Source of the DNA: Ruminococcus flavefaciens AE3010
GTDB taxonomy: Bacteria > Bacillota > Clostridia > Oscillospirales > Ruminococcaceae
Direction of reading: 5' to 3'
DNA: 64,000 nt
Assembly (NCBI RefSeq): GCF_000526795.1
Contig: NZ_JAGT01000001.1
Span: forward strand, 3,330,501-3,394,500
Shown here: positions 1 to 64,000 of the stretch, piece by piece
How positions within the stretch are numbered: position 1 is the stretch's first letter
Layout: every line of letters begins with the position of its first letter
Translations under genes and position numbers: made by a program
The notes under the pieces: generated by a model
Database searches by the model: none
What the model saw: only the letters and a program-made list of their open reading frames with translations
What the model was told of the DNA's origin: nothing

Positions 1-1040
1 GCTGTAAATGAACAGCCGCAGTACTGACAGTTCACCAATCGTTCCGAATTGCTGGTGTCTGCTGTCGGAGCAAGACCGTCCAAGGACGGCATGGAATCTG
101 CTGCGCCGCCGCTGTAGGTATTCAAGTATTTATTTGGATCATAGGCAGGAAAGCTTTCATTGCCGTCCTGTAAGATGCTTGTATATTCGTCCGTATCGGA
201 TCCCGGCGGAGCAGGAGCGATCTTTCTGTACTTGACAGCATGGTACGTCATACGGATAAGCAATATCACGGCAAACAGAAACAGAAGTATAGGTGCGATA
301 AGATCAACAGGATCAGGTGCCATTGAAATATTATTAGTGAGATAATTGAAAGACCTTGCAACTGAGGTGTCGAAGCTTTCGTTATCGCTTAAATATGCCT
401 GAAAGAGACTGTTGAAATGCTTTGTGTATGACGAAGTAAGTACATTGTCGGTATTATCTCCCTGCATGCCCTCCCAGTACCAGTACATGCGCTTGCTCTG
501 CTTTATATCGGGCTGCGAATAAACGATGAGCCAGTGCATTTCGTCGCTGAATTCTGAAAGGTACCTGTCATAGGCGTAATCCTCAAGTGAGGCATAGCCG
601 CTCATCCATTTCTCGTTCGGTATAGTAATTATCGACGGAGTTATCCCCGTTTTTTTCTGGAACGCTTCCAGCTCGGGCATGATGTCATCTTTATTGCCGA
701 TAACGTTTACCTCGTCCTTTATAACAATTTTGTGATCGCTGTACTTAGGTACGTGAGGTATAGCCCTTCTCAGCAGGAAAAAGCCTGCGGCAAGGATAAT
801 AATAATAAAAAGCACCTTGAACACAGTGAATCCGGGCTTGAAATCAGAGCCTGCGTAAACATAATTCGGTGTATTCCTGTGGTAATAGACATATCTGCGC
901 GTGTGATAAGAGGTCCTGCGGCGGCTTGTTGCACTTCGGTGACTGTATGAATTGCTGCGGTAACCGCTGTAATGACTGCCTCCGTGGTGTCCTCCGTGAG
1001 AGCCGCCTCCATGAGAGCCTCCTCCGGATGAATGTGGCAT
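1..1040 (-). CDS. Membrane protein with His/Gly-rich N-terminus, TPM-like domain and zinc ribbon (3' end cut off)
   Basis: The frame is open from an ATG at 1040 to the window edge, giving 346 residues without a stop. Residues 1-35 are rich in Ser, His and Gly (SHGGGSHGGHHGGSH). A first membrane segment lies at about 71-90 and a second at about 247-265. The 150 residues between them resemble the TPM/YgcG fold: a beta strand, a helix, then ITPSIITIP and a strand LIVYSQ. The last residues seen, CQYCGC, begin a zinc ribbon. The ribosome site is an eight-G run before ATCATG. Similar proteins are common in Firmicutes but I know no proven role. The family assignment is by pattern only. Confidence 0.6.
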   Translation of the reverse strand, partial: MPHSSGGGSHGGGSHGGHHGGSHYSGYRSNSYSHRSATSRRRTSYHTRRYVYYHRNTPNYVYAGSDFKPGFTVFKVLFIIIILAAGFFLLRRAIPHVPKYSDHKIVIKDEVNVIGNKDDIMPELEAFQKKTGITPSIITIPNEKWMSGYASLEDYAYDRYLSEFSDEMHWLIVYSQPDIKQSKRMYWYWEGMQGDNTDNVLTSSYTKHFNSLFQAYLSDNESFDTSVARSFNYLTNNISMAPDPVDLIAPILLFLFAVILLIRMTYHAVKYRKIAPAPPGSDTDEYTSILQDGNESFPAYDPNKYLNTYSGGAADSMPSLDGLAPTADTSNSERLVNCQYCGCSFT

Positions 1041-1154
1041 GATCCTGTTCCCCCCCCTGCATCATAGTATAATGCATATATTTTATATCATAACGGATAA
1101 AAAGTCAAGTGGTCTGCCTGCAAAAACGGCTGCTATGGTTTATATATGTACTTC

Positions 1155-1183
1155 TTGCTATTTGTGATTTTTTTTGTTATAAT
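1155..1183 (+). promoter_or_regulatory. Promoter of fbp
   Basis: TTGCTA at 1155-1160 and TATAAT at 1178-1183 are separated by 17 bp, the usual sigma-A spacing, and lie 49 bp before the fbp start. Confidence 0.65.
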
Positions 1184-1231
1184 AGTAATATATTTCCATG
1201 GGCTGCAAACAGCTCTGAACGGAGTGATGAT

Positions 1232-3148
1232 ATGGATATAAAATACCTCAGACTTCTTGCAAAGGAGTACCCTACCATAGAGAGCGCCGCAAGTGAGATA
1301 ATCAACCTTTCGGCGATACGAAGCCTTCCCAAGGGCACGGAATACTTTTTCAGCGATATCCACGGGGAGTATGAAGCCTTTCTGCATATGCTCAGGAGCG
1401 CTTCGGGTATGATAAAGATAAAGACAGACCTTGTCCTCGGCAAGACCGTTTCCGCGGCTGACCGCGAAAAGCTTGCGGAGCTCATATACTACCCCGAAAA
1501 GGAGATAGCGCGGCTCACCAACAGCGGGGAGCTTTCCGACGAGTGGAAGAGGCTCAGCATCTACCGCCTTATACTTGTATGTGAGACTGTATCCGCCAAG
1601 TACACACGCTCACGCATACGCAAGCGTATCCCCGAGGATATGGTGTACATACTGGACGAGCTCCTCAACGTCACCGACGACGTAAACAAAGACTACTACT
1701 ATGATGAGATAATCAGCGCCATAATCAGCACAGGCATTGCGGAGACCTTCATCATATCCCTGTGCAAGCTCATACAGTCGGTCTGCATAGACAGACTTCA
1801 TATCATAGGTGATATCTTCGACAGAGGTCCCCGTGCCGATGTTATAATGGACGAGCTTATGAAAATGCACGACGTTGATATACAGTGGGGCAACCACGAT
1901 ATCTCATGGATGGGAGCTGCCGCAGGTAATCCTGCTCTCATAGCCAATGTTATCCGCATAGCCATGAGATACAATAATTTTGACGTCCTTGAGGACGGCT
2001 ACGGACTCAATCTCCGCGCACTTGCGGTATTTGCCGCAGAGACCTACGAGAATGACGATTGCAGTCTCTATATGCCCAATGCTCTCGACGACAATATCTA
2101 CGACCCTGTTGACCTGAAGCTTGCCGCTAAAATGCACAAGGCAATAACCGTTATACAGATGAAGCTGGAGGGACAGCTCATAGCCAAGCACCCCGAGTGG
2201 GAAATGACAGACCGCGATATCTTTGGCAGAACGGATTTTGCAAAGGGTACTGTGACCATAGAAGGCAGGGAGCATGAGCTCCTTGACAGGAGCTTCCCCA
2301 CAGTGGATCCCAAGTCGCCCCTCACTCTCTCGGAGGGCGAGGCAGAGCTTATGAATGTGCTGAAGGCATCTTTCAGACACAGTGAAAAGCTGCAAAGGCA
2401 TATCCGCTTCATATACGCAAAGGGAGCCATGTACAAGACCTGCAACAATAATCTGCTGTTCCACGGCTGTATCCCCATGGACGAAAGCGGACAGCTCCAG
2501 AGCGTGAATATCGGCGGTAAGCAGTATTCGGGAAAGGCGCTTCTGGACAAGCTGGGAGAGCTGGTAAATCAGGCATATTTCGGAAGCGGTGCGGAAAAGG
2601 AATACGCAGGAGACTTCATGTGGTATCTCTGGTGCGGACCTAAGTCGCCCCTTTACGGCAAGGACAAAATGGCGTTCTTTGAGCGGGGGCTTCTTGCTGA
2701 CAACTCCCTGCATACCGAGAACTACAACTCCTACTATACATTCTCGGAAAGCGCTGAGGTCTGTATGTCGCTGCTGGAGCAGTTCGGACTTGACCCGCAA
2801 AAGGGACATATCATAAACGGACATGTTCCCGTTAAGATCAAGAACGGCGAAAGCCCTGTAAAGGCAGGGGGCAAGCTATTTGTCATCGACGGCGGCATCT
2901 CCAAGGCTTATCAGTCCACAACAGGTATTGCGGGCTATACCCTCATATACGACTCCCACAGTCTCAATCTTGCCGAGCACAAGCCCTTTGTGGCAGGGGA
3001 GAGCGGTAACACTCCCACAATACATCTTGTGGAGAAGCTTGATCGCCGTGCGAATATCTCCGATACGGACAAGGGCGAGGAGATACTTGACAAGATCGCC
3101 GATCTGCGGCAGCTCCTTGACGCATACAAGGCGGGAACCATAAAATAA
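1232..3148 (+). CDS. fbp: Fructose-1,6-bisphosphatase, class III
   Basis: This 638-residue enzyme hydrolyses fructose-1,6-bisphosphate to fructose-6-phosphate for gluconeogenesis in the cytoplasm. It has the calcineurin-like metallophosphatase motifs of the Firmicutes class III family: FFSDIHGEYEAF near residue 45, GDIFDRGP near 195 and WGNHD near 222, which carry the metal ligands. Its length matches the family (about 640-670). I chose the ATG at 1232 because GGAG lies 7 bp upstream and MDIKYL is a typical start; the frame is open further upstream without a better site. The gene stands alone between its own promoter and a strong terminator. Confidence 0.95.
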   Translation: MDIKYLRLLAKEYPTIESAASEIINLSAIRSLPKGTEYFFSDIHGEYEAFLHMLRSASGMIKIKTDLVLGKTVSAADREKLAELIYYPEKEIARLTNSGELSDEWKRLSIYRLILVCETVSAKYTRSRIRKRIPEDMVYILDELLNVTDDVNKDYYYDEIISAIISTGIAETFIISLCKLIQSVCIDRLHIIGDIFDRGPRADVIMDELMKMHDVDIQWGNHDISWMGAAAGNPALIANVIRIAMRYNNFDVLEDGYGLNLRALAVFAAETYENDDCSLYMPNALDDNIYDPVDLKLAAKMHKAITVIQMKLEGQLIAKHPEWEMTDRDIFGRTDFAKGTVTIEGREHELLDRSFPTVDPKSPLTLSEGEAELMNVLKASFRHSEKLQRHIRFIYAKGAMYKTCNNNLLFHGCIPMDESGQLQSVNIGGKQYSGKALLDKLGELVNQAYFGSGAEKEYAGDFMWYLWCGPKSPLYGKDKMAFFERGLLADNSLHTENYNSYYTFSESAEVCMSLLEQFGLDPQKGHIINGHVPVKIKNGESPVKAGGKLFVIDGGISKAYQSTTGIAGYTLIYDSHSLNLAEHKPFVAGESGNTPTIHLVEKLDRRANISDTDKGEEILDKIADLRQLLDAYKAGTIK

Positions 3149-3153
3149 CGTAA

Positions 3154-3181
3154 AAAAGCAGTTCGTTCCGAACTGCTTTTT
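3154..3181 (+). terminator. Terminator after fbp
   Basis: A 12-bp perfect stem (AAAAGCAGTTCG / CGAACTGCTTTT) with a 3-base loop starts 5 bp after the fbp stop and ends in a T run. Confidence 0.9.
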
Positions 3182-3364
3182 ATATTCTTCCCATTGATGT
3201 TTCCTACAAAGTGCAGCCCTCTTAATTGTGTGATGTTACAAAGATGCGGGGAGCTGAAAACAATTTACAAAAAATGCAATAACTGCGAAAAAATATATGC
3301 TATCATATATTCATAGACACCGTGTATAAAATATTTCAGGGATTTATATGAAGAAGGTGATCGT

Positions 3365-4540
3365 ATGGAGAATTCTGCGCTTTATATTTCATATGCAATA
3401 ACCGAGATATTCTGCATTTTATTTTCCATAGGCATTATCATCAAAGCCAACAAAAACGTTGGTACACAGCTCCAGATGCGCCATTTCAGAGGAATGGCAA
3501 TGTTTTTCATAATATACCTTTTAAGTGACGTATTCTGGGCGCTGGGACAGGGCGGACTTATACCATTCAACGACGCTCTCAATAAGGCGGCAAATGCTGT
3601 GGGACTGGTGGCAGTAACGCTTCTGACGCTGGGCTGGTGCATATTCGTTATTTACCGTATTGACCAGAATAAATCGAAGAACATGAAGCTGCTGATGTGG
3701 ATACATTATGCTGTGGCGGCTGCTGACGCTCTGCTCGTCATAATATCTGTTTTTACAGGCTTTTATTTCTATATTGATGAAAAAGGCATTTTTCAGTTCG
3801 CTGACGGGTACATCGTCCATATCCTCTTTACCTTTTTACAGCTTTTCGGCAGCGGCATATACTCCTTTGCACAGAGCTTCAAAAACAAGCAGGTCAAGGT
3901 CAGAAAGGAATACAGGCTGCCCCTGCTGTTTATCATAATACCGTCGGCAACAGCGATACTTGAGGGCATGCTGCCCCTTACGCCGATCGTTTCACTGGGA
4001 ATATTCCTGCCCATACACTATGCATTTCTTGAGATACAGAACAGTGAGATATACTCCGATGCTCTCACAGGGCTCAACAACCGCAGACGCATGGAGATAT
4101 TCTTACAGGACATGATACACAATGCCTCCGAGGATAAGCCATTCAGGATATATATGATAGATGTCAACGACTTCAAGCAGGTCAATGATAAATTCGGTCA
4201 TATTGTTGGCGACAGGACGCTCCAGCTTGTGGCGGACGCTCTTCACAATGTTTCGGACAGGCTACACGGCTTCTGCGCAAGGTATGGCGGCGATGAATTC
4301 GTGCTGATAACCAATGACGAAGCACAGGTGCAGGAGGCTATACAGAATGAGGTCAACACGATGAGGGCAAGATGTGCCGATCTTGTGCCGACCATATCGG
4401 TATGTACGGGCTCTGCGGAGTGCCGCTCGGGAGCAGTGACCGCGACACAGCTTATAGCGCAGGCAGATGAGCAGCTTTATATTCAGAAAGAAATATTCCA
4501 CGGAAGAAAAAAGCCCGAAGAGGCAAAATATACACAGTAA
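3365..4540 (+). CDS. Membrane-bound diguanylate cyclase (GGDEF)
   Basis: The 391-residue protein probably makes cyclic di-GMP from two GTP at the membrane. Residues 1-220 hold about seven hydrophobic segments, a sensor of the 7TM type. The C-terminal GGDEF domain has the metal-binding stretch IDVNDFKQVND and an intact GGDEF at 308-312. The inhibitory site RxxD, which should lie just before the GGDEF loop, reads RLHG, so feedback inhibition by the product may be lost. The start at 3365 follows AAGGTGAT. It is transcribed alone; I see no clear promoter in the 216 bp upstream. Confidence 0.9.
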   Translation: MENSALYISYAITEIFCILFSIGIIIKANKNVGTQLQMRHFRGMAMFFIIYLLSDVFWALGQGGLIPFNDALNKAANAVGLVAVTLLTLGWCIFVIYRIDQNKSKNMKLLMWIHYAVAAADALLVIISVFTGFYFYIDEKGIFQFADGYIVHILFTFLQLFGSGIYSFAQSFKNKQVKVRKEYRLPLLFIIIPSATAILEGMLPLTPIVSLGIFLPIHYAFLEIQNSEIYSDALTGLNNRRRMEIFLQDMIHNASEDKPFRIYMIDVNDFKQVNDKFGHIVGDRTLQLVADALHNVSDRLHGFCARYGGDEFVLITNDEAQVQEAIQNEVNTMRARCADLVPTISVCTGSAECRSGAVTATQLIAQADEQLYIQKEIFHGRKKPEEAKYTQ

Positions 4541-4567
4541 AGCAGACGGTGAAAAACGGCTGCTTTT
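4541..4567 (+). terminator. Probable terminator after the GGDEF gene
   Basis: An AGCAG / CTGCT stem around an imperfect inner stem is followed by six T, directly after the stop codon. Confidence 0.6.
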
Positions 4568-4605
4568 TTGTTGTGAAGCAAAAAAAGATAAGTTTTCCGC
4601 GGAGC

Positions 4606-4634
4606 TTGATATTTTATTGATTATATGATATAAT
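4606..4634 (+). promoter_or_regulatory. Promoter of the S41 peptidase gene
   Basis: TTGATA at 4606-4611, a 17-bp spacer and TATAAT at 4629-4634, with an extended TG before the -10 box. Confidence 0.7.
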
Positions 4635-4735
4635 GAAAAGGCAGCTGTTCAGCTTTGAATGAAAGCGGCTTTATAAAAAGAAGCAGCTTTGTTTTTAAGC
4701 AGAGGGCTGTTAAAAAACTATCAAGGAGAATGATA

Positions 4736-6841
4736 ATGAACACAAAAAAAACGATCGCAGGACTATCTGCACTTTCCGTACTTATAAGCTCAGGCGCATT
4801 CACAGCAATGAACGCCTTTGCGGAAGAAGCAAGTGACTTCACAACAGGAAAAATAACAGCACATCTATATTCGGACGAAGATCTCAGGGAACTCGAATGC
4901 CGATACTACAATGATATGCCCAATGTCCCCTACATAAAGCTCTCAGACTATTACAGCTGCTGGCTTGATCAGGAGCTTGTGATAACCGATAAGAACGACG
5001 GGACTTATGAAGTAAAGGTGCCTGTAGGCGCTACTGGTACTATCGACGTGACCAAGGATACCGTATCGTCAGATGATATGGCAAGATTCCTTGCACCTCA
5101 ATATGCGGTGGAAAGTGAAAGCTCTGAAATATTTACATATATCACGGAGACAGAACACATCGCACTGAACGCTTCTTCTGATGAAGAGGACGAGAACAAA
5201 GAGATGACTTTTGAGCTTGCGGATTATAAAATAGACCTCCGCAGCGGTGACAATGATATATGGTGGCCTGTACAGACCCTGTGCGATTTCTATGAGTATT
5301 CTTTCAATGAGGCTGAGATCGTTGATGACGAGCTTTATTTCTGCGGTCATCTCATGTCTGGCTATTCAAGAAGTGCAGTTATATATACTCCGCAGCATAT
5401 TGCGAATTTCACCGAGAAGTACAAAAACGGACGTCCAAAGGATCTTGCAGAGTACAATTACAATGAATTATGCTTTGCTATCGACTATAACTACGGCTAT
5501 CCGGGAAGATTCAAGTACAACGATCTTCTTGCCGAGAGCGGCTTTGACGCAATGCTCTCAAATGCCAGTGACGGTACAAGGAAAATAAGGGAGCTGCTCC
5601 TTTCCGAGGATGTATATGAATACTGTGCAGGTTTTGAGCTTCTGAACGATTATTTATGGGACGGCGGACATACCTTCTTCACAGAGATAATGTTACAGCC
5701 TAAAACCGAATTCACTGCTAAAGTTGTGGAGAAGCTGAATGAAGTGGGTCTGCCCGAGGACGCCATGAGATGGGAGGCAGAATATGCCAACGATGATATG
5801 AGCTCGAAGTGTGCTGAGGCAGCAAGAGAAGAAATGAAAAAAACAGCGGATACAGTTGAAAAGTATACAAAATCCACTTATTTCTCAAAGGGCGATACTG
5901 CTGTATTCTCTTTTGAAATGTTTGAAGATGCTTCCGACAAATGGAATGCATATTATTACCATAACGGAGAGCTGCCCCAGGATCTTATCTCCGAATTCTA
6001 TACCTGTGTTTCAAAGGCAGATGCCGATCCTGCAATAAAGAATTTTGTTATCGATCTCGGTACGAATCCCGGCGGTTCACTTGGTGTTGCAGAGTATATG
6101 ATGAGCCTTATAAATGACCTTGACAGTGTAACTGTCTACATGGGACCAAGCTCTCCTGCTTACAAGATAAAATATACTGCCGACAAGAACCTTGACAAAG
6201 CCTATGACGATAAGGACAAGGCTTTCAGTACCGATCTCAGATTCGGACTTATCACTTCCAATGCTTCATTCTCGTGTGCTAACCTTATGCCGTCACTGGC
6301 AAAGGATACAGGCATAATGCTTGTAGGTGAAAAGAGCGGCGGCGGTACTTGTGCAATAAGCCACCGTGCAACAGCTGACGGTATGTTCTTCACTATCTCG
6401 TCAGGTCTCAAGTTTGCTGACAAGGACGGCAATTCCATTGACGCAGGCATAAAGCCTGATTATGATCTTGTAAAGTTAAATGCTGACGGTACAAAGGACT
6501 TCTCCGAGGTCTACAATTTCAGCAGACTCAGTGCGCTTTTCAGTGAGTTCTACGGCAAGAAGACCGAGAACGATCCTGCATCTTCAACAACTACAACTAC
6601 CACCACAACAACTACTACAACTACAACTTCAAATACTACAACGACCACTACATCAGCAGCAAGCACATCAACTACAGCAGCTTCATCAACAACTTCTGTA
6701 TCAGACAGCACAACAACTGTAAACAGCGGAGATCTCCCACAGACAGGTAACAACTCGGCTAAAACAGCCGTTGCCTGCGCAGTTGTACTTATAGCAGCAG
6801 GCGGAGCCGCAATGCTTATGGCACGCAGAAAAGAGGACTGA
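4736..6841 (+). CDS. Cell-wall-anchored S41 family peptidase (LPXTG)
   Basis: This 701-residue secreted protein has a signal peptide (residues 1-27, ending AMNAFA), an extracellular domain of about 380 residues I do not recognise, and an S41 (C-terminal processing peptidase) domain at about 420-600. The domain shows DLGTNPGGS, the probable catalytic Ser511 in NASFSCAN, and the partner Lys in GEKSGGG. A Thr-rich linker follows (about 615-665), then the sortase signal LPQTG, a membrane segment and the tail ARRKED. It should be linked to peptidoglycan. The ATG at 4736 is chosen because AGGAG lies 7 bp upstream; the frame is open back to 4655 and an ATG at 4730 is too close. The substrate is unknown. 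Confidence 0.88.
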   Translation: MNTKKTIAGLSALSVLISSGAFTAMNAFAEEASDFTTGKITAHLYSDEDLRELECRYYNDMPNVPYIKLSDYYSCWLDQELVITDKNDGTYEVKVPVGATGTIDVTKDTVSSDDMARFLAPQYAVESESSEIFTYITETEHIALNASSDEEDENKEMTFELADYKIDLRSGDNDIWWPVQTLCDFYEYSFNEAEIVDDELYFCGHLMSGYSRSAVIYTPQHIANFTEKYKNGRPKDLAEYNYNELCFAIDYNYGYPGRFKYNDLLAESGFDAMLSNASDGTRKIRELLLSEDVYEYCAGFELLNDYLWDGGHTFFTEIMLQPKTEFTAKVVEKLNEVGLPEDAMRWEAEYANDDMSSKCAEAAREEMKKTADTVEKYTKSTYFSKGDTAVFSFEMFEDASDKWNAYYYHNGELPQDLISEFYTCVSKADADPAIKNFVIDLGTNPGGSLGVAEYMMSLINDLDSVTVYMGPSSPAYKIKYTADKNLDKAYDDKDKAFSTDLRFGLITSNASFSCANLMPSLAKDTGIMLVGEKSGGGTCAISHRATADGMFFTISSGLKFADKDGNSIDAGIKPDYDLVKLNADGTKDFSEVYNFSRLSALFSEFYGKKTENDPASSTTTTTTTTTTTTTTSNTTTTTTSAASTSTTAASSTTSVSDSTTTVNSGDLPQTGNNSAKTAVACAVVLIAAGGAAMLMARRKED

Positions 6842-6867
6842 TCCCCTCTGAAACAGCATGAATAATA

Positions 6868-6905
6868 AAAAAGCTTCCGAAAGATGATACTTTCGGAAGC
6901 TTTTT
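6868..6905. terminator. Bidirectional terminator
   Basis: A 16-bp perfect stem (AAAAAGCTTCCGAAAG and complement) with loop ATGATA has A and T runs on both sides. It ends the S41 gene on the plus strand and the sigma/partner operon on the minus strand. Confidence 0.95.
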
Positions 6906-6916
6906 GTGTTATAATG

Positions 6917-8341
6917 TCAGAAGCGGTAATCTGCTATCTTCCACTTGCCTTCAACGAGATAAAGGTCTATATAGAATGGAGCTTCTTCGCCGTTTACAAT
7001 AAAGGAGGTCTCAACAGTCATTGACGAGTCTGTTTTGTCGGCTATCTCAGTCTTTGAGGTGAAGTCAAAGGGCTTAATGTCGTCGATAGTGCCATTTTGC
7101 AGGCAGTAGAGCTGATCTCCTTTTGTACAGTAGCCGCCCTTTATGTCGTTTATCATAGCCTCTTTGAATTTTCCGCATACTCGGTCTGAGACATAGTCAA
7201 CTACATCGTCCATTGAACTGAAACGTGAGTCTGTAACTCTGTAATAATCCACATAGTATGTTTTCCAATCATCAAAGAGCTCCTGAGCGTTTTCATCATC
7301 TGCATCAAAGATGTTTTCAAGAGATTCGTCAGCCATACAGTCGTTTGGGTCAACTTCGACATCAATGCGAGCGCAAACTTTAAACACATCATTGAGAGCT
7401 ATTTTTGCCTGATATGCAATAGCCATAGGATCGGCTTCCTCGTTGAGGTTTTCGTCTGAGGCTGCATAGCCCATAGATGTGGAATAGTTGTTTATCTTGT
7501 ACTTGCCGTCCACATTGACTGCCTTGAAGGTAACGTGCTCTCTGCCCTTGTCGCTTCTGTTATCGGTATCTATGACAAGTCCGCTGCCGTCATCGCTTTT
7601 TGTGACCTCAGGCTCACCCTCAAAATAGAAGCGGTGATCTGTATGCTTATCGGTGAAGAGGATATTGCCGTCCTTTTCGATAAACACAGGTCTGTCTCCG
7701 TCAAAGAGCTTATACTCATATTCAAGGATAACAGGCTCTGCAAGGGTGGAATCCATAAGCTCTCTTATGCCGTCAAGGGAGTCAATGCCCTCTATCTGCT
7801 TGTAGCTTGTGTCATTGTCATCGTCTATAATGATGGCACAGGGCTCGGTGGTCTTGAAATCAAAACCAACAGGTATCCCGCTTGCAAGGGTGTCCAGTGT
7901 TTCCAGATCGGCAAGGAGCTGCTTTGCAATATCCCGTTCCTCATCACTGACCTCGGGCAGTGCCTCTGTGGTTAGCAGGTCCTGCTCCGTCCATGGCTCT
8001 GCGGTAGTATCATCCACCTCGGCAAGCTGCTGTGATGGAGCGCCGCTGTTTCTGCTCATGGCGAAAACAGTACCGCCGATTCCGCCCACAAGGAGCAGGC
8101 AGGCTGCTGCCGTAGTGAATATGCGCCATTTCGGGCGCTTGTAGCGCTCAACGCCGCTTACTTCAAATTCGTCACTGATTATGTTTATATTGCTTTCTCT
8201 GTTCATTTTGTCCAGCTTTTTCTTACTCATAGCCAGCATCCTCTCTTTTTCTTCTTTCGTGAGAACAGGTACCTCGGAAAGGAGGTCAACTGTTCTGTCG
8301 TCTGCATTATCCAGCATATCAAAACCACGCATTTCTTTCAT
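6917..8341 (-). CDS. Membrane partner (probable anti-sigma factor) of the adjacent ECF sigma factor
   Basis: The 474-residue protein follows the sigma gene by 13 bp. A cytoplasmic region (about 1-75), rich in acidic and Lys residues, is followed by one membrane segment (IFTTAAACLLLVGGIGG) and a long extracellular region. The start at 8341 has AGGAG 9 bp upstream; earlier ATGs overlap the sigma gene or touch the ribosome site. The N-terminal part matches the gene at 60541-62448: a LLSEVP-type segment, EEKERMLAMSKKKL, then VSGVERYKRPKW before the membrane. The extracellular part does not match. I infer that it holds the sigma factor until a signal arrives; no known anti-sigma domain (ZAS, RsgI) is evident. 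Confidence 0.7.
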   Translation of the reverse strand: MKEMRGFDMLDNADDRTVDLLSEVPVLTKEEKERMLAMSKKKLDKMNRESNINIISDEFEVSGVERYKRPKWRIFTTAAACLLLVGGIGGTVFAMSRNSGAPSQQLAEVDDTTAEPWTEQDLLTTEALPEVSDEERDIAKQLLADLETLDTLASGIPVGFDFKTTEPCAIIIDDDNDTSYKQIEGIDSLDGIRELMDSTLAEPVILEYEYKLFDGDRPVFIEKDGNILFTDKHTDHRFYFEGEPEVTKSDDGSGLVIDTDNRSDKGREHVTFKAVNVDGKYKINNYSTSMGYAASDENLNEEADPMAIAYQAKIALNDVFKVCARIDVEVDPNDCMADESLENIFDADDENAQELFDDWKTYYVDYYRVTDSRFSSMDDVVDYVSDRVCGKFKEAMINDIKGGYCTKGDQLYCLQNGTIDDIKPFDFTSKTEIADKTDSSMTVETSFIVNGEEAPFYIDLYLVEGKWKIADYRF

Positions 8342-8354
8342 ATTACTCATCTCC

Positions 8355-8921
8355 TTACAGTGTGATACCGTTTTTTGCAAGTTGTTTTCTCAGCTTTTCA
8401 AGGGCTCTTGCCGCCCTCATTCTAACGGCTGAGGCTTTCATGGAGAGCATTTCTGCTATCTCTGCCGAGGAGCGGTCGTAATAGTATTTCTGGAGTATGA
8501 TCGTTGAATCGGGTTCGCCCAGCTCGTTTATCTTGCTCAGCAAAACGCTTCTGGTCTCTGTCCTGTCGGAATCGGCTTCGATATCCTTATCAGAGCTTAT
8601 ACTGATAAGCTCGTCCTCGTTATTCTCCGAAAAATGCTTCTGCCTTGCGGTAAGGCTGTGAAAAGCGTTTATGGCGCGGCGCTTTGCGACTGTGCCTATA
8701 TAGCCTTTCATATCCTCTTTGACAGCTGACTGCGGAGAATATCCGAAGAAAACATCTGCAAAGATATCACTTACACATTCCTCTATATCCTCCCGTGAAG
8801 CAACTCCCCGTAGTCTGTTGTAAACTATAGCATAAACGTAATTGCAGTATTCTTCAAAGATCGCGTCGTAGGCTTTGTCACGGGATTCCTGATATAGTTT
8901 TGAGTATTCCTTGCCCGTCAT
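8355..8921 (-). CDS. ECF-type RNA polymerase sigma factor
   Basis: The 188-residue protein has the two ECF regions. Region 2 holds YNRLRGVASREDIEECVSD and FADVFF; region 4 holds EPDSTIILQKYYYDRSSAEI and a helix-turn-helix with the end AARALEKLRKQL. The start at 8921 has AAGGAGGAG in place. The next gene downstream encodes the likely membrane anti-sigma partner. The pair at 60541-63019 is a paralogue: both sigma proteins are 188 residues and share the LGEPDS / QKYYY region. Genes under its control cannot be named from this window. Confidence 0.9.
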   Translation of the reverse strand: MTGKEYSKLYQESRDKAYDAIFEEYCNYVYAIVYNRLRGVASREDIEECVSDIFADVFFGYSPQSAVKEDMKGYIGTVAKRRAINAFHSLTARQKHFSENNEDELISISSDKDIEADSDRTETRSVLLSKINELGEPDSTIILQKYYYDRSSAEIAEMLSMKASAVRMRAARALEKLRKQLAKNGITL

Positions 8922-9076
8922 AGATCTCCTCCTTTCTGAAAGTGTTCCATGGAAAACGTGCTTTCACTGTAAACATTCAAGAGAGGACGCCCGAGTGTCA
9001 CGTTTTTCAGAAAAATGATACTATATATCTCCGATTTTGTCAAGGAATCGGTTTCGGCAGTTTTTTTCTGCGTCTG

Positions 9077-9105
9077 TTGCTATTTTCGCTTTTTAATGAT
9101 ATAAT
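9077..9105 (+). promoter_or_regulatory. Promoter of the U32-like gene
   Basis: TTGCTA at 9077-9082, 17 bp, TATAAT at 9100-9105. The fbp promoter uses the same two hexamers. Confidence 0.7.
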
Positions 9106-9148
9106 GTATATATCAATTTGCTTCGGATATTACAATAGGAGAATAATT

Positions 9149-10087
9149 ATGAGAGTACGTTTTCATCTTCCCGATTTTTCGGGGAGCTTCAAGCTCAATC
9201 TGCTCTTTGCGGAAATGCTTAAAAACCGTCCCGACTTCTTCCGCGAGGGCGTTGAGATAGCTTCCGTATACGGAGTCTTTCCGCCCTGTCTCTGGAACGG
9301 CGGCAGGTCTCAGGGCGGCAATACCGATAAGAACTACATGAAGGCGGTCATAAAGGAGTTCAATGACCGCGGTATCCCACTGCGTTTTACATTTACGAAT
9401 ATAATGCTTGAAAAGAAGCATCTCAGCGATGAGCGCTGCAACATGATGCTCCACCTTGCAGGCAGCGGCATGAACGAGGTGATAGTTGCGTCATCCATAC
9501 TGGAGGACTATATCCGCAGGGAGTATCCGCAGTACAAGCTGACCAGCTCCACCTGCAAGCGCCTTGACTCAAAGGAAGCTCTCCTTGCAGAGCTTGAAAA
9601 GGATTATCATGTTGTGGTTGCGGATTACGACCTGAACAATAAGTTCGATATCCTTGAAACGCTTCCGCGGAAAAAGGATATAGAGCTCCTTGTGAACGCC
9701 TGCTGTCAGCCCGAATGTAAGGGCAGATTACAGCACTACAAGGACATCAGCCGACAGCAGATAGCCTTCTGCAATCACATAAAGAAGTACCCCAACGTGC
9801 CATTTGACCTTGAAAAATACGACCCCAACCATTTCACAGCCTGTCCCTATTCCAAGCGCAGCATCTTCGATATCAAGGAACTGAAAACACATATCTCTCC
9901 CGAGGCTATATGGGAGAAGTACGTTCCCATGGGCTTTGAGCAGTTCAAGATAGAGGGCAGGACTGCCAGCACACTGAATAAGGTGGAGACCTATATGTAT
10001 TACATGGCTAAGCCCGAGCTCCGCGAGGAAGCGCGGTATTTCCTCCTCGGAATGATGGAGAGCAGCGGAGCGCTCATCTTTACCTGA
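9149..10087 (+). CDS. U32 peptidase-like (iron-sulfur type) protein
   Basis: The 312-residue protein has the C-terminal signature of U32/UbiU-like proteins (GFEQFKIEGRT followed by VETYMYYM) and four conserved-looking cysteines: the CC of NACCQPEC and its last Cys near residues 189-193, FCN near 208 and TACPYS near 233. In characterised relatives (UbiU/V, RlhA) such cysteines bind a 4Fe-4S cluster used in RNA or quinone hydroxylation, so peptidase activity should not be assumed. The ATG at 9149 follows AGGAG by 6 bp. It has its own promoter. Family placement is by motif; the substrate is unknown. Confidence 0.65.
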   Translation: MRVRFHLPDFSGSFKLNLLFAEMLKNRPDFFREGVEIASVYGVFPPCLWNGGRSQGGNTDKNYMKAVIKEFNDRGIPLRFTFTNIMLEKKHLSDERCNMMLHLAGSGMNEVIVASSILEDYIRREYPQYKLTSSTCKRLDSKEALLAELEKDYHVVVADYDLNNKFDILETLPRKKDIELLVNACCQPECKGRLQHYKDISRQQIAFCNHIKKYPNVPFDLEKYDPNHFTACPYSKRSIFDIKELKTHISPEAIWEKYVPMGFEQFKIEGRTASTLNKVETYMYYMAKPELREEARYFLLGMMESSGALIFT

Positions 10088-10115
10088 TGTGATAATGCTG
10101 AAAACCGAAAATGAA

Positions 10116-10150
10116 AATGGCGGTGTTCCCGTATGGGGAATACCGCCATT
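10116..10150 (-). terminator. Terminator of the glycerate kinase gene
   Basis: A 15-bp stem with one G-T wobble (GGCGGTATTCCC type) and loop of 5; on the minus strand it is followed by ATTTTCATTTT. It may also end the plus-strand gene stopping at 10087. Confidence 0.7.
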
Positions 10151-10162
10151 GATATTTATGCC

Positions 10163-11299
10163 TTATTTGAACAGCTTTATTGCTCTGAAAACCTGTTCCG
10201 CAGTGTCGGCAAGGTTCTTGCATGCAGCGGACTTGTCCATAGCTTGCTCAAGTGTACAAACGCTGCGCAGCACAGGGAAGTAAGCGTCGATGCCGCTGGT
10301 GTTGCACAGCTCCGCACCCTTGCGCACCGAGCCGCAGAATGCAATAACGGGCTTGCCGTATTTCTTGGCTGTCCTTGCAATTGCTGAGGGAGCTTTTCCC
10401 ATAGCGGTCTGGCTGTCGAGACAGCCCTCGCCTGTAATGACCATATCTGCGGTCTGTATGTATTCCTCCAGCCTTGTCTGTCTCGTGATAAGGTCTGCTC
10501 CCGACTGGAGCTCGGCGTTCAGGTAATACATCAGGGCAAAGCCCATGCCGCCTGCTGCTCCCGCACCTGCCGTATCGGGAGAAGCGGCTGAATTATAGCT
10601 TTTTGTCAGCTCGGCATATTCGCGCATCCATATATCCATAATAACTGTGGACGTTCCGCAGGCTCCCTTTTGAGGAGCAAATACTGCGCTGCACCCATTA
10701 TCGCCGCAGAGCGGGTTGGTAACGTCACAGGCGACGTTAAAACGGCACTGTCTGAGCTCAGGCGGGACATTGTTATCGGTGATGCTGACGAGCTGCGAAA
10801 GCCCCCTTGCACCGTATTCCACCTGCTGTCCGTTTTTGTCCAGCATACCAAAGCCGAGAGCCTGCAGGCAGCCGATACCCCCGTCGTTGGTGGCGCTTCC
10901 GCCTATACCGATGATAAAGTTTCGGCAGCCGCGCTTGACGGCGTCAAGTATAAGCTCGCCTGTACCGTAGGAAGTGTTATACATGGGAGCGTCTATATAG
11001 AAAGTACGCATAGTAAGTCCCGAAGCGGCAGCCATTTCGATGACAGCAGTATTGTCGGGAAGTATGCCGTAGCTTGCCTTGATAGGCTTTCCGCGGGGAT
11101 CGGTGACCTCAGCCTCGATAAAGTGTCCGTTAAGTCCCGATACAAGGGCTTCAACAGTGCCCTCGCCGCCGTCTGCGACAGGACTTACAACAGTATCTGC
11201 GTCGGAAAAAACGCGTTTTATTCCCTCTGCTGCGGCATTTCCTGCCTCCATGGAGGAAAGGCTGCCCTTGAAGGAATCTATAGCGATTACGATCTTCAT
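10163..11299 (-). CDS. glxK: Glycerate kinase
   Basis: The 378-residue enzyme phosphorylates glycerate with ATP, feeding it into glycolysis. It matches the GarK/GlxK family along its length: start MKIVIAIDSFKGSLSS, PVADGGEGTVEAL near residue 40, GIGGSATNDGG near 130 and TGEGCLDSQTAMGKAP near 290. The ATG at 11299 follows AGGAGATAAA; the frame runs further upstream without a ribosome site. The gene stands alone between divergent neighbours. Confidence 0.93.
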   Translation of the reverse strand: MKIVIAIDSFKGSLSSMEAGNAAAEGIKRVFSDADTVVSPVADGGEGTVEALVSGLNGHFIEAEVTDPRGKPIKASYGILPDNTAVIEMAAASGLTMRTFYIDAPMYNTSYGTGELILDAVKRGCRNFIIGIGGSATNDGGIGCLQALGFGMLDKNGQQVEYGARGLSQLVSITDNNVPPELRQCRFNVACDVTNPLCGDNGCSAVFAPQKGACGTSTVIMDIWMREYAELTKSYNSAASPDTAGAGAAGGMGFALMYYLNAELQSGADLITRQTRLEEYIQTADMVITGEGCLDSQTAMGKAPSAIARTAKKYGKPVIAFCGSVRKGAELCNTSGIDAYFPVLRSVCTLEQAMDKSAACKNLADTAEQVFRAIKLFK

Positions 11300-11688
11300 T
11301 TTTATCTCCTGATTATCTGTGAAAGGGATATTGTTTTGCCTTTGGGCAAAATGAGTTCTGCACACATATTATAGCATTTTTACTGTGGATTGTAAATGAT
11401 CTGTGAAAAAATAATTATAAAATGTGTATGATTATACGCCTGATTATGGAGTGTTTTATATTAAAAATAACGTATCGCAGATTCTATCAAAATCGTTGAC
11501 TTTTTTGTTGAATTATGGTATAATACTTATATCTATTATCGAATGATATAGTTCGGAGCTCATATGCTCCTGTAAGTTTTTACATCGATAAGCATAAAAT
11601 TACTATTTGTTATGTAACCAATTACGTCAGAAATATTGAAGAATCGTGGTATTTCTTGTTGCACCGCCACTCGAGGAAAGGTAAAATT
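11300..11688. other. Intergenic region before the recombinase
   Basis: This AT-rich stretch holds a consensus promoter facing right (11496-11524), a small hairpin GGAGC-TCATAT-GCTCC at 11555-11570 just after it, and about 100 bp of untranslated leader. I see no gene or tandem crossover-site repeats in it. Confidence 0.5.
11496..11524 (+). promoter_or_regulatory. Promoter of the serine recombinase gene
   Basis: TTGACT, 17 bp, TATAAT: one base from the sigma-A consensus, with a 165-bp leader before the start codon. Confidence 0.8.
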
Positions 11689-12405
11689 ATGGTATATGGA
11701 TACTGTAGCATAAGCACCAAGAGGCAGTCGATCGAGAGACAGAAACGAAATATTAAGGCGGCATTCCCGGAAGCAGTCATTGTTGAGGAGGCTTATTCGG
11801 GAACATCTGTGAAGCGTCCCCAATGGGACAGGCTTCTGCAAAAGCTTAAAGAAAACGATGTCATAGTCTTTTCCAGCATCAGCAGAATGAGCAGAAACGC
11901 CGGTGAGAGCTTCGCCTTGTATAAGGAGCTCGTTTACAAAAACATAAAGCTCGTTTTCCTGAATGAGCGGCATATTGACACCGAGTCCTACCGAGAGGCT
12001 ATGAACGGTGTTATTTGTCTCTCTGTTTCATCGGAAGATGAGGCAACAAATAACCTTCTAAAGGGAGTTATGACAGCTGTCGATCATTTCATTATGAATA
12101 AGATCGAGCAGGATATTTACAAAGCCTTTGAACAGTCGGAAAAGGAAGTCAGGGATCTGAGCCAGCGTACCAGTGAGGGGATCGAAACTGCACGCATAAA
12201 CGGCAAACAGATCGGTACTGTAAAGGGGACTGTTCACGAGACCAAAAAAAGCAAGGCTGTCAAACCACTTATAATAAAGCTGAGCAAGGATTTTGAGGGA
12301 GCACTCTCTGACAAAGAGTGTATGAAGCTGATCGGACTTTCTAACAATACTTACTATAAGTATAAAAGAGAACTGAAAGAAGATCAGATCAAACGGGGGG
12401 CTTAA
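11689..12405 (+). CDS. Small serine recombinase (resolvase family) with altered active-site Arg
   Basis: The 238-residue protein has the resolvase catalytic domain (about 1-140): start VYGYCSISTKRQSIERQ, SGTSVKRPQWDRL and SSISRMSRNAGESF. Ser9 is the expected nucleophile. The conserved Arg two residues before it (YxRxS) is Ser7 here, encoded AGC, one base from the Arg codon CGC. The other active-site arginines (in KRPQ and SRMSR) are present. The C-terminus has a long helix and a weak helix-turn-helix (LSDKECMKLIGLSNNTYYKY). ATG 11689 follows GAGGAAAGG. No inverted terminal repeats or cargo are visible, so its target is unknown. It may be weakened or inactive. Confidence 0.85.
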   Translation: MVYGYCSISTKRQSIERQKRNIKAAFPEAVIVEEAYSGTSVKRPQWDRLLQKLKENDVIVFSSISRMSRNAGESFALYKELVYKNIKLVFLNERHIDTESYREAMNGVICLSVSSEDEATNNLLKGVMTAVDHFIMNKIEQDIYKAFEQSEKEVRDLSQRTSEGIETARINGKQIGTVKGTVHETKKSKAVKPLIIKLSKDFEGALSDKECMKLIGLSNNTYYKYKRELKEDQIKRGA

Positions 12406-12530
12406 AGTGGATTTTTCAATAGTTTCAGATATAATTACAAAAATAAAAGCAGAAACACTTGTATTTCATAAGCCGTCATCAGACATAATGTGAAAAAAGA
12501 AAAAGAAGAATGTGAAAGGCAAGGTGTTTT

Positions 12531-14147
12531 ATGCTGAGAATAGAAGATTATTACACAGATGCTCCGTCTGCGGGCATTATTACAATGATAGAAAAGCCTG
12601 AGGTAATAAACAGGCTTATGAACATCTTTTATATCAACTTCAAGGGGTATGACTACAACAAGATGCGTGTAGAGATATACCCGGTGAGAGAGGAACTTGA
12701 AGAGTATAAAGATCTCAGTGCTGCTATCCTCAATCAGATACAGAGGGTACGCGCTTACTATGACGGACACCTTATTGCACTCAAGCGTGTCCTCAATGAC
12801 ATCAACCATGATACACACCTTAATACCAAGGTGTACAGCCCTGTTGTGGGCTGCCCCATAAACTGTTCTTACTGCTTCAGCAGGAAGGTGGTAGAGCATT
12901 TCGCTATCACAGACAGCTACAGAAAGCCTGTTTTCCGCGGTCCCTACAAGATAACAAAGGACGCCGACGGCAACAGCATACCTGAGCTGTTCAACATTGA
13001 GAGCGACAATCCTATCGACTGGTTCCTGACTTATATGTCGGATTTCGGCTGCTGGAAGCCCGAGTGGCAGGCAAATATCCTTGAACAGATAATCGCTGCC
13101 AATGGAGTGAAGCGCAGAAGCGGCAAGTGCTGTGATACCTTCCAGCTCGTTACCAAGCGTCCCAACGGCATAGACCTGAGCACTATCCCTGTGGATACAG
13201 ACCTGAAGAACGTGGTTATCTCCTGCACAGTAGATAAGAACGACTGCACCGACCGTATCCCGCAGCTCATCGAAAAAACAAAGGCTCACCGCATTACTGC
13301 CTGTGTCGTATACCAGCCTGTCCTTGAATACATCGAGCCTGTTCATCTGGACGAGCTTGTAAAGACCTTCGGCAAGGACAATACATGGGTAGTTGTTGGC
13401 AGCGAGATCGGTGCCGATGTTCAGCCCATAGAGTTTGAATGGATAAAGGATATCATCGACAAGTGTCTGGAGCTTGGTATCCCGCTGAAAATGGAGTACG
13501 ATATCAAGGCTCTCGTTGAGGAGAACGGCTATGAGTTCCTGGTTCAGGAGCCAAAGCCAATGAGAGACACAAAGGCGATACGCAGAAATAATCTTGCTAT
13601 AAAGAATGCAGATAAGACAGAGTTCTTCAATCTGAAGTTTGAGGGACTACAGAGAAATGCCGAGAACTATACCAATATCGTTAAGAACGACGCATCGGTA
13701 TTTGTCCGCTTCGGCAATGTTGAGGCAACTGAGGAAAGCGCGAGCAGACTTCTTTATAAGTCTCCCGCTTTCGATATTATTCTTACTGTGGAATCAAAGG
13801 GCATACCTCTTGCGTATGAGATGTCCAAGCAGAGCCGCAAGAATTATATTGTTGCAAGAAGATATGCAAAGCATTACATGAACGATAATAATGAAGCTGC
13901 TTCCAATACAGGCACAGAGCAGAGATTCTATCTCAGCGATGATGATCTTGAAGCACTGAAAGGCAAGCGTGTGCTCCTTGTAGACAACATGGTAAAAACA
14001 GGCGAGTCTCTCAGGGGACTGGAAGCTCTTGTGAAAAGAGCAGGCGGTATCACTGCTGCAAAGGTCGCTGCACTTGCAGAGGGCAAAGCTGCCAACCGCA
14101 ACGATATACTTTTCCTTGAAAAGCTTTCCGCTTCATCGTCCAAGTGA
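12531..14147 (+). CDS. Radical SAM (SPL/Gp37-like) - phosphoribosyltransferase fusion protein
   Basis: The 538-residue protein joins two enzyme domains. The N-terminal half has the radical SAM cluster motif CPINCSYC (Cys108, 112, 115) and FQLVTKRPNGIDL, as in spore photoproduct lyase / phage Gp37-Gp68 (DUF5131) proteins. The C-terminal 170 residues look like a type I PRTase: GIPLAYEMSKQSRKNYIVAR, then VLLVDNMVKTGES at 481-493, the PRPP loop with Asn in place of the second Asp. PRTases use PRPP to add or remove a base on a ribose phosphate. The start follows AAGGTG. It lies 125 bp after the recombinase and has its own terminator. Function unknown; a nucleotide repair or modification role is only a guess. 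Confidence 0.75.
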   Translation: MLRIEDYYTDAPSAGIITMIEKPEVINRLMNIFYINFKGYDYNKMRVEIYPVREELEEYKDLSAAILNQIQRVRAYYDGHLIALKRVLNDINHDTHLNTKVYSPVVGCPINCSYCFSRKVVEHFAITDSYRKPVFRGPYKITKDADGNSIPELFNIESDNPIDWFLTYMSDFGCWKPEWQANILEQIIAANGVKRRSGKCCDTFQLVTKRPNGIDLSTIPVDTDLKNVVISCTVDKNDCTDRIPQLIEKTKAHRITACVVYQPVLEYIEPVHLDELVKTFGKDNTWVVVGSEIGADVQPIEFEWIKDIIDKCLELGIPLKMEYDIKALVEENGYEFLVQEPKPMRDTKAIRRNNLAIKNADKTEFFNLKFEGLQRNAENYTNIVKNDASVFVRFGNVEATEESASRLLYKSPAFDIILTVESKGIPLAYEMSKQSRKNYIVARRYAKHYMNDNNEAASNTGTEQRFYLSDDDLEALKGKRVLLVDNMVKTGESLRGLEALVKRAGGITAAKVAALAEGKAANRNDILFLEKLSASSSK

Positions 14148-14155
14148 TATACATA

Positions 14156-14184
14156 AAGCTCCTTATAGCTAAGGAGCTTTTTCT
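14156..14184 (+). terminator. Terminator after the radical SAM-PRTase gene
   Basis: An 11-bp perfect stem (AAAGCTCCTTA) with loop TAGC, followed by TTTCTTT. Confidence 0.9.
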
Positions 14185-14228
14185 TTGACTGATACCGAAA
14201 ACTGATAAGGAGTTCATAACAGACAGAT

Positions 14229-14666
14229 ATGAGGATATTTATAGACGCCGACGGCTGTCCCGTCGTTGATGCCGCAGTTCGTGCGGCAGTCAGGCACGGC
14301 ATAGAATGTACCATAATATGCGATACAGCTCATTCCATACACCGCGAGGGCGCAGAGACCATTATAGTGGACAAGGGCGCTGACAGCGCTGATTTCCGCC
14401 TTGTTAACCTTGTGAGTGAGGGCGATATCGCCATAACTCAGGACTACGGACTTGCGGCTATGTGCCTCAGCAAGCGGGCAGTCGTACTGAATCAGGACGG
14501 CAGGCGCTATACCGAAGAGAACATCTCGGGACTCCTTGAATTCCGCGCAGTCTCCGCAAAAATACGCCGAAGCGGCGGACGCACAAAGGGACTTTCCAAG
14601 CGTACTGCCCAGCAGGATGCGGAGTTTGAGAGGGCGCTGACGGAATTGCTGGAGCGAACAGAATAA
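14229..14666 (+). CDS. UPF0178 (YaiI/YqxD, DUF188) family protein
   Basis: The 145-residue protein matches this PIN-like family from end to end: MRIFIDADGCPV at the start, VDKGADSADFRLV, GDIAITQDYGLAAMCL and LNQDGRRYTEENI. The acidic residues of the first and third motifs suggest a metal-dependent nuclease fold, but no activity is proven for the family. An in-frame stop 12 bp upstream fixes the ATG at 14229. The only AAGGAG lies 16 bp before it, an unusually long gap, so translation may be weak. Terminators enclose it on both sides. Confidence 0.9.
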   Translation: MRIFIDADGCPVVDAAVRAAVRHGIECTIICDTAHSIHREGAETIIVDKGADSADFRLVNLVSEGDIAITQDYGLAAMCLSKRAVVLNQDGRRYTEENISGLLEFRAVSAKIRRSGGRTKGLSKRTAQQDAEFERALTELLERTE

Positions 14667-14673
14667 AAAGAAG

Positions 14674-14703
14674 CAGAGCCATGACATCTCGTCATGGCTC
14701 TGT
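14674..14703. terminator. Bidirectional terminator
   Basis: A 12-bp stem (CAGAGCCATGAC) with loop ATCTC lies between convergent genes, with T runs on both strands. Confidence 0.9.
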
Positions 14704-14726
14704 TTCGGTAAATGGTAAATTATGTC

Positions 14727-16952
14727 TTAAAAGCTTTTTATAAGTCCAAGCAGGAACTTCTGGATAGTTAATGCGTCGCTTGGTGTGAGTCCCTCAGAAG
14801 CCTTGTCAACGTCTGCGTTGACCTCGCCCTGTCTTGTGATAGCGTTTTCGCTTGTGCCGCCTACACCGTATCTGTTCGGATTGGCAAGAGCCTGCATTAC
14901 AAGAACTATATCCGACATATCAAGTAAGCCGTCGCAGTTTGCGTCGCCTGCCTTTGTTACTGTGAGGGCAGGTGTATCCTGACCGCCGCCGCCGATAGAT
15001 GTTGTTACTGTGGGCTCGGTAGTTGTTGCAGTTGTTGTGGTGGCAGCAGTTGTAGTAGTTGTTGCAGCAGTTGTAGTAGTGGTTGTAGTAGTTGTTGTTG
15101 TCGTAGTAGTTGTTGTGATCTCGGGAGCTGAAGCCTTGAGGTAGCTGTCGATTGTATCAGCAAAGAAGTTTCCTATCTTCTTGTAGCCGCCGCCGTTGGG
15201 GTGGAGCTGGTCGCCGCTGATATCGTTCATGCCGTCGAGACAGCCGTGAACATCGGCAAACTTAACGTTCTTGCCCTTGCTTGCGTACTCCTCGGCAACG
15301 CTCTTTACAGTATTGTTGTAGTTGCCTATCTTCTGGGTATTTCCGCCGTAAGCTGTATGCTCTGGAACTGTGCAGAGGAAGATAACGCCGTCAGAGGGCA
15401 TATCTGCCAGCATATAGTCCAGCATAGCGCGGAGATCTGATGCACAGGCGTCCATGGAACGGTTAGCTGTAAGATCGTTTGTACCGATCATAAGGAGTAT
15501 GATATCGGGATTTGCTTTCTTTACGGCATTATTGTTCTTGAGCTCGTTGTATAAGCTGCCCTTGCCGCCCTGCTGCTGTCCCCAGCTTGGAACTTCCTTG
15601 ATCTGGTAGCCGCTGAAGCCTGCGTGGTTATCGTCGTATGAGATACCGTTGGCAGAAGCATTGTCCTTACCGTTAGGACCGACCATGTCTATCTTGTAGC
15701 CCTTCTTGGTGAGAGCGTCGTAGAGGTACTTTCTGTAGCCGCCCTGCTCGCCGTCACCGTTGGTGATAGAGTCGCCTGCGGGCATTATCTTTATGACTTT
15801 ATTTGTCTGTGCAGCGCCGCCGTTGTTTGTCTGCTGCTGAGTATTTTCGTTGTTATTTGTATTATTATTGTTGTTATTATTATTGTTGCCGTTATCGCCG
15901 CCGCCCTGGAACTGGCTCCAGTCGAAGCCGCCCTGCTGTCCGCCAAACTGGCTCATATCGAAGCCGCCCTGCTGTCCGCCGAACTGGCTCATATCAAAGC
16001 CTCCCTGCTGTCCGCCGAACTGGCTCCAGTCGAAGCCGCCCTGCTGTCCGCCGAACTGGCTCATATCAAAGCCTCCCTGCTGTCCGCCGAACTGGCTCCA
16101 GTCGAAGCCGCCCTGCTGACCGCCGAACTGGCTCATGTCGAAACCGCCCTGCTGTTCGCCGTTGTCACCAACATTAGTGTTGGTATTGCCTGTATTACCT
16201 GTATCAGGTACGGGATCGCCGCCTGTAGTAACGGTAACTTTCTTTACATTTGCAGAACCGTTTGATCTGTAGCCCTCTATGTTAAGGGAAACTTCATAGA
16301 GAGTACCTGACATATCGAGACCTGCCTTAGACCATGCGTCAAAGTGTTGGGATACACTGATAGTGCCCGTCATATTGTTCTGGGTATTGTTACGTGAACC
16401 GCTTGTCTGACGAATGCTCCAGTACTGAGGGAAAGTAGCTGTGCCGTCCAGGGAGGGCTGGTTGTAACGCATTGTCTTTGCGATGTCGTATGTGTTTCCG
16501 TTGAGGGTCACTGTGCCCTTTCTTTCAGCACCGTCTCCGGGTGGACGCCAGTCGCCCCAGCCTTCAACGATGTAGTATTCCATGAGAGGGTTTCTTGTCC
16601 AGCCGTAAACGCACATATAGGAGTTGCCTCTTGGTGTGTATTCAACATCGTATGTGAGGGTGATTTCTCCCAGCGTTTTGTAATTGACCTTCTGACTGTC
16701 GTAGTTTTTGCCCATACGTGCAAGGAAGTTCTCAATGTTGCTCCATGAGCAGGTGAAAGAACCTGCTGACGGGTTCATCGAAGCCTGACCCTGTCCGTTC
16801 TGATTCCACATCTCGTAGTCGTAGCCGCCAATGTTGCCTCTTGTCTGCTGGTCGGCAGCAATTGCGGCTGTCGGGATGCTTGAAGCGATCATCAGTGCAG
16901 AAACGGCGCAGTCGATGACCTTTTTGATTTTGGACGTTTTCACTAAAAACAT
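14727..16952 (-). CDS. Cellulosomal xylanase (GH11) - acetyl xylan esterase (CE3) with dockerin
   Basis: This secreted enzyme of about 741 residues should cut the xylan backbone and remove its acetyl groups. A signal peptide (1-33) is followed by a GH11 domain (about 40-240) with the nucleophile in MEYYIVEGWGDW and the acid/base Glu in NIEGYRSNGSA. A linker of seven 12-residue repeats (about 265-349) and an Asn run follow. Then comes an SGNH/CE3 domain (about 384-600: GDSITNG, IGTND, DQLHPNG), a Thr linker and a C-terminal dockerin (667-741: GDANCDGLLDMSDIVLVMQ). The start is uncertain: AAAGGAG is only 2-3 bp before ATG 16952, and a GTG at 16943 is possible. It is transcribed alone. Confidence 0.93.
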   Translation of the reverse strand: MFLVKTSKIKKVIDCAVSALMIASSIPTAAIAADQQTRGNIGGYDYEMWNQNGQGQASMNPSAGSFTCSWSNIENFLARMGKNYDSQKVNYKTLGEITLTYDVEYTPRGNSYMCVYGWTRNPLMEYYIVEGWGDWRPPGDGAERKGTVTLNGNTYDIAKTMRYNQPSLDGTATFPQYWSIRQTSGSRNNTQNNMTGTISVSQHFDAWSKAGLDMSGTLYEVSLNIEGYRSNGSANVKKVTVTTGGDPVPDTGNTGNTNTNVGDNGEQQGGFDMSQFGGQQGGFDWSQFGGQQGGFDMSQFGGQQGGFDWSQFGGQQGGFDMSQFGGQQGGFDMSQFGGQQGGFDWSQFQGGGDNGNNNNNNNNNTNNNENTQQQTNNGGAAQTNKVIKIMPAGDSITNGDGEQGGYRKYLYDALTKKGYKIDMVGPNGKDNASANGISYDDNHAGFSGYQIKEVPSWGQQQGGKGSLYNELKNNNAVKKANPDIILLMIGTNDLTANRSMDACASDLRAMLDYMLADMPSDGVIFLCTVPEHTAYGGNTQKIGNYNNTVKSVAEEYASKGKNVKFADVHGCLDGMNDISGDQLHPNGGGYKKIGNFFADTIDSYLKASAPEITTTTTTTTTTTTTTTTAATTTTTAATTTTATTTEPTVTTSIGGGGQDTPALTVTKAGDANCDGLLDMSDIVLVMQALANPNRYGVGGTSENAITRQGEVNADVDKASEGLTPSDALTIQKFLLGLIKSF
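15905..16157 (-). repeat. Seven tandem 36-bp repeats coding a Gln/Gly-rich linker
   Basis: The protein unit is GGQQGGFDMSQF or GGQQGGFDWSQF, seven copies in the order M, W, M, W, M, M, W. The copies are nearly identical at the DNA level, which points to recent expansion. They join the GH11 and CE3 domains. Confidence 0.9.
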
Positions 16953-17051
16953 CACTCCTTTGAGATTGCCGCAGACTTTCACCGCAGCGGGAAAAAAATA
17001 AAATTAAGAACGATATTAGCAGTCCCCCCAAATATATATCTTTATGCTTTT

Positions 17052-17079
17052 ATTATAGCATTTCGTATGTTGTAAACAA
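17052..17079 (-). promoter_or_regulatory. Probable promoter of the GH11-CE3 gene
   Basis: On the minus strand TTGTTT and TATAAT are 16 bp apart, giving an untranslated leader of about 95 bp. Confidence 0.5.
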
Positions 17080-17198
17080 GTATTTTTTTGCTATTATGTT
17101 ATACGTTTTTGTCGCTTTTTGCTTATTTATACTATTTGTATATTTCTTCGTATGACCTGCATTTCTATCGTATACCTGGAGTTTACGCAGCTTATTGA

Positions 17199-17227
17199 TT
17201 GATTTTTGTTTAATATTATGCTATAAT
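17199..17227 (+). promoter_or_regulatory. Promoter of the HD hydrolase - glycosyltransferase pair
   Basis: TTGATT at 17199-17204, 17 bp, TATAAT at 17222-17227, ending 24 bp before the start codon. Confidence 0.7.
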
Positions 17228-17251
17228 AAGCATAAAAACAGGAGGCATTGC

Positions 17252-17809
17252 ATGAACGCTAAGGATTATCTTGATATACTTCATGTGGCAGAGCGATTAA
17301 AGGACACGCTGCGGCACTGCACCACATCAAAGAGAAGAACTGAGAGCGTAGCGGAGCACAGCTGGCGAATGGCGCTTATGGCTTTGCTGCTGAAAGAGGA
17401 ATTTCCCCGGACGGATATGGACAGGGTCATGGAAATGTGCGTGATACATGACTTGGGGGAGTGCTTCACGGGAGATATCCCCACCTTTGACAAGACAGAC
17501 GCAGACCGCAGCAGGGAAGATGAGCTCCTCGGTGAGTGGCTGAGCTCTCTCCCTGACGGTATCTCGGAGAGGTTAACGTCCCTGTTCAGAGAGATGAACG
17601 AGCAGAAAACAGCGGAAGCAAAGCTGTACAAGGCGCTTGATAAGCTTGAAGCGCTGATACAGCATAACGAATCGCCCATCGATACGTGGTCGGAGAACGA
17701 GCGCGAGCTGAATAAGGTCTACGCATTCGATACGGTGGAGTTTTCACAGTGGCTCACGTCGCTGAGAAAAGAGATACTCAGCGAAACGCTGGAAAAGCTT
17801 GGCGAATGA
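17252..17809 (+). CDS. HD-domain hydrolase, YfbR/HDDC2-like (5'-nucleotidase type)
   Basis: The 185-residue protein has the metal-binding HD signature: ESVAEHSWRMALMAL (first His), VIHDLGECFTGDIP (His-Asp) and a distal Asp in KALDKLEAL. This arrangement is that of YfbR and HDDC2, which remove phosphate from deoxynucleoside monophosphates. ATG 17252 follows AGGAGG by the normal distance; upstream in-frame codons lie in the promoter. It is probably co-transcribed with the glycosyltransferase gene 18 bp downstream. Confidence 0.85.
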   Translation: MNAKDYLDILHVAERLKDTLRHCTTSKRRTESVAEHSWRMALMALLLKEEFPRTDMDRVMEMCVIHDLGECFTGDIPTFDKTDADRSREDELLGEWLSSLPDGISERLTSLFREMNEQKTAEAKLYKALDKLEALIQHNESPIDTWSENERELNKVYAFDTVEFSQWLTSLRKEILSETLEKLGE

Positions 17810-17827
17810 TATAAACGGAGGGATAAT

Positions 17828-18559
17828 ATGGGTACGCTTTTTTCGGTCATAATACCTGCGCATAACGAGGAAAAATACATAGGGAAGTGCCTGCGCTCCA
17901 TAAAACGTGCGGCGGAAAAAGTCCCCGATAAGGTGGAGACAGTGGTGGTTGCAAACCGCTGTACCGACAGGACTGCCGCCATTGCAAGGCATTACGGAGC
18001 AATTGTTGTCGATAACAGCGACAGGTGTATAAGCAGTATCAGAAATGCAGGGGTAAGAGCTTCCGGCGGCAGGATGATCGTCACTATCGATGCGGACAGC
18101 CGTATGTCTCCCTGCTCACTTGCAGAGATAAAGTCCATGCTTGGCTCGGGCAGATATATCGGCGGCGGAGCCATGCCCAAGTTTGACCGCATGTCCCTTG
18201 GCATTGCGGTCTCATCAGCATATGTGGCGCTGAATCTCATTCCTGTGATGATAAAGAGCGGCGGTATGCTTTCGGGAACAATGTTCTGGTGCATGCGAAA
18301 GGATTTCGACAGGATCGGCGGCTTCGACGAGAGCCTTGTGAGCCTTGAGGATATGGACTTTGCAAGGCGCCTGAAAGCCCTGGGAGATACCTGCGGAAAG
18401 AAATACGGCACCCTGAGAAAGTCCCGCGTCATAACCTCAAGCCGTAAATTTGACGAGTTCGGGGACTGGTATCTGCTGAAGAACAGAAAGCTGACAAAGG
18501 CTATCTTCACAGGCAAAGACAGAAAGGCTGCGGACAGGTTTTACTATGATGTCAGATAA
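17828..18559 (+). CDS. Family 2 glycosyltransferase
   Basis: The 243-residue protein has the GT-A fold motifs: FSVIIPAHNEEKYIGKCL at the start, VVVANRCTDRT, the DAD metal motif in TIDADSRMS and GGFDESLVSLEDMDFARRL. It would transfer a sugar from a nucleotide donor; the acceptor is unknown. A hydrophobic stretch near residues 125-150 may sit against the membrane. The start follows CGGAGGG. It lies 18 bp after the HD hydrolase, with no terminator between. Confidence 0.9.
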   Translation: MGTLFSVIIPAHNEEKYIGKCLRSIKRAAEKVPDKVETVVVANRCTDRTAAIARHYGAIVVDNSDRCISSIRNAGVRASGGRMIVTIDADSRMSPCSLAEIKSMLGSGRYIGGGAMPKFDRMSLGIAVSSAYVALNLIPVMIKSGGMLSGTMFWCMRKDFDRIGGFDESLVSLEDMDFARRLKALGDTCGKKYGTLRKSRVITSSRKFDEFGDWYLLKNRKLTKAIFTGKDRKAADRFYYDVR

Positions 18560-18594
18560 TAATCGGTCCCGTGCAAAAAATCGCAAGAAATACT

Positions 18595-18623
18595 TTGACA
18601 TTGCCCTGTAAAAATGATAGCAT
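18595..18623 (+). promoter_or_regulatory. Promoter of the GH11 gene at 18682
   Basis: TTGACA at 18595-18600, 17 bp, TAGCAT at 18618-18623. The promoter and ribosome site (GAGGAGG) appear intact although the gene has an internal stop. Confidence 0.65.
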
Positions 18624-18681
18624 AAGGGCAGGATATGCTATATCCGTATTTGATTTGTTTTTTCAGTGAGGAGGAATTATT

Positions 18682-20853
18682 ATGCCAAAATTGTTTGCAA
18701 GAGCAGCATCGGCTCTGACAGCGGGACTCTGCCTGCTGGGAGCAGTGAACCTGCCGTCGGTCATTTCCGCATCAACGGTATATGCTGCTGATTTTCAGGA
18801 AAAAGGAAATGTAGACGGTTACTATTACGAGGTATGGCAGCAGAATTGCGTCGGAGAGATCAATTACGAAAATACCGAGAACAACGGCTTTTCCGCCAGC
18901 TGGAAAAATATTGAGAACACCTTAGCTATGAAGGGTGAGTCCTTTGAAAGAAATAAGACATTTGCGTCACAGCTTAAAGAGTACAATGTGACATATGATG
19001 CGGATATCGACTATATGGGTCAGAACAATTTCTGCAGTGTTTACGGCTGGATGGAAAAACCTGACTTCATGGCGGAGTTTTATATAGTAGACAGCTGGGG
19101 AAGCTGGCGCCCTCAGGGGAACGGATATGATGGTAAGGATTACGGCTCATTTGAATCAAACGGCGTTACGTATGACATTTACAGGAGCATCATATCTCAG
19201 ATGAGCTGTTTTGGTGACGGCACCCCGATCAGGTATATTTATTACAGTGTTGCAAGAGATAATCAAGCCGAAAAGATTGACGGCACCTGCAATATCAAAA
19301 ATACTGTCAATGTTGCCGATCATTTTAAGGCATGATCAGAGGCAGGTCTTGAGCTGGGATATCTGTATGATATCGTATTCAGCGCCGAAAGCTACAGAAG
19401 CAGCGGAAGTGTTGATCTGAAATCCCTTGACATCACCAAGGAGATCACAGAACAGACCAATTACGGTCCGAAATTCGCAAATGAAAAGCATGATCCCCTT
19501 GAACCTGACGAAGAGGGAAGAACGGTATTTATAGACTTTGAAACTGATAACGAAAAGGTCGGGGCAGCAGATGAAAAATGTCAGGCTTCCTACAGTACCG
19601 ACCACTCCTTCTGCGGTGAGCGCTCAATGCTCATCTCAGCCGAGAATAATGATCAGCGCACATTTGTCTATGAGATAGATCCCTATGACTTCAAGGGCAA
19701 GGACATGCTGGGCGGAGTCAGACTGTACCATGATTCGGACGATGATGTGAAATTTACCTTCAAGATCGTCCGCGCCCCGCAGGACGGCAATGAATATGAG
19801 TATTCAAAGTACAGCAAGACAGTTGCTCCCGACCACTGGGCTTCTATGGAGCTTATACCTTTCCCTGTCAACTTGGACAGATTTACAAGATATTATGTTG
19901 AAATATCGGCGCTTGAGCCTGTGGACTTCTACGTTGACGATCTGTACATCTATGATAAAGGGGAGTACAATGATTTCCTCAACTCGGAAAACGCGATCAT
20001 ACGCGGTGATATAAACCGTGATAAGGTCGCAGACATGTTTGACGTGATAGCTCTGAGGAGAGAGCTCATTGATGCGGGAGACTTCTCCATCGACGCTGTC
20101 CACGACATCAACGGCGACTGCAAGCTGGATATAAGCGATCTGGTGCTTCTCAGCCGTTTTGTCCTCGGTCAGGCTGATGCTATCCCCGAGCCCGAGCTCA
20201 GGACGGAATTCTATATGGGAGATTTCCATAAGGAAGAAAATGATCAGTACTATACCATAACCGCTTCCGGAGAAAACGCCGATACTATAAAGACAGCGCT
20301 CCGTGAAAACGGTACATTTATGGCAGAATGGAACAATGTCGACCTTTATGAGGCATTAATTTCACAGGGACTTGATGACTATGACCAGCTGAGCGTCAAG
20401 TATTCGGGCGAGGCAGTAATTGATCCCAAGTCGATAATATATAAATCCAGCCATCTTACTGTCAGCATAATGGCAGAGTTCAGAAAAGACGGCAGACCTG
20501 TCAATGTGTTCTTTACAGACGGTGCAGATGATAATGAAAGGCTCAGGTGGCTGGCAAACTCCGATGATATGGAGTGCGTGACTATCGGCGGCAAAGAGTA
20601 TTACGTCGATAAGGCAAATATGGACAGCGAGCTGTTTGATCCTGTTTACTGGCTGTATCCCAAGGAAAACAGCATTGTATGCGACGGCGCATGCAGCTTT
20701 GAAGGGGAAGTGTACTTCGCAGAGATACTGAAATATTATGGCCTGGAAGATTACAAGCCAAGCGAGATCAGATGTAAATTCAGTGCAGAGCAGGTATGGG
20801 GACATGTTGATCTCAAGGAATTATCATTCCTCGACAAGGGCAAAACCGAATAA
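18682..20853 (+). pseudogene. GH11 xylanase - CBM - dockerin gene interrupted by one in-frame TGA
   Basis: A single frame of 723 codons contains one stop, TGA at 19333-19335 (codon 218). The paralogue at 14727-16952 has the conserved Trp of HFDAW at this point, so TGG became TGA. Parts: signal peptide (1-36), GH11 (37-255) with nucleophile in MAEFYIVDSWGSW and, after the stop, the acid/base Glu in FSAESYRSSG. A CBM22-like beta domain (about 273-426) follows, then a dockerin (about 436-500: GDINRDKVADMFD, DINGDCKLDISD). The C-terminal domain (about 506-723) resembles a diverged GH11. Without readthrough the product stops before the acid/base Glu and lacks the dockerin. A sequencing error is possible. 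Confidence 0.85.
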
Positions 20854-20858
20854 AAAAT

Positions 20859-20890
20859 ACCGCTCGCGTCAGCGAGCGGTTTCTCTTTTT
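20859..20890 (+). terminator. Terminator after the GH11-dockerin gene
   Basis: A 9-bp GC-rich stem (ACCGCTCGC) with loop GTCA, then TTTCTCTTTTT. It may also end the opposing esterase gene. Confidence 0.85.
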
Positions 20891-20891
20891 A

Positions 20892-22091
20892 TTATGCCTT
20901 GAATGCGTATCTGAGGAAATTGTACATATGAGCTCTTACTGAAATAGCTCCGTGGTCGCCGTCGGTGAGCTCATGCCAGATGTGCCCCACACCGTTCTGA
21001 GTGAGTGCGTTATGGTAGCTTTCGGGAGCGTCACCCACTGTTCCGTCAAATCTGGTGCAGGTTATCATCAGAACATAAGGGCTTGGAGCTGAACCGAAGC
21101 AGAACTCGTCGGGCGACATACAGCCCTCATGGGTCATATTGCCGTCAACAGTGGGGAATATTCCCGGAGCAGGGCATACTCCGCCAACATACCCGTAGAG
21201 CTGAGGTCTTGTGACTCCCACATAGAGAGCCTCTCTGCCACCCATTGAGAAGCCTGTTACAGCGGTATTCTCCCTGCCTGTCTTGATGGAGTAGTTCTCC
21301 TCCATGAAAGGCATTATGCTGTTTTCAAGGTCCTCACGAATAGCGTCGTAAGCCCGTGAGGACTCGTTTGTGAATGCGGGGAAGATATCCTCCTTTGTGG
21401 TGAACATCTGCGGGAACACGATTATCATTTTCTCAGCCTCTCCCGAAGCGATAAGATTGCCCAGCATGGTCTGTATCTTCATGCTGTCGTCTGTCATGGA
21501 GTCCTCAGAGCCGAAAATGCCGTGGAAAACATACATCACAGGATATTTCTGACCGGTGTCGTACCCGGGCGGCAGCAGGATATTGAGGTTCTTCTCGCGC
21601 TGAGCGTCCTTGGAGAAGTAGGTCTTTTTCTCAATGGTTCCGTAGTTCACGCCGCCCTTTTTCTCAGTGACAGAGGGCTCCTCATGAGTATGTATATCCG
21701 CTGCCATTTTTTTTATGTAGCTGTCACCGTTCTGGGAAACAGTTGTTGTGGTGACTATGGGTGCGGAAGTAGTTGTGGTAGCTGTCGTAGTTGTGACCGT
21801 TGTTGCAGTAGTCTGCGGCAGCTCCTTTACTGAGCCCAGCACATACCTTTGCAGGAGCACAAGGTCATTTATCTGTATGGAGCCGTTTCCGTCGATATCG
21901 CCCAGCATATCAGCCTGTCCGCCCGAAAACATGGTTATCAGGTTCTTTCGGCACAGTACAAGGTCGAATGAGTCGATAACGCCGTCGCTGTTAAGGTCGC
22001 CTGTAGTTGCAGCTGCAGCAGGCATGGCAGAGCCAACCGCTAAAACTGCGGCAGCTGTAAAAGCAGCTGCGGTCTTTTTGAAAATATCCAT
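20892..22091 (-). CDS. Dockerin-esterase (CE1-type, feruloyl/acetyl xylan esterase)
   Basis: The 399-residue secreted protein has a signal peptide (1-27, ending PAAAA), then an N-terminal dockerin (about 30-92: GDLNSDGVIDSFDLVLCRK and GDIDGNGSIQINDLVLLQR) and a Thr linker. Its alpha/beta hydrolase domain belongs to the esterase D / CE1 group: LLPPGYDTGQKYPVMYVFHG, nucleophile Ser in GFSMGGRE and the His in TDGDHG. It should release ferulate or acetate from xylan side chains. ATG 22091 follows a GGGGG site which forms part of a hairpin arm. The dockerin differs from the C-terminal ones at 14727 and 46960. Confidence 0.88.
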   Translation of the reverse strand: MDIFKKTAAAFTAAAVLAVGSAMPAAAATTGDLNSDGVIDSFDLVLCRKNLITMFSGGQADMLGDIDGNGSIQINDLVLLQRYVLGSVKELPQTTATTVTTTTATTTTSAPIVTTTTVSQNGDSYIKKMAADIHTHEEPSVTEKKGGVNYGTIEKKTYFSKDAQREKNLNILLPPGYDTGQKYPVMYVFHGIFGSEDSMTDDSMKIQTMLGNLIASGEAEKMIIVFPQMFTTKEDIFPAFTNESSRAYDAIREDLENSIMPFMEENYSIKTGRENTAVTGFSMGGREALYVGVTRPQLYGYVGGVCPAPGIFPTVDGNMTHEGCMSPDEFCFGSAPSPYVLMITCTRFDGTVGDAPESYHNALTQNGVGHIWHELTDGDHGAISVRAHMYNFLRYAFKA

Positions 22092-22100
22092 TTTAATACC

Positions 22101-22126
22101 CCCGAAAACAGTATAATGTTTTCGGG
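22101..22126 (-). promoter_or_regulatory. Hairpin reaching into the ribosome site of the esterase gene
   Basis: CCCGAAAACA and TGTTTTCGGG form a 10-bp stem with loop TTATAC on the minus strand. Its right arm runs into the GGGGG that serves as ribosome site, and no T run follows, so it could limit translation rather than end transcription. Confidence 0.45.
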
Positions 22127-22132
22127 CTGCTG

Positions 22133-23926
22133 TCATTCTGTTTCTCCGCGCTCTATGCGCTCGGCTAAGTCGTTGAGGTACACCCAGCGATCCATTTTTT
22201 CAGCCAGCTCATTTTCAAGCGCTTCTTTTTTGTCTGAAAGCTCCTGCAGCTTTACGTAGTCAGAGGAGTTGGCTGCGATGTCCTTTTCGGCAGCGGCTAT
22301 CTGCTCTTCAAGGGATGCGATATCGTCGTCGATAGTGTCGAACTCACGCTGCTCCTTGAATGAGAACCGCAGCTTCTTCTTGCCTGTGAAAACTCGCTCC
22401 TTTTTGGCGTTTTCCTTTTTGGGCTTGGGAGCATCGTCTGCGTACATTTCCTTTGCTTTCTCCGCATAGTCGGAGTAATTGCCGTTGAATCTTGTGCAGA
22501 CTCCGTTTCTGAACTCGAATATCTCGTTCGCGGTCTTGTCAAGGAAGTATCTGTCGTGGGAGACTGCTATCACAGCTCCGCTGAAGCTTTCAAGATAGTC
22601 CTCAAGTATAGTCAGGGTGGTTATATCAAGGTCATTGGTAGGCTCGTCCAGCAGGAGAATGTTTGGCGCAGTCATAAGTATTTTCAGCAGGTACAGCCTT
22701 TTGCGCTCGCCGCCCGACAGCTTTTCAATGCGGTTCCACTGGAGCTCTGAGTTGAACAGGAAGCGTTCCAGCATCTGTGAGGCGGTAACTGTTCCGTCGG
22801 GAGTACGGACGATGTCAGCGGTCTCTCTGATGTATTCGATGACGCGGACTGACGGGTCCATGGACTCACATTTCTGAGAAAAATAGCCGATATTGACTGT
22901 GTCGCCGATGATGATGTTTCCCGAATCGGGAGCAATATCGCCGTGGAGCATTTTCAGGAATGTGCTCTTGCCCTCGCCGTTTCGTCCCACGATGCCTATC
23001 CTTGCGTCTCGGGAGATTATGTATGAGAAATCCGTAATAAGTGGCTTTCCGTCAATGGACTTGCTGATATTCTCTATCTCTATGGTCTTCCTGCCAAGTC
23101 TTGTGGACACGGACTGAAGCTGCACCTTTTCCGCTGCCACAGGTACCTCTCGGTTTTTCAGCGCCTCAAAGCGCTCTATCCTGTCCTTGGACTTTGTGCC
23201 TCTTGCTCTTGCACCGCGGCTTATCCATTCAAGCTCACGGCGGTAAAGGCTGCGGTTCTTTCGCTCGGCAGCAGCCTCGTCGGCTTCGCGCTGTGCTTTC
23301 TGCATGAGGTAGTCGCTGTAGCTGCCCTCACAGGTGTAGAGCTTGCCGCGGTCTATCTCAACTATCTTGCTGCATATCTTGTTGAGGAAGTATCGGTCGT
23401 GAGTCACCATGACGATAGCTCCGCGGTATTTCATGAGCAGGTCTTCAAGGAGCTGTGCGGTCTCGTTGTCGATATGGTTGGTGGGCTCGTCCAGCAGGAG
23501 AACATCACTGGGCTGTATCAGTGCGGCAGCTATGCCTGCACGGCGCTTCTCGCCGCCCGAAAGAGTGCTTATATCACGCTGCTGGTCGGAGATGCCAAGC
23601 TTTTCAAGTATGGACTTTGCTTCGTACTCCTTAGCCTGACGCAGGTCCTTAGGCAGATGCAGCAGCACCTGTTCAAGAACGCTGCCGCTGTCGCCGAATT
23701 CCGGTATCTGTGGAAGGTAGGATATCCTTATGCCGTTAGTCCTGATTATGTCGCCGCCGTCGGCTTCCTCAGCTCCTGCAAGTATTTTCAGCAGTGTGGA
23801 CTTACCCGTGCCGTTTATGCCGATAATGCCGACTTTATCGCCCTCGTTGAGAAAGAACGAAACGTCGTCCAGCACCTTGCGTTCCATATAGGTTTTAGAA
23901 ATATTCTGAGCAGTTAATAGTATCAC
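22133..23926 (-). CDS. ABC-F family ATPase (Uup-like)
   Basis: The 597-residue cytoplasmic protein has two ABC ATPase domains and no membrane segments. The first shows GINGTGKST, LSGGEKRR and LLLDEPTNHID; the second GRNGEGKST, LSGGERKR and LLLDEPTNDLD. A charged linker lies between them and the C-terminal 80 residues form a coiled coil, as in Uup. ABC-F proteins act on the ribosome, in translation or antibiotic protection; a resistance role cannot be told from sequence. The start is GTG at 23926, preceded by AAGGAGAA at 8 bp. Confidence 0.92.
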   Translation of the reverse strand: MILLTAQNISKTYMERKVLDDVSFFLNEGDKVGIIGINGTGKSTLLKILAGAEEADGGDIIRTNGIRISYLPQIPEFGDSGSVLEQVLLHLPKDLRQAKEYEAKSILEKLGISDQQRDISTLSGGEKRRAGIAAALIQPSDVLLLDEPTNHIDNETAQLLEDLLMKYRGAIVMVTHDRYFLNKICSKIVEIDRGKLYTCEGSYSDYLMQKAQREADEAAAERKNRSLYRRELEWISRGARARGTKSKDRIERFEALKNREVPVAAEKVQLQSVSTRLGRKTIEIENISKSIDGKPLITDFSYIISRDARIGIVGRNGEGKSTFLKMLHGDIAPDSGNIIIGDTVNIGYFSQKCESMDPSVRVIEYIRETADIVRTPDGTVTASQMLERFLFNSELQWNRIEKLSGGERKRLYLLKILMTAPNILLLDEPTNDLDITTLTILEDYLESFSGAVIAVSHDRYFLDKTANEIFEFRNGVCTRFNGNYSDYAEKAKEMYADDAPKPKKENAKKERVFTGKKKLRFSFKEQREFDTIDDDIASLEEQIAAAEKDIAANSSDYVKLQELSDKKEALENELAEKMDRWVYLNDLAERIERGETE

Positions 23927-23966
23927 AGAGACTTCTCCTTAATCAAACTTTAACAGTATAATATTA

Positions 23967-24578
23967 TCATATTCTGTCTGACGTGTCAACTTGAAGCAGG
24001 AGCAGCTCCTCGGCGGTCAGGGGACGGTATTCTCCCTGAGGGAGACTGCTGTCGAGGGACAGCGCTCCTATCCTGTCGCGGCGCAGGTAGAATATTCGGC
24101 AGCCTGCGGCTTCAAGCATGCGCTTGACCTGATGCTTCTTGCCCTCGCATATTGTGATAGAAGCGGAAAACGCAGCTCCGCGGGGATTTTTCATATAGCG
24201 CTCACGGCGCTCTTGGGGCATGAAGTCTTCAAGCTCACCGATACGGTACTCCCTGCCGAAACGGAATACAGCGTCCTTTGTGGTGAAGCCTGCCATAGGT
24301 ATACCTTTTTCAAGGAGCTGCTTCTTCTCCTCGGTCATAGTGCCGATAGCATAGAAAAAGTAGGTCTTGCTGATATGCCTGTCGGGCTGCATTATTTTGA
24401 AATCGAGGTCGCCGTCGTCGGTGAGTATCAGCAGTCCGCAGGTGTCCTTGTCCAGTCTGCCGACAGGGTGGAGCTTTGCTGCAAGCTCAGGCGGAAAGAA
24501 GTCCATGACCGTTCTGTGCACAGCATCTGTGCGTGCGGTCACGCAGCCCTGTGGTTTATTGAACATATAGTATAGCAT
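23967..24578 (-). CDS. rRNA pseudouridine synthase, RsuA/RluE group
   Basis: The 203-residue enzyme turns a uridine of rRNA into pseudouridine. It starts directly at the catalytic domain (YYMFNKPQGCVTA) with the catalytic Asp in GRLDKDTCGLLILTDDG and the C-terminal motif KKHQVKRMLEAAGC. The N-terminal S4 domain of RsuA is absent, as in the shorter members. AGGTGATGAT precedes the ATG at 24578. The target position in rRNA cannot be told. Confidence 0.9.
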   Translation of the reverse strand: MLYYMFNKPQGCVTARTDAVHRTVMDFFPPELAAKLHPVGRLDKDTCGLLILTDDGDLDFKIMQPDRHISKTYFFYAIGTMTEEKKQLLEKGIPMAGFTTKDAVFRFGREYRIGELEDFMPQERRERYMKNPRGAAFSASITICEGKKHQVKRMLEAAGCRIFYLRRDRIGALSLDSSLPQGEYRPLTAEELLLLQVDTSDRI

Positions 24579-24675
24579 ATCATCACCTGCCTTAGACTTT
24601 ATTATAACTATTTTAGCATATTATGATATGAGAGTCAATTTTTGAAATTGAGAATGTAGAATTGAGAATGAATGT

Positions 24676-24739
24676 GTCCGCTTAGCGGACGTATTTGATA
24701 CTATTGATTCTTGAAAAACAATAGTATCTATGATATAAT
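24676..24739 (+). promoter_or_regulatory. Promoter with two inverted repeats before the SGNH lipoprotein gene
   Basis: GTCCGC-TTA-GCGGAC (24676-24690) is followed by GATACTATTG / CAATAGTATC (24697-24706 and 24719-24728). The promoter TTGAAA (24711-24716), 17 bp, TATAAT (24734-24739) overlaps the second repeat, whose right arm fills the spacer: a plausible repressor site. Confidence 0.6.
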
Positions 24740-24785
24740 GAAAGCAAGCATTCATTTAAGAAAAAACTGACCGAAAGGAGCGCCT

Positions 24786-25772
24786 ATGTTCAGAAGAATC
24801 GCTGCGGCAGTATCTGCTGCTATATTATCGGTGAGCCTTGTTTCATGTTCAATGACGGAAAAGACCGCTAAAGAAGTCGTATACAGTACAGAAGTACCGC
24901 CGAAAATGCTGTTTCTCGGCGACTCCATTGCGGCAGGCTACGGACTTGAGGGCTACACCGATACGGATAATTATCACTGCCGTTCCTACTCCAATATACT
25001 GAAAGATGAATACGCGGAGGAGCTCCGCGGCAAATGCGGTCATACCATGGTGAACAAGGCGGTCTCGGGAGCTACCTCAAACGACCTGATAGAGCAGCTC
25101 CGCAGCGGCGAGCTGGACGGCGACCTTGCGGACTGCGACGCAATAGTGGTGTCTATCGGCGGAAACGACCTGCTCGGCATAATGCTTGACCTGTTGGGCA
25201 GCATGGGCATAAGCGAAAGCGGCTCGTTTGATTCGGGGAATATAGACTTTTTCAGTGCGGCAGCTCTTTTGCTAAGCATAGACGGGGACGCAAACAAGGC
25301 TCTCGAACAGTTTGAGTTGAATATAAAGACCATAGTTGCGGAGCTGTCTGGAAGAACCGAGGGCACTATATACATACAGACCCTTTACGACCCGCTGGAG
25401 TACTACACAAAATTCAAGCGCGTCACGGAGTTTTCAAGTGAAAAGATAGGCAGGCTAAACGAGATGATCACGGAGAATTCCTCCTGCGGCTACAAGGTCA
25501 TAGACGTTGCGGCTGATTTCAAGGGCAGGGCGGGCAGCCTCACCAATATTGCCGCTTTTGACATTCACCCCAATGCGCAGGGACATGAGCTCATAGCCAA
25601 GGACGTGGACGCGGCGTTCCGCAGTACGGGCTTCACCTATACCACAACGGAGTACGGGGACAGAAAGCTCTCATCTGAGGGCAGGATAGCTATAGCCGGC
25701 ATCATAGCAGGTATCGCCCTCCTTGCAGTTGTGGGACTGGCGCTGTTGATCAGAAAGAAAAAGGAGAAATAG
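24786..25772 (+). CDS. SGNH/GDSL hydrolase, lipoprotein with C-terminal membrane anchor
   Basis: The 328-residue protein begins with a lipoprotein signal (lipobox LVSC, Cys21). The SGNH motifs are GDSIAAGYG (block I, Ser), the Gly of VSGATSND, GGND (block III) and DIHPNAQGH (block V, Asp-His). This is a lipase/acyl-esterase fold acting outside the cell; the substrate is unknown. A C-terminal membrane helix (about 298-322) ends in KKKEK, an unusual second anchor. The start follows GAAAGGAG. The acylphosphatase gene follows after 1 bp. Confidence 0.88.
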   Translation: MFRRIAAAVSAAILSVSLVSCSMTEKTAKEVVYSTEVPPKMLFLGDSIAAGYGLEGYTDTDNYHCRSYSNILKDEYAEELRGKCGHTMVNKAVSGATSNDLIEQLRSGELDGDLADCDAIVVSIGGNDLLGIMLDLLGSMGISESGSFDSGNIDFFSAAALLLSIDGDANKALEQFELNIKTIVAELSGRTEGTIYIQTLYDPLEYYTKFKRVTEFSSEKIGRLNEMITENSSCGYKVIDVAADFKGRAGSLTNIAAFDIHPNAQGHELIAKDVDAAFRSTGFTYTTTEYGDRKLSSEGRIAIAGIIAGIALLAVVGLALLIRKKKEK

Positions 25773-25773
25773 C

Positions 25774-26043
25774 ATGGACAGGGTACGCAGACATATTGTA
25801 TTTTACGGCTATGTGCAGGGCGTAGGCTTCCGCTGGAAGGCAAAGAATACCGCAAGGCGGCTGGGACTCAGCGGCTGGGTGCGCAATCTGGACGACGGCT
25901 CCGTGGAAATGGAAGCCGAGGGAACAGAGCGTGATATCTCCGACCTTGTGGAAGCCCTTGAAAACCACTCGTGGGGCAGCGTTGAGCGCATTGAATCGGA
26001 AAGAGTTCCCGTTCACGGAGACTACAGCTTTGAGGTAAGATGA
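25774..26043 (+). CDS. acyP: Acylphosphatase
   Basis: The 89-residue enzyme hydrolyses acyl phosphates in the cytoplasm. It shows the family's phosphate loop and catalytic Arg (GYVQGVGFRW, residues 12-21) and the catalytic Asn in GWVRNLDDGSVEMEAEG. Its length is typical. AAGGAG lies inside the end of the SGNH gene, with which it probably shares a transcript. Confidence 0.94.
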   Translation: MDRVRRHIVFYGYVQGVGFRWKAKNTARRLGLSGWVRNLDDGSVEMEAEGTERDISDLVEALENHSWGSVERIESERVPVHGDYSFEVR

Positions 26044-26064
26044 TAAGGCGGCATCGCCGGATAG

Positions 26065-26102
26065 AACAGTCCGATACCTATTATCGAGTATCGGGCTGTT
26101 TT
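26065..26102 (+). terminator. Terminator after acyP
   Basis: A 13-bp stem with one wobble pair (AACAGTCCGATAC and GTATCGGGCTGTT) is followed by a short T-rich run. Confidence 0.75.
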
Positions 26103-26209
26103 CATATATAAGCGTAAGGCAGGCGATTCTTTTCGCTTGGTCTGTCAATAATGAAAATAAAATCCATAATGGAGCACTCAGAACAAAACGGAGTAGAAAT
26201 CCGCTTGAA

Positions 26210-26400
26210 TATATGATATAATGAATGCGCTGCATTCATCAAATTTTATTTTAATGTCCTTGCAGATACGCAAATCAGAGATTTGCTCCCTGCAATCGGA
26301 CGATTATATCATAACGCTTCGCTTTTATGATATAATACAAAACGGTTCCGAAAAGGAACTTATTATTTTGAATCGTGGTTAGTATAATCTAACCTAATGG
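26210..26400 (+). promoter_or_regulatory. Structured leader and promoters of the ECF transporter operon
   Basis: The 300 bp without a gene hold two TATAAT boxes with extended TG (26218 and 26331) and several inverted repeats. TTGCAG / CTGCAA encloses GCAAATC-AGA-GATTTGC (26270-26286). ATTATATCATAA (26303-26314) pairs with TTATGATATAAT (26325-26336) over the second -10 box. GTTCC-GAAAA-GGAAC follows. GGTTAG-TATAAT-CTAACC (26377-26394) lies just before the ribosome site and looks like a repressor operator. No known riboswitch is recognised. Confidence 0.5.
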
Positions 26401-26408
26401 AGGCTATT

Positions 26409-27788
26409 ATGAAAGGCAAAGATCTCATCAACATCGGTATTTTTTCGGCTATTTATTTTGTTATTGTGTTTATCATTGCGATGCTCGGAATGATACCGAT
26501 ATTCCTGCCATTACTGGCAGTTCTGGTCCCCATGATCGCGGGGATACCGTTCATGCTGTTTCTGACCAGAGTCAAAAAATTCGGCATGATCTGGATAATG
26601 AGCATCATCATGGGAATTATGATGCTGCTCACAGGTATGAGCTGGCCGCCCCTTGTTGTGTCGGTTTTCAGCGGACTGCTTGCGGAGCTTGTATACAAAA
26701 GCGGCAATTATAAAAGTGCGGCAAAGGCGGTTATCACAAATGGAGTATTCAGTCTGTGGGTGGCAGCGAACTTCCTGCCGCTGTTCTTTGCAGCTGATAC
26801 ATACTGGTCGAGCCGTCAGAATTACGGTCAGGACTATATCGACACCGTGACAAAGCTTATGCCGACATGGATGTGTCCCGTAACATTCATAATCATGATA
26901 ATCAGCTCATACCTGATATATGCACAGCTTGACAATGCGGGCAAGTATTCGGCGCTGCTCAGAACGGTAGATGTTTGCGTGGGGCAGGCACAGGATGTTT
27001 TCAGTACACCGCAAATGGATATTTCGGGAGAGGATATCGTTCCCGAGCACTGCGATATCTCGGCTGAAAATATCAGCTTTGCCTATGAGCAGAAAAGAAT
27101 AATCGACGGCATTTCGCTGAGTATTCCCGAACACACAACAACTGCCCTTGTAGGACCCTCAGGGGGCGGAAAGACCACGCTGACCTCTCTTATCTCCCGT
27201 TTCTGGGACGTTGACGAGGGAAAGGTCACTCTTGACGGCAGAGGTGTCCGCGAATACAGCATGGATTCACTTATGCGGAATTTCAGCTTCGTGTTCCAGA
27301 GCGTGTACCTGTTTGCGGATACCATAGCAAATAACATTCGGTTCGGTCAGCCCGATGCACCTATGGAAAAGGTCATTGAAGCTGCGAAAAAGGCTTGCTG
27401 TCATGATTTTATCATGCAGCTGCCCGACGGTTATGATACAGTCATCGGTGAGGGCGGTGCAAGTCTTTCGGGCGGTGAGAAACAGCGTATTTCCATAGCC
27501 CGTGCAATTATGAATGACTCACCTGTGATCGTTCTTGACGAGGCAACAGCAAATGTGGATCCCGAAAACGAAGCGGAGCTGATGAAAGCCATTGAAGCCC
27601 TCACAAAGGAAAAGACTATTATTATGATAGCACACAGACTTAAAACCGTCCGTCATGCCGATCAGATACTTGTTATCGAAAACGGCAGGATCGCACAGCA
27701 GGGTACCCACGATTCGCTTATGACACAGGACGGCATCTACCGTACATTTGTGGAAAGCCGACGTGAAGCGGCTTCTTGGAGGCTCTGA
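26409..27788 (+). CDS. MptD-type ECF transporter S component fused to an ABC exporter ATPase domain
   Basis: The 459-residue protein is a mosaic. Residues 1 to about 170 match the MptD/Trep_Strep S-component family (KDLINIGIFSAIYFV, IPFMLFLTRVKKFG, SVFSGLLAELVYKSGNYKS) with about five or six membrane segments. After LPLFF and TWMCPVTFIIMIISSYL the sequence changes to the end of an ABC exporter membrane domain and its ATPase (about 203-459): GPSGGGKTT, LSGGEKQR, VIVLDEATANVD, IAHR. The GKKLLKKHF-like end of a normal S component is missing. GGAGG precedes ATG 26409. The T gene overlaps its stop. A fusion made by an in-frame deletion between neighbouring genes is the simplest explanation. Confidence 0.8.
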   Translation: MKGKDLINIGIFSAIYFVIVFIIAMLGMIPIFLPLLAVLVPMIAGIPFMLFLTRVKKFGMIWIMSIIMGIMMLLTGMSWPPLVVSVFSGLLAELVYKSGNYKSAAKAVITNGVFSLWVAANFLPLFFAADTYWSSRQNYGQDYIDTVTKLMPTWMCPVTFIIMIISSYLIYAQLDNAGKYSALLRTVDVCVGQAQDVFSTPQMDISGEDIVPEHCDISAENISFAYEQKRIIDGISLSIPEHTTTALVGPSGGGKTTLTSLISRFWDVDEGKVTLDGRGVREYSMDSLMRNFSFVFQSVYLFADTIANNIRFGQPDAPMEKVIEAAKKACCHDFIMQLPDGYDTVIGEGGASLSGGEKQRISIARAIMNDSPVIVLDEATANVDPENEAELMKAIEALTKEKTIIMIAHRLKTVRHADQILVIENGRIAQQGTHDSLMTQDGIYRTFVESRREAASWRL

Positions 27789-28522
27789 TGTTTACAGCTG
27801 ATATTGAAAACAGAGGACTTGTACTTGACCCGCGAACGAAGCTTGCCCTTATGCTGACACTGGTAGTTTTTGCACTTGGGGGAACAGGCAGCGATATACA
27901 GGCAGTTCAGATCGGGACGATCATAATAAGTATGCTGCCGATAGTTTTGCTTTTCACAGCGAAGCAATGGAAAAAGGCAGTTCTGTTTGGTTTGCTCTAT
28001 GCTGTTTTAAAGGCTGCCGAGCTTCTGCTGATACCAAACCTGACAGGTGCCGCACTCAGTATCCTGGGACTTTGCTGTATGATCTTTGTTCGTCTTATGC
28101 CGTCGCTTATTATGGGAGCATATATGCTCTCCTCCACGACGGTAAGTGAATTCATAGCCGCAATGCACCGTATGCACGTTCCGCAGCAGATGACCATACC
28201 GCTTTCGGTCATGTTCCGTTTCTTCCCGACAGTTCTGGAGGAATTTGCTGCGATCAATACTGCCATGAAAATGCGGGATATCCGTATCGGCGGCAATAAT
28301 GCAGGAAAGCTCTTTGAATACAGGCTCGTTCCCTTAATGGTATGCTCGGTCAATATCGGCAGTGAGCTTTCAGCGGCAGCTCTTACAAGAGGTCTTGGAG
28401 TCAGCGTGAAACGCACAAATATATGTAAGATAGGATTCTATTTACAGGATACGGCGGTAATTTTTCTTGCAGCTTCACTTTATGTGCTGTGGGTCCTCGG
28501 AATGATCGGAGTGATAAAATGA
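27788..28522 (+). CDS. ecfT: Energy-coupling factor transporter T component
   Basis: The 244-residue membrane protein has five or six hydrophobic segments and the coupling helix of EcfT: SAAALTRGLG near residue 200, where the usual Ala-Arg-Gly has Thr before Arg. It would couple the ATPase to the S component. Its ATG overlaps the stop of the fused S gene (TGATG), and TTGGAGG lies within that gene. The next gene overlaps it by ATGA, so the three form one operon. Confidence 0.88.
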   Translation: MFTADIENRGLVLDPRTKLALMLTLVVFALGGTGSDIQAVQIGTIIISMLPIVLLFTAKQWKKAVLFGLLYAVLKAAELLLIPNLTGAALSILGLCCMIFVRLMPSLIMGAYMLSSTTVSEFIAAMHRMHVPQQMTIPLSVMFRFFPTVLEEFAAINTAMKMRDIRIGGNNAGKLFEYRLVPLMVCSVNIGSELSAAALTRGLGVSVKRTNICKIGFYLQDTAVIFLAASLYVLWVLGMIGVIK

Positions 28523-29970
28523 AAGAATTTGCGGCTGAACTGAATAATGTTTCATTCCGCTACGGGAACTCTGATGAGGGTGCATTGCATAGTCTGAATA
28601 TGAAAATCAAAAAGGGCGAATGTGTACTGCTCTGCGGCGCATCGGGCTGCGGAAAGACCACGATAACCCGTTTGCTGAACGGACTTATCCCTCATTATTA
28701 TGAAGGTGATTTGCAGGGGGACATCACAGTACTCGGCAGAAATATCCGTGATACGTCAATAGAAGACCTTGCAGGCACAGTCGGCAGTGTATTCCAGAAT
28801 CCCCGCAGTCAGTTCTTCTGTGTGGACACGACAGCGGAAATTGCATTCGGCTGTGAGAACATGGGACTTTCCGAAACAGAAATACAAAAGCGCATAGAAA
28901 ATACTGTCACAGATATGCGCATTGAAAAATTGCAAAACCGCAGTATATTCAATCTGTCAGGCGGCGAAAAGCAGAAGATCGCCTGTGCGGGGGTTTCAGC
29001 AATGCAGCCTGAGCTGATCGTGCTTGATGAGCCTACATCGAACCTCGACCTTGAGGCTATCGACGAGCTGCGAGACATCATTGCAGCTTGGAAATCACAG
29101 GGCAAAACCATAGTGATAGCCGAGCATCGGCTGTATTTTCTGCGTGAGCTGGCAGACAGAATGGTGATACTTGAAAACGGAAAGATCATAAAGGAACTGG
29201 CTTCCGAAAAGATAAAAAAACTCACAAATGCCGATACGGAAAGAATGGGCATACGTCCGATGACTCTCCCCGATATAGGGTATTCTGAGGATAATGCAGC
29301 TGCGCAGGGCGATGTGCTGATACTTGAAGATTTTATTTTTACCTATAAGGACGGCAAACACGGTATCAATATACAGCGGCTGGAATTGCCGATGAATAGT
29401 ATCATTGCGATAACAGGTCAGAACGGTGCAGGCAAAAGCACACTTATAAGAAATATATGCGGACTTGAACGCAGGTGCAAGGGCGTCATGAAACTCAGCG
29501 GCAAAAGGCTGAAAGCAAAAGACCGCCTGCATACCTGCTATATGATAATGCAGGACGTGAACCACCAGCTTTTTACGGAGAGCGTCCACGAAGAGGTAAT
29601 TCTGAGTATGACGGACAAGTCCCTTACCGATGAGCAGAAGAGAAAGAGGGCTGATGAAATACTTCTGCAGCTTGACCTTGCGGAGTACGCCGATAGGCAC
29701 CCTATGGCACTTTCGGGAGGACAGAAGCAGCGCACTGCCATAGCATCTGGTATCGCATCAAGCAAGCCTGTTATCATTCTGGACGAACCTACAAGCGGGC
29801 TCGACCTTGCCCATATGGAGCAGGTGGCAGATCAGCTGAAAAAGCTGAAGGATATGGGCAGGACAGCCATTGTTGTTACCCACGATAATGAATTTATCCT
29901 TTCATGCTGCGACCATATCGTCAGACTTGAAAACGGCTGTGCTGTGAAAAACTGTCCCCTTGGCAAATGA
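28519..29970 (+). CDS. ECF transporter ATPase with two ABC domains (A1A2 fusion)
   Basis: The 483-residue protein carries both ATPase halves of an ECF module in one chain. The first shows GASGCGKTT, LSGGEKQK, LIVLDEPTSNLD and the switch His in IAEHR. The second shows GQNGAGKST, LSGGQKQR, VIILDEPTSGLD and VVTHD. Both look active. ATG 28519 overlaps the ecfT stop and follows CGGAGTGAT. With the S and T genes it should import a vitamin-like or metal substrate, but the substrate is unknown. Its end is followed by a strong terminator. Confidence 0.93.
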   Translation: MKEFAAELNNVSFRYGNSDEGALHSLNMKIKKGECVLLCGASGCGKTTITRLLNGLIPHYYEGDLQGDITVLGRNIRDTSIEDLAGTVGSVFQNPRSQFFCVDTTAEIAFGCENMGLSETEIQKRIENTVTDMRIEKLQNRSIFNLSGGEKQKIACAGVSAMQPELIVLDEPTSNLDLEAIDELRDIIAAWKSQGKTIVIAEHRLYFLRELADRMVILENGKIIKELASEKIKKLTNADTERMGIRPMTLPDIGYSEDNAAAQGDVLILEDFIFTYKDGKHGINIQRLELPMNSIIAITGQNGAGKSTLIRNICGLERRCKGVMKLSGKRLKAKDRLHTCYMIMQDVNHQLFTESVHEEVILSMTDKSLTDEQKRKRADEILLQLDLAEYADRHPMALSGGQKQRTAIASGIASSKPVIILDEPTSGLDLAHMEQVADQLKKLKDMGRTAIVVTHDNEFILSCCDHIVRLENGCAVKNCPLGK

Positions 29971-30058
29971 AGCATACAGGGCAGATGTATGCACCGTGAT
30001 TAATATACAGTCAGCATCTGCTGCGAGCTCTTATCATTGCTTTCAGCGTAAAAAGAAA

Positions 30059-30090
30059 AAGGCTGCGTAACTTCAGTTACGCAGCCTTAT
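30059..30090. terminator. Bidirectional terminator
   Basis: A 13-bp stem (AAGGCTGCGTAAC) with loop TTCA lies 90 bp after the ECF operon and before the convergent gene ending at 30138. Confidence 0.85.
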
Positions 30091-30137
30091 AAGTTATCAT
30101 AAACCTTTATTCGACATTCTTTTTTTGTGGCTTTTAG

Positions 30138-30947
30138 TTATTTATAGCTTTCTGTTCCGAAGAATACCTTGTCAAAGAATTCCTTTGTCTTGTCCTCGCC
30201 CAGAGCCTTTTTGAACACGTCTGTGGAAACTCCGCCCTTTGAGATAAGGTTGTCGGAGTACTTCTGAGTGATCTCGCGCTTTACAGCCTTTTCCTCGTCG
30301 GAGAGCTTATCAAGCTCATTTGCTTTTTCCATATAGCAGCGTATAGCGTCGCAGAACATTTCCTCTATCTGCTCATCGTCGTCGGGACGCTTGCCTGCCT
30401 TGTGGAGGGCAATTGTCATCAGGTCGTCGTACCATGCGGGATCGGTGGATATATCTTCAAGGCTGCTGTACTTTCTTTCAAACTCTCTGATCTTGTCGAG
30501 GACGCTGATATAATCGTCAGAAGTCTTGTCGGCAGCAAGGTCGTAGAATTCCACATAAGCCTTGCGCTTGCCCATGATATACATGAAATCCATGGACATC
30601 AGCGGCATATTCTTATCGTAGGGCGTGATAACGAATGATATCATCTGCATGAAGCCCATATTCACCTTCATGACCGAAAGATTTCCCGTGTCATTTATTT
30701 CGTACTGCGAAACATCGAACTTCATAAATCCGTACATCTTTATCTGTGAGAATTCCCCTGCATCAACAGGAGCTATCCCTGCACAGTCAGACAGAGTTTT
30801 CATGCCTGAGTTGTATGTCGAGTTCATCACCTTCATGTTCTGTGAAGCATTGAATGCGACGAAGCCTGCAAGAGCTGCTATCAGCAGAAATATTATCAGC
30901 AGCACCTTTGGCCATTTCTTTTTCTTTTTAACGCTTTGATCCTTCAT
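30138..30947 (-). CDS. Membrane-anchored protein resembling ferredoxin-dependent bilin reductases
   Basis: The 269-residue protein begins with a Lys-rich stretch and one membrane segment (about 14-33). The rest has no signal for secretion other than this anchor. Two regions recall the PcyA/HY2 bilin reductase fold. ITPYDKNMPLMSMDFMYI then KRKAYVEFYDL matches their beta strand with catalytic Asp followed by a second strand. The end, STDVFKKALGEDKTKEFF followed by DKVFFG, matches their C-terminal pattern (vLe..FG...ae.y...LF). A family link is my inference. AAGGAGAG precedes the ATG. It is transcribed alone. Bilin reduction in a gut Firmicute would be unexpected. Confidence 0.5.
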   Translation of the reverse strand: MKDQSVKKKKKWPKVLLIIFLLIAALAGFVAFNASQNMKVMNSTYNSGMKTLSDCAGIAPVDAGEFSQIKMYGFMKFDVSQYEINDTGNLSVMKVNMGFMQMISFVITPYDKNMPLMSMDFMYIMGKRKAYVEFYDLAADKTSDDYISVLDKIREFERKYSSLEDISTDPAWYDDLMTIALHKAGKRPDDDEQIEEMFCDAIRCYMEKANELDKLSDEEKAVKREITQKYSDNLISKGGVSTDVFKKALGEDKTKEFFDKVFFGTESYK

Positions 30948-31034
30948 ATGATCTCTCCTTTATGTCTGAAAAATTTGACACCTTATTATATCACTGCTTA
31001 TATGAAATGTCAAGGAAAACCACCTATATAAACG

Positions 31035-31072
31035 AAAACGGATACCCGTACCTGATGACGGATATCCGTTTT
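31035..31072 (-). terminator. Terminator of the ABC exporter operon
   Basis: AAAACGGATA and TATCCGTTTT enclose an inner CCGT / ACGG stem, just after the last permease gene. Confidence 0.8.
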
Positions 31073-31077
31073 GATGT

Positions 31078-31881
31078 TTATGAACCTGTGCCGCTGTAAT
31101 TCTTTGCACCGTGCATCCATATCCTGTAGCTGAGCCAGAAGAATGCGATGCCGATAACAGGTGAGAGCCATGACAGTATGGGTACCTTGTCGGGACGCAG
31201 TATCACAAGACTGGGGTAGTATGCGATAAATGCGATAGGCATGAGGAATGTGAAGATGAATCTGAATACGGGACTGAATATGGTGATAGGATATTTTGCG
31301 TAATCCTTGAAGCGGAACGCAAGGTCGAGAACATAGAATGAGTTCTGTATCCAGAAGCAGGTAGCTGCAGCAGCGTTTTGCAGGGCTATCATTATAAGTG
31401 AAGCCGTTATAAGGAACACTATGGTTTTCAACAGCATGAGCGGTGTGAAGCCCAGACCTATCTTTACCCATGAATAGATAAGCATCACCAGACCGAATGC
31501 CAGCTGTCCCAGACCCTTTATGTCGAATACCTCCGACTGATAATAGAAGAAAGTATTGATTGGGCGGAAGCAGTATTTTATGAAATCGCCTGTGTAAACG
31601 TTCTGTCGGAGGCTCCAGTTGTTGTCGAAGAAGCACTGTACGGGAGTAAGGGATATCAGCGAGAAGCCGTAAAGGAACAGCATCTCGTAGTAGCCCCAGC
31701 CGTTAATTGACGGGAAATTCCTGAACAGTATCCAGAAGCTGATAAAGCCTGCGATATTGGTGCATATCATTCCGATAGTGGAGATGATGAAGTCTGCGCG
31801 GTAGCTCATTTTGCTTTTCAGGTCCTGAGCAAGTATCTTGCAGTATATCTTGGCGTAGAAGCCTAAACCTTTTCTTTTCAT
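31078..31881 (-). CDS. ABC-2 family transporter permease (second subunit)
   Basis: The 267-residue membrane protein has six hydrophobic segments and the features of the ABC-2 permeases of the DUF990 group: YRADFIISTIGMICTNIAGF, the NVYTGDFIKYCFRPIN segment and a conserved end KPxxxLSWLSP-like stretch (LSWLSPVIGIAFFW). With the permease and ATPase genes upstream it forms an exporter; cyanobacterial relatives export viologens. The substrate here is unknown. GGAGG precedes the start at 31881, 6 bp after the upstream gene. Confidence 0.85.
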   Translation of the reverse strand: MKRKGLGFYAKIYCKILAQDLKSKMSYRADFIISTIGMICTNIAGFISFWILFRNFPSINGWGYYEMLFLYGFSLISLTPVQCFFDNNWSLRQNVYTGDFIKYCFRPINTFFYYQSEVFDIKGLGQLAFGLVMLIYSWVKIGLGFTPLMLLKTIVFLITASLIMIALQNAAAATCFWIQNSFYVLDLAFRFKDYAKYPITIFSPVFRFIFTFLMPIAFIAYYPSLVILRPDKVPILSWLSPVIGIAFFWLSYRIWMHGAKNYSGTGS

Positions 31882-31887
31882 ATGTCA

Positions 31888-32691
31888 TCAGCCTCCGTTC
31901 ACAGTTATCTGCCGCAGGGACGTTTTCCAGAACACCTTGCTGATGGTCATCATTACTATGCACCATATGAGCTGAGTTCCGAGAGCTTTGATAACAGTCT
32001 CGGCATCGGGAGAACCGTTCAGCAGAAGTGACAGCGGTGCGTTGTATATTGACTGGAAGGGCAGGTAGCTCACCACAGTTCTGAGGGTATCGGGGAAGAA
32101 TGCAATAGGAATTGTCGCACCCGAAAGCAGGAGTACTACCACCTGCTTCATGATGTTTATGCCCCATATCGACTCGGTGTAGAGACATATAGTACCCACG
32201 ATGAAGTCTATGCTGTAGTTGATGGATACCGCCATAACTACGGAAATAACGAAGTACAGCAGATTTATGCCCATTGGTATGGCTCCGTGAGTAACGACAG
32301 CCACGGCTATGAATGTGGGCAGGAACGTCAGGAAGAACTGTGTGACGAATGAGCCCGAGTACGACCAGAACAGGTACTTTCGGTACTCCATTGGCTTCAG
32401 CAGGTCAAGGACTATCTTGCCTGACTGGATATTTCGTCCTATCTCCCAGACGGTATACATCTCCATAAAATTGAACAGTGCAGTTGCCAGTACAAGGTAT
32501 ATGAGGGTGTCAGTAAAGGTCATGCCGTTTACCACGTCTGTTCCTGCGGAAGCGTATATGGCTTTCCAGAGAAAGTACACCACTATGAGGTAAAGCATAT
32601 TGCCGATGACCATTACCACGAATGACAGTCGGAACTGCAATGCCTCAATAATTCCTGCACGAGTGAGAGTGAGATATTTTTTCAGCTTCAT
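31888..32691 (-). CDS. ABC-2 family transporter permease (first subunit)
   Basis: The 267-residue membrane protein is of the same kind and length as the next gene product, with six hydrophobic segments; IVLDLLKPMEYRKYLFWSY corresponds to the cytoplasmic segment in its partner. The two probably form a heterodimer. Its ATG overlaps the stop of the ATPase gene (ATGA), with GAGGAGGG upstream. It is part of the operon controlled by the leader element at 33721-33936. Confidence 0.85.
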   Translation of the reverse strand: MKLKKYLTLTRAGIIEALQFRLSFVVMVIGNMLYLIVVYFLWKAIYASAGTDVVNGMTFTDTLIYLVLATALFNFMEMYTVWEIGRNIQSGKIVLDLLKPMEYRKYLFWSYSGSFVTQFFLTFLPTFIAVAVVTHGAIPMGINLLYFVISVVMAVSINYSIDFIVGTICLYTESIWGINIMKQVVVLLLSGATIPIAFFPDTLRTVVSYLPFQSIYNAPLSLLLNGSPDAETVIKALGTQLIWCIVMMTISKVFWKTSLRQITVNGG

Positions 32692-33689
32692 TGCACACCC
32701 TCCTCGTATATCTTCTTGATGACCTCCTCGGTGGATATTTCTTCAAGCTGCATATCCTTTATGTTATAGGAGTGCTGGAGCTTGCCGAGAACGTCCATGA
32801 TCTTGGCTTTTTCCTCGTCAACGAGAACTGATATCCACTCATCGTCGGCTGATACGGAAAACTCAGGCAGCTCCTTTTGCACCAGCTTTGCCTGCTCTTT
32901 CAGGTCACCGTCCATACGCAGCTTCAATGTGCGGTATGAGCCGAAAAAGCCCTTGAGGTGCTCGATATCGTTGTCGTAGAGCATCTTGCCCTTGTCGATA
33001 ATGACTATCCTCTTGCAGAGCGCGTCAACGTCGCCCATATCGTGAGTGGTCAGGATAACAGTTGTGTTCCTCTCCTTGTTGAGAGCGTGGATAAGAGTAC
33101 GAATCCTTGATTTCATGGCAACATCAAGACCGATAGTAGGCTCGTCAAGGAAGACTATCTTAGGGTCGTGGAGAAATGCTGCGAGGATATCGCTGAGAGT
33201 ACGCTGTCCCAGAGACATCTGACGGACAGGCTTGTGGAGCAGGGGCTCGATGTCCACCAGTGAGCGGTAAAGCTTTATTATGCTCTCGTACTTCTCGTCG
33301 GGTATCTGGTAGATATCTTTAAGTATCTTGAAGGACTCCACAAGGGGCAGAGCCCACCACAGCTGTGAGCGCTGACCGAATACTACGCCTATTTCCTGAG
33401 CGTTTTTGGTTCGGTTTTTATAGGGGACATTGCCGCCTACAAGTATCTCTCCCGATGTGGGTTCCAGAACGCCTGTCATCATTTTGATAGTAGTGGATTT
33501 TCCGGCGCCGTTAGGACCGAGATATCCCACGATCTCGCCCTGCTGAATGTTCATTGATATATTGTCAACAGCGCGTACAGTCTTGTAGTCCCGCGAAAAC
33601 AGATCTTTCAGACTGCCCTTGAGTCCCTCTCGCCGATTGAGCACTTTGAACTCCTTGCTGACATTTTTGATCTCGATAATAGCTGACAT
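32688..33689 (-). CDS. ABC transporter ATPase
   Basis: The 333-residue protein has one ABC domain (about 1-245): GPNGAGKSTTIKMM, LGQRTLSDILAAFL in place of the usual LSGGQ, IVFLDEPTIGLD and TTHDMGD. The altered signature is typical of this exporter group (MSLGQR). The last 90 residues form a DUF4162-like tail. GGGAGGT precedes the start. It is the first structural gene after a leader peptide and an attenuator, so expression is likely induced by an inhibitor. Confidence 0.92.
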   Translation of the reverse strand: MSAIIEIKNVSKEFKVLNRREGLKGSLKDLFSRDYKTVRAVDNISMNIQQGEIVGYLGPNGAGKSTTIKMMTGVLEPTSGEILVGGNVPYKNRTKNAQEIGVVFGQRSQLWWALPLVESFKILKDIYQIPDEKYESIIKLYRSLVDIEPLLHKPVRQMSLGQRTLSDILAAFLHDPKIVFLDEPTIGLDVAMKSRIRTLIHALNKERNTTVILTTHDMGDVDALCKRIVIIDKGKMLYDNDIEHLKGFFGSYRTLKLRMDGDLKEQAKLVQKELPEFSVSADDEWISVLVDEEKAKIMDVLGKLQHSYNIKDMQLEEISTEEVIKKIYEEGVQ

Positions 33690-33720
33690 ATTTACCTCCC
33701 TTTTCTTTTTGCCTGCAATA

Positions 33721-33751
33721 AAAAAAGCACTCCTACCGAATGCAGGAGTGC
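33721..33751 (-). terminator. Attenuator before the ABC exporter operon
   Basis: An 8-bp stem (GCACTCCT / AGGAGTGC) ends in six T, 37 bp after the leader-peptide stop and about 30 bp before the ATPase gene. Placed inside the leader, it should stop most transcripts unless it is prevented from forming. Confidence 0.85.
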
Positions 33752-33787
33752 AGAACGTACACCGTTATATAATGCTGAAAAAAGCTC

Positions 33788-33874
33788 TTATACGGCTATG
33801 CAGGCAAACTCCTTGCTATGTGATATTTTGTTGTAATATGATCTGTGATAAGGTCGTGTATAAGTTGTTCTCAT
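33788..33874 (-). CDS. Leader peptide (28 residues) before the ABC exporter operon
   Basis: ATG 33874 follows AAGGAAGGTGAACTTC, a strong ribosome site, and the frame runs 28 codons to TAA. The peptide is rich in Tyr, Arg and His (MRTTYTRPYHRSYY) and ends KEFACIAV. The leader peptide at 34125 has the same ribosome site and ends MEFACTAV. Both precede an intrinsic terminator and an exporter or acetyltransferase gene. I infer ribosome-mediated attenuation: stalling in the peptide would change the RNA fold and allow readthrough. It is unlikely to act as a protein. Confidence 0.75.
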   Translation of the reverse strand: MRTTYTRPYHRSYYNKISHSKEFACIAV

Positions 33875-33907
33875 GAAGTTCACCTTCCTTTCAGTTAATA
33901 TGAAAAC

Positions 33908-33936
33908 ATTATACATTACAATTTTTAATTTGTCAA
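33908..33936 (-). promoter_or_regulatory. Consensus promoter of the exporter leader
   Basis: TTGACA, 17 bp, TATAAT on the minus strand: a perfect sigma-A promoter, 34 bp before the leader-peptide start. Confidence 0.9.
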
Positions 33937-34062
33937 GGGCGTTTTTTTACTTCGGTGATATGCTTCTGATTATACACACATTGTGGAAAAAAATGACGCT
34001 ATTTCAGATAAAATATTATATGAGCAGTCTGATGAGTTTTTACATTTGAATCAAAAAAGTGC

Positions 34063-34091
34063 TTGACAAATGAAAAAAATCAATGTATAAT
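34063..34091 (+). promoter_or_regulatory. Consensus promoter of the acetyltransferase leader
   Basis: TTGACA, 17 bp, TATAAT, 33 bp before the leader-peptide start: the same perfect layout as the divergent promoter at 33908-33936. Confidence 0.9.
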
Positions 34092-34124
34092 AGGCACATA
34101 TTAACCGGAAGGAAGGTGAACTCA

Positions 34125-34199
34125 ATGAAAAAAGCATATTACAGTTCAATGGAAAAAACGAATAAACAAAGCATGGAGTTTGCCTGCACAGCCGTATAA
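34125..34199 (+). CDS. Leader peptide (24 residues) before the GNAT gene
   Basis: ATG 34125 follows GGAAGGAAGGTGAACTCA and the frame runs 24 codons to TAA. The N-terminal part (MKKAYYSSMEKTNKQS) differs from the other leader peptide, but the end MEFACTAV, the stop context GCCGTATAA and the following blocks AGCTTT, AGCATT and TAACGGTG are shared in the same order. An intrinsic terminator and then the GNAT gene follow. See the leader at 33788 for the proposed mechanism. Confidence 0.75.
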   Translation: MKKAYYSSMEKTNKQSMEFACTAV

Positions 34200-34236
34200 A
34201 GCTTTACCGAGCATTTTGAATAACGGTGGATATTAT

Positions 34237-34267
34237 GCGCTCCTGCGTTCTGCGGGAGCGCTTTTTT
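34237..34267 (+). terminator. Attenuator before the GNAT gene
   Basis: GCGCTCCTG pairs with CGGGAGCGC (one wobble) and is followed by six T, between the leader peptide and the acetyltransferase start. Confidence 0.85.
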
Positions 34268-34289
34268 GTTGCAGGCGGAAAGGAAAAAA

Positions 34290-34754
34290 ATGGAAATAAG
34301 TATAATGACAGCTGAACATGAGAAATGGGAAGCTGCGGCGGAGTTTGCGGAAAACTGCTCATGGAGGGCAGGAAAAGAGCTTGCAAGGCTCATGGGCGGT
34401 GACGCCTTTGCGGACCGGGAGCGGGTCTTTGCAGCCTTTGAGGACGGAAGCCCTGTAGGATTCTGCACACTCACCGAAAAGGACCAGCTTTTGCCGAAAT
34501 ATCCGTATACGCCGCTGATAGGATTTGTATTCGTTGACGAAGCTCACCGCGGCAAAAGAATATCGCAGAAGCTGATAGAAGCAGCCCTTGGATATGCCAA
34601 AAGCATCGGATATAACAAGGTATACATCATGAGCGGCGAAAAGGGGCTGTATGAGAAATTCGGCTTTGTCTCCATGGGGGACTATGAGACCATATATGGC
34701 GAGACTGAACAGCTGCTGGTCATATCGTGTGAAAGGAGAGATAACAATGGATAA
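34290..34754 (+). CDS. GNAT family N-acetyltransferase
   Basis: The 154-residue protein has the acetyl-CoA fold: LIGFVFVDEAHRGKRISQKL, where RGKRIS is the pyrophosphate loop, and MSGEKGLYEKFGFV near the end. Its acceptor is unknown; the attenuator upstream suggests that it modifies an antibiotic or protects a target. ATG 34290 follows GGAAAGGA. TGCAGGC directly before the ribosome site can pair with GCCTGCA in the leader-peptide coding end. The 56-codon gene downstream overlaps its last 8 bases. Confidence 0.88.
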   Translation: MEISIMTAEHEKWEAAAEFAENCSWRAGKELARLMGGDAFADRERVFAAFEDGSPVGFCTLTEKDQLLPKYPYTPLIGFVFVDEAHRGKRISQKLIEAALGYAKSIGYNKVYIMSGEKGLYEKFGFVSMGDYETIYGETEQLLVISCERRDNNG

Positions 34755-34917
34755 ATTCGTGCCATACGACAAAATGAGCAAAAAGGAACAGAAGAAGATA
34801 AACGGCGAAAAGCGCCGTGACTGGAACGGCATAGACCCTGTCACAAAGGTGGTTCCCGAAAGCAAAAAGGTGTACAAGCGCAAGCCCAAGCATCAGAAAG
34901 ATGACTGGGATGAATGA
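34747..34917 (+). CDS. Small highly charged protein (56 residues)
   Basis: ATG 34747 lies inside the end of the GNAT gene with AAGGAGAG at the right distance. The product (MDKFVPYDKMSKKEQKKING to KHQKDDWDE) is about a third Lys and Arg with acidic ends, has no membrane segment or cysteine, and may be disordered or bind nucleic acid. I do not recognise it. Overlap with the GNAT gene implies coupled translation under the same attenuator. A strong terminator follows within 5 bp. Confidence 0.65.
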   Translation: MDKFVPYDKMSKKEQKKINGEKRRDWNGIDPVTKVVPESKKVYKRKPKHQKDDWDE

Positions 34918-34920
34918 GAA

Positions 34921-34960
34921 AAGGCTGCATAACAGGGTGTTATGCAGCCTTATATTTTTT
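34921..34960. terminator. Bidirectional terminator
   Basis: A 14-bp perfect stem (AAGGCTGCATAACA) with loop GGG is followed by TATATTTTTT; it serves the plus-strand GNAT operon and the opposing epimerase gene. Confidence 0.93.
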
Positions 34961-34961
34961 A

Positions 34962-35972
34962 TCAGAAATCCTTTTCCATTTTTTCTACAGCGGCAATGAC
35001 CTTGTCGCACCACAGGTCGAACTCCTCGTCGTCATTCTGATATTCGGGGTGAGCTAGTATGTACTCCACAGTGCGGCGGATACCCTCTTTTACGGAGACC
35101 TCTGCCTTGAAATCAGGCACCAGCGCCTTTACCTTGGAGTTGTCGAACACCACGGAATTAGCCTTGTCGCCGATAAGACTTCCCACGAAGTCATAATCGC
35201 TCATATCCGCAAGAGTGCGTGACGAAACATAGCAGGGCTTCAGCTCGGTACCGAGAGCGTCTGCGATAGCCTTGTATATCTCGTTCCAGCTGACGCTTTC
35301 GTCGGAGGTTATGTGGAATGCCTCGCCGATAGCCTTGGGATTGCCAATAAGTCCCACATAAGCCTTTGCGAAGTCGCTGTTGTGGGTGATAGTCCACAGG
35401 GAGCTTCCGTCGCCGTGGATAATGACGGGCTTGCCCTCCTTTATGCGCTTGACCACCTGCCAGCTGCCGCCCTTGCCGTGAACTCCGAGCGGTACGCTTC
35501 TCTCGTCGTAGGTATGACTTGGACGAACAATAGTAACAGGGAAGCCGTCTTTTTTGTAACGCTCCATGAGGTATTCCTCGCAGGCTTTTTTGTTGCGGGA
35601 GTACTCCCAGTAGGGATTGTCAAGGGGAGTATCCTCGGTTATGACATAGCCTGTCGGTGGCTTCTGATATGCAGAAGCGGAGCTGATGTATATGAACTGC
35701 TTGGTCTTGCCGCTGAACAGGCGGAAGTCCCGCTCCAGCTGCGACGGCACGAAGCCTATGAACTCGCCGACGCAGTCAAAGGACATACCCTCCAGTTTCT
35801 TTGCGGTCTCCTCCTCGTCAGAGATATCGGCGATGATAGTACGGACATTTTCAGGCAGGTCGGAGTTCCTGTTTCCGCGGTTCAGCAGCCAGAGCTCATG
35901 TCCCTGCTGAGCAAGGAGACGTGTTATCGCCATGCTGATAGTGCCCGTTCCGCCTATGAATAGTATTTTCAT
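34962..35972 (-). CDS. NAD-dependent epimerase/dehydratase family protein (extended SDR)
   Basis: The 336-residue protein starts with the Rossmann dinucleotide motif (MKILFIGGTGTISMAIT) and has the catalytic YxxxK in YWEYSRNKKACEEYL and the Ser in IYISSASAYQ. A substrate loop RPSHTYDERSVPLG follows. Members act on nucleotide sugars or related compounds; the substrate is unknown. GAGGTAGC precedes the ATG at 35972. It lies 10 bp after the alcohol dehydrogenase gene and is probably co-transcribed with it. Confidence 0.88.
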   Translation of the reverse strand: MKILFIGGTGTISMAITRLLAQQGHELWLLNRGNRNSDLPENVRTIIADISDEEETAKKLEGMSFDCVGEFIGFVPSQLERDFRLFSGKTKQFIYISSASAYQKPPTGYVITEDTPLDNPYWEYSRNKKACEEYLMERYKKDGFPVTIVRPSHTYDERSVPLGVHGKGGSWQVVKRIKEGKPVIIHGDGSSLWTITHNSDFAKAYVGLIGNPKAIGEAFHITSDESVSWNEIYKAIADALGTELKPCYVSSRTLADMSDYDFVGSLIGDKANSVVFDNSKVKALVPDFKAEVSVKEGIRRTVEYILAHPEYQNDDEEFDLWCDKVIAAVEKMEKDF

Positions 35973-35982
35973 AGCAGCTACC

Positions 35983-37161
35983 TCAGAGACTTGCCCTTGC
36001 GGCTATCTTATATATCTCGGTGACGTCCTCAGCGGACAGTGCCACAAAGCCGCCTGTTCTGCCGCTGCCGATACCGAACTTATCAACGAGAGCAGGGATA
36101 TCCTCTTCCTTAGCGCCCAGCTCTGCAAAGTTTATAGGCATACCGATACTGTGGAGGAAGCTTCTGAAACGGCGTATACCCTCGAGAGCAGTTGCTTCGG
36201 GATTTTCGTAATCCATCTGACAGCCAAATACTCTTGTCGCCATCTGACAGAAGCGCATAACATTGTGCTTGTATACGAACTCCATCCACGATGGCATGAT
36301 AACTGCAAGACCAGCACCGTGAGCGCAGTCATACAGCGCGGAGAGCTCATGCTCGATGCCGTGGCTGTTCCAGTCCTGCTGACGTCCCACGCCGACGATA
36401 TTATTGTGAGCCACCATTCCTGCCCACATTATATTGGCTCTTGCCTCATAGTTATCGGGGGCTGCGATAACACGGGGAGTTTCCTTGACCATTGTCAGCA
36501 GCACAGCCTCGCAGAGACGGTCGGTTATCTCCACTTCCTTGGTGTTGGTGAAGTATCTTTCAAAAACGTGCGCCATGATGTCCGTAGCACCGCAGGCTGT
36601 CTGATATGCAGGAAGAGTCTGTGTGAGTGCGGGATTGAGCACGGAGAATCTTGGTCTCAGTGCGTCAGAGCCTGCACCTCTTTTCAGCATGCCGTCCTCT
36701 TTGGTTATAACGGAGTCTCCCGAGCCCTCGCTGCCTGCGGCTGCGATAGTGAGGACAACGCCTACGGGCAGAGCCTTTTCGATATGACTGCCGCTGTAGA
36801 AGTCCCAGAAATCGCCGTCATAGGGCACACCTGCGGCAATAGCCTTGGCTGAGTCGATAGACGAGCCGCCGCCTACTGCGAGTATGAAGTCCACACCCTC
36901 GCTGCGGCAGAGGTCGATGCCCTTGTATACCAGAGTATCCCTTGGATTGGGCTGAACGCCGCCCAGCTCAACGAAGCTAACGCCGCTCCTGTTAAGAGAA
37001 TCTCTTACTCTGCCCAGAAGCCCCGACCTTTCGGCTGAGCCGCCGCCGTAGTGGAGAAGCACCTTGCTTCCGCCGTATTTTTTCACGTATTCTCCACATT
37101 CGTTTTCCCTGTCTCTGCCGAAAACAAATTCGGTAGGACTGTAAAAGTTGAAATTATCCAT
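35983..37161 (-). CDS. Iron-containing alcohol dehydrogenase (BDH type)
   Basis: The 392-residue enzyme reduces an aldehyde or ketone with NAD(P)H, as in fermentation. It has the family features: FNFYSPTEFVFG at the start, AVGGGSSIDSAKAIA (nucleotide binding), CGATDIMAHVFERYF and SHGIEHELSALYDCAHGAGL, where Asp and three His would bind the metal. Sequence and length fit the YugJ/YugK butanol-dehydrogenase branch. GGGAGGT precedes the start. It heads an operon with the SDR gene. Confidence 0.92.
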   Translation of the reverse strand: MDNFNFYSPTEFVFGRDRENECGEYVKKYGGSKVLLHYGGGSAERSGLLGRVRDSLNRSGVSFVELGGVQPNPRDTLVYKGIDLCRSEGVDFILAVGGGSSIDSAKAIAAGVPYDGDFWDFYSGSHIEKALPVGVVLTIAAAGSEGSGDSVITKEDGMLKRGAGSDALRPRFSVLNPALTQTLPAYQTACGATDIMAHVFERYFTNTKEVEITDRLCEAVLLTMVKETPRVIAAPDNYEARANIMWAGMVAHNNIVGVGRQQDWNSHGIEHELSALYDCAHGAGLAVIMPSWMEFVYKHNVMRFCQMATRVFGCQMDYENPEATALEGIRRFRSFLHSIGMPINFAELGAKEEDIPALVDKFGIGSGRTGGFVALSAEDVTEIYKIAARASL

Positions 37162-37276
37162 TGTTTACCTCCCGTATAGATAGTATAGTTTTGCGAAACA
37201 GTTTTAATGTCATGATAATTATACCATAAACGGACAGCTCTTACAAGTAAGTTTTTGCTTAGTTATTAGGCAAAAC

Positions 37277-37305
37277 TTGCAAAAATATTGTTTTTATGTT
37301 ATAAT
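37277..37305 (+). promoter_or_regulatory. Promoter of the MutS-like gene
   Basis: TTGCAA at 37277-37282, 17 bp, TATAAT at 37300-37305, 48 bp before the start codon. Confidence 0.7.
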
Positions 37306-37352
37306 TTGAGATATAATTTGTTGCGTTATAAGTAAAACGAAAGGAGAAGATC

Positions 37353-39023
37353 ATGTCCGAGCATACAGCTAACGAACTAAGCGGATTCAGCCTTCTTGCT
37401 CCCGATAAAAGCGGCAGCTATCACAGGCTCAGCGATGATACAGCCAACGACCTGTCCGTAGATTTCATTGTTGAAAGCATTTCGCGCAATTCCACTGAGA
37501 AGCAGGTCATAAGCAGGCTACTTCTTGATATGCCCACAGATGAGAAGACGATCAGATACCGCAGGGAGGTCTACAGGGAGCTCAGAGACGATACGGAGCT
37601 CTGCGAAAAGCTTTACGATATATTTGAGGGTATGCGCTTTTTTACTCAGGACGGTCAGAAGCGCTTGGAAAAGGGCGCGACTATCTGGGAGCTCATCTCA
37701 AAGCTGAAATATCTTGAGAATTATATCAGCTCCGTCATTGAACTGAATAATGCCATTGAGGGGCGGGAGTTCACCTCGGAGGGAATGAAGAAATTCGCGG
37801 CATTCGTGGGGGATATCTACAATAACAGCGGCTTTGAGGAGCTTGCAAAGGATATCGAACTGATAAGCGAGGACGTCCGCCATGTGAGGAGCATAACTAT
37901 CGGCGTGAACCTTGATGAGAATTTCTACCCTGCCGAGACAGGCATAATCGCTCTCAACAGGTTCTGGTTCGAGGAGCAGAGCATGCTGAAGCGCTTCCTG
38001 AAATACCACAGGAAGGATCATGTGAACGACGAGGACCTTATGGCTTTTTCAATGGAAATGCCGGAGGACAATATGAACGAAAGTCTCAATAAGTTTGAGA
38101 GGAAATACCGCGGAGCTGCAAGACAGCCCTCTGCGAATCCTCTTATGAACAACCTCAACAGCATTATCGAGCGCATGCTGCCCTCTACGACTGCAAAGCT
38201 CAGGCGCGTCCTCCACAAATATGTTGACGTGAGCGGCTATGCTCTTGCAGGACTTGCGGACGAGCTGCTGTTTTATCTCCGCTTCATCGAGCTTGAAAAG
38301 CAGCTTACAGCCTCGGGAGTACCCTGCTGCATGGGAGAGAGCTCTGACGGTGATACTGTACTCAGGGACTTCTACAACGTGAAGCTTGCCATTTGCCGCG
38401 GAAACGGAACTGTTGAAGAGGAGATAGTCTGCAACGACCTTGAATTCACGAGGGAAAAGACGGTCAATATACTCACAGGTCCCAACCGAGGCGGAAAGAC
38501 CATATTCACTCAGGGCGTGGGACTGGCATTTTTCCTGTATCAGAGCGGAGTTTTTGTGCCTGCCGCTTCTGCAAGGATACGTATCTGTGACGGCATATAC
38601 ACTCATTTCCCGGTTGAGGAGGAGCGCACCGTGTCTCTGGGACGTCTTGGGGAGGAAGCGGAGCGATTCAACGAGATATGCAAAGTGGCAACAGGCAGCA
38701 GTCTGCTGCTGTTCAATGAGTCCTTTGCAACTACCAGCCACAGCGAGTCCGTGTATATAGCCGAGGACGTTCTGAGGTATCTGTGCTGTATAGGAGCGAG
38801 GACGTTCTTCAATACCCATATGCACGAGCTTGCCGAGGATACGGACAAATTCAGCAAGGCAGAGGGAGCAATATGCAAGGCTGTCAGCGTTGTCATGGAA
38901 AACGAGGGCGGCAAGCGGTCCTACAAGATAAGCTACAAGGCTCCCGACGGCAAGAGCTATGCCCATGAGATAGCCTATAAGTACGGCATAACCTTTGAGC
39001 AGCTCATGGATAACAGACCTTGA
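37353..39023 (+). CDS. MutS-like ATPase without mismatch-recognition domain
   Basis: The 556-residue protein has the MutS core and clamp helices (about 60-330) and the MutS ATPase domain (about 340-530): GPNRGGKTIFTQ (Walker A), VEEERTVSLGRLGEEAERF and THMHELAED. Walker B reads LLLFNESFATT, with Asn instead of the Asp found in most MutS proteins, and the Glu kept. The N-terminal mismatch-binding domain and the C-terminal Smr domain of MutS2 are missing. The product may handle unusual DNA structures or have another role. AAAGGAG precedes the start. It is transcribed alone. Confidence 0.85.
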   Translation: MSEHTANELSGFSLLAPDKSGSYHRLSDDTANDLSVDFIVESISRNSTEKQVISRLLLDMPTDEKTIRYRREVYRELRDDTELCEKLYDIFEGMRFFTQDGQKRLEKGATIWELISKLKYLENYISSVIELNNAIEGREFTSEGMKKFAAFVGDIYNNSGFEELAKDIELISEDVRHVRSITIGVNLDENFYPAETGIIALNRFWFEEQSMLKRFLKYHRKDHVNDEDLMAFSMEMPEDNMNESLNKFERKYRGAARQPSANPLMNNLNSIIERMLPSTTAKLRRVLHKYVDVSGYALAGLADELLFYLRFIELEKQLTASGVPCCMGESSDGDTVLRDFYNVKLAICRGNGTVEEEIVCNDLEFTREKTVNILTGPNRGGKTIFTQGVGLAFFLYQSGVFVPAASARIRICDGIYTHFPVEEERTVSLGRLGEEAERFNEICKVATGSSLLLFNESFATTSHSESVYIAEDVLRYLCCIGARTFFNTHMHELAEDTDKFSKAEGAICKAVSVVMENEGGKRSYKISYKAPDGKSYAHEIAYKYGITFEQLMDNRP

Positions 39024-39061
39024 TCAGTGAGTAGTTAGTAGTGAGTAGAAAGTAGAGAGTA

Positions 39062-39350
39062 GTAGGGGCGGATATTATCCGCCCGAAAGCTGTTAGCCCT
39101 TAGCCATTAGCCGTTAGCTCTGTAGGGGCGCTTTTCGAGCGCCCGTGTATGCCTGACAATTCGGTTATGACAAAAACATGTGTAGGGGCGGCGTTCCGCC
39201 GCCCGTGTATGACGTGTTACAAAATTATGATGATGTATCAATGCAATTGTGTAGGGGACGCCGCTCTCGGCGTCCCGTAAAAACACAATATGTAGGGGAC
39301 GGCGTCCTCGACGTCCCATTAAGGGACGCCCTCTCTTGCAGGGCGTCCCT
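39062..39350. repeat. Array of TGTAGGGG palindromic repeats
   Basis: Five units share the left edge GTAGGGG and form hairpins ending in CCC: at 39062-39085, 39121-39151, 39181-39211, 39250-39278 and 39291-39317. Units 2 and 3 also share the right edge CCCGTGTATG. The stem cores differ but stay paired (GGGCGC/GCGCCC, GGGCGGCG/CGCCGCCC, GGGACGCC/GGCGTCCC), so pairing rather than sequence is kept. A sixth 11-bp hairpin (AGGGACGCCCT, 39322-39350) closes the array in the other orientation. Confidence 0.85.
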
Positions 39351-39354
39351 CTTA

Positions 39355-39382
39355 AAAAAACAGTCCACTGGACTGTTTTTTT
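39355..39382 (+). terminator. Terminator-like palindrome
   Basis: AAAAAACAGTCC, loop ACT, GGACTGTTTTTT: a 12-bp stem with an A run before and a T run after. It could end transcription from either side. Confidence 0.8.
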
Positions 39383-39415
39383 AATTCACCCTTGCGGAGC
39401 GCCTTCGGAATATTT

Positions 39416-39492
39416 CGCTGTTCTCTGAAAGCTGTGAACAGCGACCAGAGGCGCCGCCTCTGGACTCTGCCAAAGGAACACAGTCCCTTTGG
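39416..39492. repeat. Triple palindrome element
   Basis: Three hairpins follow each other: CGCTGTTC/GAACAGCG, CCAGAGGC-GCC-GCCTCTGG and CCAAAGG/CCTTTGG. Such palindromic elements recur between genes in related Firmicutes; this is the only copy I see here. Confidence 0.6.
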
Positions 39493-39532
39493 AATCCCGT
39501 TCATATGTTCAGCAAGTTATTTCGTAATTTTT

Positions 39533-39557
39533 AAAGGGCGTGGTTTTACCACGCCCT
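39533..39557 (-). terminator. Terminator of the feo operon
   Basis: A 9-bp GC-rich stem (GGGCGTGGT / ACCACGCCC) with a 3-base loop; on the minus strand TTTAAAAATT follows. Confidence 0.8.
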
Positions 39558-39562
39558 CGCTT

Positions 39563-40141
39563 TTATTCTCTTATCCTGTCCATGAAAAGGTCAAAGGCGC
39601 TTTTGCCCTCGTCCTTTGAGTCGAGGTCAACGTTCTTGGCGCTGCTCTTCCACTCGGAGCTGTCAGGCAGCAGGTAATACGCCTGATTGTGCTTCTCCCA
39701 TTCGTGAGCCATATCCTCTGCAGTCCGCCAGCCCGTCATATCGGCGCTGTGAACAGGGTGAACATCAATGAGCGCCTGACATATTATGAAAAGGTCGGCT
39801 CTGTCCTCGATAAGATATGAGTCGTTGATGTGCCAGTTGTCAGGCTCATAGAGAGCACTGAACTGCCTTTCGTCGTATGTGAATTCATAATTCTGCCCGT
39901 TTCCGTCAACGTCGCGGAGCCCTATATCCTCAGCTGAGCTCAGCAGCGATTCTGATACGGTCGTCGGCTCTGTTACTGCTTCTGTTGTGGGAGCTGCCGT
40001 AGTCTCCACGGCGGTTGTTGCTTCTGTGGTTATTATGGCAGTCGTTTCCGCGGAGCTGACCTCATAGCTGTTGTTGTCGGAACAGCCCGTGAGTACAGCC
40101 GCAGCAAGAAGCGCTCCCGTAAATATTACGCTTGCTTTCAT
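39563..40141 (-). CDS. Lipoprotein of unknown function, last gene of the feo operon
   Basis: The 192-residue protein has a lipoprotein signal (MKASVIFTGALLAAAVLTGC, lipobox LTGC) and a Thr/Glu/Ala-rich spacer (about 30-70). A C-terminal domain of about 120 residues, ending DEGKSAFDLFMDRIRE, follows; I do not recognise it. The ATG at 40141 follows the stop of the Cys-rich gene by one base with no clear ribosome site of its own, so it is probably translated by coupling. Its place after feoB suggests, but does not prove, a link to iron. Confidence 0.75.
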   Translation of the reverse strand: MKASVIFTGALLAAAVLTGCSDNNSYEVSSAETTAIITTEATTAVETTAAPTTEAVTEPTTVSESLLSSAEDIGLRDVDGNGQNYEFTYDERQFSALYEPDNWHINDSYLIEDRADLFIICQALIDVHPVHSADMTGWRTAEDMAHEWEKHNQAYYLLPDSSEWKSSAKNVDLDSKDEGKSAFDLFMDRIRE

Positions 40142-40142
40142 T

Positions 40143-40295
40143 TTATTTTTGCTGCATATCCCTGCAGCAGGCTGAGCAGTCTCCGCAGCAGCCCCCGCAG
40201 CCCTTGCCCTGTTTCTTGTTCCGTATGCAGACTGCCACAGCGGCAATGAATGCGGCTGCTATAACTGCAATAAGGATAATATCTATTGTATTCAT
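40143..40295 (-). CDS. FeoB-associated Cys-rich membrane protein
   Basis: The 50-residue protein has one membrane helix (about 3-24, IDIILIAVIAAAFIAAVAV) and a tail with seven cysteines in short order (KGCGGCCGDCSACC). Such proteins follow feoB in many Firmicutes and may bind iron or help the FeoB pore. The ATG at 40295 overlaps the feoB stop (TGATG), with GGAGTGGG upstream. The longer upstream frame lies within feoB and is not needed. Confidence 0.88.
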   Translation of the reverse strand: MNTIDIILIAVIAAAFIAAVAVCIRNKKQGKGCGGCCGDCSACCRDMQQK

Positions 40296-42643
40296 CAGCC
40301 CACTCCTAACGCAATACATATAAGTCTGACTATAAGTGCGGCAGCCCATGCGATAACGCACTGCCATACCACTACTGTAAGCGCCCATTTTTTGCCCAGC
40401 TCTCTTTTGACTGCGGCTATTGCTGCAACGCAGGGTGTATACAGCAGTGAGAATACCAGCAGGGAAGCAGCAGAAAGTGATGACATGGAAGCTGATACGC
40501 CGCTGCTGTAGAGTATCTCCAGAGTGGATACCACGCTCTCCTTAGCCATGAAGCCGCTTACCAGAGAAACTATCACACGCCAGTCTCCCAGCCCTACGGG
40601 CTTCATTACGGGAGTGAACAGGCTTGCTATCTTGGCAAGGATACTGTCCTCAGCGTCGCTGACGATATTCAGCTTCAGGTCGAAGTTTTGCAGGAACCAT
40701 ACGCATATGGTGGCGATAAGTATAACCGTAAATGCTCTCTGTAAGAAGTCCTTTGCCTTTTCCCACAGGAGCTGAGCTACATTTCTTGCTCCCGGGAGAC
40801 GGTAATTTGGAAGCTCCATAACAAAGGGGACAGCTTCGCCGCGGAAAAGGAAAGTTTTGTAGAAATATGCGGCAAGTATGCCTATTATTATACCGAGAAG
40901 ATACAGTCCCACCATTATGAGACCGCCTTTTTTCGGGAAGAAAGCGTTTACGAAGAATGCATAAATGGGAAGCTTCGCGGTACAGCTCATGAACGGCGTC
41001 AGGAGTATGGTCATCTTTCGGTCACGCTCACTGGGGAGAGTTCTTGTTGCCATGACCGCAGGTACCGAGCAGCCGAAGCCTATGAGCATAGGCACTATGC
41101 TTCGTCCCGAAAGACCTATCTTACGCAGGAGCTTGTCCATGAAGAACGCAACTCTTGCGATGTAGCCGCTGTCTTCAAGCATTGACAGGAAGAAGAACAG
41201 GGTTACGATTATGGGCAGGAAGCTGAGAACGCTTCCCACACCTGCGAATATGCCGTCAATGATAAGGCTGTGGATAGTATCATTTACGTGAGCGTGTATG
41301 AGAGCCTTGTCCGTGACCTCTGTGAGTTTGTCTATGCCGCTTTCCATAAGTCCCTGCATCCATGCGCCTATGACGTTGAAGGTGAGCCAGAAGACCAGAC
41401 CCATGATAAGGACAAAGGCGGGGATAGCCGTGTATTTTCCAGTGAGAACGCTGTCAATGCGGCGGCTGCGGATATGCTCCTTGCTCTCCGTAGGCTTTGT
41501 GACGGCTTCCTCGACCAGCTTCTGTATGAACGAGAAACGCATATCGGCAATAGCCGCACTTCTGTCCAGACCCCGCTCCTTTTCAAGCTGCATAACGATG
41601 TGGTCAAGCATTTCCTCCTCGTTCTTGTCAAGGGAAAGCTGAGAAATGATAAGGCTGTCGTTCTCGATTACCTTGCAGGCTGCAAAGCGCAGCGGCAGTC
41701 CCGCTGTTTCTACGTGGTCCTCTATGAGGTGGCATATACCGTGAATACAGCGGTGAACTGCACCGCCGTTCTTGGTTTTTCCGCAGAAGTCTGTCTCCAC
41801 GGGGCGCTCCTGATACTTGGCAACGTGAACGGCGTGCTCCACAAGCTCCTCGATACCCTCATTTTTAGCAGCCGAAATAGGAACTACAGGAACGCCGAGG
41901 AGGTGCTCCATGCGGTTTACGTCGATACCGCCGCCGTTTGAGGAAAGCTCGTCCATCATATTCAGGGCAACGACCATGGGGATATTCATTTCGATGAGCT
42001 GCATGGTGAGGTAGAGATTTCGCTCGATATTTGTAACGTCAACGATATTGATTATAGCGTGGGGCTTTTCTTCGAGGACGAAATTTCTGGAAACGATCTC
42101 CTCGCTTGTGTATGGCGACATTGAGTAGATACCGGGAAGGTCTGTGATTATGGTGTCGGGGTGCTCCTTGATAGCTCCGTCCTTTCTGTCCACGGTAACA
42201 CCGGGGAAGTTTCCAACGTGCTGCTTTGAGCCTGTGAGCCTGTTGAACAGGGTAGTCTTTCCGCAGTTCTGATTGCCTACAAGAGCGAATCTCAGCTTCG
42301 TACCCTCTGGGAGGGGATCGCCGTCTCCCTTGGCGTGGAACTTGCCGCCCTCACCGAGGCCCGGGTGGGCTATCTTTTTCTTCTCATTCTTTTTGACGCT
42401 GACGTCGCTTTTGCTGTCCACTGCGGTCACTACGATCTGCTCTGCGTCTGCAAGCCGCAGCGTAAGCTCATAGCCGTGGAGCCTCAGCTCCAAAGGGTCG
42501 CCCATAGGGGCGTATTTAACAAGGGTCAGTTCTGTTTCGGGGATTATACCCATATCCAGAAAATGCTGACGGAGCGCTCCGTCGCCGCCCAGCTTAACGA
42601 CCTTGACGGTCTGACCGATCTTAGCTTCTCTTAACGTTGACAT
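40295..42643 (-). CDS. feoB: Ferrous iron transporter FeoB with N-terminal FeoA domain
   Basis: The 782-residue protein imports Fe(II). Residues 1-75 are a FeoA (SH3-like) domain, normally a separate protein. After a short charged linker comes the G domain (about 100-270: GNQNCGKTTLFNRLTG, FPGVTVDRK, DLPGIYSM, NMMDE) and then the membrane part with two gate motifs (PMLIGFGCSVPAVMATR and the later CVAAIAAVKRE). ATG 42643 follows AAGGTGAG; MDKGEI upstream is less likely. A promoter lies upstream and two small genes follow in the operon. The feoA-feoB fusion occurs in other anaerobic Firmicutes. Confidence 0.95.
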   Translation of the reverse strand: MSTLREAKIGQTVKVVKLGGDGALRQHFLDMGIIPETELTLVKYAPMGDPLELRLHGYELTLRLADAEQIVVTAVDSKSDVSVKKNEKKKIAHPGLGEGGKFHAKGDGDPLPEGTKLRFALVGNQNCGKTTLFNRLTGSKQHVGNFPGVTVDRKDGAIKEHPDTIITDLPGIYSMSPYTSEEIVSRNFVLEEKPHAIINIVDVTNIERNLYLTMQLIEMNIPMVVALNMMDELSSNGGGIDVNRMEHLLGVPVVPISAAKNEGIEELVEHAVHVAKYQERPVETDFCGKTKNGGAVHRCIHGICHLIEDHVETAGLPLRFAACKVIENDSLIISQLSLDKNEEEMLDHIVMQLEKERGLDRSAAIADMRFSFIQKLVEEAVTKPTESKEHIRSRRIDSVLTGKYTAIPAFVLIMGLVFWLTFNVIGAWMQGLMESGIDKLTEVTDKALIHAHVNDTIHSLIIDGIFAGVGSVLSFLPIIVTLFFFLSMLEDSGYIARVAFFMDKLLRKIGLSGRSIVPMLIGFGCSVPAVMATRTLPSERDRKMTILLTPFMSCTAKLPIYAFFVNAFFPKKGGLIMVGLYLLGIIIGILAAYFYKTFLFRGEAVPFVMELPNYRLPGARNVAQLLWEKAKDFLQRAFTVILIATICVWFLQNFDLKLNIVSDAEDSILAKIASLFTPVMKPVGLGDWRVIVSLVSGFMAKESVVSTLEILYSSGVSASMSSLSAASLLVFSLLYTPCVAAIAAVKRELGKKWALTVVVWQCVIAWAAALIVRLICIALGVG

Positions 42644-42681
42644 GATCTCACCTTTATCCATTTGTTAGTTTACTCAAATCA

Positions 42682-42711
42682 ATTCTAACATATCATCAAA
42701 TCGGCTGTCAA
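42682..42711 (-). promoter_or_regulatory. Promoter of the feo operon
   Basis: TTGACA and TAGAAT on the minus strand are 18 bp apart. I do not see a clear Fur-type 19-bp palindrome. Confidence 0.6.
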
Positions 42712-42750
42712 TAAGAACACCGCAAAAACGCTAAGTTCTGCATTTTGAAC

Positions 42751-42778
42751 AAAAAAGCTCCGTATAGACGGAGCTTTT
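42751..42778 (-). terminator. Terminator of the lipoprotein gene at 42784
   Basis: AAAAGCTCCGT, loop of 4, ACGGAGCTTTT: an 11-bp stem with six T on the minus strand. Confidence 0.92.
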
Positions 42779-42783
42779 ACAGT

Positions 42784-44160
42784 TTATTTCTTCTTTATAT
42801 TTGTCTCGCACTTGCTGCTTGGATACTTGCTCTCCATAGCCTTGTTGAGGTCGTCGAGAGTCTCAAAGCCCTCGAAGAGAACGTTGCCCTTAACGAATGC
42901 GTCGCCTGAAACTCCGAAGAAATTGAAGTACTCGGGCTTCTGGACATTGCTTGCAGGATAATCCTTATCCTTGTTATCGGGAGTAAGAACGTTTACGAAA
43001 GAAGTGAAGTAGTAGTACTCATAGGTATCCTTGTCAGTCTTTTTGTCGTCCTTCTTGTCGTCAGCCTTTGCGGTAGTTGTTGTAGTCTCGGACTTCTTGT
43101 CGTCCTTTGCTGTGGTAGTTGTTGTCTTTGCGTCCTCAGCCTTGGCAGCTTCCTCTGCCTTTGCAGCGGTAGTCTCAGCCTCGGCAGCTGCTTCTGTAGC
43201 GGCCTCTGTTTCAGCCTCGGTAGCTGCCTCAGTAGCCTTTTCCTCTTCCTTGTCGTCCTTGAAGCCCTCGGGCTTGTTGGTAGTTACCTTATATACAAAG
43301 CAGAGCGCGTTCTTGCCCCAGTAAGCGTTCTTATCCTTTGGAGTGTAGAGGTTAACGCCTACCAGCTCGATATCCTGGAGCTTTTTCTTCTCCCATGTCT
43401 TAACGAGCTTGTCGAACTCGCTGCGTGCGTACTTGTCCATTCTGTCGTAGGAAGCCTTCTCCACGTCGTCTATCTTTGAGATGTAGGACTGAACGCCGTC
43501 TACCTTGAATTCCTTTTCAAATAAAGTCGGCAGGTAGCCCTCCTCAAAGCACTCTTCCTTGATGTAATCAGTGTCACTGCTGCTGCTTCCGAATGTTACC
43601 TTTACCTTGTCTCCGTTGCTGAGACCTGATGACGGAGTCACCTTGAAGTAATTATAGCTTACAGGGAAGTCGCTGTCCACCTTTATCTTAGCGTATGCAT
43701 CGGGACCTACACCCGAATATTCAAGAGTTATGTACTCAAACGGGTCGAACTCCTTAGCTTCTTCAAGATCTTTTACGATAATTGACTTATCCTCGACCTT
43801 GAGCTTGATCTTGTATTTCTTTTCAAGCTTCTCCACCTTGTCGTCGTCCCACTCAAATGTAATGGTATCGCCGTTTGAGAGCTGTTTGGTCTTGTCAAGT
43901 TCACCGCCGAGGTACTTCTGGAGCTTTGATGCGGCTCTTTCGATATCGTGATCGTCGTCCTCGTCCTTGATGCCGAATGCCTTGAGATTGTCCTTTACCA
44001 TCTGCTCATAGTCAACTGTGAAGCTTGCTCTTGCAGCGGTATCCAGACCGTCGTACTTTACTTCAAGGTAATCGTTAGGGTCGATGGTAGCTCTTCCGCA
44101 GCTTACCAGAACAGCGGCAAGTGGCAGAACAGCCATTGCTTTCATAATGCTTTTCTTCAT
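42784..44160 (-). CDS. Lipoprotein with duplicated beta domain and charged low-complexity region
   Basis: The 458-residue protein has a lipoprotein signal (lipobox LVSC, Cys21). Two related stretches follow: DPNDYLEVKYDGLDTAARAS with LSNGDTITFEWD, and DPFEYITLEYSGVGPDAYAK with LSNGDKVKVTFG. They indicate an internal duplication of about 100 residues. Residues about 290-375 are a Lys/Glu/Ala/Thr tract (EAATEAETEAATEA, TTTTTAKADDKKDD). A final domain of about 80 residues follows. I know no function; an envelope role is likely. GGAGGT precedes the start. It has its own promoter and terminator. Confidence 0.8.
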   Translation of the reverse strand: MKKSIMKAMAVLPLAAVLVSCGRATIDPNDYLEVKYDGLDTAARASFTVDYEQMVKDNLKAFGIKDEDDDHDIERAASKLQKYLGGELDKTKQLSNGDTITFEWDDDKVEKLEKKYKIKLKVEDKSIIVKDLEEAKEFDPFEYITLEYSGVGPDAYAKIKVDSDFPVSYNYFKVTPSSGLSNGDKVKVTFGSSSSDTDYIKEECFEEGYLPTLFEKEFKVDGVQSYISKIDDVEKASYDRMDKYARSEFDKLVKTWEKKKLQDIELVGVNLYTPKDKNAYWGKNALCFVYKVTTNKPEGFKDDKEEEKATEAATEAETEAATEAAAEAETTAAKAEEAAKAEDAKTTTTTAKDDKKSETTTTTAKADDKKDDKKTDKDTYEYYYFTSFVNVLTPDNKDKDYPASNVQKPEYFNFFGVSGDAFVKGNVLFEGFETLDDLNKAMESKYPSSKCETNIKKK

Positions 44161-44595
44161 TTCTCATACCTCCATAAATACGGATTTTTAAATCCTTTAA
44201 TATTATATCAAATAATAATAATGACGTCAATCGTCAATATATATTAATTTTTCGACAATGTACGGCGTTTTATTGAAAAGATTTCGGTGAAGCGTTCTGC
44301 GGACGATCAGCAGCAGTTGCTGATGTGAAATACAGGGCATGCAAAGGCTGCTGAAACGGTACTGCTCATATTTGCACAAAACGTTATATAACAAGCGCGA
44401 AATGTTATTGCATACTTCTGTACGTTCTGCTAAAATATAGTTGTAAAAAAGAAACCGCAAAGCCGAAACCGCATAATATAGCGGCATATAATGATCATAT
44501 AACGGCATTTCAATGCCGTATCTGCACTGTAATGATCGTTATCGTCAGCACATTATGTTATTCGGCGTCAACACAAAATGAGAGGGAATCATATC
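44161..44595. other. Divergent promoter region between the lipoprotein and the GH9 gene
   Basis: It holds the minus-strand promoter at 44202-44230, a perfect palindrome ACGGCATT-TC-AATGCCGT at 44503-44520 and a TATAAT at 44487-44492 without a good -35 box. The palindrome lies about 75 bp before the GH9 start and could be an operator. I see no gene in this stretch. Confidence 0.5.
44202..44230 (-). promoter_or_regulatory. Promoter of the lipoprotein gene at 42784
   Basis: TTGACG, 17 bp, TATAAT on the minus strand, 41 bp before the start codon. Confidence 0.75.
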
Positions 44596-47184
44596 ATGAA
44601 GAAAAATTCTATCAAGCGCTGTGCGGCTGTTCTTGCAGCCTGCACCGTTATGGCAGCATCCGCACCTGCTGTCAGCGCACCTGCTATGGCTGCGGGAAAT
44701 CTTATAAGCAATTCCACATTTGAGTCGGGCGTTTCGGGCTGGGGCACCTACAAGGAGAGCGGCGGAAAGTGCTCTCTCGGCACAAAGAATGGCCAGCTTG
44801 CTCTTACAGTATCAAATGTGGGCGAGGTAAACTACGCCGTACAGGTATACTACGACGTTGTACCGCTCTACAAGAACGGCGTTTACCGCTTGAAGTACGA
44901 CATTTCATGTTCCACAGACCGTTTTATCGAGGGCATGATACAGATGAACGGCGGTGACTACAGAGCATACACATGGAAGGGCTTAAAGCTCACCTCCACA
45001 CCTCAGTCGGTTGATTATGAGTTCACCATGGAAGACGATACAGATATCATGGCTAAGCTTGTATTCAACTGCGGTATACAGGAGAAGTACGAGGGGGCTC
45101 TTCCCGAGCATACTATATATATCGATAACGTATCACTTGAACTTGTTGACGACAGCAAGGTGGACTACGCTTCCAGCCGTCCCTATGCTCCGTCTATAAA
45201 CATCGATCAGGTGGGCTACAGACCTGACAGTAGAAAGGTAGCTGTATTCCGCGATGTTACAAGCCAGACAGAGTTCAAGGTAGTGAACGCTGCCACAAAG
45301 GAAGCTGTTTACACAGGCAAGCTTGAAAACAAGACCGACAACAAGAGCGCAGACGAGACGAACTGGACAGGCGATTTCAGCTCCGTAAAGGAAGCAGGCA
45401 AGTACTACATCACCTGCGAGGGTCTGGACAACTCCTATACATTCGAGATAGGCGACAAGGTCTACTCAAACCTCATCGACGACAGCGTTAGAATGCTTTA
45501 TTTACAGCGCTGCGGCGTCAAGGTAGAGGACAAGGACTTCGGTCACGATGCATGCCACACATCAATGGCAACAATCTACGGCACAAACGAAAAGATAGAT
45601 GTAAGCGGCGGCTGGCACGACGCAGGCGACTACGGCAGATACGTAGTTCCCGCTGCAAAGGCTGTTGCAGACCTTATCTACGCTTACGATACAGCTCCCG
45701 AGCTCTTCGGCGACAACATCGGTATCCCCGAGAGCGGCAACGGTACTCCCGATATACTGGACGAGGCTCGCTTCGAGCTTGAATGGATGATGAAGATGCA
45801 GGCTGCTGACGGCGGCGCTTACCACAAGGTCTCCTGCAAGACCTTCCCCGGATATGTAGCTCCTACCAAGGAGACAGGAGAGCTCTTCGTAACTCCCGTT
45901 AGCTCCACAGCTACAGCTGATTTCTGTGCTTCAATGGCTCTCGCAGCCGAGTTCTACGAGAAGTACGACAAGGACTTCGCCAAGAAGTGCATGGACGCAG
46001 CAGAGAAGTCATGGGCATGGCTTGAAAAGAACAAAAATTACGTTCTCGTAAATCCCGAGGACATCGTTACAGGCGATTACGCTGACTTCACCAAGGACGA
46101 CTCCGATGAGCGCTACTGGGCTGCTGCTCAGATGTACCGCGCAACAGGGGACGAGAAGTATCTTAGCGCTGTCAGCTCCGTAAAGACAGGTCTTGACTGG
46201 TCTGTTGTGGGAGACTACGGCAATATTGCCCTCCTTACCATGAAGAACGCAGACAAGAGCTCTACAGCATATCAGAAGGCTGCCGACGCTGTAACATCAC
46301 AGGCAAAGAGCCTTCTCAGCACATCCAAGTCATCACCTTACGGCGTTGCTATCACAAAGTACGACTGGGGCAGCAACATGACTATCGCAAACAAAGGCAT
46401 AATCATGGCACTTGCAAGCAAGCTCACAGGCGACAGCAGCTATACCGACGGCGCAAACGCACAGCTTGACTACCTCCTGGGCACAAACCCTGTGGCTACC
46501 TGCTTCGTAACAGGCTACGGCACAGTATCTCCCGAGCACCCGCACCACCGTCCGTCAATGGCAGCGGGCAAGGCTATGAAGGGCATGCTGGTCGGCGGTG
46601 TTGACCAGAGCCTTGAGGACAGCGCAGCAAAGGCTTACTGTCAGGATCAGCCCAGCGCAAAGCGCTACGTTGACAACTCCGAGAGCTATTCCACAAACGA
46701 GATAACTATCTACTGGAATTCTCCTCTTACATATCTCCTTTCTCTCACAGAAAAGACAGAGAGCTCACAGCCCGATGTGACAACAACTACCACAACTTCT
46801 ACAACAACAACTACTACAACTACAACTGCAACTGATACTACCACAACTGCAACAAGCACAGCTACATCTTCCGAGACAACAGCAACTTCTACTACAACAG
46901 CTGTGACTACAGAGAGCACAACGACTACAACTCAGTCTGACAAGACCGTAACTCTTGCAGGCGATGCAAACTGCGACGGCGCAGTTGATATGTCAGACGT
47001 AGTCCTCATCATGCAGGCTCTTGCAAATCCGAACAAGTTCGATATCAACGGTACCGACGAGCACCGTATCACCGAGCAGGGCACTGTAAATGCAGATGTC
47101 AGCGAAAGAGGCAACGGCATGACAACAGCAGACGCTCTTGAAATACAGAGATATCTGCTCAATATAATCAGCAAGCTTTCATAA
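44596..47184 (+). CDS. Cellulosomal endoglucanase: CBM4-like - Ig-like - GH9 - dockerin
   Basis: The 862-residue secreted enzyme should cut cellulose or other beta-1,4-glucans. A signal peptide (1-34, ending APAMA) is followed by a CBM4-like domain (about 36-190, NLISNSTFESGVSGWGTY) and an Ig-like domain (about 205-300, INIDQVGYRPDSRKVAVF). The GH9 domain (about 305-710) has the DAGD nucleophile pair in SGGWHDAGDYGRYV, the His motif PEHPHHRPS and the acid Glu in SYSTNEITIYWN. A Thr linker (about 720-780) leads to a dockerin (786-862: GDANCDGAVDMSDVVLIMQ). The dockerin is close to that of the GH11-CE3 enzyme. ATG 44596 follows GAGGGAATC. Confidence 0.95.
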   Translation: MKKNSIKRCAAVLAACTVMAASAPAVSAPAMAAGNLISNSTFESGVSGWGTYKESGGKCSLGTKNGQLALTVSNVGEVNYAVQVYYDVVPLYKNGVYRLKYDISCSTDRFIEGMIQMNGGDYRAYTWKGLKLTSTPQSVDYEFTMEDDTDIMAKLVFNCGIQEKYEGALPEHTIYIDNVSLELVDDSKVDYASSRPYAPSINIDQVGYRPDSRKVAVFRDVTSQTEFKVVNAATKEAVYTGKLENKTDNKSADETNWTGDFSSVKEAGKYYITCEGLDNSYTFEIGDKVYSNLIDDSVRMLYLQRCGVKVEDKDFGHDACHTSMATIYGTNEKIDVSGGWHDAGDYGRYVVPAAKAVADLIYAYDTAPELFGDNIGIPESGNGTPDILDEARFELEWMMKMQAADGGAYHKVSCKTFPGYVAPTKETGELFVTPVSSTATADFCASMALAAEFYEKYDKDFAKKCMDAAEKSWAWLEKNKNYVLVNPEDIVTGDYADFTKDDSDERYWAAAQMYRATGDEKYLSAVSSVKTGLDWSVVGDYGNIALLTMKNADKSSTAYQKAADAVTSQAKSLLSTSKSSPYGVAITKYDWGSNMTIANKGIIMALASKLTGDSSYTDGANAQLDYLLGTNPVATCFVTGYGTVSPEHPHHRPSMAAGKAMKGMLVGGVDQSLEDSAAKAYCQDQPSAKRYVDNSESYSTNEITIYWNSPLTYLLSLTEKTESSQPDVTTTTTTSTTTTTTTTTATDTTTTATSTATSSETTATSTTTAVTTESTTTTTQSDKTVTLAGDANCDGAVDMSDVVLIMQALANPNKFDINGTDEHRITEQGTVNADVSERGNGMTTADALEIQRYLLNIISKLS

Positions 47185-47205
47185 TAATCATAATGATCAC
47201 TTGGG

Positions 47206-47236
47206 AAACAGACAGCTTATGGCTGTCTGTTTTTTA
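47206..47236 (+). terminator. Terminator after the GH9 gene
   Basis: AAACAGACAGC, loop TTATG, GCTGTCTGTTT followed by T: an 11-bp perfect stem. Confidence 0.92.
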
Positions 47237-47241
47237 TTTCA

Positions 47242-47306
47242 GTGACAATTGTCACCCGAAAAGTTATAAATGTCATCTTGAAATCAGTCGGAAAATGTCA
47301 TATAAT
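47242..47306 (+). promoter_or_regulatory. Promoter with upstream palindrome before the gene at 47344
   Basis: TTGAAA at 47278-47283, 17 bp, TATAAT at 47301-47306. The 14-bp perfect palindrome GTGACAATTGTCAC lies at 47242-47255, 22 bp before the -35 box, a position suited to an activator or repressor. Confidence 0.65.
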
Positions 47307-47343
47307 ATAATCACGGAATTAAACTCTAAGGGGAGTGAGATAT

Positions 47344-47919
47344 ATGGTAGTTCATTTTTATGAAGTCAGAAACTGTACATTTGAAGGCTATAAAGGCGAT
47401 CCCGTACTCTTTGCGCCTGCTGATACCGACGATGATACCCTTATGAAGCGGGGCTTCAGGAGGAACAAGGAGGGGCGCTGGTTCAGACCTGTGAATATGG
47501 CGGAGTACAATTTTATATCATACTCTGCACAGTTCGGAGATGTTGCCATCAATGATGCAAATGCAGGGTACATTATGAATTTTAATGCGGCTTCACCCTA
47601 TAATCAGAAGTATTACGGGGACAATACGGCAAATGTACTTTGTTTTGTGTCCATAGGACTTATGGCTTCCGCAGTGCCTGCCACGCTGCTGGCGACTGTG
47701 CTTGTGGGCGGAGCTTTCTTCATAGCGGCTATTATCCTGATGATAATTGTAAGGGTGAAGTATCCGTACAGCCAGTTCGGAAAGGTACTCTGCATAGTTT
47801 ATATAGTTCTGTCCATACTGGTGATACTTCTTACTATAGCGGTCATGGTGCTTATTGCCATTATATGCAACCAGATGATGAACGACTGCGAATCCTGCTG
47901 TCATAGTATCCCCGGCTGA
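47344..47919 (+). CDS. Membrane protein of unknown function
   Basis: The 191-residue protein has a soluble N-terminal region (about 1-95) with FRRNKEGRWFRPVNMAEYNF and two or three membrane segments after it (about 98-130 and 138-168). It ends CNQMMNDCESCCHS, with four Cys near the C-terminus. I do not recognise a family. ATG 47344 follows GGGGAGTGAG. The Lgt-like gene follows after 20 bp, so the two are probably one operon. Confidence 0.7.
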   Translation: MVVHFYEVRNCTFEGYKGDPVLFAPADTDDDTLMKRGFRRNKEGRWFRPVNMAEYNFISYSAQFGDVAINDANAGYIMNFNAASPYNQKYYGDNTANVLCFVSIGLMASAVPATLLATVLVGGAFFIAAIILMIIVRVKYPYSQFGKVLCIVYIVLSILVILLTIAVMVLIAIICNQMMNDCESCCHSIPG

Positions 47920-47939
47920 TGATAAGGAGCTGATGAAGC

Positions 47940-48668
47940 GTGACTATACATATAGATACGAGCTATAAGCTCATACCGCCCTATGTGGTAATGATAGTTC
48001 TGTCCTGCGCACTTGGCATAGCTATGCAGTACATAATGAATACAAAGCGGGGCATTGAAAAGAGAACAGCAGGCTTTGTTGCGCTGCTCTCGCCATTCAT
48101 GAGCCTGTTTTTCGGACTTCTGCTCACCTACGCAGCGTCAGGAGGCAAGGAGTTCGGCTTATCGTCTATGGGCGGACTTGCAGGCATGTACGGCAGTGTG
48201 CTCACTCTTGCGCTGATAATCGGCGACAGGGAGAAGTCGGTGGTAATGTTTGAGAACTGCACGCTGGTACTGCCGCTGATGTACAGCGTATCCAAGGTGG
48301 GCTGTTTTCTGGCGGGCTGCTGTCACGGCGTACCCTACAGCGGACCGTTCTGCGTGGAATATACAGGCAAGGTAACTGAGACAGGCAGCGTTTTTCCTGT
48401 TCAGCTCTCCGAGACAGTGGTATTCTTCCTGATATTTGCAGCAGGCATGCTGATGTTCGCAAAGGGCAGCAGATATGCTGTGAATATGGTCTTCATAGCT
48501 TCTGCGGCAGCAAAAGGACTTCTTGATTTTACGCGAGAGTCCCATATCGGCAAGCTCGTGTCCCTGAACCAGATACTGTGCTTTCTGATAATGGCAGTGT
48601 TTATAGTTTTCCTTATAATAAAAAGAAAAAAGCCGACCTGCGTCGGCATAAGAAAAGCGGAGCAATAA
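47940..48668 (+). CDS. Lgt-like (prolipoprotein diacylglyceryl transferase family) membrane protein
   Basis: The 242-residue protein has seven hydrophobic segments and the pattern SKVGCFLAGCCHGVPYSGPF followed by FPVQLSETVVFF, as in a divergent branch of the Lgt family. The HGG and GRWGNF motifs of true Lgt are not present in standard form, so activity on lipoproteins is uncertain. The start is GTG at 47940, with AAGGAG 10 bp upstream; an ATG 7 bp upstream is in another frame. A terminator overlaps its last codons. Confidence 0.65.
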   Translation: MTIHIDTSYKLIPPYVVMIVLSCALGIAMQYIMNTKRGIEKRTAGFVALLSPFMSLFFGLLLTYAASGGKEFGLSSMGGLAGMYGSVLTLALIIGDREKSVVMFENCTLVLPLMYSVSKVGCFLAGCCHGVPYSGPFCVEYTGKVTETGSVFPVQLSETVVFFLIFAAGMLMFAKGSRYAVNMVFIASAAAKGLLDFTRESHIGKLVSLNQILCFLIMAVFIVFLIIKRKKPTCVGIRKAEQ

Positions 48669-48682
48669 GCTCCGCTTTTTTA
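48654..48682. terminator. Bidirectional terminator overlapping a stop codon
   Basis: AAAAGCGGAGC, loop AATAA, GCTCCGCTTTT: an 11-bp stem. The stop codon of the Lgt-like gene lies across the loop, and the opposing EAL gene ends 4 bp further on. Confidence 0.9.
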
Positions 48683-48685
48683 TGT

Positions 48686-50374
48686 TTAAGCCTCTACATC
48701 GTAATGACCGTTTCTTAATCGCTCTTCAAAATCCTCCAGTGGGAGCGGCTTGTCGAACAGGAAGCCCTGAGCGTACATACATCGGTTATCCCTGAGCACC
48801 TTGACCTGATTCTGGGTCTCGACACCCTCTGCAACACATTCAAGACCCAGGTCATTTGCCATGGCAACAACGTGCTTGAAGGTCACAGCTCTTGTGGTGC
48901 TCGTATCGTCGTCAACAGGGAGGAAGCTCTTGTCTACCTTCAGGACGCTCCACGGAATGTCTCTGAGAAGATTGAGTGAAGAGAAGCCCATTCCGAAATC
49001 GTCGATAGAGGTGAATATGCCCTCCTTTTTAAGACCGCTTACTACACGCTTCAAGTCACGGAACTCCACGTCGGTGGTGGTTTCCGTAAGCTCTATTTCG
49101 ATATATTCATGAGGTACATTGTAATTGTTTATGATCCCGATAATGTGTTCGAGGAGGTCAATGTCCATCATGTGCTTTCGTGAGAAGTTAACAGAGATAC
49201 GCACAACATTGCTGCCCTCGTCCAGCCAGCGGCGTATATCACTGCACACTGTCTCCAGCATATAGAAGTCCAGCTGACAGATGTCGGTATTCTGCTCCAG
49301 TATTGGTATGAAATCTAAGGGCGGAACGATACTGCCGTCCTTTATCCAGCGGCAAAGAGCCTCTGCACCCACCAGCTTGCCTGTGGCGATATCGATCTTG
49401 GGCTGATAGAATACCTTGAATTCCTTGCGTTTCAGCGCCTGTGGGAAGAGCTTCTGGATATGCATGCGCTTTTCTCTGCCGACTTCCATTTTGTCATCAA
49501 AGAAAATAATGCTGTCCTTGCCGCCCAGCTTTGCAGTCTGACAGGCGGGAAGTATTCTGTCCATAATATCGCCCGGGGCGTCGCATCTGAAACCGTTAGG
49601 TATGCGGAAAACGCCTACGCTGGCTGACAGCAGGATGCGCTTGCCCGTACTGTTATCATAAATGACAGGAGTACCTTTGAGAACACTTAAGATCTCGTCA
49701 AGGAGACAGTCATCGAAGATACCTGTGAAATTATCTCCGCCTATTCGGCATATAATGCCCTTTTCGCCGACGATCTCCTTTAGTATCCTGATAAAGTTGT
49801 AAATAGCCACATCTCCTGCTTCTCTGCCAATATCGCGGTTAATGAGGGTCAGATGGCGGAGATTGAAATATACGGCTGCATTGCCGCCAAGAGCGTTCTT
49901 TTTATTGAGCATCTCGATATACCGCATGAATGAACGGACGTTTGGATAGCCCACATTGTCAAAGAATATGAATTTCTCGACTACGCCTTCCATTCTGTGA
50001 CGGCTGATAAAGCTGAGGACAGCTCTCATTGCCGTACTGAGCTTTTCTTCTTCTTCGGTGTCAAGAGGATCTTCATCGGGCTCTCTGTAAGCAGATGTAT
50101 TGATGACTACCGCTGACTTTGCAACTACACGCTCGGTTCGGTACAATACGCCTTTTTTGCCGTTATCATAGCCTACCTTGATATCGCCGATGCCTTTTTT
50201 CTCGTCATCTCCATTGAGGTAAAACTCCGATGTGACCTTAGTCAGTTTGAAGAATACGCATAGCTTGGCAACAGACGCTATTATTTCGTCTTCGTTGTAG
50301 ACTGCACCCTTGGTCATGTTGCTTATCAGCTCTTCAAACAATCTATAAAATTCAAAAGCTCTTTCATTAGTCAT
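48686..50374 (-). CDS. Cyclic di-GMP phosphodiesterase (degenerate GGDEF - EAL)
   Basis: The 562-residue soluble protein has an N-terminal region without membrane segments, a GGDEF-like domain in which the motif reads GGDNF (so no cyclase activity expected), and an EAL domain (about 310-560). The EAL domain keeps the catalytic set: GAEALCRW, SVNFSRKHM, IELTETT, IDDFGMGFSSL, KVDKSF and AEGVET. It should hydrolyse cyclic di-GMP, possibly with GTP bound to the degenerate domain as activator. TGGAGAG precedes the start. Confidence 0.9.
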   Translation of the reverse strand: MTNERAFEFYRLFEELISNMTKGAVYNEDEIIASVAKLCVFFKLTKVTSEFYLNGDDEKKGIGDIKVGYDNGKKGVLYRTERVVAKSAVVINTSAYREPDEDPLDTEEEEKLSTAMRAVLSFISRHRMEGVVEKFIFFDNVGYPNVRSFMRYIEMLNKKNALGGNAAVYFNLRHLTLINRDIGREAGDVAIYNFIRILKEIVGEKGIICRIGGDNFTGIFDDCLLDEILSVLKGTPVIYDNSTGKRILLSASVGVFRIPNGFRCDAPGDIMDRILPACQTAKLGGKDSIIFFDDKMEVGREKRMHIQKLFPQALKRKEFKVFYQPKIDIATGKLVGAEALCRWIKDGSIVPPLDFIPILEQNTDICQLDFYMLETVCSDIRRWLDEGSNVVRISVNFSRKHMMDIDLLEHIIGIINNYNVPHEYIEIELTETTTDVEFRDLKRVVSGLKKEGIFTSIDDFGMGFSSLNLLRDIPWSVLKVDKSFLPVDDDTSTTRAVTFKHVVAMANDLGLECVAEGVETQNQVKVLRDNRCMYAQGFLFDKPLPLEDFEERLRNGHYDVEA

Positions 50375-50620
50375 AACAATCTCTCCATTTTACGTATGGA
50401 TTCCCCTATTATTAAATACATTATAACATAAATCAACAGCTAATTCAAGTGAATTTTGAAGTTTTGCACAGATAGTTTGAAAATTCTTTTTAGATTAAAG
50501 TACATATTTAACGAGAAGCATACTGCGGCAAAGCCTGTTGTCGGATATTAAGCATTTGGCATTGATTTTTGCGGCAATATATGTTAGTATAATAGAATAT
50601 AACAGGAAAAGAGGTACCAT

Positions 50621-51478
50621 ATGATACAGGATATAGGAGAAAACGTTTTCAGGAACGAATTTGCGCTGCGCAGGGAGCCTGCGGCTTCCGACAGGGTAAT
50701 AGTATACAGGGAAGGCGAAATGGCGTGCAGTGTTGAAAACAATGCCATTGCCTTTCCGCAGGTTAGGGAGCTCCCCGAGACGTATGCGGAAAAGCTGATA
50801 TATCTTTTTGAGGTGGAGGGAGAAGCCTTCTTTCTGCTGCTGACAGACAGCGGTGAAGGTCCTGAGCTCCCCGAAAAGTACACATTCGGCAGTATCAGGA
50901 AGATACGCAGCACCGACCCGCAGCCGCAGAAGTATCTGTTTGCGGCAGTTACTGCACATCATCTTGCGGAGTGGTATATCGGCAGCCGTTTCTGCGGACG
51001 CTGCGGCGCGGAAAATAGTCACGACAGCAGCGAGAGAGCCATGGTCTGCCCGAAATGCGGCAAAAAGTTCTACCCGAGGATTGACCCTGCGGTGATAGTG
51101 GGAGTGGTCAGCGGCGATAAGCTGCTCATAACCCGCTACAGAACAGGCTTTGCCCACAATGCGCTGGTGGCAGGCTTTACGGAGATAGGAGAGTCCTTTG
51201 AAGCAACGGTCTCCCGTGAGGTCATGGAGGAAACAGGCATAAAAGTAAAGAATATCCGCTATTACAAGTCTCAGCCGTGGGGCATTGCCGCCAATATCCT
51301 TGCAGGCTTTTTCTGTGAGGCTGACGGTGACAGTACCATACATATGGACGAAAACGAGCTGAAATACGCAGAATGGCTCGGCAGGGAGGAGATAGTGCTC
51401 CAGCCCTACGACCACAGCCTTACCAATGAGATGATGAAGCTTTTCAAGAGCAAGGGACGTGGAGTGCTCGGCAAGTAG
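50621..51478 (+). CDS. nudC: NAD+ diphosphatase (Nudix)
   Basis: The 285-residue enzyme cleaves NADH/NAD+ to NMN and AMP and, in known members, removes NAD caps from RNA. It has the zinc ribbon (FCGRCG and VCPKCGKKFYPR, near 128-150), the Nudix box GFTEIGESFEATVSREVMEE with TGI, and SQPWGIAANILAGFF, the variant of the family's SQPW motif. The start follows AGAGGTAC. The antisense frames are shadows. Confidence 0.93.
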   Translation: MIQDIGENVFRNEFALRREPAASDRVIVYREGEMACSVENNAIAFPQVRELPETYAEKLIYLFEVEGEAFFLLLTDSGEGPELPEKYTFGSIRKIRSTDPQPQKYLFAAVTAHHLAEWYIGSRFCGRCGAENSHDSSERAMVCPKCGKKFYPRIDPAVIVGVVSGDKLLITRYRTGFAHNALVAGFTEIGESFEATVSREVMEETGIKVKNIRYYKSQPWGIAANILAGFFCEADGDSTIHMDENELKYAEWLGREEIVLQPYDHSLTNEMMKLFKSKGRGVLGK

Positions 51479-51505
51479 CTTTTGCAATATTCACATAAAT
51501 TTAAC

Positions 51506-51534
51506 TGGACATATAAAAACTTATGTGATATAAT
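51506..51534 (+). promoter_or_regulatory. Promoter of the GGDEF gene at 51602
   Basis: TGGACA at 51506-51511, 17 bp, TATAAT at 51529-51534. Confidence 0.65.
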
Positions 51535-51601
51535 TAGTATAGGATATCAATAGAGTATCCTTGCACCTAAAAAACTGCCTGTTCGGCTGAAAGGAGAAAT
51601 T

Positions 51602-53026
51602 ATGGATTATCAGGAATTTGTGGATCATATCGAACCAATGACATGTGTAATATCCGTGGAAAAGTTCTCGGACGGCAGTTATGGCAATATTCGCCTTGTG
51701 GCAGGCAATAAGGCGTATGTTGATTCTATAGAGAATCCTGACAATGTTTCTTCAAATCAGATGCTGAATAACAAGTTCGTACCGAATTCTCCTTATGAAA
51801 ACTATATTCCCAAGGATCTGAACTTTGAAGCGGCTATCTACAGCTGCGCCTTAATGAAGAAGCCTTTCCATACCTATATACACCCCGAGAGGTACAGCTT
51901 CTGGATAGATATGTATATGATGCCCCTTGCGTCACCTGACCCCAATGTGGGCTACTGCACATACACTCAGGAGTTCACCATGGAGAAGAACAGCGAGCGC
52001 ATGTCAAATATCTCGGCGGATATATCATCTGCGGTGTTAAAGACCAGTCTAAAGCTGAAAGGCGCAAAGGATTTCGCCAATACTATGGACGAGGTGCTCT
52101 CGGATATACGTGAGATATGCAGCGCTGACCGCTGCTGTATCCTGCTTACGGACTATAAGGAGAGAAAATGCTCCGTGCTCTGTCAGAGTATTGCTCCCGA
52201 GCTTGATATAATACCTATGGAGGAGCATATCGCCAATGATTTTGACGACTTCTTCGATGTTGTGGATACATGGCAGGGCACTATTGCAGGCAGCACCTGC
52301 CTTATCATAAAGAATGAAAGCGACATGAACGTGCTGAAGGAGCGCAATCCTCTTTGGCATACTTCTCTTAAAAAAGCCGATGTTGACAGTCTCGTCCTGT
52401 TCCCGCTGGAGTATAATGACGAGATACTGGGCTATATATGGGCAGTTAACTTCAATACCGAGAACGCCACCAACATAAAAGAGGTGCTTGAGCTCACCAC
52501 ACATCTGATAGCCTCCGAAATAGCCAATTATCAGCTTGTGGACAGGCTCAGGATAATGGGCACTGTGGATATGCTCACGGGAGTCTATAACCGTAATGCC
52601 ATGAATAACCGCGTTGACTGGTTCGTACGGAGCAGCGATAAAAAGCCCGAGACCTTCGGTATTATATTTGCAGACCTCAACGGTCTGAAGCAGAAGAACG
52701 ACAACGAGGGACACGGAGCAGGGGACAGGCTTCTGAAAGCAGCGGCTGCCGTCCTTGAGGACGTGTTCTATGACGGCGAGATATACCGTGCAGGCGGAGA
52801 CGAGTTCATGATAATCGACTGCGAGGCAGAAGAATCCGACCTTGAAGCCCGTGTGGAAAAGCTGCGGAGAGATTCTGAGGATCCCGAGAATATCAGCTTT
52901 GCACTTGGCTGCTACTTCGACAGCGGAGAGGGCGACATACGCAAAGCCATGCGTGCTGCCGACGAGCGTATGTACAAGGACAAGGAACGCTATTATGCAC
53001 TGTTCCCCGACAGAAAGAGAAAATAA
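51602..53026 (+). CDS. Soluble diguanylate cyclase with PAS-like and GAF domains
   Basis: The 474-residue protein has no membrane segment. An N-terminal PAS-like sensor (about 5-135), a GAF domain (about 150-310, EVLSDIREICSADRCCILL) and a GGDEF domain (about 320-470) with FADLNGLKQKND and AGGDEF are seen. The inhibitory RxxD is replaced (FYDG), as in the other cyclase of this window. It should make cyclic di-GMP in response to a small ligand. AAAGGAG precedes the start. It is transcribed alone and ends in a strong terminator. Confidence 0.9.
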   Translation: MDYQEFVDHIEPMTCVISVEKFSDGSYGNIRLVAGNKAYVDSIENPDNVSSNQMLNNKFVPNSPYENYIPKDLNFEAAIYSCALMKKPFHTYIHPERYSFWIDMYMMPLASPDPNVGYCTYTQEFTMEKNSERMSNISADISSAVLKTSLKLKGAKDFANTMDEVLSDIREICSADRCCILLTDYKERKCSVLCQSIAPELDIIPMEEHIANDFDDFFDVVDTWQGTIAGSTCLIIKNESDMNVLKERNPLWHTSLKKADVDSLVLFPLEYNDEILGYIWAVNFNTENATNIKEVLELTTHLIASEIANYQLVDRLRIMGTVDMLTGVYNRNAMNNRVDWFVRSSDKKPETFGIIFADLNGLKQKNDNEGHGAGDRLLKAAAAVLEDVFYDGEIYRAGGDEFMIIDCEAEESDLEARVEKLRRDSEDPENISFALGCYFDSGEGDIRKAMRAADERMYKDKERYYALFPDRKRK

Positions 53027-53027
53027 T

Positions 53028-53055
53028 AAAAAGCTCCTCGTAAGAGGAGCTTTTT
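53028..53055 (+). terminator. Terminator after the GGDEF gene
   Basis: AAAAAGCTCCTC, loop GTAA, GAGGAGCTTTTT: a 12-bp perfect stem. Confidence 0.93.
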
Positions 53056-53121
53056 GGCAATATAGCTTCTTTTTGTGCAAAACAGACAAGGACAGGCGTT
53101 CAATTTCGGCATAATTGCAGA

Positions 53122-53150
53122 TTGAACCGTATCCGCTCTTGTGTTAAAAT
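53122..53150 (+). promoter_or_regulatory. Promoter of the two small genes and possibly the reverse transcriptase
   Basis: TTGAAC at 53122-53127, 17 bp, TAAAAT at 53145-53150. I see no GC-rich terminator from here to the reverse transcriptase stop, so one transcript could cover all three genes and the non-coding region. Confidence 0.55.
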
Positions 53151-53198
53151 TAAATTAGCGTTAATTTTGAAAAGTTTTTAAGCAAAGGAGGGATACCG

Positions 53199-53402
53199 AT
53201 GCCACTTCCACTTATTATTGCTGTCATTGCAGCTGTAATTGTCATCACTGCACTTACTTTTGTTATTACGAAGAAGAAAAAACAGACAGACGACCTGTAC
53301 TTCAGCGAGCAGCTCAGACGCTCGGAGGAGAGACAGGCTCAGCTTGCAGAGCAGGAGCGTCAGAGACGCATGATGCAGCGTGAGCGTGCAAGCAGAGGCT
53401 GA
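53199..53402 (+). CDS. Small single-pass membrane protein
   Basis: The 67-residue protein has a membrane helix (about 3-24, PLPLIIAVIAAVIVITALTF), then KKKK and a charged amphipathic helix rich in Arg, Gln and Glu (SEQLRRSEERQAQLAEQERQ) that could form a coiled coil in the cytoplasm. AGGAGGG precedes the ATG. The next gene starts 20 bp downstream. I do not recognise a family. Small membrane proteins near reverse transcriptases are sometimes effectors, but nothing here proves that. Confidence 0.75.
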   Translation: MPLPLIIAVIAAVIVITALTFVITKKKKQTDDLYFSEQLRRSEERQAQLAEQERQRRMMQRERASRG

Positions 53403-53422
53403 TCTGCACGGGAGGTTAGAAT

Positions 53423-53950
53423 ATGGGATTGTTTTCAAAGCTTCTCGGCGAAAATTCAGAGCTGGGCGGGCTTATCAAGGACGTAGCCAATGCCATCAAG
53501 CAGGAATCTGTAAATCTGCATGAGAGCGAAAAAGAAACTGCCGAGACCACCTATGATGCGGCAGAAGCTGCTGCTCAGCCTGAACCCGAGACTGAGATCG
53601 GCCCATCGGGCTTTTCGTGGGGACCCTTTATGCCCCATGAGGAAAACCAGTATAACTACAACGGCTCGTATATCGAGTATTTCAATGACGTATTTGAACG
53701 TGAGTTCCCGTCCTACAGTATAAGCTTTGAGCAGACAAACGGCGGAAGGACTACCGTATTCACTTTCACGGACAGCGGCAGAACGGCGCTTATGGTAGAG
53801 CTCCTGTCAAGGAAGAGCTCCGCATACAAGCTCCGCAGCGACTGTGCAAAGCAGGGTATCCCGTATCTGCGTTATTACTACGATTATGAGGGCTGGTGGA
53901 ACACCAGAGAGTACGTCAAGCAGCGTACAAGAAAAGCCCTTGAGGGCTGA
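53423..53950 (+). CDS. Protein of unknown function upstream of the reverse transcriptase
   Basis: The 175-residue soluble protein has an acidic, probably disordered middle (about 30-75) and a compact C-terminal domain (about 85-175) with FTFTDSGRTALMVELLSRKS, SDCAKQGIPYLRYYYDY and GWWNTREYVKQR. The strand-acidic-strand order (ALMVELLSRKS then IPYLRYY) recalls PD-(D/E)xK nuclease folds, but I cannot assign catalytic residues. The start follows GGGAGG. It lies between the small membrane protein and the structured region before the reverse transcriptase. Confidence 0.7.
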   Translation: MGLFSKLLGENSELGGLIKDVANAIKQESVNLHESEKETAETTYDAAEAAAQPEPETEIGPSGFSWGPFMPHEENQYNYNGSYIEYFNDVFEREFPSYSISFEQTNGGRTTVFTFTDSGRTALMVELLSRKSSAYKLRSDCAKQGIPYLRYYYDYEGWWNTREYVKQRTRKALEG

Positions 53951-53957
53951 TAAAACT

Positions 53958-54097
53958 GAAAAAACAGAAAGAGAACGCCATGCGCCTGCGGCGGATCAGG
54001 CACAGCTCAGCATAGGGCTTCGCAGGCAGCCGAGCTGTGTACGGTCTGGTACTTCCAAGAATTTTCTTGGCTTTAACGTTTTCTCTTTCTGTTTTTC
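53958..54097 (+). ncRNA. Candidate structured RNA before the reverse transcriptase gene
   Basis: The 140 bases between the gene ending at 53950 and the reverse transcriptase start at 54118 are bounded by an inverted repeat. ACAGAAAGAGAA (53964-53975) followed by CG pairs with CG and then TTCTCTTTCTGT (54081-54092), with a short bulge. Inside, GCCTGCG (53984-53990) can pair with CGCAGGC (54021-54027), CACAGCTC (54001-54008) with GAGCTGTG (54032-54039), the two crossing each other, and CCAAGAA-TT-TTCTTGG (54055-54070) forms a hairpin. Retron and DRT systems place a template RNA here. The fold is by eye; a coding role is unlikely. Confidence 0.55.
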
Positions 54098-54117
54098 TTT
54101 TTGAAAGGGTGGGGGAT

Positions 54118-55314
54118 ATGTCAATGCTTGACAGGCTCTCGCAGCGTGACTGCTGGGAGAGCTTTTATAAATACAAGGCGTCGCTTACCGGCAGCTTCGC
54201 TTTCTGCCGAGAGCTCCGCAGCTTTATCGACAGCGGCGGGTATATACCGGTATGTGAAGCTATATACAGCGGGAAAGACTTTCCGCTGCCGCGGCGCTCG
54301 GTCATAAGCAAGCTGGACACGACAAAAAAGCGTGTTGTTTACACCTATCCGCAGGCCGAAAATATGGTGATGAAGCTGCTGACCTATCTGCTGCTGAGGA
54401 AATACGACGGGCTTTTCAGCGCAGGGCTTTACTCATTCCGTCCCAACAGGACAGCAAAGGACGCAGTTCGCCGTCTGACGGGGACTCCACGTATCAGCGA
54501 GATGTACTCCTACAAGGCGGATATAAGCAACTACTTCAATTCAGTTCCCGTTGAGAAGCTCCTGCCCATGCTGCAAGAAGCTCTGGCAGACGACAGCAGG
54601 CTGTATGAGTTTTTAAGCAGCCTGCTCACAGAGCCCCATGTGCTTGAGGCTGATAAGGTCATCACCGAGGAAAAGGGCATAATGGCAGGCACTCCGCTGT
54701 CGGCATTTTACGCGAACCTCTACCTCCGTGTGCTGGACAGCCGGTTCGCCGAGAGAAATATCCCATACGGAAGATATTCCGACGATATCATACTGTTTGC
54801 CCCTACAAAAGAGGAGTGCATGGGATATGCAGAGCATATCCGCAGCTTTCTTGCTGAGCAGGGCTTGTCCCTGAATCCCGACAAGGAGTGCTTCGGCGCT
54901 CCCCATGAGGGCTGGACATTTCTCGGCTTCGTATTCAAGGGCGGTACTATCGACATCGCTCCTGCTTCCGTGGAGAAGATGAAGCAGAAAATGCGCCGCA
55001 AGACCCGTGCCCTGCAGCGCTGGAAGCAGAGAAACGAAATGGGCGGCGAAAAGGCTGCGGCGGCTTTCATACGTGTCTTCAACAGGAAGCTTTTTGAGTG
55101 TACGGAGGACAGCGACCTTACGTGGAGCAAGTGGTTTTTCTCCGTGATAAACACGGACGTAAGCCTGAAAGTCATAGACCATTATGCACAGGACTGCGTG
55201 CGGTATCTTGTCAGCGGCAAACGCACCAAGCAGCGCTTCAATGTCAGGTATGAGGATATACAGCGCTTAGGACTCAGAAGCCTTGTCCATGAGTATTATT
55301 CGGAACAGTTGTAA
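54118..55314 (+). CDS. Orphan reverse transcriptase
   Basis: The 398-residue protein has the reverse transcriptase fingers and palm: SVISKLDTTKKRVVYTY near residue 61, LYSFRPNRTAKDAVRRL, YKADISNYFNSV (first Asp), GIMAGTPLSAFYANLYL and the catalytic YSDD at 220-223, then HEGWTFLGFVF. The last 120 residues are basic and end RYEDIQRLGLRSLVHEYY. It lacks the retron VTG and NAxxH motifs, the SQ motif of DGRs, and the maturase and endonuclease parts of group II introns. ATG 54118 follows GGGTGGGGG. It lies 20 bp after a structured region bounded by inverted repeats. It could be a defence or unknown-group enzyme. Confidence 0.88.
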   Translation: MSMLDRLSQRDCWESFYKYKASLTGSFAFCRELRSFIDSGGYIPVCEAIYSGKDFPLPRRSVISKLDTTKKRVVYTYPQAENMVMKLLTYLLLRKYDGLFSAGLYSFRPNRTAKDAVRRLTGTPRISEMYSYKADISNYFNSVPVEKLLPMLQEALADDSRLYEFLSSLLTEPHVLEADKVITEEKGIMAGTPLSAFYANLYLRVLDSRFAERNIPYGRYSDDIILFAPTKEECMGYAEHIRSFLAEQGLSLNPDKECFGAPHEGWTFLGFVFKGGTIDIAPASVEKMKQKMRRKTRALQRWKQRNEMGGEKAAAAFIRVFNRKLFECTEDSDLTWSKWFFSVINTDVSLKVIDHYAQDCVRYLVSGKRTKQRFNVRYEDIQRLGLRSLVHEYYSEQL

Positions 55315-55319
55315 ATATA

Positions 55320-55348
55320 AATGGCTGCCTGTGGCAGCCATTATTTTT
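55320..55348. terminator. Bidirectional terminator
   Basis: AATGGCTGCC, loop TGT, GGCAGCCATT followed by ATTTTTAT; it lies between the reverse transcriptase and the opposing histidine kinase. Confidence 0.9.
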
Positions 55349-56576
55349 ATAGCTTTGGACATACGGCAGTCACTTTCATGAAGCCGTTTTCTGTATCTGC
55401 GAATATATCGCCGTTCATGCCGTTCATAAGCTTACGGCAGATATAAAGTCCCAGACCGCTGCCCTGCTGAGAGCCTGTATTGGAGCCCCGCCAGAAGCTG
55501 TCGAATATATGTGGAAGCTCCGTATCCGCAAGGGTGCAGCCGCTGTTTGAAACGGTTATAAGGCGGCAGTTCTCCTCGTCGGAGAAGCTTATGGAGATGC
55601 TCCTGCCGTCGCCGTACTTTATGGCGTTTTCGATGATATTCTGGAGCACCTCTTCAAGACGGTCGGGGTCTCCCGATAAAAGGCAGTTGCTGTATTCTTC
55701 AACGGTGAATTCAGTCTTCAGCACCGAGAGCTTGTCCCTGTAGTAGTCGGAGATATTACCGATAACGTCTGAAAGATAGAAGTCGGTGTTGTTGAACTCA
55801 AATGTGAGGACGTCGCTGTTGAGCTCGCCTATCATCTCTGCCACATAGCCCTCTATCTCGTCGGCCTTGGAGTTGATACTTTCGGCGGCTTCACGCTGTT
55901 TTCCCGCATCGGGGTACAGCCCTTTGGACAGTGCCTTTGAGTAGAGCTTCACCGCCGACAGTGGAGTTTTTATATCATGGGACAGGGACAGCAGGAGAGT
56001 TTTTTCCTTTTTGGCGCGTTCAAGGTCTTTCTGCCGTGCCTGTTCAAGCTCCTCTCTGAGCATATCAAGTCCCCATGTGAGCTTACCGAAGTACTTGCCC
56101 TTGTTCTCCTTTACGGGAGCTGCCAGCTTACCCTTTGCAAGCTCATAGGGCAGGTCGCTGACCTTGGTGAAGGGCTTTACGATATTGCGGCGGATATAAA
56201 GCAGCACGCCTATAAGGAAAAGGCAGAGCCCTATTGTACAGACGTTGACTGCTATGGGCAGCGCTGAGTTGTTTACCACTTTGAGGTCACTGTATTCTAT
56301 ACGGTATGAAGTACCGTTAATGCTGCGTATGACGTACTCATTGCCGCTGAGCCAGAAGTCCTCGCTGCCGTCGTATTCGTAAATGCCGAGTATATTTGGA
56401 TAGTCGGCTGCGGTGACCTTTTTTCCGTCAGCCAGCTCATGCTCGATACGGTTCAGCTCCACCTTGTAAAGGGGCTGAGTCTGTTCGGGAGCTTTCGTCA
56501 TTATCAGGTTCAAGGCGACGATAACAGCAGCCATGGCTATTATTATCCCTGCGATAAGCTTGTCGAATCTCTGCAT
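55347..56576 (-). CDS. Sensor histidine kinase
   Basis: The 409-residue protein has two membrane helices (about 9-27 and 108-128) around an extracellular domain of about 80 residues. A HAMP-like linker is followed by the kinase core: phosphate-accepting His in SLSHDIKTPLS, N box NIIENAIKYG, and G box SGLGLYI. It should phosphorylate the response regulator encoded directly upstream, whose stop overlaps closely with its start (TGATATG). Together with the permease and ATPase genes it forms a Bce-like detection module for envelope-active peptides; this is inferred from gene order. Confidence 0.92.
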   Translation of the reverse strand: MQRFDKLIAGIIIAMAAVIVALNLIMTKAPEQTQPLYKVELNRIEHELADGKKVTAADYPNILGIYEYDGSEDFWLSGNEYVIRSINGTSYRIEYSDLKVVNNSALPIAVNVCTIGLCLFLIGVLLYIRRNIVKPFTKVSDLPYELAKGKLAAPVKENKGKYFGKLTWGLDMLREELEQARQKDLERAKKEKTLLLSLSHDIKTPLSAVKLYSKALSKGLYPDAGKQREAAESINSKADEIEGYVAEMIGELNSDVLTFEFNNTDFYLSDVIGNISDYYRDKLSVLKTEFTVEEYSNCLLSGDPDRLEEVLQNIIENAIKYGDGRSISISFSDEENCRLITVSNSGCTLADTELPHIFDSFWRGSNTGSQQGSGLGLYICRKLMNGMNGDIFADTENGFMKVTAVCPKL

Positions 56577-56577
56577 A

Positions 56578-57243
56578 TCAGCTCTCCCAGCGGTAGCCCT
56601 TGCCCCACACGGTCAGTATCCTTGCGGGATTTTTCGGGTCGTCCTCTATTTTTTGTCTCAGCCATTTGATATGCACCGTGAGGGTCTGCTGCTCGGACTC
56701 GCTGTCAGAGCCCCATATCCTGTTGAATATGAAGTCCTTGCCTAAAGTCTGCCCCTTGTTTTCGATAAGGAGACGGAGCAGCTCGAACTCCTTTGCGGTT
56801 ATGGCGACGGGCTCTCTGTTTTTGGATACGGTCTCTTCAGCTAAGTTCAGTGTGATATCGCCGTCGGTGAGGACGTCAAGAGCAAGCCTGCGCTTGAATA
56901 TGCCCTTTATCTTGGCAATGAGGATATCTATGTCGTAGGGCTTTTCTATGTAGTCGTCAGCTCCGAGGAGTATGCCGTTGAGCTTGTCCTCCTTGTCAAC
57001 TCTTGCGGTAAGGATAATGATAGGGATATTGTCCTGCTCACGTATCCTTTTGCATACCGCAAAGCCGTCAAGCCCGGGCAGGTTTATATCAAGCAGGACA
57101 AGCCTTGCCCCGTATTTTTCATACAGGGACAAGGCTTTTTCAGCAGTTTCGGCAACGCTTACCGTATAGCTTTCAGAGCGGAGAAAATCACAGAGGAGTC
57201 CTCTGAGCTCCGCGTTATCTTCAACGATAAGTATATCAGTCAT
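56578..57243 (-). CDS. Response regulator, OmpR/PhoB family
   Basis: The 221-residue protein has a receiver domain (ILIVEDNAELRG, phosphorylated Asp in LVLLDINLPGLDG, Lys in IEKPYD) and a winged-helix DNA-binding domain (EFELLRLLIENKGQTLGKDF, VHIKWLRQKIEDD, VWGKGYRWE). It should switch on the operon's own promoter or other genes when the kinase is active. It starts 1 bp after the ATPase gene stop. Confidence 0.94.
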   Translation of the reverse strand: MTDILIVEDNAELRGLLCDFLRSESYTVSVAETAEKALSLYEKYGARLVLLDINLPGLDGFAVCKRIREQDNIPIIILTARVDKEDKLNGILLGADDYIEKPYDIDILIAKIKGIFKRRLALDVLTDGDITLNLAEETVSKNREPVAITAKEFELLRLLIENKGQTLGKDFIFNRIWGSDSESEQQTLTVHIKWLRQKIEDDPKNPARILTVWGKGYRWES

Positions 57244-57244
57244 A

Positions 57245-58009
57245 TTACCAACCCATTTCCAGAAGCCAGTTATTCAGTCCGCGTTCGCGGTCGCGGAGGG
57301 GAAGCTTTCTGTTAATATTATACTCTCCATTTATATTTCCGTCAACTATAAAGAGTACGCGGGAGCATTTTGCGGCTACCTTTGCGTCGTGAGTTACCAG
57401 CATAACTGTTGTGCCCTCGTCGTTGAGCTTTGTGAGCTCCTCCATTACCTCGTCAGAGGAGGTGCGGTTGAGAGCGCCTGTGGGCTCGTCGGCGAATATC
57501 ATACGGGGCTTGTTTATCATGCTTCTGCAAATGCATGCACGCTGGAGCTGTCCCCCTGACACCTCGTTGATATCGTTGTCGGAAATGTCGATGATACCCA
57601 GCTTGCGCATAAGGTCCTGACCCCGCTTCATTGTCTCGCTTCTTGACTCCTTTACCTTGTCTGATTTGACAGCGGGGAGTATGATATTGTCCAGTACGGA
57701 CAGATTCTTCATCATGTACATCTGCTGGAAGATAAAGCCCATATCGTCAAGTCGCATTTTTGCAAGCTCGTTTTCCTTGAGCTTTGAGAGCTCCTTTCCG
57801 CAGAACTTCACATCGCCTGCGGTCATTTTGTCCATGCCCGAGACTGTATACAGCAGAGTTGACTTGCCTGAGCCCGAGGGACCCATGATGGCTACCATTT
57901 CTCCCTCGTTCACTCTGAAGTTCACGTTGCGGAGCACGTTGTTCTGTCTTTTGTTTATGATATATGTCTTGCAGAGGTCATTTACCTCAAGAATTGTATT
58001 TGTACTCAT
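57245..58009 (-). CDS. ABC transporter ATPase (MacB/BceA type)
   Basis: The 254-residue protein shows GPSGSGKSTLLYTVSGMD (Walker A), FIFQQMYMMKNLSVLDNI (Q loop), EVSGGQLQRACICRSM, MIFADEPTGALN and LVTHDAKVA: the MacB/LolD/BceA group. I chose the ATG at 58009 because GGAG lies 7 bp upstream; the ATG at 58015 is too close to it. It partners with the FtsX-type permease 12 bp upstream. Confidence 0.93.
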   Translation of the reverse strand: MSTNTILEVNDLCKTYIINKRQNNVLRNVNFRVNEGEMVAIMGPSGSGKSTLLYTVSGMDKMTAGDVKFCGKELSKLKENELAKMRLDDMGFIFQQMYMMKNLSVLDNIILPAVKSDKVKESRSETMKRGQDLMRKLGIIDISDNDINEVSGGQLQRACICRSMINKPRMIFADEPTGALNRTSSDEVMEELTKLNDEGTTVMLVTHDAKVAAKCSRVLFIVDGNINGEYNINRKLPLRDRERGLNNWLLEMGW

Positions 58010-58021
58010 ATCCATTCTCCT

Positions 58022-60394
58022 TTATCCTATATCGGCTGTGTCGGAAGCCTTTATCTTTTTCATGTAGAGAGCTGTAAGTGCTGCTCCCAGCACTGTAGCG
58101 GCTATAACTACTATTGGGTATATAACGCATACCTCAATGGGCTTGATGTTGTAGTCAACGCCGTTGATAGCACCTGTGATGCCGAAAACGGGATCGATGC
58201 AGAGCTTTGTGAAAGGTGTGCCAAGTGCAATGGCTATTACGGAAGCTATGACCGCAACTATTGCAAAGCGCAGAGTGTGCTGAGCGATGACTGAGCCTGT
58301 CTTGAAGCCCATAGCCTTCATCAGGGCTATCTCAGACTTTTCCTTTGATATGAACGAGCGCTCCATAAGTACTGATATCATAATGACTATCACTGCCGTG
58401 ATGAGCAGCACCATAAGCTTTACGCCGTTGATAGTGTCCTTTATGCCTTCACCGATACAAGTCATTACATAGCCGTCGGTGTCCTCAACGTGCTTGGTGT
58501 TGAAGATGTCTTTCATTTTTTCGATACGCTCCTCAATAACAGACTGCTCGGGAGAGTCATCGAAATCTATCTGAAATCCCATTACCTGTTTTATAAGCTC
58601 ATCTGGTATGTCAGTTGCTTCACTAAATCTTCCCGATTCGCCCATCTGCATCATGCTCTGGAAAAGTGCCGAAACTATGTAATAATCGGTCTTGTTTCCG
58701 AGAGTGAGCTTTACCTTGTCGCCAACGCCTACCCCAAGCTTTTCAGCGACCTGTATGGTGAGAGCTACTTCGTTTGCGTATTTCGGTGCATAGCCCTCGC
58801 TGTAGGTATAATCCGAAGCCTTTGTGTCCCTGCAGTAATTGAATATAGGCGAAGCCTTTTTGCCGTTTGCTTCAATTGTGGGGAACAGCAGAGCCTCAGA
58901 GTATACCTTGCCCGACATACCGTTTTCAGCCAGCTTTTTCTCAATATCTGCGTTTACTTCCTTGTAGGTCTCTTCGCCTGTCTCTACCTTGGTTATCATA
59001 TCAACATCTGTGATGTAGGCGTCGCTCTTTGTAGCGCATAACAGGGGAAGGAGTTTTTCACTGGAAAGTGTGTTTGCTGTATTTGCAAGGCTTATTATAA
59101 GCAGCAGACATACCGAGAAGATAACTGTCATAATGCCGAACTGCCTGGGACTGCTGAAAATATCATTGAATGCAAGGAAGCCTGTTGCACCCAGCTTGCT
59201 TTTTCCGAGATGCATAAGCCCTTTTTTCTTGAATCTCTCACCTGTCTGACCGCTTCTTACTGCGTCGATGGGGGAGAGCTTCTTTATCCTGCGTGTACAT
59301 CTATGGCAGAAGAGCATGATGATGAGGACTACGGATATGCTGCACAGTACATTTATCAGTATCATATTGTCGTTTCCAAGCACCATATTTTCGCTTACAG
59401 ACTTTAAAAGGGCATTTCCGAAAGGGATACTGAGGATAAAGCCGATAACTGCTCCGATGATCGAGATACCAAGATATTTCACAAGGTAAAGTCCGCGGAC
59501 GGAGCTGTTTTTCAGTCCCAGAGCCTTCATGACGCCTATCTCGCGGAATTCCTCGTTGATAGTGAAGCTTATGGTAAATCTCAGTACAACGAATGAAACA
59601 AGTATGAGACATACGCTTACTATGAGGAGGAGCGCTGCTACGAGGCTGTTCATGAAATAGCTTGTCCTTATAAGACTAAGGGGCTTATTGAAAATAGTGT
59701 TTGGAGCGTCTGAAAGGTCGGATTCAAGAGTTTTACTGTCATAGCCGTTGATGTAGAAGATAACGGATATATCGTTTTTCGCAGCCTTTTCGTCAGCCAT
59801 GAATTTTTCATAGTCTGCATGGCTTATTATCATACGTGGATTGTTGAACATTTCCGAGCCGAGGAAGGCGTCCTTGCCTAATCCCGCATAAGTAAATGTG
59901 AGCTCGGTATCCTCGATCTTTGCCTTAACTTTGTCACCTATCTCAATATCTGATTTCGTAACGAGACTTCCCGTGAAGTAGACCTGTCCCTCGGGGACGT
60001 CTGTTATTACCTCGTTGTCCTTGTCAAAGTAATTGAGCTGAGCGTTTTCAATGTCAAGGACGATAATGCTGTTGCCTATTTCCGCAAGCTTTTTGCCGTT
60101 TTGCGTAAGAGCCTTGTCATTTAGGAACATCAGCTCCTCTCTGCGGTATTCCTTGACGTTGGAGTTCTTTGTAAGAAATTCCTCTGTCTCTGTGCCGTCA
60201 TTACCCAAGGAAGTGATAATAAAGTGTTCGGTAATATTGGCTTTCTCGAAGAAATAATCGAGACCGCCCATGACGGTGATGATGTTGTTTACGCTGCTTG
60301 CCGCGAACATGGTGGCAAGTATCACGAACAGCAGAAGTATGATGTTCATGGTCTTTTTTCGTTTAAGGTCTTTTTTCAGTATTCTCAGATACAT
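58022..60394 (-). CDS. ABC transporter permease with two FtsX domains
   Basis: The 790-residue membrane protein begins MYLRILKKDLKRKKTMN. It has one N-terminal helix, a large extracellular domain (about 45-240), three helices with the FtsX feature EFREIGVMKALGLKNSSVRG, a further helix near 400, a second extracellular domain, and three more helices with EIALMKAMGFKTGSV. This duplicated FtsX layout is that of exporters and peptide-sensing permeases. ATG 60394 follows GAGGGAT. It is the first gene of a four-gene operon with ATPase, regulator and kinase. Confidence 0.9.
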   Translation of the reverse strand: MYLRILKKDLKRKKTMNIILLLFVILATMFAASSVNNIITVMGGLDYFFEKANITEHFIITSLGNDGTETEEFLTKNSNVKEYRREELMFLNDKALTQNGKKLAEIGNSIIVLDIENAQLNYFDKDNEVITDVPEGQVYFTGSLVTKSDIEIGDKVKAKIEDTELTFTYAGLGKDAFLGSEMFNNPRMIISHADYEKFMADEKAAKNDISVIFYINGYDSKTLESDLSDAPNTIFNKPLSLIRTSYFMNSLVAALLLIVSVCLILVSFVVLRFTISFTINEEFREIGVMKALGLKNSSVRGLYLVKYLGISIIGAVIGFILSIPFGNALLKSVSENMVLGNDNMILINVLCSISVVLIIMLFCHRCTRRIKKLSPIDAVRSGQTGERFKKKGLMHLGKSKLGATGFLAFNDIFSSPRQFGIMTVIFSVCLLLIISLANTANTLSSEKLLPLLCATKSDAYITDVDMITKVETGEETYKEVNADIEKKLAENGMSGKVYSEALLFPTIEANGKKASPIFNYCRDTKASDYTYSEGYAPKYANEVALTIQVAEKLGVGVGDKVKLTLGNKTDYYIVSALFQSMMQMGESGRFSEATDIPDELIKQVMGFQIDFDDSPEQSVIEERIEKMKDIFNTKHVEDTDGYVMTCIGEGIKDTINGVKLMVLLITAVIVIMISVLMERSFISKEKSEIALMKAMGFKTGSVIAQHTLRFAIVAVIASVIAIALGTPFTKLCIDPVFGITGAINGVDYNIKPIEVCVIYPIVVIAATVLGAALTALYMKKIKASDTADIG

Positions 60395-60503
60395 ATTGAT
60401 CCCTCGCTTTCTGTGATTATATATTAGCATGGGAATTATTAAATAATCCTTAAATCCGTTTCGGAGTATAGTATATCGCTAAAAACGGGATTTGTCAAGG
60501 CAA

Positions 60504-60533
60504 AAGAAAGCCGCCCTCCGTTGGGAGAGCGGC
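60504..60533 (-). terminator. Terminator of the second sigma/partner operon
   Basis: On the minus strand GCCGC-TCTCC pairs with GGAGGGCGGC (one mismatch), loop CAAC, then TTTCTTTTG, 8 bp after the stop codon. Confidence 0.85.
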
Positions 60534-60540
60534 TGCGGCA

Positions 60541-62448
60541 TCAGCTGCCTGAGTATTCTTTTATTTTGCGGACTAATGATGTGTCGTCACAGGAATAGGT
60601 GTATATACTATTTTGATATTCATAGCCCAGAATGTCTGAGTCCATTTTACAGTATTTATTGCAGCGGATAATTGTTTTTTCGGGTGTTGAATCAATGCAT
60701 ATCACATAGTGGTAAACATCGAGACAATTACATGAAAGAATGATATAGTCAGAGCTGTCGGCGGGGATAGGAGAGTCCTCGTACAGCTTTATTGCTTCTT
60801 CTTCCGTGGATATTTTTTCCGAGTCAACGGAGTCGAGCGTCCATTTACAGCTTCTCAGCGTATCATAGAGATACTGATCGTCTATATCTGAGAGTTCCTT
60901 GCTTTCGGTACTTTCACTTGTCTTCATATACCAGTTCTGACTGAAGAAGCTCCAGACATCAGCAGCGGGTTTGTTGAAGCTGTCCCCCAGTATCTCGGCT
61001 ATCTTACTCTTTAAGAGGTCGTAGTCTATTTTATATGCTTTGGTCACATCCTCTTCCGTAAGTGAATCGTCGGTGCATTTGTAAGTGATATATCTTTCAA
61101 TTGCGTTAGGGTCATCTGTTGTGGCGTAATGATCGTCAGATTCAAGCTCTATCTCAAAGCTTGAGATAGTCAGAGTATTGTTGTCTCTGTCAAATAAGCA
61201 CCATGTAAAATTATTGTCCGATAAGTTGTATAAGCCGAATCTTTCATTGGTATACAGGAAATCGGGCGTTTCGTTGTGTTCTTCGACTTCCTCCCAGTCA
61301 TAGCTGTTGAAGAGATCATTAAGCTGCTGACGCTTTTCAAGGGGAATAATATTACCGGTCTTAAACCAGAAGCCGATCTCACCGTCGCCGCCTTCATCTG
61401 AGGACTTGCCGATTTTGACCTCAATATCGGTTTTTGAGTCGGGATCGTAGGTAAAGAAATCGTGTGCAGTGAAGTCAACGGGGAATTTTACGCTGTCCTC
61501 AGGTGCAGGTTCTGTTTTATCTTCTTCACTGCCAAGTATATAGGTTATAGTTGACTTGAACAGGTCGTAGTCTATCTTCCATGCGTCGGTGGAAATTTCA
61601 TCGTCGGTCATAACAAGTTCGCCGTTATCTTCGGAGTAGCTGAAATGGGTATAATTGAGTACGCCGAACTCTCCCACATCGTATATCTTTACTGCTCTGA
61701 CCTCGCTGCCGCTGTTATAAATGAAATAGGGGACGCCATCATCGGCTGTGTTATCGGAATTCTCGGGTATAACAGGTACTTCCGCTGTGTCACTTATAAA
61801 GTGATCTGTATCGCTTGAAACAGAGTCTTCGCTGACAGCTTCATTTTCTTCATCAATATCTTTCAGCGATTTGTTTATAACTGCCTGCAGCTGCTCTGCT
61901 TCTGTAAGTGATTCGCCGTAATCGTAATTGTTGAAGAACTCGGCAAGCTTCTCACGCTTTTCCAATGCTATGTCAGAGCCGCTGAACAGCTCAAAATAGC
62001 TGTATTCTTCGGGAGTATCCCTGATGATGACCTTTTGCATGGTATCTGCATCAAAGTCGCACAGCTTATAGTCAAGCTCGGAAAGATCTCCGAAGGGAGC
62101 AATTTTGCGCTCCAACTGCGGCTCTTCTGTAACTGCGGGCGCATTGGTGAAATGCCTGTATGTCTTGATACCGCCTGCTGCACCGCCTATGAGTATAGCT
62201 GCGGCTGCGGCAGTACTGAGGCATTTTTTCCACATGGGGCGCCTGTAGACGTCAACACCGCTTACGGTCTGCTCGTCGGTCTCTGTGAATTTTACTGATG
62301 GGGTATTTGCAATATTGAATTTTCTTTCGCTCATTCTGAACACCTTTTCTTTTTCTTCTGCGTCACTTGGCGGAAATTCCGCTGAAAGTCTGTCTATGAC
62401 GCTCTGATCGGTGTTTTCGAGAATATCGAATTCGTTTTTTTCGTTCAT
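60541..62448 (-). CDS. Membrane partner (probable anti-sigma factor) of the second ECF sigma factor
   Basis: The 635-residue protein follows its sigma gene by 4 bp. Its N-terminal part (about 1-110) matches the partner protein at 6917-8341: FDILENTDQSVIDRL, EEKEKVFRMSERKF, VSGVDVYRRPMWKK, then one membrane segment. The extracellular part has two related halves: ALEKREKLAEFFNNYDYGE with AWKIDYDLFKSTITYILG, and PLEKRQQLNDLFNSYDWEE with AYKIDYDLLKSKIAEILG, pointing to an internal duplication. GGAAGGTGATG precedes the start. A sensor and anti-sigma role is inferred from position and shape. Confidence 0.7.
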   Translation of the reverse strand: MNEKNEFDILENTDQSVIDRLSAEFPPSDAEEKEKVFRMSERKFNIANTPSVKFTETDEQTVSGVDVYRRPMWKKCLSTAAAAAILIGGAAGGIKTYRHFTNAPAVTEEPQLERKIAPFGDLSELDYKLCDFDADTMQKVIIRDTPEEYSYFELFSGSDIALEKREKLAEFFNNYDYGESLTEAEQLQAVINKSLKDIDEENEAVSEDSVSSDTDHFISDTAEVPVIPENSDNTADDGVPYFIYNSGSEVRAVKIYDVGEFGVLNYTHFSYSEDNGELVMTDDEISTDAWKIDYDLFKSTITYILGSEEDKTEPAPEDSVKFPVDFTAHDFFTYDPDSKTDIEVKIGKSSDEGGDGEIGFWFKTGNIIPLEKRQQLNDLFNSYDWEEVEEHNETPDFLYTNERFGLYNLSDNNFTWCLFDRDNNTLTISSFEIELESDDHYATTDDPNAIERYITYKCTDDSLTEEDVTKAYKIDYDLLKSKIAEILGDSFNKPAADVWSFFSQNWYMKTSESTESKELSDIDDQYLYDTLRSCKWTLDSVDSEKISTEEEAIKLYEDSPIPADSSDYIILSCNCLDVYHYVICIDSTPEKTIIRCNKYCKMDSDILGYEYQNSIYTYSCDDTSLVRKIKEYSGS

Positions 62449-62452
62449 AACA

Positions 62453-63019
62453 TCACCTTCCCTCGCCGATATCCGTAAGTATCTTTCTCAGCTTATCCAT
62501 AGCGCGGCTGAGCCTTTTCCTCACCGCTTCGGGCTTAATGCCTACTGTATCGGCAATTTCTGCGGATTTTCTTCCGTAATAATATTTCTGCATTATTATG
62601 GAGCTGTCGGGCTCGCCGAGAGACTTCACCGCGTCAAGAAGCGCGTGGCAGGTCTCGGCTTTTTCGGCAAGCTCGCTGACATTTTCAGGAGAGGACAGCT
62701 GTACAGCCTCCTCGCCGTCCATAGGGACCGTATCCACCGACCTTGCACGTATCCTGCGGAACATATCCACAGCCCTGTTCCTTGCTATAGCGGCTATAAA
62801 GCCTTTGATATCACCGCTGTACTTATTATCGGTGCTGTAGTGCAGGAATACGTCGCTGAAAACATCGCTGACGCATTCGTCAATATCCTCCCGCGAAGCC
62901 GAGCTTCTCAGACGATTGAAAACTATTGTGTAGACGTAATTGTAGTATTCGTCGAAAATAAGCCTGTGAGCTTTTTGCGGAGAGCTTTTCAGGAGCTCCC
63001 TTGCCTGCTGGTCGGTCAT
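62453..63019 (-). CDS. ECF-type RNA polymerase sigma factor (second copy)
   Basis: The 188-residue protein has YNYVYTIVFNRLRSSASRED and DECVSDVFSDVFLHY (region 2), and EPDSSIIMQKYYYGRKSAEI with PEAVRKRLSRAMDKLRKIL (region 4). It is the same length as the sigma factor at 8355-8921 and clearly its paralogue. ATG 63019 is chosen because CGGAGGG lies just upstream; the frame extends to 63067 without another site. The membrane partner gene follows directly. Confidence 0.9.
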   Translation of the reverse strand: MTDQQARELLKSSPQKAHRLIFDEYYNYVYTIVFNRLRSSASREDIDECVSDVFSDVFLHYSTDNKYSGDIKGFIAAIARNRAVDMFRRIRARSVDTVPMDGEEAVQLSSPENVSELAEKAETCHALLDAVKSLGEPDSSIIMQKYYYGRKSAEIADTVGIKPEAVRKRLSRAMDKLRKILTDIGEGR

Positions 63020-63396
63020 TGTATCCCTCCGTTTATGATGAATTGCTGATGAAGCTTTCAAATGCATTTGTCACGCTCTGTAGTGTATACTCGCAAAAGA
63101 AAGAAGAACTGTGACCATGATAACATATTTCAAAAATAAAAGCAACGCTTTGTTCTCGGCTTGTTAATATTAATGTAATGCTAAAGTCACAATATATATT
63201 CGTTTTGTACACCTCAATGGGTAAAAAGCAAGGATTTTGCTATGAGAATATTTTGCTTTATGAATAAAAGATGTTTTTCTCAGTTTTTTATATCAAAATA
63301 ATGCCAAAAATATTCAAAAAGTGCTTGTATATTTCAAAAGGCTGTGATATAATGTAGAAAAGGTAACCAAATTTGGGGTTACAGGAGGATATTAAA
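63020..63396. other. Divergent intergenic region
   Basis: This 377-bp AT-rich region holds the unrecognised promoter of the sigma operon on the left and a good promoter for the gene at 63397 on the right. TGTCACG at 63069-63075 also occurs before the first sigma gene (8996-9002), at a different distance (about 50 and 75 bp from the starts). No gene is seen. Confidence 0.4.
63325..63382 (+). promoter_or_regulatory. Promoter and inverted repeat before the DUF2520 gene
   Basis: TTGTAT at 63325-63330, 17 bp, TATAAT at 63348-63353. Directly after it GTAACC-AAATTTGG-GGTTAC forms an inverted repeat (63363-63382), a possible repressor site at the transcript start. Confidence 0.65.
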
Positions 63397-64000
63397 ATGA
63401 AAATTGGATTTATAGGTGCAGGGAAAGTAGGCTTTTCCCTCGGCAGGTACTTTGCTGAGAACGGTATCTTTATCACAGGATACTTCAGCAGAGTGCTGCA
63501 GTCTGCGACTGAGGCTGCAAGATTTACGAAGAGCCGTGCTTACGACAGTATGGCAGAGCTCGTGACTGACAGTGATGTCATTTTCCTTACGGTGCCTGAC
63601 GACGCCATAAAAGAGGTGTACGATCAGGTAAAGGCTTTTGGCATAAGCGGCAAGCAGATATGCCATTGCAGCGGAGCTATGTCCGTTTCCGATGCTTTTC
63701 CCGATATTGCAAGATACGGCGCCAGCGGCTTCTCAATACACCCGCTTTTCCCAATAAGCAGTAAGTATGACTCCTTCAAGGAGCTGGGCAAGGCGTTTTT
63801 CTGCATTGAGGGCAGCGACGAGTTTATCGGCGTCTGGGACGAACTGCTGCGCAAAATGGGCAACGGTACCAAGATGATCTCAAGCGAAAATAAGGCGCAG
63901 TACAATGCAGCCTGTGCTATTTCAAGCAATCTTGTCTGTGCACTTGCAGCAGAGAGCCTTTCGCTTATGGAGAAGTGCGGCTTCTCACAGACGGAAGCGC
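63397..64000 (+). CDS. Rossmann-fold DUF2520 protein, putative ketopantoate reductase-like (3' end cut off)
   Basis: The frame is open from ATG 63397 to the window edge (201 residues). It starts with the dinucleotide motif MKIGFIGAGKVGFSLGRYF, then VIFLTVPDDAIKEVY and HCSGAMS. FSIHPLFPISSKY and the start of the DUF2520 helical domain (YNAACAISSNLVCALAAESL) follow. In many Clostridia a gene of this type precedes panB, panC and panD, and it may do the reduction step of pantothenate synthesis; the following genes are outside this window. AGGAGG precedes the start. Confidence 0.85.
   Translation, partial: MKIGFIGAGKVGFSLGRYFAENGIFITGYFSRVLQSATEAARFTKSRAYDSMAELVTDSDVIFLTVPDDAIKEVYDQVKAFGISGKQICHCSGAMSVSDAFPDIARYGASGFSIHPLFPISSKYDSFKELGKAFFCIEGSDEFIGVWDELLRKMGNGTKMISSENKAQYNAACAISSNLVCALAAESLSLMEKCGFSQTEA

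Follow-up and report, generated by a model that had tools for sequence, protein, structure and literature searches.

Two divergent elements in the genome of a Ruminococcus flavefaciens-like bacterium (G000) are probably ribosome-controlled transcription attenuators, each composed of four competing RNA segments and sensing the stalling of ribosomes on the early codons of a short leader. They occupy positions 33708-34289 of the window, the 64,000-nucleotide stretch of DNA that was analysed, between an ABC-2 exporter operon on the minus strand and a gene for a GNAT-family acetyltransferase on the plus strand. The elements are conserved, their central block is maintained independently of its reading frame, the strands of two of their helices (1:2 and P1, described below) change in concert or are complementary, and their RNAs are predicted to fold as a switch. 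The constraint on this block acts on the RNA and not on the peptide that it encodes.

Layout of the window elements and the genes behind them

Each element begins with a perfect TTGACA-17-TATAAT promoter (34063..34091 on the plus strand and 33908..33936 on the minus strand), with 12/12 matches and a 17-nt spacer in both cases, as the first-pass annotation of this DNA had reported. Both fit the sigma-70 type, and they are the only perfect sites among seven promoter-like sites in 2 kb, where shuffled sequences gave a mean of 3.7. The remaining parts that had been named were likewise recovered in both elements: the common ribosome site GGAAGGTGAAC, the leader ORFs with EFAC(I/T)AV ends (MKKAYYSSMEKTNKQSMEFACTAV and its stop codon at 34125..34199, plus strand; MRTTYTRPYHRSYYNKISHSKEFACIAV and its stop codon at 33788..33874, minus strand), the shared stop context GCCGTATAA, the blocks AGCTTT, AGCATT and TAACGGTG in the same order, and terminator-like hairpins at 34237-34261 (plus) and 33751-33727 (minus). 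That annotation had missed the complementarity of the leader ribosome site to the end of the leader, the complementarity of GCCTGCA to a TGCAGGC just 3′ of the U-tract, and the role of rtcB as the main gene controlled across the family to which the elements belong.

In the plus element, region 1 (GGTGAACTCAATG, 34115..34127) consists of the leader ribosome site and start codon and can pair with region 2 (CATGGAGTTTGCC, 34172..34184) at 12 of 13 positions, G-U pairs included. Region 3 is an alternative partner to region 1 for S1, a part of region 2 (GCATGGAG, 34171-34178); S1 can pair with the CTCCTGC (34240-34246) within region 3, the 5′ arm of the terminator (34237..34247), which is followed by region 4, the 3′ arm (34251..34267), with the U-tract at 34262-34267. 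S2 (GCCTGCA, 34182..34188) forms the 5′ strand of helix P1 by complementarity to S2′ (TGCAGGC, 34270..34276), the 3′ strand, immediately 3′ of the U-tract, and a hairpin, P2 (GCCGT/ACGGT, 34191..34227), spans the leader stop codon. The minus element has the corresponding parts on its own strand: region 1 (GGTGAACTTCATG, 33872..33884), again with 12/13 pairing to region 2 (CAAGGAGTTTGCC, 33803..33815), G-U included; S1 (GCAAGGAG, 33809-33816); S2 (GCCTGCA, 33799..33805); region 3 (33742..33751, with CTCCTGC at 33742-33748); region 4 (33720..33736, with the U-tract at 33720-33726); and S2′ (TGCAGGC, 33711..33717), complementary to S2. A search of G000 with a pattern linking the ribosome site to the leader end found only these two elements; an apparent third copy at window position 20553 (minus strand) was judged a chance occurrence, having no ribosome site, hairpin or U-tract around it. 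Rfam gave no match at gathering score at either element, and the listed matches were far below it. Elsewhere in the window, away from the elements, an RT-5 RNA is the sole Rfam match.

The plus element is followed by the acetyltransferase gene (34290..34754), a GNAT of the 'CSWRAG' family (PF00583, 54.4 bits, cut-off 20.7). Behind the minus element lie a DrrA-like ABC ATPase (32688..33689, minus strand; PF00005, and TIGR01188 at 213.7 bits, under the cut-off of 312.45) and, in the same operon by position, two ABC-2 permeases on the minus strand (31888..32691 and 31078..31881; PF06182, 87.5 and 151.1 bits). Relatives preserve portions of this locus. G020 keeps the twin layout with a 488-codon ORF between the leaders and a kinase-GNAT pair on the plus side, G009 has kinase-GNAT without the adjoining exporter, and the exporter side is present in G014 and also in G075, whose ABC leader has decayed and no longer has a ribosome site. 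Given kinase-GNAT in two relatives, the GNAT of the window stands directly behind its leader without their kinase.

Relatives in the genus and beyond

A DNA pattern for EF-A-C-x-A-V-stop occurs at eight places in 6 of the 125 genomes of the genus, each of the eight having a promoter, a ribosome site, an ORF and a terminator; at two of them (G064 and G074) the leader ORF reads the pattern in a different frame. In a collection of 84,980 species, the same pattern gave 33 stretches, of which 6 (all Ruminococcus) have the architecture and 27 lack it, and named records carrying it are R. flavefaciens MA2007, YL228 and UBA1190 together with two Ruminococcus MAGs. We built a covariance model, R1, from the eight pattern sequences. 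It scores the window pair at 116.5 and 116.1 bits; as the pair is part of the training set, independent evidence has to come from relatives. Matches at E <= 0.1, weak ones included, are present in 85 of the 125 genus genomes. The list holds 122 matches, of which we read 92 (the remaining 30 all have E >= 0.0015) and set aside 16 as spurious (L094, L112, L118, L120-L125 and L127-L133), all below 30 bits except L112 at 31.9. The other 76, in 67 of the 125 genomes, are real.

The first gene behind these 76 is rtcB in 65 cases, an ABC ATPase in four, a P-loop kinase in two, a GNAT in two and a MATE gene in one, and two run into a contig edge. A leader ORF with a ribosome site is present in 75/76, the exception being the decayed L053. 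Terminator-like hairpins could be assigned in 74/74 elements, with doubt attached to L053, L064 and L115; those of L076 and L086 are rearranged and lack CTCC. Some target genes recur together: a CSWRAG-type GNAT follows leader and rtcB in 3 of 15 stretches (L176, L177 and L182; one stretch is only 445 nt) and also stands behind leader and kinase in L189, and in L187 the leader precedes a MATE-rtcB operon.

RtcB proteins of the genus fall into two classes by their full matches to PF01139, one at about 355-368 bits and another at about 137-215 bits, and it is with the second, non-canonical class that the leader is associated. An R1 element lies within 2.6 kb upstream in 66 of 87 second-class matches. 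Among 16 of the remaining 21 whose upstream regions were read, five carry a divergent leader (L256, L257, L259, L262 and L263), one (L260) follows a MATE gene, no start was found in four, and a leader within 290 nt is absent in six.

A search at the level of the family (R2) produced matches in 93 of 396 genomes at E <= 0.01, most of which are noise to judge from a spurious match in G000 itself at 37.3 bits. Nevertheless, 9 of the 20 loci read outside the genus (L198-L217) are real, and they come from nine genomes in six other genera of the family. Seven (L198, L199 and L201-L205) precede an rtcB of the second-class kind. The element of L200 precedes an ABC-F gene of the Lsa family, the only ABC-F target seen (735.1 with the Lsa model, cut-off 750, and 491.5 with that for ribosomal protection-like ABC-F, cut-off 380; best solved relative Lsa(A), E 2.9e-126), and that of L207 precedes hflX, likewise the only such target seen (TIGR03156, 443.2, cut-off 216.75). 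At the order level (295 genomes), none of the 4 loci read among 28 (L224-L226 and L228) is real, and the best match outside G000 reaches 38.9 bits. An automatic word search over all 28 of these loci returned four word pairs, and the genus of G382 (16 genomes) holds two weak further matches (L302 and L303, about 32 bits). Viral contigs gave no matches to one exact leader pattern. With 76 real matches in the genus and relatives in other genera, the two window elements are real and belong to a wider family of switches. Among the papers listed from the open full-text literature, judged by title and the opening of the abstract and with subscription papers mostly outside it, there was no description of this element.

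Competing helices, the position of the ribosome and the leader peptide

We propose that the elements work as follows. The leader ribosome site and start codon (segment 1) would pair with the CAUGGAGUUUGCC block near the leader end (segment 2), and the 5′ and 3′ arms of the intrinsic terminator would serve as segments 3 and 4. With the leader untranslated, 1:2 would pair, the 3:4 terminator would form and transcription would stop; with the leader translated to its end, 1:2 would pair or the ribosome would cover segment 2, again giving 3:4 and a stop. A ribosome halted at the start codon or within the first few codons would instead cover segment 1, leaving segment 2 free to pair with segment 3, and this 2:3 pairing would delay the terminator so that the downstream gene is transcribed. 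Once the polymerase had passed, a fifth segment behind the U-tract would pair with the end of segment 2 (helix P1), and by competing with 1:2 would keep read-through mRNA accessible at the leader ribosome site.

The 1:2 helix has the backing of a permutation test. Complementarity of region 1 (GGUGAAC..AUG) to CAUGGAGUUUGCC rises from the 12/13 of each window element to 13/13 in L049, and across 58 unique pairs, five of them from RtcB upstream regions lacking an R1 match, partners from the same element score a mean of 25.59 against 23.33 for swapped partners and 13.03 for shuffled ones; 0/10,000 permutations reach the observed mean. Three of the leaders that R1 had missed (L256, L257 and L259) carry compensating changes on both sides, and in the hflX leader L207 the two sides have changed together (GGCGGACA versus UGUCCGC). 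The decay of the ABC leader in G075 would speak for a duplicated 5′ leader that is constitutive and senses nothing, its terminator being weak; concerted changes, however, keep the four competing segments across several genera, and we give this explanation very little credence.

The alternative partner of region 2 is the terminator 5′ arm (GCA-U-GGAG : CUCC-UGC). Covariation taken alone is weak here: for 46 unique pairs, 329 of 10,000 permutations match or exceed the observed score. S1 forms 6.2 bp with region 3 against 3.56 for shuffled S1 (n = 68), and in only 28/68 elements are two or fewer of 40 shuffles as good as the element's own pairing. Compensating changes do occur, namely GAGG/CTTC in L069 and L104, GAAG/CTTC in L085 and GAAA/TTTC in L200. 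These pairing tests were run without L101 and L103, near-duplicates of L100, and without L053, L064 and L115, whose terminators are damaged or undetected.

We then considered folding. A 1:2 helix of at least 4 bp forms in 63/69 unique leaders folded only up to the terminator loop, before arm 4 exists; with region 1 masked, 2:3 forms in 61/69; and once arm 4 is added, 3:4 forms in 69/69 and 2:3 of at least 4 bp in 0/69. Since 2:3 is gone at equilibrium as soon as arm 4 exists, read-through must be kinetic. A predicted switch of mutually exclusive anti-antiterminator, antiterminator and terminator is therefore present, its 1:2 member backed by permutation and its 2:3 member weakly so, and this complete 1-2-3-4 set supports the ribosome-dependent attenuation that had been suggested for the window pair. 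On this view 2:3 would be the antiterminator, and the candidate terminators are presumably functional. In six of the 69 leaders (L047, L004, L001, L056, L069 and L083) 1:2 is not favoured over 2:3 before arm 4; three of the six are the intact exporter-side leaders, including the window minus element, which at this stage has 0.5 bp of 1:2 and 9.0 bp of 2:3.

A modelled ribosome, with a footprint of 15 nt either side of the first base of the P-site codon, was moved along each ORF. The predicted antiterminator formed with the ribosome on codon 1 in 62/69 leaders, on codon 3 in 54/69 and on codon 5 in 39/69, and far less often downstream: 6/69 at codon 7, four each at codons 9 and 11, seven at codon 13, ten at codon 15, one at codon 17, none of 69 at codons 19, 21 and 23, 2/68 at codon 25 and 5/68 at codon 27. 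In the window minus element 2:3 persists for stalls up to codon 15; given this and its preference for 2:3, the minus element may be leakier or may sense a longer stretch than the others.

The scan also bears on the peptide. The first-pass annotation had taken EFACxAV for the stall or sensing motif, that is, a nascent-peptide arrest motif with a drug-dependent stall at the leader end. ErmCL and SecM exemplify nascent-peptide arrest leaders with a conserved stalling peptide motif. The last seven residues of the window leaders do agree with those of the ABC and kinase leaders in G009, G014 and G020. Across 71 unique leaders, however, the nucleotides of the CAUGGAGUUUGCC block are read in three frames: 59 use frame 0 (..HGVC..), nine use frame 2 (..MEFAC..) and three use frame 1 (..WSLP.. 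and alike), and third-frame leaders occur in another genus as well (L201-L204). In the unique leaders other than L100, S1 lies 41-60 nt from the start codon and the ORFs span 23-31 codons. EFAC falls at codons 18-21 of the plus leader and 22-25 of the minus leader; a ribosome over codons 19-23 allows the antiterminator in 0/69 leaders, and in the model neither window leader forms 2:3 with a ribosome on the tested EFACxAV codons. The conserved block, spanning three frames, thus contains no conserved stalling peptide motif of the arrest kind. The expectation that the motif would be conserved elsewhere holds for the RNA and fails for the peptide; we reject EFACxAV as the sensor, and arrest at the leader end is highly improbable.

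Attenuation by a specific amino acid or tRNA, through shortage of one charged tRNA (Tyr, Asn or Thr) or through tRNA cut by an anticodon nuclease, is improbable too. The cut-tRNA variant would suit an RNA ligase as target, Salmonella rtcB is described as responding to broken tRNAs via RtcR (PMC7790460), and the variable part of the leader is enriched over base-composition expectation in Met (3.58x), Phe (1.71x), Thr (1.47x) and Tyr (1.43x). Against this, no shared run of regulatory codons was seen in the 71 leaders, His (0.41x) and Leu (0.5x) are depleted, the model yields 2:3 mainly for stalls at codons 1-5, and no biosynthetic gene stands first behind any of the 76 real matches. Sensing of queuosine-tRNA through NAY codons, an idea prompted by Tyr, Asn and His in the first leaders, was dropped given the depletion of His and the lack of a common run.

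Helix P1 reaches across the terminator. In 65/74 elements the GCCNGNN that ends region 2 has a pairing partner starting 0-15 nt downstream of the terminator stem, counting the U-tract; the P1 score is at least 10 in 66/74 (among them a doubtful L116, 32 nt off) and lower, with the helix weak or absent, in L064, L092, L109, L110, L113, L114, L115 and L126. The two sides differ among species yet change together, with G-U intermediates in L050, L077 and L091; over 65 unique pairs the score is 18.86 versus 15.52, and 0/10,000 permutations are as high. The second strand is made after the U-tract, so no direct action on termination is expected. In folded read-through RNA (for which L092, L114, L116 and L126 were also left out), P1 forms in 47/64 leaders, or 63/64 with region 1 masked, and the median of 1:2 falls to 2.2 bp from 12 before. 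Accessibility of the target ribosome site is hardly altered in the model (0.61 versus 0.63), and the role of P1 is accordingly a guess: it could be a clamp that holds the leader ribosome site open, and might protect the mRNA. Control of the target's ribosome site was rejected, no such effect being seen in the folding model; an operator for a DNA-binding protein is disfavoured by the G-U pairs and variable length, and a local S1-S2 hairpin (GCA-GG/CC-UGC) was dropped as it suits GCCTGCA-type leaders only.

One may postulate that RtcB, or some other protein, binds P1 together with the enclosed hairpins for autoregulation, the ORF being secondary. P1 is as well supported as 1:2, and it lies partly beyond the terminator, without direct influence on termination. 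G000, however, has RtcB of the canonical class only by PF01139, lacking the leader-linked class, yet keeps both elements, and an ORF with its ribosome site persists in nearly all real matches; we regard such binding as very unlikely.

Returning to the four-segment attenuator, the signal is likely to be general stalling of ribosomes by ribosome-targeting drugs, toxins or damage, given the lack of a conserved peptide motif and the nature of the controlled genes. Effective stalls fall mainly on codons 1-5, where the leaders share no codons, so a block at the start or in early elongation fits best. The proposed link to ribosome-targeting stress is supported by the targets, which include RtcB, exporters, an ABC-F of the Lsa type and an hflX (one case each of the last two); on the basis of the ligase, exporter, ABC-F and hflX genes, such stress is our best guess at what the elements sense, and the chances that drugs are the natural signal are about even.

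Implications and comparison with known systems

Beyond the twin elements first noticed, the analysis adds a family, the rtcB, ABC-F and hflX targets, a four-segment switch and a helix across the terminator. A broader and more tentative interpretation, which we would not yet favour, is that the Ruminococcaceae possess an RNA-only ribosome-distress regulon covering RNA repair, drug export, acetylation, protection of ribosomes by ABC-F and their splitting by HflX, together with P1 as a commitment clamp. In such a regulon, the anti-antiterminator would be made of the leader's own ribosome site, the RtcB would be a distinct class, and the clamp would maintain translation of the leader and protect the read-through mRNA. 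The bacterial control of rtcB covered in the cited accounts is that by RtcR in Proteobacteria (PMC5175333, PMC7790460, PMC12606134). If the attenuator interpretation is correct, gut and rumen Firmicutes would control rtcB by a ribosome-stall attenuator, and the same switch would serve exporters, an acetyltransferase, ABC-F and HflX. It would also name the regulon, making the genes behind it candidates against ribosome-targeting drugs or toxins, and could act as a reporter of ribosome distress. More generally, where the constraint lies on the RNA, a leader peptide that looks conserved can be misleading.

Amino-acid attenuators of the trp/his type combine 1-2-3-4 logic with a leader peptide bearing a run of regulatory codons. 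In the present family that run is absent, the targets differ and region 2 sits within the ORF, before its stop codon.

Control of RtcB ligases offers a comparison by target. As these sources describe it, RtcR-controlled rtcBA of E. coli and Salmonella resembles the present family in that an RtcB ligase is induced by damage to the translation apparatus, and differs in that the sensor is a transcription activator, whereas here a perfect sigma-70-type promoter is joined to an RNA attenuator (PMC5175333, PMC7790460, PMC12606134). Agents that impair translation are reported to induce E. coli rtcBA, and loss of Rtc to impair survival of tetracycline (PMC5175333). The RtcB2-PrfH module is likewise described as linking an additional, non-canonical RtcB to ribosome damage (PMC9223846). 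We rejected identity with that module: PrfH exceeds the TIGR03072 cut-off in 0/125 genus genomes, and the RtcB that goes with the leader attains 110.3 of 271.8 bits with TIGR03073.

As a sensor, the family resembles toiL, the uORF of E. coli topAI, which is presented as sensing ribosome-targeting drugs in general. Stalling at the start codon is described as the way in which tetracycline and retapamulin act there, and ribosomes that tetracycline holds at start codons are reported to have their footprint edge at +16 to +18. In contrast to the present elements, toiL works on translation and Rho-dependent termination, and the account describes no intrinsic terminator switch (all PMC12121999).

The closest parallels are in the switch itself. 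In the vmlR leader of B. subtilis, as reported, there is competition among an anti-antiterminator, an antiterminator and a terminator, stalling of a ribosome on the uORF blocks the anti-antiterminator, and pairing beyond the terminator in read-through RNA has also been proposed (PMC9226507). The uORF of vmlR, which encodes a tripeptide, lies within the anti-antiterminator stem and has a single-stranded SD, unlike the present family, in which the uORF has 23-31 codons and the SD with the start codon forms one strand of the anti-antiterminator. Furthermore, vmlR controls an ABC-F and the present family mostly an RNA ligase, and the read-through pairing of vmlR frees the target SD, which in our model is little affected (PMC9226507). 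Listeria hflXr encodes a ribosome-splitting resistance factor that is run by a ribosome-dependent attenuator. Its leader in L. monocytogenes, rli80, is similarly described as attenuating through an anti-anti-terminator, an anti-terminator and a terminator, with a small ORF over the anti-anti-terminator region and an HflX-type target, as in L207 (PMC6310831). The rli80 peptide of 14 residues bears an RLR stall motif, whereas the present family has no conserved peptide motif, and here, unlike in rli80, the ribosome site is one strand of the anti-antiterminator; the comparison with rli80 is one of described layout (PMC6310831). In their logic, then, the present elements appear to be of the same kind as vmlR and hflXr.

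Genes that accompany the leader-associated RNA ligase

The CSWRAG-kind GNAT acetyltransferase found in the window also occurs at four loci in the compared genomes (L176, L177, L182 and L189), where it lies behind either the leader-class rtcB, which encodes a second-class, non-canonical RtcB RNA ligase, or a leader-kinase arrangement; the acetyltransferase and the RNA ligase are thus recurrent partners. A MATE efflux gene directly precedes the leader-class rtcB at two loci, L187 (genome G004) and L260 (genome G050), and in G004 the order is leader, MATE gene, rtcB.

At a further locus (L178, genome G101), another gene lies downstream of the leader-class rtcB, approximately 1.3 kb into the locus. 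Judged by eye, its sequence looks like that of a 2',3'-cyclic phosphodiesterase of the LigT/ThpR type.

Decayed and apparently decayed copies of the element

At L255 (G002), GCAGGCAGACGGAAAGG stands ahead of rtcB and, from its sequence, looks like a 3' remnant of the element from which the leader has been lost. The exporter leader at L271 (G075) has decayed: the core is partly retained, and reading this leader for a ribosome site and a leader ORF found neither.

Other features of the window

Immediately 3' of the window GNAT gene lies a small, basic ORF of 56 residues (34747-34917, plus strand), for which Pfam and NCBIfam searches returned no match. When the whole window was searched against Rfam, the sole match reaching the gathering score was an RT-5 RNA (RF03026; 53980-54084, plus strand, 97.6 bits).

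Targets in other genera

Same-kind elements were also observed in two genomes from other genera, both on the minus strand. One (L200, G382) precedes an Lsa-family ABC-F ribosomal protection gene, and the other (L207, G359) precedes hflX (gene at 235-1482), with a leader that begins with a GTG start codon and a long P1, the helix joining the leader end to the stretch just past the terminator.
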